From Verrucomicrobiales bacterium (GTDB lineage: Bacteria; Verrucomicrobiota; Verrucomicrobiia; Verrucomicrobiales; V1-33), in contig JAGNEJ010000048.1 in NCBI GenBank assembly GCA_018003315.1, positions 1 to 36,871 on the forward strand: 36,871 bases of DNA, in the 5' to 3' direction. Positions 1-36,871 of the stretch are shown piece by piece (within the stretch, counting starts at the first letter, position 1; each line of letters opens with the position of its first letter). The notes under the pieces were generated by a model. That model had not been told where the DNA came from. It was given only the letters and a program-made list of their open reading frames with translations, and did not search any database. The position numbers and the translations under genes were made by a program.

Positions 1-1
1 G

Positions 2-355
2 GATGAATGTGACCTGACCATTGCCGACCTGGAAAAGGTGAAGGTGAGCTTCCAGCACACCCTGCGCACCATGCTGCACCGGCGCATTCCCTATCCGGAG
101 GAAAAGACTGAAACCGAACGCGAGAAGCGTCCGCGGGAGAAACCGAAGGACGGTGACAAGCCGCGCGGCAAGGATCCGGATCCGCCCAGTGCCCCCGGTG
201 GCCCCGCAGGCAAAGGATCGGGGTCGGACCGGACGGAAATCTGGGATCGCCCGGCGAAGCCGAAACCCATGCCCGTTGCCGCCGCCGCCGCACTCATGGA
301 AAGTCCGGAGACCGTTCGGTTTGGCACCCGCCCGCCTTTGTCCGATCCCACATGA
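2..355 (+). CDS. 7TM-HD (PgpH/YqfF-like) phosphodiesterase, C-terminal end only
   Basis: The gene enters the window already open, so only about 117 C-terminal residues are visible. The segment that includes ECDLTIADLEKVKVSF and HRRIPYPEE matches the conserved tail that follows the HD domain in 7TM-HD (PgpH) proteins, which are membrane c-di-AMP phosphodiesterases in Firmicutes. After it comes a long basic, proline-rich tail of low complexity. The stop overlaps the ybeY start (ATGA at 352-355). A phoH / 7TM-HD / ybeY order is common in bacteria and supports the call. The catalytic HD residues lie outside the window, so activity cannot be judged here. Confidence 0.75.
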   Translation, partial: DECDLTIADLEKVKVSFQHTLRTMLHRRIPYPEEKTETEREKRPREKPKDGDKPRGKDPDPPSAPGGPAGKGSGSDRTEIWDRPAKPKPMPVAAAAALMESPETVRFGTRPPLSDPT

Positions 356-810
356 GGCTCCCGGACCTCTGCCTCTGCGACCAGCAGGAGCGCCATGCCG
401 TTGACCTTCCCAAGCTGGAAGCCGCCGCCGTATCCGCCCTTTCCCAGGTGCTTTCCCGTCCTGGAACCGGACCTCCGGTGCTTCCAGAACTGGGAACGGT
501 TGAAATCGTTTTTGTGGACGACGCCACCATCGCCCGGGTGCATGGGGAATTCCTCAATGATCCCACGCCGACAGACGTCATCACCTTTCACCACGGCGAA
601 ATTCTCATCAGCACCGACACTGCCGTGCGTCAGGCCGCGGAAAACGGCCAGCCGCTGCAGCGGGAACTGGCGCTCTATCTCATTCACGGACTGCTGCATC
701 TCAACGGGCATGAAGACGAAACCGCCGCCGGTGCGGAAGGGATGCGTCGGATTCAGGACGCAGTGCTCCACGCCATCTGGCCGCTGCCGGAAGGCCCCGA
801 AGTTCCGTAG
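352..810 (+). CDS. ybeY: Endoribonuclease YbeY
   Basis: A 152-residue protein of the UPF0054/YbeY family, a single-strand endoribonuclease used in 16S rRNA 3'-end maturation and ribosome quality control in the cytoplasm. The TDVITF block (about 74-79) and the metal-site block HGLLHLNGHED (112-122) are visible. H112 and H116 are at the first two zinc-ligand positions. The position ten residues after H112, usually His, is Asp122 here, while an extra His sits at 120. Length is normal for the family. The start overlaps the stop of the upstream 7TM-HD gene by four bases, implying translational coupling. Confidence 0.9.
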   Translation: MRLPDLCLCDQQERHAVDLPKLEAAAVSALSQVLSRPGTGPPVLPELGTVEIVFVDDATIARVHGEFLNDPTPTDVITFHHGEILISTDTAVRQAAENGQPLQRELALYLIHGLLHLNGHEDETAAGAEGMRRIQDAVLHAIWPLPEGPEVP

Positions 811-855
811 GGAGGCGGCTTGTCGCCAGCCGCCCGGAACGGGTTGGCATTGAAA

Positions 856-1143
856 TTACTCCAGAGGGCGCAGATTGCGACTGCGGCGCTGTTCCCTGGA
901 TTCCGGGGTGGAGGACAGCCGTTGGCGCAGGCGTCGGGTTTTTGCCGACTGATGCCAGCGGATGCAGCCGACCAATGCAAGGGCAGCCGCGATCAGCATC
1001 ATGAGACCGATGGGACCAATGACAGCACCCGCCTCAGCGGAAGAGCTGGAAGCGATCATGGTGATGGGTGGAATGCGTTGGGAAATGCCGCCTTGGGGAG
1101 GCGGTGCGGGCGGCTGGGGAAGCCGGGACCGCAGTGGGGGCAC
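856..1143 (-). CDS. Possible small single-pass membrane protein
   Basis: A reading frame opens with GTG three bases after the eboE stop and runs 95 codons. An internal ATG at 1059 would give a 67-residue protein starting MIASSSSAEAG. Near residues 38-61 is one clear hydrophobic stretch (AVIGPIGLMMLIAAALALVG) followed by a strongly basic tail rich in Arg. The family is not recognised. The N-terminal part of the longer form is proline-rich and looks like read-through of GC-rich sequence, so the shorter form is more believable. There is no clear Shine-Dalgarno at either start. Position directly behind eboE suggests co-transcription. It could also be a chance frame. Confidence 0.35.
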   Translation of the reverse strand: MPPLRSRLPQPPAPPPQGGISQRIPPITMIASSSSAEAGAVIGPIGLMMLIAAALALVGCIRWHQSAKTRRLRQRLSSTPESREQRRSRNLRPLE

Positions 1144-1146
1144 ATT

Positions 1147-2322
1147 CTACCCCGCAATCCGGTGGTCCGACAAGTGGCGAATGCGCAGTTCCTCCAGCGT
1201 CCACGCGTATTCCCTGGCCAGTTGGTCGCTGACATCCGCGGAACGCAGCGGCCCGGGCAGCACGCCCCAGGTGTAGGTTTCCATTTCCAGATGCTGGCAA
1301 AGCTGCGGAGTGGCTGCCAGGGCATCGAGCACCCCGCACAGGTGGTCGCGGGTGTCGGCAAACTGCAACTCCGGCGGGGCATGCAGCGGGAGATGGAAAT
1401 GCACCCGCCATTCCTCTCCGGCCAGCCGGGGGGTCTGCGCCACTGCGTCCAGGGCGGGCTGCAAATCGGAGTAGCGCGTCAGGGAGCCATCCTCACCGCG
1501 GATGATCGTCTGGTGCAGGTAGGTGTCCTCGGAAAAATCGCGCAACCGGCGCAGGGCATCGTCGGACGGCTGCAGTTTGAGCGCCGAGCTGAGGTGGAAT
1601 TTGGAGATGCGAATGCCGGCCTCGCGAAACCGGGCCAGGGCTGCGGCCGGCTCCTCATATTCCACCGCCAGGTGGCAGGTGTCATAGTTCACCCCCAGGC
1701 AGCGGCGCAGATCCTCGCCGGAACCCAGACTTGTCAGGAACGCCGCGGTTTCCGTGCTGGTTTCCAGCCAGCACAACGGCTCCGGCTCCAGTCCCAGGTG
1801 GAGGTCCTGATGTCTGCGGTCACCCAGCCGGGCGATGAACCCGGCGCACTCCCGCAGCGATTCCCTCATGCGGCGTTCCTCCTCCGGAGTGACTGCGAAT
1901 GCCTTGAACGATCCCGGCAGCGTGCTCACGCTGCCCGCCACGCCGGGCGGAAGCAAATCGCTCAGCACCTCGAACAGCGCTTTGGTGTAGTCCAGCCGCT
2001 CTGGCCGGTGCCATTCCGGGCGGTAAACCTGCTCCTTCACCCGCGTTCCGTGGAACTGCCCGTAAGGGAATCCATTGATGGTGAAAACGTAACAGTCATG
2101 CCGGTCCAGCCAGCGCTGGAAATCCCGGCGCGTTCCGGCATCCTGCAAATCCCGCGCCGCCGCCGCCCCTAACCGCAGCCCGATGGCATACGGCCCGCCG
2201 GGGCAAACGCGGCGCTTTACCTCCAGCGTGTGCTTTTCCAAGGCATCCAGCGTTTCCGGCCACGACTCTCCGCGGTGGATGTTGGTGCAATAGGCCAGGT
2301 GAAGGTCGTGGTGCAGGCGCAT
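1147..2322 (-). CDS. eboE: EboE-like metabolite traffic protein (TIM-barrel)
   Basis: 391 residues opening MRLHHDLHLAYCTNIHRGES, the characteristic start of EboE. EboE belongs to the xylose-isomerase-like/AP-endonuclease-2 TIM-barrel superfamily and is part of the EboABCDEF cluster. In cyanobacteria and other bacteria that cluster is implicated in moving or processing a metabolite precursor across the membrane (for example, scytonemin monomer export). Blocks LGLEPEPLCWLE, NYDTCHLAVEYE and ISKFHLSSALK are typical of metal-binding barrel strands. The other ebo genes (eboA-D, eboF) are not adjacent; a ybeY-bearing operon lies downstream and tRNA-Arg lies divergently upstream. The substrate is unknown. 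The ATG at 2322 is the only sensible start and lacks a Shine-Dalgarno. Confidence 0.8.
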   Translation of the reverse strand: MRLHHDLHLAYCTNIHRGESWPETLDALEKHTLEVKRRVCPGGPYAIGLRLGAAAARDLQDAGTRRDFQRWLDRHDCYVFTINGFPYGQFHGTRVKEQVYRPEWHRPERLDYTKALFEVLSDLLPPGVAGSVSTLPGSFKAFAVTPEEERRMRESLRECAGFIARLGDRRHQDLHLGLEPEPLCWLETSTETAAFLTSLGSGEDLRRCLGVNYDTCHLAVEYEEPAAALARFREAGIRISKFHLSSALKLQPSDDALRRLRDFSEDTYLHQTIIRGEDGSLTRYSDLQPALDAVAQTPRLAGEEWRVHFHLPLHAPPELQFADTRDHLCGVLDALAATPQLCQHLEMETYTWGVLPGPLRSADVSDQLAREYAWTLEELRIRHLSDHRIAG

Positions 2323-2541
2323 GGTGGAGGGGGTGAAATCAGATGCGAACCACCATCAGCCTGCACGAAAACCTGAAAAGCTCAACGTCTGCCCGCAACG
2401 CGTCCGCGATCTCCGCGTGCAGCGGTTGCAAAGCGGAAATCCTGCGCCACGGTGCAAGCCTGTTGCATCATGCATCGACCGGGCATCCGCCCTTCACCGC
2501 AGGCAACCATGCCTGCCGCTTTTGTCGGCGCAGCCAGACAC

Positions 2542-2613
2542 GGCCCCATAGTTCAATGGATAGAACGGAGGTTTCCTAAACCTTAAATGCAGGTTCGATT
2601 CCTGCTGGGGCCA
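2542..2613 (+). tRNA. tRNA-Arg (anticodon CCU)
   Basis: Folds as a full cloverleaf. The acceptor stem is GGCCCCA (2542-2548) with TGGGGCC (2606-2612). The D stem is GTTC/GAAC. The anticodon stem is GAGGT/ACCTT with loop TTCCTAA, which places CCT as the anticodon (2575-2577). The variable loop has four bases. The T stem GCAGG/CCTGC carries loop TTCGATT. The discriminator is A2613 and CCA is not encoded. It reads AGG arginine codons. Confidence 0.95.
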
Positions 2614-2757
2614 CTTTCCGCCGACAGCCAGCCAGGGATGCACCGTTGGTGAAGACTTCGCCGGGTGGTGTCACCCTGCGTCCTGGCGATGGCCCTGCTT
2701 GCCCGCGGCGAAAATGCATGCACACTGGGTGTCTGCCGCTGGGTACGGCCTGCATTC

Positions 2758-3903
2758 ATGAGAGGATCCTTCCGATTTGGCCGCTTTTTTGGGGTGGATG
2801 TTTACATTCACTTCACGTTCGTGTTGTTCCTGCTGTTTTTTGGCTACCTCGCCTGGACGGGAGCGGCGGCGGATGACTCTGTGCGGACGGTGCCGTGGAA
2901 GGAGGCGGTGAGCATGATGGGGCTCATCTGCGCGCTGTTCACCTGCGTGGTGCTGCATGAATACGGCCACGTCCTGGCAGCGCGGAAGTTCGGAGTGCCC
3001 ACGCGGGACATCACGCTGCTGCCCATCGGCGGGGTGGCACGGCTGGAGCGCATTCCTGAAAAACCCTCACAGGAACTCATTGTCGCCATCGCCGGACCAG
3101 CCGTCAACGTCGCCATCGCCCTGGTGTTGACTCTGGTGCTGGGCGTGGGCCGGCGGCTGCTGGATTTGGATCGGGTGCAGCAGATGCAGGGGGAAATGCT
3201 GCAGCGCATCATGCAGTGGGGCGGATTTCTGCAAACCCTGCTGCTGGCAAATGTGGTGCTCGTTGTGTTTAATCTCATTCCCGCCTTTCCCATGGACGGA
3301 GGACGGGTGCTGCGCGCCTTCCTGTCCATGAAAATGGGCCGGGTGCGGGCGACCCAGATCGCGGCGAAAATCGGCCAATTTCTCGCGGTGCTGCTCGGGC
3401 TGTGGGGTCTGACGCACGGCCACCACATTCTGCTGTTCACGGCGCTGTTCGTCTGGATTGGCGCGTCGCGTGAGGCGGAGGACGTGGTGCTGCAGGACCG
3501 CCTGAGCGGCAGACGGGTGGGCGATGCCATGCTGACCGAGTTCCATTCCCTGCGGCCAACCGACACGGTGGCGCAGGCGGTGGACTTGATTCTGGGCGGT
3601 TGGCAGACGGATTTTCCAGTCACTGAAGGCGGGAGACTGGTGGGGATCTTCACCCGGCATGATCTCATCAACGCGATGAAGGACGGCCAGCCTGCCCCCG
3701 GGCTCGTGGTGGCGGATCTGATGCGCAGGGACTTTCCATTCTGCGAGGCCGACGAACCGCTGGAAGACTGTCTGCAGCGGCTGCGCGCGGCCAATCTGCC
3801 GCTGCTCCCGGTGATGGAGAACCGCACGCTGGCGGGGCTGCTGACGCCGGAAAATGTCAGTGAGTTTCTCCTGCTCCGCACTCTGGCAGGACGCCGCCAG
3901 TGA
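2758..3903 (+). CDS. Site-2 protease family (M50) metalloprotease with CBS pair
   Basis: An intramembrane zinc metalloprotease of 381 residues, of the M50 group that carries C-terminal CBS domains. The zinc motif HEYGH is at residues 67-71 inside a membrane helix. The third-ligand block NLIPAFPMDGGR is near 172-183, and the AIAGPAVNV helix sits between them. A pair of CBS domains fills roughly 235-375, which in this family may sense adenine nucleotides. The start at 2758 gives MRGSFRFGRFFGVDVYIHF, the usual N-terminus of these proteins, so the in-frame extension upstream is discarded. No Shine-Dalgarno is seen. It converges on the hybrid kinase gene with a seven-base gap. The substrate is unknown. 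Confidence 0.9.
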   Translation: MRGSFRFGRFFGVDVYIHFTFVLFLLFFGYLAWTGAAADDSVRTVPWKEAVSMMGLICALFTCVVLHEYGHVLAARKFGVPTRDITLLPIGGVARLERIPEKPSQELIVAIAGPAVNVAIALVLTLVLGVGRRLLDLDRVQQMQGEMLQRIMQWGGFLQTLLLANVVLVVFNLIPAFPMDGGRVLRAFLSMKMGRVRATQIAAKIGQFLAVLLGLWGLTHGHHILLFTALFVWIGASREAEDVVLQDRLSGRRVGDAMLTEFHSLRPTDTVAQAVDLILGGWQTDFPVTEGGRLVGIFTRHDLINAMKDGQPAPGLVVADLMRRDFPFCEADEPLEDCLQRLRAANLPLLPVMENRTLAGLLTPENVSEFLLLRTLAGRRQ

Positions 3904-3910
3904 GCCGCCC

Positions 3911-6526
3911 TCAGACCAGCATGTGGCTGCGCTGGTCCTGCATGACTTCCGCCACGGTCTGGAAAAGTTTTGGCAGGGTGTAGGGTTTTGGCAGGAAGGA
4001 AATCTGGTGCTGGCGGGCCGTTTCCATGAGGTGGCTCCGGTCAGTGTAGCCGCTGGACAACAGCACCCGCAGGGAGGGATTGCGGTCGCGGAAGACACTG
4101 ATGAGGTCCACACCGTTGCCGTCCGGCAGCACCGCATCGCTGAAAATCATGTCAAACTGCCCGGCGTTGGCGTCGAATTTTTCCACGGCATCCCGGACGC
4201 AGTTGGCGGAGGTGACTTGGTAGCCGTTTCCGGAGAGCGCGGTGCGCACCAGCCGGTTCACCGCCTCCTCATCCTCCACCAGCAGGACCCGCTGCCCGGT
4301 TCCTTTCATGGAAGCGCTCCCTCCTGCGGGTTCCTCCGCAGGCTGGACTGGTTTGGGCACACGGCCCCGCAGTCCGGGCAGATACACGTGTACGGTGGTG
4401 CCGCGGCCCACTGCGGATTCGATTTCCAAGCCGCCACCGTGTTCCTGAATGATGGCATAGATCACCGACAACCCCAGGCCGGTGCCTTCGATGCCCTTGG
4501 TGGTGAAAAACGGTTCGAAGATCCGGTCCAGCAGCTCGGGAGCAATGCCGGCGCCGGTGTCCGTCACGGAAATCCTCACATATTCTCCGGATGGCTGCTG
4601 GCTGTTGAGCAGGTGGAAGGAATGCCGCCCGGGATCGACATTAGCCGTCCGGATGGTGAGCCTGCCGCCGCCGGGCATGGCATCGCGGGCGTTGACGCAG
4701 AGATTCATCACCACCTGTTCGACCTGCCCGGCGTCCGCCTGCACGGCCAGCAGGTCCGGTGCCAGATCCATCTCCATTTTGACATCCTCGCCAATGATGC
4801 GCCGGAGCATGTCGCTGCTGCTTTGAATGGCCTCGTTCAGATCGAAGATGCTCTTTTTGACCACCTGCTTGCGGCTGAAGGAAAGGAGCTGGCGGGTCAG
4901 CGTGGCCGCCTGCTGCGCGGCCCGGCGGATTTCCCTCAGCTCGTGAATGTTCGGATCACCCGCGGGAAGCCGACCCAGAATCATGTCCGCATAACCGATG
5001 ATCGGCAGCAGCATGTTGTTGAAGTCATGGGCGATGCCGCTGCTCAGCTTGCCAACCGCCTCCATTTTCTGCGACTGGTTGAGCTGCCCCTGCAGGCGCA
5101 CCTTTTCCTCTTCCATGCGCCGCCGGCGCAGGGCGCTGACCAGCGGGTCTGCAGCCATGCTCAGCAGCGAGGCGTCCTCCCGCTGCCACTGGCGCGGACT
5201 GGAAACGCTGTCTATGCCAAGAAATCCGAGCACTTCCTCACCGTGGGCCAGTTGCACCAGCAGCACCGCCTGGGCACCGCGGGCCTGGGCCAGATGTGGA
5301 AGCAGCCCTTCCCTGCGTTCTGGCACATGATGGGAAATGACCAGGGCACCTCCTCCCGGGGAGGGGTTGGCCGTGAGCGGCAGGGCGGAAAGAGGAACAT
5401 TCTGGAAGGTGCTCATCCCGGCTGGCACGCGGGCCATGATCCATTCATGGGTGCAGGAAAGCGACCCGGTGTCCCCCTGCACCTGAAGGAGATAACACCG
5501 GTCCACCACCATGAACGCCCCAATGCGGCTGAGGGCGGATTCGACCGCCTGGTCCACCTCGGAACTTTTGCTGCGCAGGAAGGTGGCGCTGATCGACGCC
5601 AGCAGCGTCTCCCGACTGGCCCGGTAGCTCAGGGCATGTTCTGCACGCCGCCGTTCGTCGATCTCCGCCAGCAACTGCTGGTTTGTTTTGCGGATTTCCC
5701 CCGTGCGTTCCTGCACCAGTTCCTCCAAGTGCTCCTGGTGACGTCGCACTTCGCGCTCAGCGGCGCGCCGCTCGGTAATGTCCCGGAAAACCAGCACCGC
5801 TCCCACCACTTCCTGCTTGTGGTTGAGAATCGGTGCACCGGAGTCGTCGATGGGGATGACCTCCCCGTTCCGCCGCTGCAGGACGGTGCCCTCTGCCAGA
5901 TTGGTCACCCGTGCGGTCCGCACTGCCTCCAGGGCGGGGTTGGCCACCCGCTGCCGGGTGTATTCATTGGCGATGGGAAACACCTCTTCAATGCCGCGGC
6001 CCTCCGCTTCTGCGCTGTTCCAGCCGGTCAATTGCTCGGCCAGAGGATTCATGAATCGGATCAGCCCCTGTTCGGTGGTGGCGATGACACCGTCTCCGAT
6101 GCTCATCAGCGTGGTTTGCAGCCAGTCGTTGCTTTCCTTCAAGGCGCGTTCCAGATCCACTTTGTAGAGGGCGATTTCCACGGTGGAGCGCAGGCCCGCT
6201 TCCTCAAACGGCTTGACCATGTAGCCGGCGGGCATCGTCAGCTTTGCCCGCTCCAGATACTTGCTGTCGGAATAGGCCGTCAAAAAGACACAGGGAATGT
6301 CCAGGTTGCGGCGGATGATGGCCGCCGCCTCCACGCCATCCATCTCACCCTGCAGGGTGATGTCCATGAGGATGAGATCCGGCTGCAGGGCTCCGGCCTT
6401 GTCGATGGCCTCCCGTCCTGAAAGCGCGGTGCCGACCACCTCGCACCCCATGTGCAGGAGGACCTCCATGATGTCCTGGGCGACAATGCGCTCGTCGTCC
6501 ACAACCAGGATGCGGCGGCGCTTCAT
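3911..6526 (-). CDS. Hybrid histidine kinase: REC-PAS-GAF-HisKA-HATPase-REC
   Basis: A cytoplasmic hybrid sensor kinase of 871 residues without membrane segments. Domains in order: receiver 1 (about 5-120; acidic pair D10/D11, phospho-acceptor D55, T83, K105), PAS (about 130-250), coiled linker (250-300), GAF (about 310-465), dimerisation/phosphoacceptor helix with GIAHDFNN (H500), HATPase with N box near 608-616 and G boxes VTDTGAGIA and GTGLGLSV, then receiver 2 (about 745-865; D797, K847). Receiver 1 resembles response regulators that pair with HisKA_2/HWE kinases, so it is a plausible phosphorylation target of the kinase encoded just upstream. It is the last gene of a three-gene unit, 115 bases after the second kinase. 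Unusually for this window it has a good ribosome-binding site. No DNA-binding domain is present, so output must pass to another protein. Confidence 0.9.
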   Translation of the reverse strand: MKRRRILVVDDERIVAQDIMEVLLHMGCEVVGTALSGREAIDKAGALQPDLILMDITLQGEMDGVEAAAIIRRNLDIPCVFLTAYSDSKYLERAKLTMPAGYMVKPFEEAGLRSTVEIALYKVDLERALKESNDWLQTTLMSIGDGVIATTEQGLIRFMNPLAEQLTGWNSAEAEGRGIEEVFPIANEYTRQRVANPALEAVRTARVTNLAEGTVLQRRNGEVIPIDDSGAPILNHKQEVVGAVLVFRDITERRAAEREVRRHQEHLEELVQERTGEIRKTNQQLLAEIDERRRAEHALSYRASRETLLASISATFLRSKSSEVDQAVESALSRIGAFMVVDRCYLLQVQGDTGSLSCTHEWIMARVPAGMSTFQNVPLSALPLTANPSPGGGALVISHHVPERREGLLPHLAQARGAQAVLLVQLAHGEEVLGFLGIDSVSSPRQWQREDASLLSMAADPLVSALRRRRMEEEKVRLQGQLNQSQKMEAVGKLSSGIAHDFNNMLLPIIGYADMILGRLPAGDPNIHELREIRRAAQQAATLTRQLLSFSRKQVVKKSIFDLNEAIQSSSDMLRRIIGEDVKMEMDLAPDLLAVQADAGQVEQVVMNLCVNARDAMPGGGRLTIRTANVDPGRHSFHLLNSQQPSGEYVRISVTDTGAGIAPELLDRIFEPFFTTKGIEGTGLGLSVIYAIIQEHGGGLEIESAVGRGTTVHVYLPGLRGRVPKPVQPAEEPAGGSASMKGTGQRVLLVEDEEAVNRLVRTALSGNGYQVTSANCVRDAVEKFDANAGQFDMIFSDAVLPDGNGVDLISVFRDRNPSLRVLLSSGYTDRSHLMETARQHQISFLPKPYTLPKLFQTVAEVMQDQRSHMLV

Positions 6527-6535
6527 GGCAGGATT

Positions 6536-6541
6536 CCTCCC
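6536..6541 (-). promoter_or_regulatory. Shine-Dalgarno of the hybrid kinase gene
   Basis: GGGAGG on the minus strand, nine bases before the ATG at 6526. It is one of very few convincing Shine-Dalgarno sequences in the window. It suggests that this distal gene initiates independently rather than by coupling to the upstream kinase. Confidence 0.7.
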
Positions 6542-6641
6542 TTCCTGCTGTGCTGCGGCCCGGCAACGGCTTCATGGCCATGTGGCCGGTGCCATGTCGT
6601 TGGATAGCGGTCGCTGTTGAATGATTGAAGATTCATCGGAG

Positions 6642-8060
6642 TCAGATGCGAATTTTGTACTGCGTCTCGCGGAACTTGATTTCCCAGCGGGTGCCCTGGT
6701 CGGTGGTCAGGGTGATTTTTCCGTTGAGCTGGTCAGCGAGCATGGAAACGAGGCGCATGCCGAGCGACTCGCTGCGGTTCAGGTCCATGTCTGCCGGAAT
6801 GCCCACGCCGTTGTCCCAGACGATCAGGGTGAATTCCCCGGCCCGCTCGCGGCTGATGGAAACATAAATGTGTCCTTCAACCTGTTCTGGAAATACATAT
6901 TTGAGGGCGTTGGACACCAGCTCGGTCACGATCAGCCCGCATGGGAGTGCGGTGTCCATGCCAAGGTAAACCTCATGCACTCCGAGCTTGATCTCGCGCC
7001 GCCTGCCGGGCGGGGTGTTCACGCGCACCAGTTCATTGGTCAGGGTCCGGAGGTAGCTCTGCATGTCGATGGCGCTGACGCTTTCCGACTGGTAGAGCTT
7101 TTCGTGCAGCAGTCCCATGGAGCGGATACGCGCCTCGGATTCCATGAGCACGGTGCGCAGTTGCCGGGAGTTGGCCCGTCGCGCCTGCAGCCGCAGCAGA
7201 CTGGTCAGGATCTGCATGTTGTTCTTCACCCGGTGGTGGATTTCACGCAGCAGGATTTCCTTCTCCCGCGCCGCCGCCTCCGACTTGACAGAATCGCGCA
7301 GCTTCGTCTGGCTGGTTTCCAGCGCCTCCACCATGGTGTTGATGCTGTCTGCCAGCTCCCCCAGTTCATCTCTGGACCGGATGTCCACGCGGGCGCTCAG
7401 CGCTCCGGTCGCGACCTTGCACGCAAAAGCCTGCAGGCTCTTGATCGGTTCGGTCAGGCGGCGTGCGAAAATCCACGCCGCCAGCGCTCCCGTCACCAGG
7501 GTGAGCCCGCCGACGATGCCCGTCGTCAGGTAAACGCCCCGCACATTCGCCTCATACGACTCAAGACCCATGCCAACATGGATCCGCCCGGCGGAAATGC
7601 CCTCCGCGCTGCAGGGCGTGGCAAAGTGGAAAAATTTCCTGCCCTTCAGCAGGGGCAGGTCACTGGTGAGCATCGCCGCCAATTCCGGCGTTTCGGCATC
7701 ATTGTTCCAGTTGTCACCCAGGGGTTCCTGGCTGAACTGGCCGTTGCTGTAATGCACGAGCGCCTGCTTTCCCGGCCAACTGGTGACCACGTAGGCAATG
7801 TCACGGTTCTTTTCGAGGAGCTTCAGACAGTAAATGACAACCGCCGGGTAGTCCTGCCGCGCGATCGCCCGGCCGATTTCATTCTCGATGTTGCTGGCGA
7901 GGTTTTTCGCCCGGTACTGCAGTTCGCGGTGAAAACTTTCGCGCTGGTAGCGCATCATGATCGCGGCAAAGATGACCACGCTCATCACCGCCACCATCCA
8001 GGACATGAACGTGATCCGGCGCAGGATGCTGGAACGGCGGGTGTGCGGCGGGTGTTCCAT
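6642..8060 (-). CDS. Membrane sensor histidine kinase (HAMP, HisKA_2 type)
   Basis: 472 residues. Two membrane segments (about 18-36 and 177-197) bracket a periplasmic sensory domain of about 140 residues. A HAMP domain (about 198-250) and a short coil follow, then REIHHRVKNNMQ (272-283), the signature of the HisKA_2 family with H276 the likely phosphorylated histidine. The ATPase domain carries the N box VTELVSNALKY and the G boxes VWDNGVGIP and SLGMRLV. Kinases of this type usually phosphorylate stand-alone or PAS-linked receivers. It starts three bases after the stop of the binding-protein gene, so the two are almost certainly co-translated. The periplasmic domain is the obvious contact for the upstream binding protein. 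Confidence 0.92.
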   Translation of the reverse strand: MEHPPHTRRSSILRRITFMSWMVAVMSVVIFAAIMMRYQRESFHRELQYRAKNLASNIENEIGRAIARQDYPAVVIYCLKLLEKNRDIAYVVTSWPGKQALVHYSNGQFSQEPLGDNWNNDAETPELAAMLTSDLPLLKGRKFFHFATPCSAEGISAGRIHVGMGLESYEANVRGVYLTTGIVGGLTLVTGALAAWIFARRLTEPIKSLQAFACKVATGALSARVDIRSRDELGELADSINTMVEALETSQTKLRDSVKSEAAAREKEILLREIHHRVKNNMQILTSLLRLQARRANSRQLRTVLMESEARIRSMGLLHEKLYQSESVSAIDMQSYLRTLTNELVRVNTPPGRRREIKLGVHEVYLGMDTALPCGLIVTELVSNALKYVFPEQVEGHIYVSISRERAGEFTLIVWDNGVGIPADMDLNRSESLGMRLVSMLADQLNGKITLTTDQGTRWEIKFRETQYKIRI

Positions 8061-8063
8061 GGA

Positions 8064-9134
8064 TCAGCGATAGGACAGCCGGGAGCGCGGTGCCGGTCCT
8101 TTGGGCGGTTTTGGACTGAGATTCGGGGCGGAAACTTCTCCATTGCGCGGCTTTCCGGAAGTTCGCTCCCCGGAAGTTCCAGGTTCGCTTCGTCCCGGCA
8201 CTTTGGGCTGATTGAGGTATTGCAGGTGCGCGTCCCATTCCCCCTGCAGCGTTTCCAGCATTTCCGCCTGAAACAGGGACATCCGCGGTCCGCTAAAGCG
8301 CGGGCCGTTGCGCTGGGCCATCGCCAGGGAAACGGCCACCACTTCGTTGCGGATTGCGTCCGCCAAATCCTTCCGACAGGCAATGACATGGCTCAGCAGG
8401 CTCGGCGCGCTGAGAATCCGCCGCATCCGGGCGGCCACCTGGGGATTGCGCGCCACGACCTGTTCAAATCCCTGGGCGCTGACAATGCAGCCGTCCGCTC
8501 CCGCCCCATTGAAAAACACCGGCAGCACCGCCCGCAGCGGCGTCGAAACATGGCGGAATGTCGCAAACTCCTCACGGCCAAATTGCGTGCGTTGGCGGAT
8601 GGCGTTGTCGATCCAATACAGCGGCAGACCGCCCCGACCCCCGATCTCAACCGTGATCGTTTTGCGGTAGAGATCCTCCAGGCTTGCGATGCCGGAGGAC
8701 TCCGTCACGTAAAGTCCGTAATCGACCTGGACTCCGGATCCAAAATCCGGCACCAGCAGCGCCTCCAGACTGCATTCCTGCCGCAGGTCCACAAAGTCAT
8801 ACCCATACATCGGAAAAACATCCGCAAAGGAGGCTGGGTCGCTCCGCAGTTTCCCGATGAACGCCTCCCAAGACGGGAACAGCAGGTGTTCAGGCCGGGT
8901 CAGGATACACCGGGTCACCAATTCTTGCACCCATGGTTCAAACTGGGTCCGCTGCTCCCCCTCACCGACATCCTGAACGTTGAAATCTAAAAAATTCGCC
9001 ACCCGCAAAGCGGGCACCGGGGGCACCGCACGCCCCGGCACGCCTGACAATCCCCACCCGCACGCAACGCCAGCAAGCCGGGCCAAAAATCTTCGGCGAG
9101 CCCACCCGTCCGGCACTTGTTGCTCCGTTGACAT
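8064..9134 (-). CDS. PhnD-like periplasmic substrate-binding protein, Tat signal
   Basis: 356 residues. The N-terminus holds ARRRFLARLAG, a twin-arginine signal followed by a short hydrophobic core, predicting folded export to the periplasm. The body resembles phosphate/phosphonate ABC-transporter binding proteins (PhnD-like, type 2 periplasmic fold): FPMYGYDFVDLRQE, a linker with SSGIASLEDLYRKTITVE and GADGCIVSAQGFE are typical positions. The last 45 residues are a proline/serine/arginine-rich tail with no fold. No transporter permease or ATPase lies nearby. The next two genes are histidine kinases, so this is probably a ligand sensor subunit and not an uptake protein. The ligand is not readable from sequence. 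Confidence 0.8.
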   Translation of the reverse strand: MSTEQQVPDGWARRRFLARLAGVACGWGLSGVPGRAVPPVPALRVANFLDFNVQDVGEGEQRTQFEPWVQELVTRCILTRPEHLLFPSWEAFIGKLRSDPASFADVFPMYGYDFVDLRQECSLEALLVPDFGSGVQVDYGLYVTESSGIASLEDLYRKTITVEIGGRGGLPLYWIDNAIRQRTQFGREEFATFRHVSTPLRAVLPVFFNGAGADGCIVSAQGFEQVVARNPQVAARMRRILSAPSLLSHVIACRKDLADAIRNEVVAVSLAMAQRNGPRFSGPRMSLFQAEMLETLQGEWDAHLQYLNQPKVPGRSEPGTSGERTSGKPRNGEVSAPNLSPKPPKGPAPRSRLSYR

Positions 9135-9156
9135 CTGTTGAATATGAAATTCACGA

Positions 9157-9184
9157 AAATTACAATTTTTCTATCATTTTTCAA
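9157..9184 (-). promoter_or_regulatory. Candidate sigma-70-type promoter for the sensory operon
   Basis: In an AT-rich patch (about 9147-9222) upstream of the binding-protein start, the minus strand reads TTGAAA (9184-9179), a 16-base spacer and TAATTT (9162-9157). This would give a 5' leader of about 20 bases before the ATG at 9134. A small AT-rich inverted repeat (TAAAT/ATTTA, 9204-9219) lies just upstream. Assigned by eye only. Confidence 0.4.
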
Positions 9185-9232
9185 ATTTTTTATCGGCTGC
9201 ATCTTAAATTTTTAGATTTATGAACCACACCC

Positions 9233-9291
9233 CACCGAACCATTGTTGAGCGGGGGGCGGTCAAAATGCCTGACGTGCGGTTGGTTCGGTG
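9233..9291. repeat. 10-bp perfect inverted repeat with 39-base spacer
   Basis: CACCGAACCA at 9233-9242 is the exact reverse complement of TGGTTCGGTG at 9282-9291. The pair lies between the end of the repeat-protein gene (9394) and the AT-rich promoter patch of the sensory operon. It could form a long-loop hairpin in RNA or bind a dimeric regulator. No U-tract follows on the minus strand, so it is not an obvious intrinsic terminator. Confidence 0.5.
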
Positions 9292-9393
9292 ACGGTTTGC
9301 CCAAAAGGAATGGGAGGACCGTTCCTGATTCCAGCGACAATGGGAACCAAGCACCGGCGACCATTTCGCCGACAGGGCGGGGCTGGATGTCCC

Positions 9394-10569
9394 TTATTTT
9401 GGTCCGGAATCCGGTGGGGAAGTGGCGAGGTCCAGGAGGGACTCCTTGAAGGCGGGATCCTTCCGGTAGAGCATTTCGAAAATGGCCTGTTGCAGGGATT
9501 TGTTGGATGTGGACTCGAGTTCGGCGGGCAGCGCTTTGAGGAAGGCGTCCTTGTCGGTGTCGTACCATTTCTCCATGGCGAAGAGGAGCGTGTGTTCCCT
9601 GCTGGCGGGGTTTTCCAGGGTTTTGGCCCAGAGGATGGCGTCTTTGGGCGAGGTTTCCGCGGCTGCCTGGGAAAACGCAGCGGCGGCGGTTTCATAGAAT
9701 GGTCCCTCCGGCAGTGAGTTGAGCCAGCGGGACACGGCTCCGGCATCGTGATCCACCCAGGACGAGACGAGCACGGCGACCGTATCGTTGGGGATTGCGG
9801 GATTCTCCGGAAGGGCGCTTTGGAGCCACTGGGCCGTGGCTGCAGGATCGGTGGCGGACCAGGTGGAAACCAGGTTCTGCGCGGCACTGGACTGCGATTC
9901 CGGAGGGAGTTTTTTCAGCCATTCGGTGGCGGCGGACGGGTCCTTTTCCGCCCATGCCTGGGCCAGCGCGGCTTCTGCGGCGGTGCGGTCGGCACCGGTT
10001 GGAATGGATGCCACCCACTGGGCGGCACCGGTTGGGTCCAGGGCGCACCACTGGCTGGCCACGGCCCCAGCGGCACCGCGGAAGCTGCCGGTTCCGAGGT
10101 GCTGCAGCACCCATGCAGAAGCGGCGGGAGGATCGGACAGGACCCAATGTTGACAGAGAATGGCGGCGGCGGCCTCGCGGAATTCCCCCGTGGGCAGGCT
10201 TTGCAGCCAAACGGCGCATCCCGGAGCATCGGCCGCGGCCCAGCGGGTGAAGAGGTCCTCCAGTGCCTCGGCGGAATCGTCCACCGGGAGTTGGGAAAGT
10301 TTTACCGCTTCTGCGACAAAAGCATCGTGCGCGACGGTGCTCGCGCTCTGGGAGGCTTCCTGTGCGGTGTTTTCTGCATGGGCGCCAGCCTTGCCTTTTT
10401 TGAGGCGGGGTCCGATGGGATCGGGTGCCGGGGCGGTTGCGTGAGGGGGCGACTGGGCGGCGGAGTCCGGGTTGCTGCACTGGCGCGGGAGGACCACCAG
10501 CAGGAACAGTCCGGCAAGGGTGGCAGCGATGAATACGCCAGCCTGGCCGAGTTGTTCGCGTTCAGGCAT
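9394..10569 (-). CDS. Membrane-anchored protein with eight 32-residue W-DP-W repeats
   Basis: 391 residues with an N-terminal membrane anchor (about 10-28), a low-complexity stalk to residue 80, and eight tandem helical repeats. A conserved Trp begins each unit at 110, 142, 174, 206, 237, 271 and 335 (Ala at 303). A second Trp lies eleven residues later (121, 153, 185, 217, 248, 282, 314). The unit reads roughly W-x3-DP-x-AA-x-WL-x2-LP-x-G, then a second Ala-rich helix, suggesting a TPR/Sel1-like alpha-solenoid for protein binding outside the membrane. Similar repeats occur in uncharacterised verrucomicrobial proteins as far as I recall. No enzyme motif is seen. It follows the Ig-like secreted protein by 34 bases and is probably co-transcribed with it. 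Confidence 0.8.
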   Translation of the reverse strand: MPEREQLGQAGVFIAATLAGLFLLVVLPRQCSNPDSAAQSPPHATAPAPDPIGPRLKKGKAGAHAENTAQEASQSASTVAHDAFVAEAVKLSQLPVDDSAEALEDLFTRWAAADAPGCAVWLQSLPTGEFREAAAAILCQHWVLSDPPAASAWVLQHLGTGSFRGAAGAVASQWCALDPTGAAQWVASIPTGADRTAAEAALAQAWAEKDPSAATEWLKKLPPESQSSAAQNLVSTWSATDPAATAQWLQSALPENPAIPNDTVAVLVSSWVDHDAGAVSRWLNSLPEGPFYETAAAAFSQAAAETSPKDAILWAKTLENPASREHTLLFAMEKWYDTDKDAFLKALPAELESTSNKSLQQAIFEMLYRKDPAFKESLLDLATSPPDSGPK

Positions 10570-10603
10570 GGATCACAGGAAGGCGAAGGCCGCGCCCCAG
10601 GCC

Positions 10604-11044
10604 TCAGGGATTCTGATAGGCGCGGGTGACGCGGCTGCGCTGGAGCTGCCGGACGGTGACGTCGCTGCTGTTGCCAGATCGGTCCACGGTGCGGATGGAA
10701 ACGGTGGTCTTTTTGCCGACTCCCAGTTTGATCGTAAACACCCAGGTCGTGGTGGCTTCACCGCCGGTGGTGAGGATGGCGTTGTGCCACTTGCTGCTGC
10801 CCTTGAGGCGGTATTGCACCTTGGCAATGCCGAGCTTGGTGACGGTATTGCCGGAACCCGGTGTCTGCGCGGTGTCGGTGGCAGTGCCGGATACCGTGAT
10901 CGTGTTGGTGTTCTGGGCGACTCCCGCTGCGGGGGAGGTGATCGTCAGGGTCGGCGGAGCGTCATCCGGTTCCACGGCGGTCCAGGCGGTACCGGTGAGG
11001 ATAAGGGATGCGGCGAGGGTGAGTTGGCGAAGATGGGATTTCAT
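10604..11044 (-). CDS. Secreted Ig-like domain protein
   Basis: 146 residues from the ATG at 11044, chosen because it opens a clear signal peptide (MKSHLRQLTLAASLILTG...AWTA). An upstream in-frame extension lacks a signal and is rejected. The mature part is a single beta-rich domain: PPTLTITSPAAGVAQNTN, ITVSGTATD, VQYRLKGSSKWHNA, TTTWVFTIKL and STRTVDRSGN-like strands match bacterial Ig-like/cadherin-type repeats that usually occur in tandem in big surface proteins. Here one domain stands alone. It is followed after 34 bases by the W-repeat protein, so the two may form an exported pair. No catalytic residues are visible. Confidence 0.7.
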   Translation of the reverse strand: MKSHLRQLTLAASLILTGTAWTAVEPDDAPPTLTITSPAAGVAQNTNTITVSGTATDTAQTPGSGNTVTKLGIAKVQYRLKGSSKWHNAILTTGGEATTTWVFTIKLGVGKKTTVSIRTVDRSGNSSDVTVRQLQRSRVTRAYQNP

Positions 11045-11193
11045 GACGGGCAGCGTCGGAAAGTGGATGGTCGAACGGTAGCCGTAGAGGCAGGAAACGC
11101 CATCGAAGATTCTTCGGAACGGCAAATTTCCCTGCACGATGGATTTTGACCACTCGGCACCGGAGGCGTTCATTTTTTCCTGGGAAAAACGCA

Positions 11194-11673
11194 TCACGCC
11201 CCTGGAGATCGCGGATGGGCACCGGGCATTGCCGCGAGCATGGCCAGGCGCTTTTGCCAGGCCACCTGCATTTGCGAGGCAATCTGCGAGGCGTCCAAAC
11301 TCTCGTTGAGCGGCACGCGCAGCAGCGGAATGCCTGCCGCGGTAAACAGCTTGTTCAGCAGCACGCACCGGGCCTTGGCCTCCTCGGACTGGTGCACCAC
11401 TTCCTCCACCTCGATGCCCAGCATCGGCACCCAATCCTCCCGACGGCAGATCAGGATTTCAATGTGGAGGCCTCGGATTTCCCCCGCTCCGGCGGCATCC
11501 AGCGGTTCAAGAAAGCCGGCAAGATGCGCCTTGGCCGTGACCCAGCAGGCCGCTCCTGCAATTTGAAAAACCGTGGAAAACAGCGCTGCTTCCGCTGGAG
11601 TCAGCAGCGGCATGGGAGCATAGTGGTGCCGGAGGGCGACTTTGGCACCGGGGCTGGGATGAAAGAGGATCAC
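11194..11673 (-). CDS. DUF2726 domain protein (nuclease-like fold suspected)
   Basis: About 159 residues from a GTG at 11673; an ATG at 11613 (MPLLTPAEAALF) is a credible shorter start. The pattern LLTPAEAALFSTVFQ, then VTAKAHLAGFLEPL, HIEILICRREDWVPMLGIEVEE, a charged helix and AAGIPLLRVP matches the DUF2726 family. That family is related to PD-(D/E)XK restriction-like folds: the hydrophobic strand ending in E-V-E with an upstream acidic residue resembles the D...ExK core, but a clean catalytic lysine is not evident here. The MBL hydrolase gene ends 30 bases upstream, so the two are likely one transcript. The role is unknown. Confidence 0.7.
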   Translation of the reverse strand: MILFHPSPGAKVALRHHYAPMPLLTPAEAALFSTVFQIAGAACWVTAKAHLAGFLEPLDAAGAGEIRGLHIEILICRREDWVPMLGIEVEEVVHQSEEAKARCVLLNKLFTAAGIPLLRVPLNESLDASQIASQMQVAWQKRLAMLAAMPGAHPRSPGA

Positions 11674-11703
11674 CCGGCGACCATATTATGGAAATTATAA
11701 ATC

Positions 11704-12357
11704 TCAACGAGCATGTCCGTCGGCGGTTGATGGGAACCATTGCCCGAACCATTGCTTTGCTTCCGCGATGGAGGTGGATTCTCCGTGGCCAGGATAGACC
11801 ACCGTTTCGCCGGGGAGTGTGAGGAGGTGGCGGGAAATGCCGGTGAGGAGCAGGTGTTCGCTGCCTCCGGGGAAATCGGTGCGACCCACGGTTCCCCGCA
11901 TGAGGGTGTCGCCGCTGAAAACCCGGGCATGGGCGGGATCATGGAAAATAACGCTGTCGGATGAATGTCCGGGCACATGCGCCAGCCGTAGCGGAAGTCC
12001 GCAGACCTCCACGTCCGTGCGATCCGCCAGCAGGACATCCACCGGATAGTTCTCGATGCGCATGCGCATGCCGACGGCGCTCTCGATGAAGTGCTCCAGA
12101 CGGGATTCCGGGGTGGAGACTTCCCAGGCGAAAATGGGGCAGCCATACTCGCGGCGGATCCGTGCGGCTTCCTCGACATGGTCGAAATGGGCATGCGTGA
12201 GGAGCAGGGCACCCAGGCGCAATCCGCGGCGGCGCAGCCAGTCCAGCGTGCCGTCGGGAGCATCCACGCCAATCCAACCATCCGGGCCTTCGAAAACATG
12301 GGCATTGGTCCGGGCGAATCCGCCGGTGTGGGTGAGGGGGATGGCTGATGAATTCAT
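11704..12357 (-). CDS. MBL-fold metallo-hydrolase (glyoxalase II-like)
   Basis: 217 residues of the metallo-beta-lactamase fold. The dinuclear metal motif THAHFDH is at residues 54-60 (H55, H57, D59, H60). The later ligands are in LAHVPGHSSDS, the Asp of VFSGDTL and the His of VYPGHGE near the C-terminus. All ligands appear present, so it should be an active hydrolase. Size and motif spacing are those of the hydroxyacylglutathione-hydrolase-like subgroup, whose members act on varied thioesters or lactones. Substrate cannot be assigned. It is divergent from the tail-specific protease gene with a 142-base shared upstream region, and leads into the DUF2726 gene. Confidence 0.88.
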   Translation of the reverse strand: MNSSAIPLTHTGGFARTNAHVFEGPDGWIGVDAPDGTLDWLRRRGLRLGALLLTHAHFDHVEEAARIRREYGCPIFAWEVSTPESRLEHFIESAVGMRMRIENYPVDVLLADRTDVEVCGLPLRLAHVPGHSSDSVIFHDPAHARVFSGDTLMRGTVGRTDFPGGSEHLLLTGISRHLLTLPGETVVYPGHGESTSIAEAKQWFGQWFPSTADGHAR

Positions 12358-12499
12358 GCGGGGTTGGTTTGCAAAAGACTGATGGACTTTTCAAGGGGTT
12401 GGCAGACTGTAGCGCGCCCTCCTGACGCCTTGGGTGGGTGGCGGCCCAGTCCGCAATTATTCAACTCCCCCGGATTCTTCCAGTCCATAATCTTCGGAA

Positions 12500-14806
12500 A
12501 TGAAGCTCACCCTGCATCGTTGTCTCCCGGCGCTGGCCCTTGCGGCGCTGGCCCTTGCCTTTCCTTCCTGTTCCACCGCCGACTCGAAGGATGCCAAAGC
12601 CGGCGAGGCCACGGACTTCGGGCAGGTCGCCAGCTGGGTCACGCACCTGTTGCAGGAACAGCACTACACCAAGCATGATTTCGACGATGCCATGTCGAAG
12701 AAGGCGCTGAAGAACTACATCGAGTATCTGGACTACGACCGGATGTATTTTCTGAAAAGCGAGGTGGACGGCTTCAATGACAAATACGGGACCAAACTAG
12801 ATGATCTCGTGTTCAGCAACGACCTGACACCGGCGCATGAGATTTACGCCGTTTACTCCAGGCACCTGAAAGTGCGCTTCGAGAAAGTGAAGCAACTGTT
12901 GGAAACGGGTAAATTTGACTTCAGCGGCACGGGCACCACCCAGCTCAACCGAAAGGAAGCCGCCTACCCGGCCGATGAGGCCGAGGCCGACGCCTTGTGG
13001 CAGGCCCGGCTGACCAACGAGGTGCTGAGCGAGCGCCTGCGGCTGACCTTGGCTGAGGAGAAGAAAAAGGAAAAAGCCGCGGAGATCAAGAACGCACCGC
13101 CGTCCGAATCCAAGCCGACGGACGTAACCGAAAAAAAACTGGACAAGCCGGCGGACACTCCGGAGCAGAAGCTGTTGAAGCGTTACAAACGGGTGTTCGA
13201 AGCCATCTCTGAAAACGATGAGGAGGACATCTCCAACTTTTTCCTCTCCGCGATCAGCCAGGCATACGATCCGCATTCCGAATACATGAGCGCCCCGGAA
13301 AGGGACAGCTTTGACATCGAAATGAACAAGCGGCTGCAAGGCATCGGTGCCGTGCTGTCGATGCGGGATGGCGCTGCGGAAATCGAGCGGCTGGTTGCCG
13401 GAGCCCCCGCGCACATGAGCGGCCAGGTGAAGGTGCATGACCGGATCGTCGGCGTGGCCCAGGGATTGGACGGGGAAATGGAGGACGTGGAAGGCATGAA
13501 ATTGAACAAGGTCGTCGAGAAAGTGCGCGGCGAGGAAGGCTCGACCGTCCGCCTGAAAATCGTCCCGGCGGCCGATCCCACCATCACCAGGGAAATTGTC
13601 CTCAAGCGGGCCAAGGTGGAATTGAAGGAGAGCCTGGCCAAGGCCGACCTCATTGAAACGCGGGACGCGAATGGACAGGTGTTGCGCATCGGCTGGATCA
13701 CCATCGATTCGTTCTACGCCGACATGGAGCGCCACACCGTCAGCGTCACCCGCGACGTGAAAAAACTCCTGACACGCCTCATGAAGGAAGGCATTTCCGG
13801 ACTCGTCATCGACCTGCGCGGCAACGGCGGAGGCTCGCTGGATGAGGCCATTTCCCTCACCGGGCTGTTCATCAAGCGCGGCCCCGTGGTTCAGCAGAAG
13901 AGTTGGAATGGAGCCGTGGACACCCGGGTCTCCAAGGCCCTGGAGCCCATGTACGACGGTCCGCTCGTGGTCGCCACCGACCACACCAGCGCGTCCGCAT
14001 CCGAAATTTTCGCCGCCGCCCTGCAGGACTACGGACGCGCCGTCATCGTGGGGGACAAATCCACCTTTGGCAAAGGCACCGTGCAGACCATCCTCGACGT
14101 GCGCCGCTTTATGCCCATGTTCAGCAAGGCAGAACGCGCCGGCAGCCTCAAAGTCACCATTCAGAAATTCTACCGCATCGCCGGCGGTTCCACCCAGCTC
14201 AAGGGCGTCGAACCCGATCTGGTGCTCCCCAGCAGGCTGGACGCGCTCGACATCGGTGAGAGCGCCCTCAAGGACCCCCTGCCCTACGACACCATTCGCA
14301 AAGTGGACTACGACCTGGCGGACACGGCACCGCTGCCCGCCAACGAACTCCGTGCCCGCATGGATTCCCGCCTGGCCAAGAATGCCGAATTCGAGTATGT
14401 GAGGGAGGACGTGGCCCGCATCGAAGACCAGATCAAAAAGAACATCGTCTCCTTGAACGAAAAGGCGCGCATGGACGAGATCAAGACCAACAAGGAGCGC
14501 AACAAGAAGCGCTCCGAGGAACGCAAGGCCCGGTTGGCCGCTGCCAGCAAAAATGGCGATCCCTTCACCGTTTACCGGCTCACCTTGGAAAATGCAGAGA
14601 AGGAAGGACTGACTCTGCTGGAAAAAGCCAAGGAGGATGAAAAGGGCAGCATGATTTCCGGTAAGGACGAGGACGAGGATTCCGATGACGACGACAAGGA
14701 TGAATTCCCGCACGACATCGAACCGGTGAAAGGGGAGACGCTCAACATCATGAAGGACCTCATCCTCCTGAACCGGGCCGCCCGCACCGCCAAGGCGGAG
14801 CAATAA
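12500..14806 (+). CDS. prc: Tail-specific protease (Prc/Tsp, S41A)
   Basis: 768 residues, close to the usual length of periplasmic Prc. An N-terminal signal ends at AFPSC, an imperfect lipobox that would make it a lipoprotein with Cys24. The Tsp N-terminal helical domain (about 40-240) is followed by a PDZ domain (about 270-370), the S41 catalytic domain and the DUF3340 C-terminal region (about 620-765, lysine/glutamate-rich, with an acidic DEDEDSDDDDKDE run). The catalytic pair is visible as S501 in SASASEIF and K525 in FGKGTV. It degrades periplasmic proteins with non-polar C-termini and trims others. The start follows a CATAAT hexamer by eight bases with no Shine-Dalgarno. Confidence 0.93.
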   Translation: MKLTLHRCLPALALAALALAFPSCSTADSKDAKAGEATDFGQVASWVTHLLQEQHYTKHDFDDAMSKKALKNYIEYLDYDRMYFLKSEVDGFNDKYGTKLDDLVFSNDLTPAHEIYAVYSRHLKVRFEKVKQLLETGKFDFSGTGTTQLNRKEAAYPADEAEADALWQARLTNEVLSERLRLTLAEEKKKEKAAEIKNAPPSESKPTDVTEKKLDKPADTPEQKLLKRYKRVFEAISENDEEDISNFFLSAISQAYDPHSEYMSAPERDSFDIEMNKRLQGIGAVLSMRDGAAEIERLVAGAPAHMSGQVKVHDRIVGVAQGLDGEMEDVEGMKLNKVVEKVRGEEGSTVRLKIVPAADPTITREIVLKRAKVELKESLAKADLIETRDANGQVLRIGWITIDSFYADMERHTVSVTRDVKKLLTRLMKEGISGLVIDLRGNGGGSLDEAISLTGLFIKRGPVVQQKSWNGAVDTRVSKALEPMYDGPLVVATDHTSASASEIFAAALQDYGRAVIVGDKSTFGKGTVQTILDVRRFMPMFSKAERAGSLKVTIQKFYRIAGGSTQLKGVEPDLVLPSRLDALDIGESALKDPLPYDTIRKVDYDLADTAPLPANELRARMDSRLAKNAEFEYVREDVARIEDQIKKNIVSLNEKARMDEIKTNKERNKKRSEERKARLAAASKNGDPFTVYRLTLENAEKEGLTLLEKAKEDEKGSMISGKDEDEDSDDDDKDEFPHDIEPVKGETLNIMKDLILLNRAARTAKAEQ

Positions 14807-14933
14807 GCCCCCCGCACGGGCAAAAGCGCGGTCACTGGGTGTGGCGACGGATGCCGGGACCACGGCAGATGATCTGTACCGTGAAATGCTGTGGCAGCGC
14901 CTGCCGTCGCGCTTTGTCCGAACCAAGCCGCCA

Positions 14934-15800
14934 TCAGAACGGAGACCCGGTAGTCCCCGTCAGGGCATGGAATCGCTCCATGATGCGCCGCGTGACGGGA
15001 CCCGGCTTGCCATCGCCAATGCAGCGGCGGTCGAATTCCACCGCAGGAACCACTTCCGCCGCGGTTCCAGTCAGGAAAACTTCGTGGGCGGTGTAGATGT
15101 CGTAGCGGGTCATGGTGGCTTCGCGGATGGGAATGCCGAGTTCCTGACAGATTTCAAACACCACTTGCCGGGTGATGCCTTTGAGCGCACCGTCGGAACA
15201 GGGCGGCGTCACCACGGCACCATCCCGCACGGCGAAGAGGTTGTCGCCGGTGCACTCGGCAACGAACCCCTGCTCATTGAGCATCAATCCCTCCTCCGCA
15301 CCACCCTGGATGGCCTCCACCTTTGCCATCACATTGTTCAGATAATTCAGGCTTTTCACCAGCGGACTGAGCGCCGCAGAGGACGGACGCCGCGTGCTGC
15401 AGGTGACCACCTTCAGCCCGGTCCGGTATTTTTCCTCAGGGTAAAGCTGGATTTTCGAGGCAATGATGAACACGGAAGCCTTCGGACAGTGGTAGGGGTT
15501 CAGCCCCAGGCTGCCCGCCCCCCGCGTCACCACCAGGCGAATGTAGCCGTCATCGATGCCGTTCTGTCGGCAGGTTTCGAGCGTTGCCTCGGTGATGTCA
15601 GTCGCGCTCATTGGCATTTCCAGCAGGATCGCCTTGGCGGAATCGAAAAGCCGGGTGACATGCTCTTCCAACCGGAAGACGCGGCGCTGGTAAAACCGGA
15701 TGCCCTCGAAAATGCCGTCACCGTAGAGCAGCCCGTGGTCGAACACGGAAATCCGGGCGTCCTTTTCGTCATAAAACTGGCCGTCGAGAAAAATCTTCAT
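14934..15800 (-). CDS. ilvE: Branched-chain amino acid aminotransferase (class IV PLP)
   Basis: 288 residues from the ATG at 15800, which gives MKIFLDGQFYDEKDARISVF, the standard opening of archaeal/bacterial short IlvE enzymes. FDHGLLYGDGIFEGIRFY (20-37), the PLP lysine in VKSLNYLNN (K149), the EGLMLNEQGFVAECTGDN block and FLTGTAAEVVPA near the C-terminus are all present. It catalyses reversible transamination of valine, leucine and isoleucine with 2-oxoglutarate. D-amino-acid or aminodeoxychorismate activities share this fold, but the N-terminal block favours IlvE. It lies 55 bases downstream of a LolD-like ATPase on the same strand. A longer frame upstream is rejected. Confidence 0.88.
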   Translation of the reverse strand: MKIFLDGQFYDEKDARISVFDHGLLYGDGIFEGIRFYQRRVFRLEEHVTRLFDSAKAILLEMPMSATDITEATLETCRQNGIDDGYIRLVVTRGAGSLGLNPYHCPKASVFIIASKIQLYPEEKYRTGLKVVTCSTRRPSSAALSPLVKSLNYLNNVMAKVEAIQGGAEEGLMLNEQGFVAECTGDNLFAVRDGAVVTPPCSDGALKGITRQVVFEICQELGIPIREATMTRYDIYTAHEVFLTGTAAEVVPAVEFDRRCIGDGKPGPVTRRIMERFHALTGTTGSPF

Positions 15801-15855
15801 GGTGCTCAGGGGGGGAGTGGTGACGACAGCCCGGCGCAGGCAATGCAGCGCCTCC

Positions 15856-16566
15856 TCAGCTTTCCAGCATCCCATCCCGCATGGACAGGGTCCGGGTGCC
15901 CATGGTGGCCAGGCGTGTGTCGTGAGTCACGACCATGAGTGTTTTTTTCGATTCCGCAACCACCGAGAGCAGCAATTTCATCACGTCCAGCCCGGTTTTG
16001 GAATCGAGGTTGCCGGTGGGTTCATCGGCGAATACAAACCTCGGATCATTGATGAGCGCACGGGCGATGGCCACCCGCTGCTGCTCCCCGCCGCTCAGTT
16101 CCGCCGGCAGATGGTGCAGGCGGTTTTCCAATCCCACCTGACCTAGCAGCTTGGCAGCCTGCTCCCGGCCCTGCCTGCCGCCGATGAGGGCCGGCAGGGC
16201 CACATTTTCCAGCGCGGTCAGTTCCGGCAGCAGCAGGTAGTTCTGAAAGACATAACCCATGAGCCGGTTGCGCACCGTGGCCCGCGCCGTGCTGCTCAGC
16301 CCGTAAAGCGGGCGTCCCTCCACCTCCACGTCCCCCGCAGCTGGACGCTCCAGCCCGCCCAGCACGTAGAGCAGCGTCGTTTTGCCCGCTCCGGACGGCC
16401 CCACCAGAAATACCTGCTCCCCGGGCTCCACGCGCAGGTTGACCCCACGCAGCACGTCGATCTTGTTTTGCCCAACCTGATAGGAAACCCGCAGGTCGGC
16501 GGCCCGGAGCAATCCGGTGGCATCCGAAACGCCAGGAGGGGAGGGTGACTGAGTAGCAGCGGCCAT
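15856..16566 (-). CDS. LolD/MacB-type ABC transporter ATP-binding protein
   Basis: 236 residues from the ATG at 16566 ([12 protein letters not shown]); longer upstream starts would add an unstructured stretch. Walker [11 protein letters not shown] loop [18 protein letters not shown], signature [15 protein letters not shown], Walker [13 protein letters not shown] and switch His in VTHD are all intact. The sequence belongs to the MacB/LolD/FtsE branch, whose members energise lipoprotein release or peptide export via FtsX-like permeases. No such permease is adjacent: ilvE follows and a PEP-CTERM gene diverges upstream. It may pair with a permease elsewhere. Confidence 0.88.
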
Positions 16567-16643
16567 GTCCGCGGAAACTGGGGAGATTTCGCCTTGGCGC
16601 AAGGAGGGATTCCCTTTGGCGCCATGTCCGGTGGTGGGTCCAT

Positions 16644-16725
16644 CCGGTGTCATCCATTCTGAGGCAACGTTCCGCCAGATCCCCACTCGTTCACGCTCCC
16701 CCGGTGTCATTTATTTTGAGGCAAC
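16644..16725. repeat. 25-bp direct repeat pair upstream of PEP-CTERM gene
   Basis: Two copies, 16644-16668 and 16701-16725, each begin CCGGTGTCAT and end TGAGGCAAC. They match at 22 of 25 positions (CC/TT at 11-12, C/T at 16) and are spaced 57 bases start to start. The second copy ends 17 bases before the PEP-CTERM start at 16743. A shorter look-alike (ATGAGGTAGC at 17701-17710) precedes the second PEP-CTERM gene. Position suggests operator or activator sites. They also lie upstream of the divergent ABC ATPase gene. Confidence 0.7.
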
Positions 16726-16742
16726 TCGTAACCATATCCAAC

Positions 16743-17594
16743 ATGAAATCCCGCACTTTAATGCTCGCCGGTATCGCTGCCGGTCTCACAAGTTCCGCTC
16801 ACGCCGCCGTCCTCCTCTCGGAGAACTTTGACGGAGGCGGCGTCAACTCAGTCTTTGCCTACACCAACTCCAGCGGTGGAGCCCCATCGACCCAGAATGT
16901 CGGTGGCGGCAATGCCAATGTAGCCCGGATCACCAATCTCAACGGAAGCAACAACAACAGCATCGCGTGGAACACGGTGACAGTCAGCCCCACGCCGATC
17001 CTGCGGCTCAGCTTCGATTTCTTTATGACCGATGATGCAGCGAATGGTGGAGCAGGCGGATGCTGCGGTGAAGCCGCCGACGGCATAGGCATCGGTTTTT
17101 TTCCCAATGCTGTATATGGCTCCACCGGCGCTGTGAATCCCGCCGTGGGACCATCGGTTTTCGCCTGGGAGGCTGCTTCTGCACCCAGTTCGCTCGCTTT
17201 GGGTCTGGATGTCTTCGATGGCGGTGGCCCCAACGGCAACAACGCCCGGATCAGTTGGAACAATGCCAACATCGGCGATGCCGTGGTGGGTTTCCCGCTC
17301 AACAACAACAGCTGGCACAAGGCGGTGATGACTCTTACCGACAGCGGTTCCAACTCGCTGGTGGATCTGACGATTGATGGGACCCCCATTTTCACGGGAC
17401 TCAACGCCATGGGAGTGGACCTTGACGGCATCGGAAGCAACTTCCGTCTGATCGCTGGAGGGCGCACAGGAGGGGCTTTTGCCCAGGGCGAAATTGACAA
17501 CATTGTCGTCGAGGCCATTCCCGAGCCCTCCATCAGCGTGCTGATGGCTCTGGTCGGAGTATTCGGCTTCGCTTCCCGCCGTCGCAAAGTCTGA
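16743..17594 (+). CDS. PEP-CTERM secreted protein, legume-lectin/LamG-like
   Basis: 283 residues. Signal peptide MKSRTLMLAGIAAGLTSSAHA, then a beta-rich, Asn/Gly-rich mature domain that resembles concanavalin/L-type-lectin folds (LLSENFDGGGVN, LRLSFDFFMTDD, GIGIGFFPN, SWHKAVMTLTDSG, GEIDNIVVEAI). The C-terminus is a PEP-CTERM anchor: IPEPS, a hydrophobic helix, and basic SRRRKV. Exosortase cleaves after this motif and the protein is then exported to the cell surface or matrix; no exosortase gene is in view. A CC pair in GAGGCCGEA may form a disulfide. The direct repeat 16644-16725 sits just upstream. Confidence 0.88.
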   Translation: MKSRTLMLAGIAAGLTSSAHAAVLLSENFDGGGVNSVFAYTNSSGGAPSTQNVGGGNANVARITNLNGSNNNSIAWNTVTVSPTPILRLSFDFFMTDDAANGGAGGCCGEAADGIGIGFFPNAVYGSTGAVNPAVGPSVFAWEAASAPSSLALGLDVFDGGGPNGNNARISWNNANIGDAVVGFPLNNNSWHKAVMTLTDSGSNSLVDLTIDGTPIFTGLNAMGVDLDGIGSNFRLIAGGRTGGAFAQGEIDNIVVEAIPEPSISVLMALVGVFGFASRRRKV

Positions 17595-17630
17595 CCCGGT
17601 AACGAATCCAAGGATTCATTTCCCGGTTTT

Positions 17631-17662
17631 GGCCGCCGTCGCCTTTGAAGGCGACGGCGGTC
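17631..17662 (+). terminator. Strong GC hairpin after first PEP-CTERM gene
   Basis: CCGCCGTCGCC (17633-17643) pairs perfectly with GGCGACGGCGG (17650-17660) around loop TTTGAA, extended by two more pairs. There is no U-tract on the plus strand, so it may terminate weakly, need Rho, or stabilise the upstream mRNA 3' end. A second small hairpin (GAATCC/GGATTC, 17613-17626) precedes it. Confidence 0.55.
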
Positions 17663-17753
17663 GGAAAATCCTGCAAAAAATCCGTTCACATTTCTACAGA
17701 ATGAGGTAGCTGTGGGAACAGCCGTCCGTTATTCGCTGATTGCCATCCATCAC

Positions 17754-18437
17754 ATGAAAACCACCATTGCAACGATCACCCTCCTCGGCACCCTTCTTGG
17801 GGGCGCTGCCACCTCACTCGCCGCACTGTCGCAATGGCAGTCTGAAGTCGCCCTCGGCACTTCTCCCGCAGCCACCTATTTCTCCACCGTCAGTGGAGCC
17901 AGCCCGATCCGTTTGGACGTCGGCACACTGAGCGGTGACCGGTCTTTCGAATTCATTTACAACTCCACCTCGGGCGGTCCTTCGCAGGCTTTCATGGGCA
18001 GTCAGGCCGCCAGTTCCGGGCAGCAGGGATTGAAACTGGACCAGTGGAACGCCACCGGTTTTTTCGGACTCACGGATTTTGGGGTGGCTGACTACACTTC
18101 CTCCGTTTCCTATCCGCAGGGCGCGGACACACATGTTGTCTATTCTTCCAACGGGTCAGATACGTTGTTATACGTCAATGGCACGCTTGCCTATACCTTC
18201 ACCGGCGTGGACCTCACAGCGACGGGAATCAATGGACTGGCTGCCGCGAGCAATGCTGCCAACTCCAGCTTCTTCGACAACATGAATGGAAGCATCCTCG
18301 GCTTTGCCAGCTACGACTCCGCCCTGAGTCCTGCGGAGGTGCAGACGCACGCTGCGGCTTTCGCCATTCCCGAACCTGGTGCCGCCGCCTTGGGTCTCAT
18401 GGCGGGCCTGGTGGCCGCGGTGCGCAGACGCCGTTAG
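17754..18437 (+). CDS. PEP-CTERM secreted protein, LamG-like
   Basis: 227 residues from the ATG at 17754, which starts a clean signal peptide (MKTTIATITLLGTLLGG...SLA). The mature region is one LamG/concanavalin-type domain: FEFIYNSTSGGPSQAFMG, LKLDQWNATGFFGLT, HVVYSSNGSDTLLYVNG and ILGFASYDSALSPAEV are characteristic strands. The end is IPEPGAAALG, a hydrophobic helix and VRRRR, a PEP-CTERM sorting tag. It is a second surface or matrix protein beside the first, but the two share only fold class and tag, so they are not a recent duplicate. Function unknown; possibly carbohydrate binding. Confidence 0.87.
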   Translation: MKTTIATITLLGTLLGGAATSLAALSQWQSEVALGTSPAATYFSTVSGASPIRLDVGTLSGDRSFEFIYNSTSGGPSQAFMGSQAASSGQQGLKLDQWNATGFFGLTDFGVADYTSSVSYPQGADTHVVYSSNGSDTLLYVNGTLAYTFTGVDLTATGINGLAAASNAANSSFFDNMNGSILGFASYDSALSPAEVQTHAAAFAIPEPGAAALGLMAGLVAAVRRRR

Positions 18438-18529
18438 TTTTTCCCATTCCGGTTCGGGTTGGAAATGGCAGCGTTGAAAGCGCTGTCCGCAGAATGACAT
18501 GCATTGACGCGGGAGCGGATTGAGCAACC

Positions 18530-18876
18530 TGTGTGCCCAGCAGCTACGGCATCCTTGCCCTGTTGCCAAATCTCGCCGTCGGCTACTGCGGCCTGATGAC
18601 GCTCGCCCACTCGGCCTGTTTGGCGGTCGGAGCGCATGGCTACTCCCCTGCTCGCGCTGAACCGGCACTGGGGCTTCCTGCCCGCCGTCCTGGTGGCGAT
18701 TTCCGTTGCCATGCTGTTCAGCCTCGGGGTGTCGCTCTCGGCATGGAGGTTCAAGGGCGACCTTTTTGTGACGGTGTCGCTCGCCGTCCTCATCGCCCCC
18801 AACATGCGCCTGCGCATCGGTTGCCTACTGCTCGTCGTCATGGCCCGCTTCCGGCCTCAAGGGTTGGTCGGCGCGT
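18530..18876 (+). pseudogene. Decayed livM-like permease fragment
   Basis: Conceptual translation shows SSYGILALLPNLAVGYCGL and then MTLAHSACLAVGAH in one frame. The similarity continues in another frame as ATPLLALNRHWGFLPA and then VSLSAWRFKGDLFVTVSLAV. These match the N-terminal third of LivM-type branched-chain amino-acid (or urea) permeases. The frames join if one G of the GG at 18638-18639 is removed. Directly after, RLRIGCLLLVVMARFRPQG matches the extreme C-terminus of LivM, so 150 or more residues are missing internally. The extreme N-terminus is also gone. A dead remnant. Confidence 0.75.
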
Positions 18877-18969
18877 ATCGGTTTCAGAATGGCTCTGCAG
18901 AAATCTTTACAACCAAAACGCATCCGTTACGGTTTTCCTATCGCGGAAATTTCCTCTACCCACCCAGCC

Positions 18970-19227
18970 ATGCCCCCTTCCACCACGCTCACCCTGAAAA
19001 ACATACCGCCGCATATCCACCGCGGATTGAAGGCCCAGGCGCAGCGCCACAAGCGGTCTCTCAACCAAGAGGCCATCTACTGTCTGGAGCAGGCGCTCAC
19101 GGCAGGAGGCGAGCGCCCCAGCCTCGCAGCGCCACCGCCTCCAGTATCCGCCGGTGCCCTCTTGCAGCCTTGGAGCAGCCGCGCCGAGATGTTGGGTGAC
19201 TTTCTCGCTGCAACTCAGGACGAATGA
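18970..19227 (+). CDS. FitA/VapB-type ribbon-helix-helix antitoxin
   Basis: 85 residues from the ATG at 18970. TTLTLKNIPPHIHRGLKAQA and RHKRSLNQEAIYCLEQAL form the ribbon-helix-helix domain of Arc/FitA-like antitoxins. The C-terminal 40 residues (proline-rich, then WSSRAEMLGDFLA) would be the toxin-binding arm. Its stop overlaps the toxin start (ATGA, 19224-19227), the normal arrangement in vapBC. Such antitoxins repress their own promoter and mask the PIN toxin. A longer in-frame extension upstream runs into livM debris and is rejected. The reading frame is intact although the toxin frame is broken. Confidence 0.82.
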   Translation: MPPSTTLTLKNIPPHIHRGLKAQAQRHKRSLNQEAIYCLEQALTAGGERPSLAAPPPPVSAGALLQPWSSRAEMLGDFLAATQDE

Positions 19228-19656
19228 TTGGGATCGACACCAGCTTTCTGGTTGCTTGGGCCATCCCCGAGCACCCCGACCACGGTGCCTGCCGCGCCCT
19301 TTGCCGATCAGGCCGTGCAGGCGGGGCGGAATTTCGGCCTCACTGCGGGCATGCTCGCCGAGTTCATTCACGTCGTCACCGATCCCCGGCGACTTGCCCG
19401 TCCCTTACCAATGCCGGATGCCTTCCGCCTTGCCCGATTCTGGGCGCAGGCCGTCGAGGTTTCCCTGCTGAGGCAGGACGCCGCAGTCACCGAGCTATGG
19501 TTTCAGTGGGTCGAAAAGTTCCACCTTGGCCGAAAGCGCCTGCTCGATACCTTGATTGCCGCCAGTTGGACCCAGGCTGGCATCAGTGAAGTCTTCACCC
19601 TCGATCCCGACGATTTCCGCGTTTTCGGCTCATTTGAATGTCACCCCCGGCCCTGA
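19224..19656 (+). pseudogene. VapC-type PIN-domain toxin, single-base frameshift
   Basis: Frame one gives MIGIDTSFLVAWAIPEHPDH and then GACRAL. The rest continues in frame two as ADQAVQAGRNFGLTAGMLAE, FIHVVTDPRRLARPL, HLGRKRLLDTLIAASW and VFTLDPDDFRVFG. Removing one T from TTT at 19300-19302 rejoins them into a normal PIN protein of about 143 residues. The metal-binding acidic positions survive: D5, the Glu of MLAEF, the Asp of LLDTLIA and the Asp of LDPDDF. Apart from the slip the gene looks healthy, so it is a recent inactivation, a sequencing error, or a slippage site. PIN toxins cleave RNA, often tRNA. Confidence 0.8.
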
Positions 19657-19674
19657 TCTCCTCCCGGAGCGAGC

Positions 19675-20112
19675 GTGCTGCTGCGGTTTGATTCCCTAAA
19701 AAATCCTTCGGCGGCCAGAGCGCGCCCGACGGCATCTCCGGCGAAATCCGCGCGGGCGAAGTCATCCTCCTGCGCGGTGAAGACGGCTCCGGCAAGACCT
19801 CGCTGCTCAACCTTCTCCCCGGCTGCCTCGAGCCTGAAGCGGGAAGCATTGAATTCCTGAATCTTGATTCGAGAATCCTGCATCAAAAAATCAGGAATCA
19901 GGAATCAAAGGTTCTCTATGCCTCGCCCTTGGGATGCCGACCTCAATCCCTTCCAGCAGTTCACCTCCGAGCGAGTTGCCCAGCACGGCATTGGCCGCAC
20001 CGGGCAGGGTGTCCGACTTTTCGGTTCCCTCGACCAGTCCAAACCGCGTCGCCATCGCCCGCGCCCTCCATGCCAAGGCCCGCATCCTCTTCCTCGATGC
20101 CCCCCTCTTCCC
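19675..20112 (+). pseudogene. Decayed livG-like ABC ATPase fragment
   Basis: Pieces of a LivG-type ATPase are readable across three frames. First comes LLRFDSLK, then, after a slip in the A-run near 19699, SFGGQSAPDGISGEIRAGEV and ILLRGEDGSGKTSLLNLL with an intact Walker A. Next is FTSERVAQHGIGRTGQGVRL, equivalent to the usual ARxGIxRTFQxxRLF block. Last, after another shift, is [21 protein letters not shown], equivalent to the signature-to-Walker-B segment. Large internal pieces are missing. The order livM-livG is as in living liv operons. An AT-rich palindromic patch (19851-19910) lies inside it. From 20113 to 20314 I see no recognisable gene. Confidence 0.75.
19851..19910 (+). repeat. AT-rich palindromic patch inside livG remnant
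   Basis: A 60-base stretch much richer in A/T than its surroundings. ATTCCTGA (19853-19860) faces TCAGGAAT further on (first copy 19891-19898), and CTTGATTC faces GAATCAAAG. TCAGGAA is repeated in tandem (TCAGGAATCAGGAATC). It encodes nothing like LivG and sits between two recognisable livG blocks. It may be a small inserted repeat element or local decay. Confidence 0.4.
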
Positions 20113-20314
20113 GACCTGCTGCGGCCAACCAAACCGGATGCGGCCCGCGTGCCACCACGGCCGGTCAGGCGGACGATTCGGCGGATCGTGTCGGGTCTCG
20201 CACACGGCGGAGTTGTGCAGATTGCACAGCCCCTTTACGGTGGTGGAATCGAAACGTTGCAACTGGGCATTTGCGGAATTTGCAGCCGGGCCGTTGCCGT
20301 GACAGACTTCATGC

Positions 20315-21718
20315 ATGCAACGCATTGCACGTTTGATTTCCTTTTGGGCCGCTGCCTTGGCAGCGGTGGTGGTGTTCGCGGCAGTTTCCGCGGAAGCGCC
20401 TCCGGCTTCCGCGGAGGGCGACAAGCAGCCGCCGCAAGTGAGGATTGCCGTTTTCGACCTGGATGCGACGCCTCCCGTGGGCAGCAGGCTCACCTATGAT
20501 CCCGCCATTGACCGTGGGGAACTCGGGCTGCGGTGTCGCGGCCTGGTGCTTTCCGGATTGGAAAAACCCGTGGTGCTGTGTGCGGTGGACTGGATTGGCA
20601 TCGCCAACGAAGGGCACGATGCCTTCCGCAACGTGCTTGCGGAAGCGGCAGGCACCACCGCGGACCGCGTCGCCGTGCATGTGCTGCACCCGCACGATGC
20701 ACCGATCTGCGATTTCACCAGTGAACGCTTGCTCAAGGAGTCCGGGCAGGACCCCCTGGTGTTTGAATCCTCCTGGCAGCGTCAATTTCTGCAGCAACTG
20801 GGAACGACGGTGCGCGGGGTGTTGGCTAAGGCGCAACCGGTGACCCATGTGGGATTTGGCGAGGGTGTGGTGGAAGGCGTTGCCAGCAACCGGCGCATTC
20901 TGGGACCGGATGGGAAGGTCAAGGCGGTGCGCTACACCGCCTGCAAGGATCCGGCGGTCCGCAACGAGCCGGAAGGGACCATCGATCCCATCGCCACCGC
21001 GGTCAGTTTTTGGAATGGCGACGAGCCGCTGGCTGTCCTGACATATTACGCCACCCATCCCCAAAGCTATTACCGCACCGGCATCGCCAATCCCGACTTT
21101 CCTGGGATCGCCCGGTTCTTGCGCGAGCAGGAAGTGCCGGTGCCGCACATTCATTTCAATGGAGCGGGCGGAAACATCGGCGCTGGAAAATACAATGACG
21201 GCTCGCCTGCCAACCGGCCCGTCCTGGCAAAAAAGCTGGCGGCCGGGCTGGCCAAAGCTTGGGAAGCCACTAAAAAACAGCCGATTTCGGCAAAGGAGAT
21301 TTCCTGGAAGGTTGCGCCAGTGGCGCTTCCTCCGGCGGACTTTCTGGATGCGGCAAAGCTGACGGAATCGCTCCGGGCGGACCGCAGCGGGGCGATTCTC
21401 GGATCGGCGATGCAGTTGGCCTGGCTGCAGCGCTGTCAAGGCGGACACAAGATTGAACTTTCCCGCCTCCGGCTGGGATCCGTGGACCTGCTGCACCTGC
21501 CGGGCGAACTGTTTGTGGAATATCAACTGGAGGCCAAGAAGGCCGGCGGTAGCCGGCGTGTCGCCTGTGCCGCCTACGGCGATTACGGGCCAGGCTACAT
21601 CGGAACGGAGATTTCCTATTCGCAGGGAGGCTATGAGACCCAGCCCAGTTCCTCCTTCACGGCACCGGGTGTCGAAAAGGTGCTGCTGGAGGGGATCCGG
21701 GAGTTGGTGAAGCCGTGA
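20315..21718 (+). CDS. Neutral/alkaline ceramidase-like secreted hydrolase
   Basis: 467 residues. An N-terminal signal (about 1-26, AALAAVVVFAAVSAEA) is followed by a domain like the N-terminal catalytic part of neutral ceramidases, as widely found in Planctomycetota and Verrucomicrobiota. Motifs corresponding to the zinc site are visible: HVLHPHDAP, YYATHPQSYY, LPGELFVEY and GDYGPGYIGTEISYSQGGYE. The C-terminal Ig-like domain of true ceramidases is absent (467 against about 650 residues). Amide hydrolysis is therefore likely, but a sphingolipid substrate is unproven. The gene starts about 200 bases after the livG remnant and converges with the dehydrogenase gene. Confidence 0.78.
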   Translation: MQRIARLISFWAAALAAVVVFAAVSAEAPPASAEGDKQPPQVRIAVFDLDATPPVGSRLTYDPAIDRGELGLRCRGLVLSGLEKPVVLCAVDWIGIANEGHDAFRNVLAEAAGTTADRVAVHVLHPHDAPICDFTSERLLKESGQDPLVFESSWQRQFLQQLGTTVRGVLAKAQPVTHVGFGEGVVEGVASNRRILGPDGKVKAVRYTACKDPAVRNEPEGTIDPIATAVSFWNGDEPLAVLTYYATHPQSYYRTGIANPDFPGIARFLREQEVPVPHIHFNGAGGNIGAGKYNDGSPANRPVLAKKLAAGLAKAWEATKKQPISAKEISWKVAPVALPPADFLDAAKLTESLRADRSGAILGSAMQLAWLQRCQGGHKIELSRLRLGSVDLLHLPGELFVEYQLEAKKAGGSRRVACAAYGDYGPGYIGTEISYSQGGYETQPSSSFTAPGVEKVLLEGIRELVKP

Positions 21719-21742
21719 TCCTCCGCGGGGCTGCGGTTGATC

Positions 21743-22774
21743 TCACGGCTCCAGAATGACCTTGATCAGATCCTCCTTTCCGCCATGAAGCCGGTGAAAC
21801 CAGGAGGCTCCCTCCTTCAGCGGGGCCACGGCACTGGTTAGCGGTTCGACCCGGATTCGGCCAGAGGCGATTTCCTCCAGCGCCTGGGGATACTCGCCCG
21901 CGGAGGCACAACAGCCGAAAACGGAGAGTTCCCGGGTCACCACCGCCTGGAGCGGAAATTCACAGCGCGGCGCCAGATTTCCTACTAGCGCCACGGTTCC
22001 TCCTTTGCGGACGGCGGCGATCGCCAGATCCACAGTGGGTCCCACTCCCACGCATTCCATCGCCACGTCCACGCCGTCACCACCGGTGGATTCGAGCAGG
22101 CTTTCACGAACGTTTCCAGCGGCGGACGGGAAAATCGCGTCCGCTCCAAGTTGCAGGGCCAGTTGCAGGCGCTGTTCGTTCAGGTCAGTGGCATACACCC
22201 TGCCGCACCCCGCGGCTTTGAGGGCCTGGATGACCAGCAGGCCGATGATGCCCGCCCCGACGACCACGGCGCTGTCGCCTGGACGTGCCTGAGCCCGGCG
22301 GACCGCGTGCAGGGCTACGGCGCACGGCTCCACAAACACCGCCTGCTGGAAGGAAACTCCGCCGGGAATGCGCACCGCAACCCGACCCGGGATCCTGACA
22401 AATTCGGCAAAAGCTCCCGGCTGACGGTATTCCGCGCAGCTGACTCCCAGCACCCGACGGTTTTCACACAGGTTCACCCTGCCCAAAAGGCAGTGGCGGC
22501 AATGGCCGCAGAACAGCGTGGAATCAAAAGTGACCGCCTCTCCGGGCCTCCAGTCGCCGGCAGCAGTGCCGACTTCCCTGACAACGCCCGCTGCCTCGTG
22601 CCCCATGACGATGGGGGGAATGCGGCGTCCGGTGCTGCCGTCCATTCCGTGAACATCGCTCCCACAGATGCCGCAGGCTTTCACCTCAATGATCAAGTCT
22701 TCCGGGCCGGCTGTGGGATCGGGGACATCTCCGAACACAAATTCGCTGCTGGCGGTGAGAGTGAGGGCTTTCAT
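21743..22774 (-). CDS. Zinc-dependent medium-chain alcohol/polyol dehydrogenase
   Basis: 343 residues of the MDR family. The catalytic-zinc Cys is in CGICGSDVHG and the His-Glu pair in GHEAAGVV. The structural-zinc Cys cluster is CGHCRHCLLGRVNLC. The Rossmann motif VVGAGIIGLLVIQ precedes an Asp (YATDLN), which favours NAD over NADP. The overall pattern is that of sorbitol, threonine or galactitol-phosphate dehydrogenases, and the exact substrate cannot be read. It is convergent with the ceramidase-like gene (24-base gap) and divergent from ileS. The start ATG at 22774 lacks a Shine-Dalgarno. Confidence 0.87.
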   Translation of the reverse strand: MKALTLTASSEFVFGDVPDPTAGPEDLIIEVKACGICGSDVHGMDGSTGRRIPPIVMGHEAAGVVREVGTAAGDWRPGEAVTFDSTLFCGHCRHCLLGRVNLCENRRVLGVSCAEYRQPGAFAEFVRIPGRVAVRIPGGVSFQQAVFVEPCAVALHAVRRAQARPGDSAVVVGAGIIGLLVIQALKAAGCGRVYATDLNEQRLQLALQLGADAIFPSAAGNVRESLLESTGGDGVDVAMECVGVGPTVDLAIAAVRKGGTVALVGNLAPRCEFPLQAVVTRELSVFGCCASAGEYPQALEEIASGRIRVEPLTSAVAPLKEGASWFHRLHGGKEDLIKVILEP

Positions 22775-22937
22775 GCAGGTAAACGTGCTTGTTTGTCAGG
22801 ACATGGGTGCTTGTGAATGGGATGCCGCAGTCCTTCAGCACCGTCAAGGTCGCGCTGGTGGAACCTCCGCACCAACGAAGAGGCATTTTCCCCATTTGCC
22901 GCCGTGGAATGCTGGTGTAAGCATCCAGCCCGAAATT
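22775..22937 (+). promoter_or_regulatory. Structured 5' leader of ileS
   Basis: 219 bases separate the divergent dehydrogenase from ileS. This part shows several short self-complementary pairs: AGGAC (22799-22803)/GTCCT (22830s), CAGCACC/GGT...GCTG, TGGTG/CACCA and CCTC/GAGG. It ends in the palindrome CCCGAAATTTCGGG (22929-22942), which overlaps the 5' arm of the terminator. An in-frame opening upstream of the ileS ATG encodes nothing like IleRS. It looks like an attenuator leader; the promoter was not identified. Confidence 0.45.
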
Positions 22938-22974
22938 TCGGGACCGGGCCGGCATGGCTTCGGTCCCGATTTTT
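22938..22974 (+). terminator. Intrinsic terminator in the ileS leader
   Basis: TCGGGACCG (22938-22946) pairs perfectly with CGGTCCCGA (22961-22969). The loop can add a GCC/GGC inner stem, and five Ts follow (22970-22974). It lies only 20 bases before the ileS start with no plus-strand gene before it, so it would act on ileS transcripts themselves. The overlapping palindrome at 22929-22942 would compete for its 5' arm. Confidence 0.65.
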
Positions 22975-22993
22975 CATTTCCAGCACACCCGCC

Positions 22994-25732
22994 ATGAGCA
23001 AAAAGGAAGAATCTCCCTATAAAAACACCGTCAATCTCCCGAAAACCGATTTCCCAATGAAGGCGGATTTGGTGATTCGCGAGCCGCAGCGCTTGGGCAA
23101 ATGGGAATCGAGCAGGCTCTACCACCGGATTCAGGCCCGGCGGAAGGCCCAGCACGCGCCGCGGTATCTGCTGCATGACGGCCCTCCCTTTGCCAACGGG
23201 GATGTGCACATGGGCACGGCGCTGAACAAGATTCTGAAGGATCTGGTTTTAAAATCCAAGACCATGGCGGGATTCGAAACGCCGTATGTTCCCGGATGGG
23301 ACTGCCACGGCCTGCCGATCGAATTCAAGGTGGTGAAAGAAGCCGCGGGCCTGAGTCCGGTGGAAGTGCGGACTCGGGCGGAGGAATTTGCCCGGAAATA
23401 CATCGACATTCAGCGCAACTCCTTCCGCAGGCTGGGAGTCTTCGGTGACTGGGACAATCCCTATCTCACCCTGGACGCAGAATATGAGGCGCACATCATC
23501 CGGTTTTTCGCCACCTGCGTGGAAAAGGATCTGGTGTATCGCAGCAGGCGTCCGGTGCTGTGGAGCTACGGAGCGCAAACCGCCCTGGCGGAGGCGGAGG
23601 TGGAGTATAAAGACAAAGTGTCACCGAGCGTGTATGTGAAGTTTCCAGTGGCGGACCGGGACTATTCCATGGTGATCTGGACCACCACGCCATGGACGCT
23701 GCCGGCGAACCTCGGCATTGCCGTGCATCCGCAGTTTACCTACGTGATCGGAGACTTCGGCGGGCACAAGCTCATCGTAGCCAAATCCCTGCTCGCATCA
23801 TTTGAGGAAAAAACCGGACTTCGCCTCGCAGCGGACACGGCGGTGGAAGTGAAGGGCGACACGCTGGCCGGTGCAGTGGCGCGGCATCCGTTTCTCGACC
23901 GGACCAGCAAAATCATCCTCGGTGATTTCGTCACTGACGACACCGGAACCGGCCAGGTGCACATCGCTCCCGGCCACGGCATGGATGACTACATTGCCGG
24001 GCGCGAAAACAACCTCGGCCTTCTTTCTCCCGTGGATGACAATGGGAAGTTTACCGACGAGGTGGGCGTCCCCGAACTGGCAGGCATGCACGTCTTCGCC
24101 GCCAACAAGCACATCATCGAAATGCTGCGGGAACGGGGCGTCCTGTTGGGTCATGAGGAATACGCCCACCAATATCCGCACTGCTGGAGGTCCAAGAGTC
24201 CGGTCATTTTCCGTGCGGTGGAGCAGTTTTTCCTCCGCATCGATGCGATTCGGCAGACCGCACTGGAGCAGATCGACAAGGTGGGCTGGATTCCCCACTG
24301 GGGGCGCAACCGGATTCATGGCACCGTGGAAAGCCGCCCGGACTGGTGCATTTCCCGCCAGCGCACCTGGGGCGTGCCGCTGCCGGTTTTCTATGCGCAG
24401 AGTGGCGAAGTCATTCTCGATGGCCATCTGGCCAGAAGGGTCGCGGATCTCATCGCCCGGCATGGCACCAACTATTGGTTTGAAAAAAGCGACGCGGAGC
24501 TGGTGACGGAACTGGGACTGCCCGCGGGAAGCCGCAAAGGGCGGGACACGCTGGACGTGTGGATCGACTCCGGCTGTTCCAGCATGGCGGTGACGCAGGC
24601 ACACCCCGAACTGGGCAACGGCGGAGTAGCGGACCTCTATCTGGAAGCCACGGATCAGCACCGCGGGTGGTTCCAAAGCTCGCTGATGTGCAGTGTGATC
24701 CATCGCGGCACCGCGCCCTACAAAAATGTGCTCACTCACGGATTCGTGACGGATACCAGCGGGAACAAGGTGTCCAAGTCCGACCAGGACAAAAATAAGA
24801 AACCCATGGTGGCGGAGTATTACTACAACAACTTCGGTGCCGACATGGTGCGCCTGTGGGTGGCCAGCGTGGACTACCGCGACGACGTGCCGTTCAGCGA
24901 GGACCTGTTCAAGCAAACCGCGGAGGTTTATCGCCGCATTCGCAATACCCTGCGCATTCTCCTGGCCAATTTGGGCGATTTCGATGCCGCATCACACGCG
25001 GTGACAGACGGACGGCTCACCACGCTGGACCAGTGGATTCTGGAACGGCTCCATGCGGTGACCCAGGAATGCACCGCTGCCTACGCCGAATTGGATTTCC
25101 GCCGGGTCTATACCGCCATCAACCAGTTCTGCGCCGTCGATTTGTCCGCACTTTACGTCGATGCCACCAAGGATCGCATGTATTGCGACGCGGTGAATTC
25201 CCCGCGCCGCCGCGCGGCGCAGACGGCCATGCACCGGGTGCTCGATGCACTGTGCCGGCTGCTCGCGCCCATCCTGGCCTACACCGCGGATGAAGCCTGG
25301 GAACATGCGGGCCATCCCGACAGCGTGCACCTGGAGGATTTTCCCGCCGCCGATGCCGCTTTTGCCGGATCCGATGCCACGGAAACCGTCGGCGAACTGC
25401 TCAAAATCCGTTCCGTGCTGCAACAGGAAATCGAAAAGGCCCGCCAGGAAAAAATCATTGGATCCAACCTGGACGCGGAAGTGCAGATCACCATTCCCGC
25501 GGGAACGGCTGCGGAAAAGGCGCTTTTGTCGAAAGAGGACGCTGCGGAATTTTTCATCCTCAGTGACTTCGCCCTTGTGTCCGGTGACAAGCTGGCGGTG
25601 ACAGCGAGGCGGTCGCCGCATGGCAAATGTGACCGTTGCTGGAAGTGCCTTTCCAGTGTAGGCTCGCATCCTGCGCACCCGGCGCTTTGCCACCGGTGCG
25701 CGGCAGTGGTGGTCGCGCAGACAACGCCCTGA
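22994..25732 (+). CDS. ileS: Isoleucyl-tRNA synthetase
   Basis: 912 residues from the ATG at 22994, giving MSKKEESPYKNTVNLPKTDF, the standard IleRS opening. A class I synthetase: the HIGH-like motif is GPPFANGDVHMGTALNK, with HMGT as in many bacteria. The CP1 editing domain is full length, with WTTTPWTLPANLGIAVHP and GTGQVHIAPGHGMDDY. The KMSKS motif is NKVSKSDQDK. The C-terminal zinc ribbon CDRCWKC...CHRC is intact. It charges tRNA-Ile and edits Val-tRNA-Ile in the cytoplasm. A longer frame upstream is rejected as leader sequence. The leader carries a terminator hairpin, implying control by attenuation. Confidence 0.97.
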   Translation: MSKKEESPYKNTVNLPKTDFPMKADLVIREPQRLGKWESSRLYHRIQARRKAQHAPRYLLHDGPPFANGDVHMGTALNKILKDLVLKSKTMAGFETPYVPGWDCHGLPIEFKVVKEAAGLSPVEVRTRAEEFARKYIDIQRNSFRRLGVFGDWDNPYLTLDAEYEAHIIRFFATCVEKDLVYRSRRPVLWSYGAQTALAEAEVEYKDKVSPSVYVKFPVADRDYSMVIWTTTPWTLPANLGIAVHPQFTYVIGDFGGHKLIVAKSLLASFEEKTGLRLAADTAVEVKGDTLAGAVARHPFLDRTSKIILGDFVTDDTGTGQVHIAPGHGMDDYIAGRENNLGLLSPVDDNGKFTDEVGVPELAGMHVFAANKHIIEMLRERGVLLGHEEYAHQYPHCWRSKSPVIFRAVEQFFLRIDAIRQTALEQIDKVGWIPHWGRNRIHGTVESRPDWCISRQRTWGVPLPVFYAQSGEVILDGHLARRVADLIARHGTNYWFEKSDAELVTELGLPAGSRKGRDTLDVWIDSGCSSMAVTQAHPELGNGGVADLYLEATDQHRGWFQSSLMCSVIHRGTAPYKNVLTHGFVTDTSGNKVSKSDQDKNKKPMVAEYYYNNFGADMVRLWVASVDYRDDVPFSEDLFKQTAEVYRRIRNTLRILLANLGDFDAASHAVTDGRLTTLDQWILERLHAVTQECTAAYAELDFRRVYTAINQFCAVDLSALYVDATKDRMYCDAVNSPRRRAAQTAMHRVLDALCRLLAPILAYTADEAWEHAGHPDSVHLEDFPAADAAFAGSDATETVGELLKIRSVLQQEIEKARQEKIIGSNLDAEVQITIPAGTAAEKALLSKEDAAEFFILSDFALVSGDKLAVTARRSPHGKCDRCWKCLSSVGSHPAHPALCHRCAAVVVAQTTP

Positions 25733-25783
25733 CCCGGCGGGCATCTGCAGCACCCCTGCCTTCCATCCCGCCATGTGCCAGTC

Positions 25784-26389
25784 ATGCCGCGCCATACCGA
25801 CACCCGCGACCGCCTGCTGACGGCTGGACTCGATTTGATCCGGGCGGGGTCCTACGCGGCCACTTCGGTGGATCAAATCTGCACTGCCGCCAATGTGCGC
25901 AAGGGAAGCTTCTATCATTTTTTTGCATCCAAGGCGGAACTGGGCGCTGCCTGTTTCGACCATGGATTTTGCCAGGCAAAGGATCAGTTGGACCGGGTCT
26001 TTTCTCCGTCAGCGCCGGGACTGCAGCGCATTGCTGATTTTTGCGCGCACCTGCACGCCCAGCAGCAGGAACTGCGGGAACGCTATGGTTTTGTGCCCGG
26101 CTGCCCGCTGTTCAATGTGGGTGGCGAGACCTGTCAGCGCGAGGCGGTCTTGCGCGAGGCCATTCACCGCATCATCCGCTGCTACACTCAGTATCTGGAA
26201 TCCGCCATCCGCAGCGGGGTGGGGGACGGTTCGATTCCGCCGTGCGATGCCCCGGCCTTGGCCTCGCTGGTGTTTGCCCACCTGGAAGGCGTGCTCACCC
26301 AGGCCCGCATCTACGACGACCTGACGGCCATGGCCCGCGCCAGGGACGGTGTTTTCCGGCTCTTGAGCATTCCGGTGCCGGCGCAGTGA
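25784..26389 (+). CDS. TetR/AcrR family transcriptional regulator
   Basis: 201 residues from the ATG at 25784; a GTG nine bases upstream is possible. The N-terminal helix-turn-helix domain reads DRLLTAGLDLIRAGSYAATS and VDQICTAANVRKGSFYHFFA, with the typical KGSFYHFF recognition-helix end. The C-terminal ligand domain is helical with cysteines (PGCPLFNVGGETCQREAV) and resembles the TetR C-terminal type seen in AcuR-like regulators. It starts 51 bases after ileS. A palindrome (26443-26455) between this gene and the araD-like gene is a candidate operator. The ligand is unknown. Confidence 0.9.
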   Translation: MPRHTDTRDRLLTAGLDLIRAGSYAATSVDQICTAANVRKGSFYHFFASKAELGAACFDHGFCQAKDQLDRVFSPSAPGLQRIADFCAHLHAQQQELRERYGFVPGCPLFNVGGETCQREAVLREAIHRIIRCYTQYLESAIRSGVGDGSIPPCDAPALASLVFAHLEGVLTQARIYDDLTAMARARDGVFRLLSIPVPAQ

Positions 26390-26442
26390 AAGGGATCTGC
26401 CGGGCGGATTTTTTGCTGCACTGCGCCGCGGGCATTCGCCGC

Positions 26443-26455
26443 TTGGCATTGCCAA
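26443..26455. promoter_or_regulatory. Perfect palindrome TTGGCATTGCCAA, candidate operator
   Basis: A 13-base palindrome 54 bases after the TetR stop and 21 bases before the araD-like start. Its left half TTGGCA could serve as a -35 box, with TACACT (26464-26469) as -10 at a short 15-base spacing. A repressor bound here would block that promoter. Assignment to the neighbouring TetR protein is inferred from position only. Confidence 0.45.
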
Positions 26456-26476
26456 TTTTGGACTACACTCCGGCTC

Positions 26477-27178
26477 ATGACATTATCCAATCTGAAGGAC
26501 CAGGTGCTCAGCGCCAACCTGCGCATTGTCAGTGCTGGACTGGCAAAGCTGACCTGGGGCAACGTGAGCGGCTGCGATCCTGATTCAGGCTGCGTGGTCA
26601 TCAAGCCCAGCGGCGTGCCCTATCATCAGTTGCGCGACGACGACCTGGTGGTGCTGAATCTGGAAGGCAGGGTCCTGGAAGGAAGCCTGCGCCCATCCTC
26701 GGACACGCCCACGCACCTCGCGCTCTACCGTGCCTTTCCCGGCATCCGCGGCATCTGCCACACCCACAGTCCATTTGCCACGGCCTTCGCCCAGGCCGCG
26801 GTGGAATTGCCGTGTTTCGGAACAACCCATGCCGACCATTTTTTCGGCCCGGTGCCGGTGTGCCGCGTGTTGACTCCGGAGGAGGCCGGGCAGGATTACG
26901 AAGGCATCACCGGTGCGGTCATTGTCGAGTGTTTCCGGTCGCGCGGCATTGACCCGGCAGCCGTTCCCGCGGTGCTGCAGCGCTATCACGCCCCGTTTGC
27001 CTGGGGGCTGTCACCGCAGGAGGCCGTGGACAACAGCATCGCCCTGGAAATGTGCGCTCAGATGGCACTTGCCTCGCTGCAATTGCGTCCGGACCTGGAA
27101 CCTCTGCCGACCCACCTGCTGCAAAAACATTATCTGCGCAAGCACGGCCCCGGAGCCTATTACGGCCAGAATCATTAG
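26477..27178 (+). CDS. araD: L-ribulose-5-phosphate 4-epimerase / class II aldolase
   Basis: 233 residues, the usual AraD length. Motifs in order: LTWGNVSG and IKPSGVPY (phosphate and substrate loops), SSDTPTHLALY, the metal-binding HTHS, THADHFFGPVPVCR, and YHAPFAWG with the third metal His. It belongs to the class II aldolase/adducin family, and the residue pattern is that of the epimerase more than of fuculose aldolase. It would link L-ribulose-5-P to D-xylulose-5-P. No araA or araB is in the window, so the physiological route is open. The start directly follows a -10-like TACACT by seven bases, so the mRNA may be leaderless. It is preceded by a TetR gene. Confidence 0.87.
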   Translation: MTLSNLKDQVLSANLRIVSAGLAKLTWGNVSGCDPDSGCVVIKPSGVPYHQLRDDDLVVLNLEGRVLEGSLRPSSDTPTHLALYRAFPGIRGICHTHSPFATAFAQAAVELPCFGTTHADHFFGPVPVCRVLTPEEAGQDYEGITGAVIVECFRSRGIDPAAVPAVLQRYHAPFAWGLSPQEAVDNSIALEMCAQMALASLQLRPDLEPLPTHLLQKHYLRKHGPGAYYGQNH

Positions 27179-27224
27179 CCCTTTGTCCGTCGCCACCGTC
27201 ACATTCGCACTGCTGCCAGTTGTC

Positions 27225-28715
27225 ATGAATTCCGATTTCGTCAGGACATGCCGCATTCATTTTCTGGACTCGCTGGAAGAATGCGACGCCATCGGCGAGG
27301 TGGTGCCGTTTGAACTGCGGGAGCGGGCCACCAAGGCCGCCGCAGCGGGTGAACCTGACACTGGCAGGGCGCTCGCATTTCTTGATCACCGGGCGGACCT
27401 GCTGATTTCCGATCTGCCTGAGCCGGTGCGCCTAACCATTGACCGGTCGCTGTCCATGGTTCCGGCATGGCTGCGCTGGACCGGACCTGCCCTGCTGGCC
27501 GGTGCCGCCTTGCTGGGCTGGTTTTCCAATGAACTGGGGCCGGACCGCACCATCGACATTCTTTCCTTCCCGCTGCTCGGCCTGGTGCTTTGGAATCTGA
27601 TCGTGTGTTCAGCGGTGTTTGCAGGAAGTTTTCGAAAATCCAAACTGCCAGGGGAACAATTTCCTGCCCGCTCCCTGCCGCAATTGTCACCACGCCTGCG
27701 CTTCCTGTTCGAGGGGGCAATGGCAAAAATGACCGATCTCCGGCAGCGCGAAGTTTTGATCCGTGCGGTGATTTCCCATTGTTCCAAATGGGCGGCCCTT
27801 TGCCGTCCCTGGCAGGTCGCGCGGGGCCGGGTGCTTTTTCACTCCGCAGCGCTGCTGCTAGCTGGGGGCATTGTTGCGGGGATGTATGCGCAGGGGTTGC
27901 GCAAGGAATACCGCGCCGCCTGGGAGAGCACATTTTTGGATGAACATGGGCTGCACCGACTGCTGGGGACGGTGCTGGGTCCCGCCTCCGCTGTGACGGG
28001 TATTTCCGTTCCTCCCGCTCCTGAACTGGCGTCGCTTCGGCTGTCAGCCAATGGAAGTGCCGCGGGTGCCGCCACCGCAAATGCCGCACCGTTCATTCAC
28101 TTGTGGGCAGCCACTGCAGCCCTGTTCATTGGAATCCCCCGAACCATCCTGCTCCTGCTCGCATTGCGAAAACGGCATCGTCGGCGGCCTGACTTCGAAT
28201 CCTGGGCCCAAGCCAAAGCCGGGGCGCTGCACAATCTGGCCCGGGGGAATGTCGCCTGTATCCAGGTGATTCCGCTGCACTACACGCCGGAAATACGCAC
28301 CGGGGATGCACTGGGCACGCTGGCCCTGCACCTGTGGGGTGGCCAAACGCATGTCGATTTCCTTCCACGGGTGGAACTGGGCGAGGAGGAATTGTTTCTG
28401 GCACAGTGGAGTCCGTCGGAGGCGGGGGTGATTCTCGCAGTGAATTTTTCCGCCACTCCGGAAGCGGACCTGCAGGGTGCGTTCCTCCGTGCCGCCCGGC
28501 AGCGCTGCCGGAATCTGGTGGTGGTGGCGGATGCCCTGGCCTTTGAGTCCCGGCAGCAGAAAATGCCTGAAGGCACCAGCCGGTTCACCCAGCGCCGCAG
28601 TGGATGGGAACGCGTGCTGGGTGCGGATTCGCCCGTGATTTTCCTCACCGATGCCGTGCGGAAGGATCCGGGTTCTGCGGCGTTGCCGTTGCGCTCGCGG
28701 CTGGTGCTGTCCTGA
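27225..28715 (+). CDS. DUF2868-like membrane protein
   Basis: 496 residues from the ATG at 27225. An N-terminal charged domain (ERATKAAAAGEPDTGRALAF and DHRADLLISDL) is followed by two membrane spans (about 83-101 and 108-130), a cytoplasmic helical part, and another two spans (about 205-225 and 285-310). The C-terminal soluble domain (about 330-496) contains IQVIPLHYTPEI and NLVVVADALAFESRQQ. The pattern fits DUF2868, which in Proteobacteria is usually next to a DUF3482 GTPase-like gene. No such partner is found here. It follows the araD-like gene by 46 bases. Function unknown. Confidence 0.65.
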   Translation: MNSDFVRTCRIHFLDSLEECDAIGEVVPFELRERATKAAAAGEPDTGRALAFLDHRADLLISDLPEPVRLTIDRSLSMVPAWLRWTGPALLAGAALLGWFSNELGPDRTIDILSFPLLGLVLWNLIVCSAVFAGSFRKSKLPGEQFPARSLPQLSPRLRFLFEGAMAKMTDLRQREVLIRAVISHCSKWAALCRPWQVARGRVLFHSAALLLAGGIVAGMYAQGLRKEYRAAWESTFLDEHGLHRLLGTVLGPASAVTGISVPPAPELASLRLSANGSAAGAATANAAPFIHLWAATAALFIGIPRTILLLLALRKRHRRRPDFESWAQAKAGALHNLARGNVACIQVIPLHYTPEIRTGDALGTLALHLWGGQTHVDFLPRVELGEEELFLAQWSPSEAGVILAVNFSATPEADLQGAFLRAARQRCRNLVVVADALAFESRQQKMPEGTSRFTQRRSGWERVLGADSPVIFLTDAVRKDPGSAALPLRSRLVLS

Positions 28716-28728
28716 GCACTGCGGGGCC

Positions 28729-29043
28729 TTAGTCCTTGAAGCGAAACACGGTTTCTCCGTCCTTTTTCAGATCAAGCAGATCCCGGGCCTTGGTCTCGAC
28801 AAACGGTTTGTCGTGAGTCAGCAGGATTTTCTGATTCTCCAAATCGTCCCGCTTGCGTTGCAAATCCACGACCTGCGTGGTGAGGTTGGCAATTTCTTCA
28901 TCCGCGTGGCGATGCGCCTTGATGCGGGGAAGAAACAGCAGGGCCATGCCGCCGAAAAACAGCAGCAGAATGCCCACCAGCGAGAATCGGGTGATCAGCG
29001 CCCAGAATGTGCTTGGCTCCTCGGCAATGGGTTGGTGCGGCAT
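28729..29043 (-). CDS. Septum formation initiator FtsB/DivIC
   Basis: 104 residues from the ATG at 29043 (MPHQPIAEEPSTFW); ten more residues upstream are possible. One membrane span (about 17-37, FSLVGILLLFFGGMALLFLP) is followed by a coiled coil (HADEEIANLTTQVVDLQRKR) and a short C-terminal domain, the FtsB/DivIC plan. With FtsL and FtsQ it links the divisome to septal peptidoglycan synthesis. It sits 46 bases after enolase, the eno-ftsB order found in many bacteria. Converges with the DUF2868 gene. Confidence 0.88.
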   Translation of the reverse strand: MPHQPIAEEPSTFWALITRFSLVGILLLFFGGMALLFLPRIKAHRHADEEIANLTTQVVDLQRKRDDLENQKILLTHDKPFVETKARDLLDLKKDGETVFRFKD

Positions 29044-29089
29044 GTGGTGAGCTGGAAATGGGATGCAGTGCAAGCACTGCGCGGAGGCA

Positions 29090-30414
<1,325 letters not shown>

Positions 30415-30787
30415 GCACGGATTTTCGAGGGCCGTGAGGGCGTGGCACCGCGCTTGGAGGCGGGCACATAGGCGAACGCTTCGGCGATGTCAACTGACTG
30501 GCAGTTGGACCGCTCGAAGGGTGGACCCGGATGTCTGTTTTTGCGTCGCTGCAAAGATCCCGCGCAATACCTCCGGAATGCGGGAGCCGTGCTTCTGGCG
30601 GTTTCGCTTGCCCGATCGGTGGCAGACTCGCGGGGACAGCGGCGGGTGCCGCTCGCTCACCTGTCTCCACGGGCTGCCGGGCAGGGACAGGGAGCGCATT
30701 GGCCCGCGGTTTCCCGGCCGGGCGGCGACCCGCAGCGTGGTGCTGGAGGGTTGACATTGGTGGTGATGAGGGAAGGGTCGGCGTTTC
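30415..30787. other. Gene-free, GC-rich interval between eno and DUF2167 gene
   Basis: About 370 bases with no recognisable protein in any frame: the open frames present are Pro/Arg-rich and look like GC-driven chance frames. Several strong local hairpins occur, for example GTCAACTG...CAGTTGGAC at 30489-30511 and CCTGTC...GACAGG near 30660-30692. A TTGACA at 30753-30758 could be a -35 box for the downstream gene but no matching -10 is seen. No known structured RNA was recognised. Confidence 0.4.
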
Positions 30788-31723
30788 ATGATGTCATCAC
30801 GAGCCCATATTCTGAGTTGCGCCTTTCTTTTGGGCGCGTCTGCCGCCGCCCTTTCTCAGGAGGCTCCAACAGCGGTGGAGGCGGCGACGCAGGCGGAGCA
30901 ACCGCTGGATCCGGGGGAGGAAGCATCCGCACAGGCGGCGGCGATGCAGCAGATTGAATCTTTCGGGTGGAAACGGGAGGGCACCGTCAGTCTGGGAACG
31001 AATGCGGAGTTGAAGATTCCCAAGGGCCTGCGCTTCACGGATTCGGAAGGCGCCCGGAAGACGCTGGAATTCTTTGGCAATTACGTCAGCGGGAGCTACT
31101 CCGGACTGCTAGGAACCGAGGCGCTGGAGTGGTTCGCGGTGTTTGAGTTCGATGACGTTGGCTACGTCAAGGACGATGAGAAGGACAAGATCGACAAGAA
31201 CGAACTGCTGAAGGCTTTCAAGGAAAGCGACAAGGCGGGCAACGAGATGCGGAAAAAAAAGGGACTGGACACGCTCAATACGGTGGGGTGGGCGGTGGAA
31301 CCCTTCTACAATGACCAGGCGAAAAGCCTGGAATGGGGGTTGATCCTCGAGAGCGGCAATGGCGGGCGCAACGTGAACTACCGGACGACAGTGCTAGGGC
31401 GCAAGGGTGTCACCGAGGTGACTCTGGTTTGCGGCGAAGCGGAACTTCCATCCGCCCTGGAGGCGCTGCGAAAAGCGCTCACCAGTTTCCAATACAAATC
31501 CGGCGAATCCTACGCAGAGTATCGCGAGGGCGACAAGGTGGCTGAATATGGGTTGAAGGGCTTGATGGTGGGTGCGGGCGTGCTGGCTGCGGCCAAAACC
31601 GGAATTTTGGGCAAACTGCTGAAACCGCTTCTCATCGGATTTGCCGTGTTGATGGGGGTCCTGGCGAAGGGCTGGAACATGATCAAAGGCCTGTTCGGCG
31701 GCAGAAAAAATCCGCAGGCCTGA
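30788..31723 (+). CDS. DUF2167 membrane-anchored protein
   Basis: 311 residues. A signal peptide (about 1-22, AHILSCAFLLGASAAALS) precedes the DUF2167 domain: ESFGWKREGTVSLGTNAELK, IPKGLRFTDSEGARKTLEFF, GYVKDDEKDKIDKNELLKAF, GWAVEPFYN and VNYRTTVLGRKGVTEVTLVC are recognisable family blocks. Near the C-terminus two hydrophobic stretches (about 258-275 and 278-296) anchor it in the membrane. The family is secreted or inner-membrane attached and of unknown function. The ATG at 30788 (or 30791) follows GGAAGGG by ten bases. An 18-base gap separates it from the next membrane protein, with which it is likely co-transcribed. Confidence 0.85.
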   Translation: MMSSRAHILSCAFLLGASAAALSQEAPTAVEAATQAEQPLDPGEEASAQAAAMQQIESFGWKREGTVSLGTNAELKIPKGLRFTDSEGARKTLEFFGNYVSGSYSGLLGTEALEWFAVFEFDDVGYVKDDEKDKIDKNELLKAFKESDKAGNEMRKKKGLDTLNTVGWAVEPFYNDQAKSLEWGLILESGNGGRNVNYRTTVLGRKGVTEVTLVCGEAELPSALEALRKALTSFQYKSGESYAEYREGDKVAEYGLKGLMVGAGVLAAAKTGILGKLLKPLLIGFAVLMGVLAKGWNMIKGLFGGRKNPQA

Positions 31724-31741
31724 CGCCGCGGCTTTTTGGCC

Positions 31742-32917
31742 ATGAGCGACGGTCCATTCATCTTTTTGCTGCTGGCCGGCTTTTATCTTACGGAGTGCCT
31801 GATCTGGGTGCCGAGCGGGTCATGGGTTTTTGTGGGTGACTGGGCTGGCCGCTGGACCTTCCGTCCGGCGACATCCGGAGTGGGCAATGACCGCGGGAGG
31901 CTGGTCTTTGCTGGGATTTTTCCCTGGGCCGCCGGCTGCTGCGTGGCGGAAGAATGGCGGTTCATGGCGGGGAGGACTTTTGTCAGCACGTTCCGGATTC
32001 CGGCTCCGGGGCTCGGCAGCCGCATTCCGGTGCCTCCCGTTACTCTGCGGCGGGAGGACCTTGGCAGGGTCACGCTGCAGGATCGCTCCATCCTGCAGCC
32101 TGGCGGGATTCCCGTGGCGGTGTATGCCAATGCCGTCTCCGCTGCCAAATGGACGGAAATTTTGAGGCGACTGTCGTCTCCCGGCGAATGGCCGGGCTCG
32201 GTTGTGCAGGCCTTCGAGGCCGCCGATGATTCGAAGGTTCTCGAAGAGCGCATGGCCGTTTTTTCCGCAGCCAGAAACTGGTTGAATCTGCTCGGGTTGA
32301 ATCTGTTCCTCCTGCTGTTTCTCGCCGCGCCGTTGTGTTATCACTGGGGAGGGGGCATCCGGCTCTACCTCGTGTTTGCCCTCATTTTGATTCATGGCGG
32401 TATCGGGGCGTCGCTATTTGCGCGTGCCCACAGGCGGCTCTATCCGTCCAGCAGGAGGGACCGCTGGCTTCAGGCCCTGCAGATCGCACTGGTGCCGACC
32501 CATGCCATGAGGGCGTCGGATTATCTGGGCAAGGACAGTGCGGGATCGGCGCATCCGTTAGCCGTTGCGGGATGCTTGCTGGACAAGCCGCGTCATCGGC
32601 GCCTCGCGTCCGTGTTTGCCAGCGATCTCTCCGCTCCCCTGCCGTTTCCTGACATTTCCGCGGATGTGAAGACGGCGGCGGAGGAGTTCCACCGGGATGT
32701 GGAATTGCCCCTGCTCCAGCAGCGCATGGAGGCGGCCGGGCTGGATTGGGCGGCCCTGACGGCCATGCCAGAGCCCGGAATGACTGGCAAGGCGGTCTGC
32801 CCCCGCTGCCGTGCCGAGTATGAAGCGCGCATCCTGGCGTGTGAGGACTGTCGCGGCATTGCCACGCGGGTCATCCCGGCATTGAAACCGGACAGCGACG
32901 TGCCGCGCGGAAAATGA
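31742..32917 (+). CDS. Membrane protein with C-terminal zinc ribbon, unknown
   Basis: 391 residues from the ATG at 31742. The family is not recognised. An N-terminal hydrophobic segment (PFIFLLLAGFYLTECLIWV) is followed by a soluble region of about 150 residues with RFMAGRTFVSTFRIPAPG. Two further membrane spans (about 182-202 and 208-228) are followed by a helical cytoplasmic part. At the C-terminus CPRC-x10-CEDC forms a likely zinc ribbon. Placement 18 bases behind a DUF2167 gene suggests the two form a membrane complex. Converges with gatB. Confidence 0.7.
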   Translation: MSDGPFIFLLLAGFYLTECLIWVPSGSWVFVGDWAGRWTFRPATSGVGNDRGRLVFAGIFPWAAGCCVAEEWRFMAGRTFVSTFRIPAPGLGSRIPVPPVTLRREDLGRVTLQDRSILQPGGIPVAVYANAVSAAKWTEILRRLSSPGEWPGSVVQAFEAADDSKVLEERMAVFSAARNWLNLLGLNLFLLLFLAAPLCYHWGGGIRLYLVFALILIHGGIGASLFARAHRRLYPSSRRDRWLQALQIALVPTHAMRASDYLGKDSAGSAHPLAVAGCLLDKPRHRRLASVFASDLSAPLPFPDISADVKTAAEEFHRDVELPLLQQRMEAAGLDWAALTAMPEPGMTGKAVCPRCRAEYEARILACEDCRGIATRVIPALKPDSDVPRGK

Positions 32918-32944
32918 ATCTCGCGACAAGGGCTGCAGAGGTGC

Positions 32945-34408
32945 TCACTTCAGCAGGCGCTTGTCCAGCAATTCACCAACCAGGCGCGGGTTGGCTTTGC
33001 CGCCGCTGAGTTTGATGACCTGACCGCGCAGGGCATTGACGGCTTTGGTGTTGCCCTTCTGAATTTCCGCAACGGTGGAGGCGTTGTTTGCCAGAACTTC
33101 CTCGATCAGCGCCTCAATGGCTGCCGTGTCGCTCACCTGTTCAAATCCCTTTGCGCTGGCGATGGCTGCTGGATCGCCGCCGACAGCAAACAGCTCACTG
33201 AAAACTTCTCTTGCCTGGTGGCTGGTGATTTTCCCTTCCTCCACCATGCCGGCCAGCGCCGCCAGATGGGCCGGCTGCAGTGGAATTTCCGTCAGGGTCT
33301 GCCCGGCAGCGTTGAGGTGGCCTAGCAGATCGTTCAAAATCCAGTTGGCCACCGACTTGGGCTTGGCTGGGCCGATCGCGGAGGTTTCGAACCAGTCAGC
33401 GAGCGAGCGTTCGCTGGCGAGCACCCCGGCGTCGTAGTCGCTGACGCCGTAATCCCTGACAAATCGTTCGCGCTTCTGGTGCGGAAGTTCGGGGACGCGT
33501 GCAGCAACCTCTTCCACCATCCGGGCGGTGTGGACGGGCAGGAGATCGGGGTCGGGGAAATAGCGGTAGTCATGGGCGTCCTCCTTGGTGCGCATCACGG
33601 TGCTTTCTCCCCGCTCGTCATCCCAGCGCCGCGTGCTTTGCACCTGGGAAATTCCCCGGTCCAGCTCGGAAGCCTGCCGCTCGATTTCAAAGGCAATGGA
33701 GCGCCGGACGGCTCCCGGACTGTTGAGGTTTTTCAGTTCGATCTTTGCTCCCAGTTCCTTCTGCCCCTTGGGGCGCAGGGAGATGTTGACATCGCAGCGC
33801 ATCTGCCCCTTCTCCATGTCGGCGTCGCTGATGCCTCCGTAAACCAGAATTTGTTTCAGGCTGTTCAGATACGCCACCGCCTCTTCCGCAGAGTCGATTT
33901 CCGGTTCGCTGACAATTTCCATGAGCGGGGTGCCCGCCCGGTTGAAGTCGATGAGGGTATTCTGGGGCTGGTGGGTGCTTTTCCCGACATCCTCCTCCAG
34001 GTGGATGCGTGTCAGCCGAATGATCTGGCCGGGCCTGGCAATGTGTTTGTGGGCATCCTTTGGATAGGCGAGTTCGTAGAGCGGCACCCCGCCGCCGACG
34101 CACAGCGGGAGGTCGAACTGGCTGATCTGGTAGTTTTTGGGCATGTCCGGGTAAAAATAGTTTTTCCGGTCCCATTTCACGAGCGGCGGGATGGTGCAGC
34201 CGAGCATGAGCCCGGACAGAATGGTTTTCTCGATGGCCTCACGGTTCAGGACCGGCAGTGCGCCGGGCAGTCCGAGGCAGACCGGGCAGGTCATGGTGTT
34301 AGGATCCGCCCCGAAGCCCGTGGGACAGGCGCAGAACATCTTGCTCTGCGTGTTCAGTTGACAGTGGACTTCGAGGCCAATGGTTACCAGGTAATCTCCT
34401 TGCGGCAT
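32945..34408 (-). CDS. gatB: Asp/Glu-tRNA amidotransferase subunit B
   Basis: 487 residues from the ATG at 34408, giving [20 protein letters not shown], the standard GatB start; a long frame upstream is non-homologous. The kinase-like domain has the zinc cysteines CAC and [32 protein letters not shown] and [19 protein letters not shown]. The C-terminal YqeY/tail domain (about 340-487) ends [13 protein letters not shown] as usual. With GatA and GatC it amidates Glu-tRNA-Gln or Asp-tRNA-Asn. gatA and gatC are not in the window. It diverges from a GlcD-type gene across 114 bases and has no Shine-Dalgarno. Confidence 0.96.
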
Positions 34409-34522
34409 GGTGAATGGGAAAATGTGCGTGGCGGTGAGAATGGAGCGCCGCCGCACGGTTGCAACCGGGATTGGCGTGTGACGGAGTCTTGCGTTTTGCC
34501 GGATTTCCGGTTTGCTCCGGAC

Positions 34523-35965
34523 ATGCCTGATCCGTTTGCCGCACTGCGTCAATTGCTTCCTCCCGACCGGCTGTTGTCCGAGGCAGCACAGCTCGCCGCC
34601 TATGAATCCGATGGACTGACGGCCTTTGCCGTGCGGCCCCGTGCGGTGGTCCTGGCGGAAACGCAGGAGGAAGTGATCGCTGCGGTGCGCTTCTGCCATG
34701 ATCAGGGGATTCCGTTTGTGCCAAGAGGAAGCGGCACCAGCCTGAGCGGCGGCTCGGTGCCGGTGGCGGATGGCATTGTCATCGCGCTCAACCGGTTGAA
34801 TCGAATTGTTAGGCTAGACCCGGAACAGCGTCTCTGCGTGGTCGAGCCGGGGGTGCTCAACCTCCAGGTCAGCAAGGCCGCGGCACCATACGGATTGATC
34901 TATGCTCCGGACCCCAGCAGTCAGCAGATTTGCACCATTGGAGGCAACGTGGCCTTCAATGCGGGCGGGGCGCATTGCCTGAAATACGGCATGACCTCCA
35001 ACCATGTCATCGGCATCAAGCAGGTGCTGGCCAATGGAGAGGTGATCGAAACCGGCGGCGAAAGCCTGGAGAGCATCGGCCCGGATGTGACAGGGCTTCT
35101 GGTGGGCAGCGAAGGGCTGTTTGGCATCGCCCTGGAAATCACCCTGCGGTTGCTGCCCAAGGTGGAATGCTACCACACGCTGCTGGCCGGCTACCCCACG
35201 CTGGAAGCGGCGGGCGATGCGGTGTCGGCGGTGGTGGCATCCGGCATTTTACCGGGAGCGCTCGAAATTATGGACCGTCTGGCCATGAATGCAGCGGATG
35301 CGGCGGTGGGGGCGGGCTATCCCGCGGACGCTCAGGCGATGCTCATTGTGGAGTTGGAGGGGCCCAGGGAACAGGTGGCAGCGGAACGGGAACGGCTGGA
35401 TGCGACCATCGCCCGGTCCGGAGCTTCCAGCGTGCAAGTGGCCAGGAACGATGACGAACGCATGAGGATTTGGAAGGGACGCAAGAGCGCCTTTTCCGCA
35501 GTGGGACGGCTCAGTCCGGATTTCATTGTTCAGGACGGAGTGGTGCCGCGCAAGCGTCTGGGCGAGGCCTTGAAGGGGATCGGGGAAATCTCACAGCGCC
35601 ACGGCGTCCGAACAGCGAATGTCTTCCACGCCGGCGATGGCAACCTGCATCCGCTGATCATGTATGACGGGCGTGAAAGCGGAGCCCTGGAACGTGCGGA
35701 AGCGGCAGCCGCGGAAATGCTGCGCCTCTGCGTGGAAATGGGCGGCAGCATCACCGGGGAGCACGGAGTGGGCATGGAAAAACGCGCCTTTTTGGCGGAG
35801 ATGTTTTCCAGTGAGGACATCGACTTCATGAATCAGATGCGTCAGGCATTCGATCCCGCGGAGATTTCCAATCCCGGCAAGATGTTTCCGGAGGGCCAGG
35901 CTCCTGCATTGGTGCGACACGGCTTGCATCCCCTGGAAGCCGCGGGAATCGCCAGCCGGGAATGA
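34523..35965 (+). CDS. FAD-linked oxidase, GlcD/D-lactate dehydrogenase type
   Basis: 480 residues from the ATG at 34523. The FAD-binding PCMH domain shows [36 protein letters not shown] and [20 protein letters not shown]. The C-terminal FAD-oxidase domain shows [14 protein letters not shown] and [14 protein letters not shown], both typical of the GlcD/DLD family. Likely substrates are glycolate or D-lactate. The partner subunits GlcE and GlcF are not in view, so it may act alone or with genes beyond the window. Divergent from gatB. Confidence 0.9.
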
Positions 35966-35993
35966 AGGCTCCATCCAAACGCCCCATTTCGTG

Positions 35994-36797
35994 ATGCCAC
36001 GGCCACTTCCTGACAAAGCGGTGATTGGCATGGTGCATCTGCCGGCCCTGCCAGGCACGCCCGGACACACCCAGTCCGCAGCGGACATTCTGGATGCAGC
36101 CGTCCGGGACGCTGCGGTGCTGCTGGATGGTGGCGTGGACGGGCTGCTGCTGGAGAACATGCATGACCGACCCTATCAGCGCGGCGCTGCTGCTCCGGAG
36201 GTGATTGCGGTGATGACGCTGGCCGCGGCGCGAGTGCGCGGGATGACGGGGCGTTGCCTGGGCCTGCAAATCCTCGCCGCGGCAAATCGGGAAGCGCTGG
36301 CGGTCGCGCTGGCCGCGGACCTCGATTTTATCCGGGTCGAGGGATTTGTGTTCGCCCATGTGGCGGATGAAGGAATCATCGAATCGTGCGCTGCGGACCT
36401 GCTGCGCTACCGGAGGCACATCGGTGCGGAATCAGTGAGAATTTTTGCGGACATCAAAAAGAAGCATTCTGCCCACGCCATCACCGCGGATCTGGGGGTG
36501 GGGGAGACGGCGCGGGCAGCGGAGTTTTTCCTGGCGGACGGCGTGATCGTTACGGGCGAGGCCACCGGCCGCACCGCCAATCCGGATGAGGTTGCCGAGG
36601 CCAAAGCAGCCACAAAACTGCCGGTGCTCGTTGGTTCGGGCATCACGGCTCAGAACATCCGCCCGTTTTTGGCACATGCGGATGGCGTGATTGTCGGATC
36701 AGCCCTGAAGGAGAACGGCGACTGGACGCGCCCGGTGAGTCTGGAACGGGTGCGGGACGTGGTGGCGGCGGCGAGGGCCTGCCAGGAGGGAGACTAG
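35994..36797 (+). CDS. BtpA/SgcQ family TIM-barrel protein
   Basis: 267 residues from the ATG at 35994, 28 bases after the FAD oxidase. The BtpA family pattern is clear: AVIGMVHLPALPGTPGH, GVDGLLLENMHDRPY, LGLQILAAANREALAVA, FIRVEGFVFAHVADEG, RIFADIKKKHSAHAI, VIVTGEATGRTANPDE and VLVGSGITAQNIRPFL. In cyanobacteria BtpA affects photosystem I accumulation; in other bacteria SgcQ-like members sit in sugar loci and the reaction is unknown. Here it is probably co-transcribed with the oxidase, but the link is not understood. Confidence 0.88.
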   Translation: MPRPLPDKAVIGMVHLPALPGTPGHTQSAADILDAAVRDAAVLLDGGVDGLLLENMHDRPYQRGAAAPEVIAVMTLAAARVRGMTGRCLGLQILAAANREALAVALAADLDFIRVEGFVFAHVADEGIIESCAADLLRYRRHIGAESVRIFADIKKKHSAHAITADLGVGETARAAEFFLADGVIVTGEATGRTANPDEVAEAKAATKLPVLVGSGITAQNIRPFLAHADGVIVGSALKENGDWTRPVSLERVRDVVAAARACQEGD

Positions 36798-36871
36798 TGC
36801 TTAATTGCATAAATTAATTATTGTATTTCTCAGTTGAGCTCCGCGGACTTCTCGCTTGCGCCATATGAATG
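36798..36871. other. AT-rich end of window
   Basis: After the BtpA-family stop the sequence turns A/T-rich (TTGCATAAATTAATTATTG around 36807), resembling the AT patches that carry promoters elsewhere in this window. A downstream plus-strand gene would start beyond the end. Nothing more can be said. Confidence 0.3.

Follow-up and report, generated by a model that had tools for sequence, protein, structure and literature searches.

Kinases driven by binding proteins have usually been studied as single sets of one substrate-binding protein (SBP), one kinase and one regulator. A PhnD-like domain presumably also serves as the input of the sensor kinases TtrS and ThsS, where it lies within the kinase itself. 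The closest known systems to the locus described here are AioX/ArrX-AioS-AioR, TorT/TorS and PdtaS/PdtaR. In the 'XSR' modules AioX-AioS-AioR and ArrX-ArrS-ArrR, a stand-alone PhnD-like sensing SBP accompanies a membrane sensor kinase without a transporter, and the third gene encodes a DNA-binding regulator (PMC5908839). A secreted SBP likewise acts on the sensor of a kinase in TorT-TorS, LuxP-LuxQ and BctC-BctE (in part from PMC9602780), which involve other SBP families and other kinase classes and whose operons are not known to hold a serial second kinase. Phosphorylation of PdtaR by PdtaS has been observed in vitro (PMC8131098), and both this pair and PhyK-PhyR join a HisKA_2/HWE-type kinase to a receiver with an RNA-binding or sigma-factor-mimic output. 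Proximity of an SBP gene to a kinase gene does not always mean a functional link, and an adjacent pair in P. aeruginosa did not interact (PMC11113362).

The window analysed here, a stretch of 36,871 nt whose host is an uncultured bacterium, probably verrucomicrobial, contains three ORFs predicted on the minus strand, the kinase 1 ORF beginning three bases past the SBP stop. Their coordinates, Pfam domains and catalytic residues agree with an earlier note on this DNA, which had described a three-gene set of SBP, HisKA_2 kinase and double-receiver hybrid kinase. The features are as follows.

8064..9134, minus strand: SBP, 356 aa, PhnD-like type II periplasmic-binding fold (ORF, Pfam, AF2 model)
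9015..9134, minus strand: N-terminal export signal of the SBP, Tat-like, RRRFL at residues 13-17 (sequence; not conserved in orthologues)
6642..8060, minus strand: sensor kinase 1, 472 aa; TM, periplasmic single Cache, TM, HAMP, HisKA_2, HATPase
7533..7952, minus strand: single Cache/PDC fold forming the periplasmic sensor of kinase 1, residues 37-176 (AF2 model)
6666..7244, minus strand: HisKA_2 phosphoacceptor (residues 273-346, H275/H276 in EIHHRVKNN) and HATPase (376-465) of kinase 1 (Pfam, alignment)
3911..6526, minus strand: hybrid kinase 2, 871 aa; REC1, PAS, GAF, HisKA, HATPase, REC2
6152..6517, minus strand: REC1, residues 4-125, PdtaR/PhyR-like receiver with D55 (codon 6364-6362) and K105 (Pfam, profile)
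4376..5053, minus strand: kinase 2 core, HisKA (H500, codon 5029-5027) and HATPase (Pfam, alignment)
3929..4297, minus strand: REC2, residues 744-866, with D797 (codon 4138-4136) and K847 (Pfam, alignment)

A promoter scan of the minus strand 5' of the SBP returned no site, and such organisms may use other promoters. A defence system was rejected as an identity for the locus, the PADLOC matches being partial and restricted to the receiver domain.

The SBP matches the Pfam family Phosphonate-bd (PF12974, E 6.5e-9, residues 62-274) and ends in a proline-rich/basic tail past about residue 310. Profile comparison places ArrX (E 1.6e-18) as the nearest solved relative of the SBP family, with AioX also among the nearest, and the predicted fold (AF2 model, pTM 0.74) compares best with XAC2383 (Z 20.7) and ArrX (Z 20.6). 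The locus resembles the XSR modules in having a stand-alone PhnD-like type II SBP, predicted to be secreted from its export signal, beside a membrane kinase and no transporter; it differs from them in that kinase 1 is of the HisKA_2 type, the third gene is a hybrid kinase instead of a DNA-binding regulator, and relatives of the trio carry tandem SBPs and a TolC-like gene. The oxyanion pocket differs too: of the site in PhnD and AioX (Ser-x-Ser loop, His192 and Cys106 in AioX numbering), the SBP family conserves neither the Ser-x-Ser nor the His position according to the ArrX profile alignment and column composition, the Cys106 position falling outside the coverage of that alignment. Because these PhnD-type residues are missing, the ligand of the SBP is not predictable. 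Arsenic sensing of the AioX type was rejected, since the pocket residues are not conserved where the alignment reaches; no arsenic genes were seen beside the trio. Tat export, which the earlier note had counted among the features of the system, is not conserved: the window SBP carries RRRFL and the genome encodes TatC, but a Tat-like motif of any kind occurs in only 8 of 86 SBPs and is absent from the nearest orthologues, so Tat export common to the whole cassette family was rejected.

Kinase 1 contains HAMP, HisKA_2 (PF07568, E 5.1e-27) and HATPase domains with H275/H276 and N384 present, and its best NCBIfam match is PhyK, far below cut-off. Two hydrophobic stretches (about residues 12-39 and 180-200) bracket the putative periplasmic sensor, which Pfam recognises weakly as sCache_3_2 and which was modelled with a mean pLDDT of 90; the model resembles the sensors of CitA (Z 12.6) and WalK (Z 12.5). 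The SBP and the kinase are separate here, the SBP secreted and the kinase possessing its own Cache domain, unlike the arrangement taken for TtrS and ThsS. In the hybrid, Pfam identifies REC (two stretches, E 8.7e-39), PAS, GAF and HATPase_c, along with a HisKA match (E 6.1e-6) whose 26.6 bits are slightly below the cut-off of 26.9, and no HTH domain. All of its catalytic residues are present (D55, K105, H500, N612, D797 and K847), and those of both kinases are invariant across five orthologous trios. The nearest solved relatives of REC1 include PdtaR (E 1.2e-19) and PhyR (1.1e-11), so that by sequence the trio shares with PdtaS-PdtaR and PhyK-PhyR a HisKA_2 phosphoacceptor domain and an adjacent receiver of the same type, which here instead heads a second histidine kinase. 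The core and REC2 of kinase 2 are matched best by CckA models (E 8.7e-119, 398 bits); CckA identity was rejected against the 1000-bit equivalog cut-off, and kinase 2 differs from CckA-type hybrids in its extra N-terminal receiver and in that no transmembrane region was noted.

We consider a phosphorelay with the binding protein as its input to be the best explanation of the locus, and a reasonably probable one. The exported SBP would bind an extracytoplasmic ligand and act on membrane kinase 1 through that kinase's Cache domain. The HisKA_2 histidine of kinase 1 would then phosphorylate Asp55 of REC1, a step strongly supported by the pairing of kinase and receiver classes and by a split homologue, and phosphorylated REC1 may switch the fused histidine kinase core, as the architecture and the minimal and fused homologues suggest. 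The hybrid would phosphorylate its own REC2, with the final output encoded elsewhere in the genome. No partner of REC2 came to light, a point against the relay. A canonical Hpt phosphorelay from REC2 was rejected, as no canonical Hpt was found in the genome; a single ChpT-like match there lies barely above its cut-off (23.0 versus 22.9 bits).

The earlier note had made its reading depend on the three genes being conserved together, and they are: the trio is kept as a unit, in order and spacing, across further genera and families within the order, where the flanks differ. Four genomes (G001, G007, G029 and G044) hold these genes in unchanged order, with 37-66% identity for kinase 1 and 42-65% for the hybrid, and judging from this repeated gene order the recurrence is not due to chance. 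Further HisKA_2-type sets are found in G354, G450 and G473, and in some relatives the trio is joined by a second SBP and a TolC-like gene. A sensor-based search of the order, unbiased toward SBPs, located an SBP directly upstream in 10 of 15 near-full-length sensor matches. The SBP is, on this genomic evidence, not strictly required, because four kinase-hybrid duos (those of G358 and G401, and a second copy each in G354 and G029) lack an adjoining SBP.

Single Cache domains such as CitA bind ligands directly. The Cache domain of kinase 1, whose model resembles CitA, might accordingly sense a small ligand itself, leaving the SBP to deliver, buffer or scavenge it or to work with an outer-membrane channel while the kinases still relay; we regard this as unlikely, though the strongest of the alternatives. 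It would accommodate the duos, the non-interacting pair of P. aeruginosa, and the faster divergence of the SBP than of the kinases within the genus (39% identity versus 66 and 65%). Against it, related cassettes place up to six tandem SBPs ahead of a single kinase, no transporter of the inner membrane being detected, an arrangement in keeping with an input role of the SBPs, and the nearest solved relatives of the SBP family include the dedicated sensing SBPs ArrX and AioX.

The kinase-to-kinase part of the proposed relay is addressed by the wider set of loci. In all 14 complete loci with a HisKA_2-type sensor kinase, a REC1-type (PdtaR-like) receiver comes next; in all 11 with the other kinase class, the receiver that comes next belongs to another class. 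The models for both classes were built partly from the same loci as were counted. The sensor tree contains one switch between the classes, and a second origin for the distant cassette L092 is borderline (p-AU 0.051, the clade test group including the truncated kinase L136); the class pairing probably reflects one or two evolutionary switches and not many independent events. An independent-contrast test of the pairing comprised one independent pair only and gave no significance. In L092 itself the HisKA_2-type kinase precedes a REC1-like receiver encoded as a separate gene. In two genomes (G012, on contig C480, which is too short to reveal an SBP, and G003, whose sensor is a weak match of 26 bits), sensor and HAMP run straight into a GAF-HisKA-HATPase-REC core, so that the first step is bypassed; in the tree these cores group with the trio hybrids with full support, apart from other hybrids of G000, G007 and G012. 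The serial relay put forward in the earlier note gains from the class pairing, the split receiver and the kinship of REC1 with PdtaR and PhyR at its step from kinase 1 to REC1, and from the sensor-core fusions in its flow to kinase 2; the four duos without an SBP weaken it at the input.

Alternatively, kinase 2 could be an independent sensor through its PAS and GAF domains, REC1 only integrating or sinking phosphate and both kinases converging on a shared target instead of acting in series. PAS and GAF are retained in most trio hybrids, REC2 could feed a target in parallel, and the order of flow is not readable from sequence. We nevertheless find this improbable: the hybrid of G473 is minimal (REC1-HisKA-HATPase-REC2), with REC1 close to the HisKA core and neither PAS nor GAF, and the fusions place the same sensor directly upstream of the kinase 2 core. 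That the SBP, annotated as Phosphonate-bd, is part of an ABC transporter of the phosphonate/phosphite type and adjoins the kinases incidentally is largely refuted and very improbable, given that the cassette has no permease or ATPase, that the transport PhnD model TIGR01098 reaches only 12 of the 112 bits set as its cut-off, that the oxyanion residues are not conserved, and that gene order is the same in distant relatives; as the earlier note had remarked, no transporter genes are nearby, the only ABC ATPase-like gene of the window lying near 15.9 kb and no PhnE permease exceeding the cut-off in the genome.

The trio also has relatives further afield. Cassettes in several phyla comprise a TolC-like protein, one to six tandem SBPs, a single kinase that shares this sensor and then a receiver fusion, in which the leading receiver is joined to a kinase or to GGDEF/EAL (c-di-GMP enzymes) or HD enzymes; no PhnC/PhnE transporter partners were found in their immediate neighbourhood. 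Confining the relatives to Verrucomicrobiota is, from these gene sets, too narrow. The sensing-cassette family is apparently widespread and undescribed, a search of open-access literature, itself weak evidence, having found no paper on a TolC-SBP-kinase cassette. We tentatively suggest that the trio is a branch of this family, in which, alongside a TolC-like channel of the outer membrane, one Cache kinase may read the whole array of transporter-free SBPs, combining several ligands at one receptor, and the receiver has interchangeable outputs (a second histidine kinase, GGDEF/EAL or HD). The complete relay of three steps, the version with a split receiver, the short-circuit by fusion, the exchanges of kinase and receiver class and of output, and the tandem SBPs together form a natural evolutionary series, which makes it directly testable how one kinase reads several SBPs and how a second kinase is gated by a receiver. 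The cassettes may hold new sensor chemistry. A single-protein contig scan with the window SBP as query found no relative, and a 16-sequence SBP alignment offered no stretch conserved enough for scanning; SBP relatives were instead found by searching with a conserved subset of distant SBPs. In the tentative reading given above, the SBPs of the cassettes form a distinct PhnD-like subfamily with the signature W...VLPVFFG..DAC...NPQ.

The window spans the whole of C117, one of the 155 contigs that make up a draft genome of 5.09 Mb, and the three open reading frames (ORFs) lie on it head to tail on one strand, with the following Pfam domains:

9134-8064, minus strand: substrate-binding protein (SBP), Phosphonate-bd
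8060-6642, minus strand: kinase 1, starting three bases past the SBP stop, HAMP, HisKA_2 and HATPase
6526-3911, minus strand: hybrid kinase, REC, PAS, GAF, HisKA, HATPase and a second REC

The HisKA domain of the hybrid scored slightly below the Pfam cut-off. The expected catalytic residues were found in the trio kinases and were unchanged in 5 of 5 orthologous trios. ORFs, domains and catalytic residues thus confirm the three-gene set described in the earlier note. Every ingredient is already known; no description of the trio combination or of the wider cassette family was found in the open-access literature searched. Upstream of the SBP on the same strand is a 391-aa ORF (9394-10569) that contains W..LP-type motif repeats and gave no hit in Pfam, and a short A+T-rich stretch (9135-9220) abuts the SBP start, where a consensus promoter scan returned no minus-strand site.

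An SBP match was present in six genomes, the window's own counted, when 57 relatives were searched. Complete trios with differing flanking genes occur in G001 of the same genus, in G007 of the same family, and in two members of a different family within the order, G029 and G044. Within the genus, identity was only 39% for the SBP versus 66% for kinase 1 and 65% for the hybrid. The SBP was detected in 10 of 387 genomes of the order, and the system is therefore sparse. A sensor-region search of 240 genomes gave 15 near-full-length matches (one, in G475, at a truncated locus), 10 of which have an SBP directly upstream of the sensor kinase according to locus annotation. The proposed serial relay, from SBP through kinase 1 and receiver 1 to kinase 2, is now better supported than at first reading, but its dependence on the SBP is qualified by kinase-hybrid pairs lacking an adjacent SBP (G358, G401, and second copies in G354 and G029).

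A phylum-wide search and a scan of named genomes recovered related loci (L-numbers) in Verrucomicrobiota, Acidobacteriota, Desulfobacterota/Thermodesulfobacteriota, Nitrospirota, Synergistota, Sumerlaeota and Ignavibacteriota, among others; every one of these genomes is a draft, and single contigs may be misbinned. Named contigs with matching cassettes were mostly Verrucomicrobiota, the phylum to which the earlier note assigns the window. These cassettes usually open with a gene for a TolC-like protein of the outer membrane, for which PF02321 was verified in one case; between one and six SBPs in tandem follow, then a single kinase that shares the sensor region, then a receiver protein. A TolC-like gene is in the neighbourhood in G029, G354 and G473, and absent from it in the window, G001, G007 and G044. 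The SBP signature comprises W174 (85/86), F208 (86/86), N230-P231 (86/86) and Q232 (84/86), counts that are not usable as frequencies because the loci were found via the SBP.

Kinase and receiver classes were matched throughout. A HisKA_2-class sensor kinase was followed by a receiver fitting the receiver 1 model (97-220 bits) at all 14 loci whose neighbour was sufficiently complete (window, L013, L014, L016, L017, L092, L108, L109, L132, L133, L134, L135, L110 = L093, and L165), and a second kinase class (motif HNVGNVLNS) by another receiver type (motif IHxDFRKIL) at 11 of 11 (L049, L050, L052, L061, L064, L068, L072, L074, L078, L079 and L094), with no cross-pairing among these 14 and 11 loci. 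One change sets the two classes apart on the sensor tree, so the pairing is not counted as many independent events. The HisKA_2-type sensors of Verrucomicrobiota group in a single clade (96/87), and the L092 sensor falls outside it with borderline support (p-AU 0.051). L092, where a stand-alone 121-aa receiver lies directly behind the HisKA_2-type kinase, is the most telling single locus for a putative transfer from kinase 1 to receiver 1. The closest solved sequences to receiver 1 include PhyR and PdtaR (1s8n, E 1.2e-19), the latter phosphorylated in vitro by PdtaS (PMC8131098).

For the step to kinase 2, G012 and G003 encode sensor and HAMP fused straight to GAF-HisKA-HATPase-REC in a single protein, whose core groups with the trio hybrids with full support, apart from other hybrids of G000, G007 and G012. 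On a different contig, G012 has the end of a HisKA_2 kinase and, after it, a hybrid of the usual trio type. Whether fused or separate, sensor and kinase core are the same in the two arrangements, and the sensor stands upstream. The G473 hybrid is reduced to REC1-HisKA-HATPase-REC2. Elsewhere the leading receiver is fused to GGDEF-EAL (L062, L067, L068, L072), to PAS-GGDEF with or without EAL (L066, L075), or to DUF3369-HD (L088, 12539-14077, adjoining an SBP and sensor kinase cassette). The general pattern is therefore one of a receiver controlling its fused enzyme, by which receiver 1 would gate kinase 2.

The SBP model (mean pLDDT 78.9, pTM 0.74) has a type II periplasmic-binding fold, matching XAC2383 (Z 20.7) and ArrX (Z 20.6), then PtxB, AioX and PhnD, with Z values close together; ArrX was nearest by profile (E 1.6e-18). 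The AioX and PhnD pocket has a Ser-x-Ser loop and a His (PMC5908839), whereas in the ArrX profile alignment these are replaced and the columns vary across the SBP family, so no ligand is predicted. The well-modelled kinase 1 sensor region (mean pLDDT 90.3) is predicted to adopt the single Cache fold, with CitA (Z 12.6) and WalK (Z 12.5) as matches. The SBP may act on this sensor, though SBP and kinase genes that lie side by side need not be connected in function (PMC11113362). Tat export of the SBP is consistent with the motif in the window protein and the TatC encoded in the genome, but only 8 of 86 SBPs carry a Tat-type motif. A search of the genome turned up no canonical Hpt, and the cassette contains no DNA-binding gene.

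At L060 (3138-9156), L070 (7968-13462), L084 and L065 (7898-13649), as many as six SBPs of this subfamily stand in tandem before a single sensor kinase, and no gene for a transporter was seen. Two Desulfovibrionales loci, L062 (159-8361) and L067 (4302-12439), have two SBPs and two REC-GGDEF-EAL proteins, with an upstream HTH-PAS-GAF protein in place of a sensor kinase. L055 (6898-10861), from the same phylum, is closer to a classical module and combines a weakly matching SBP, a histidine kinase and a sigma-54-type response regulator. Another weakly matching SBP (L051, 7433-12537) adjoins an apparent RND efflux pump and membrane fusion protein, judged by sequence and size only. In the HisKA_2-type cassette of L107, the TolC-like domain is part of an ORF of 855 aa (1932-4499) that has a long extension at its N terminus.
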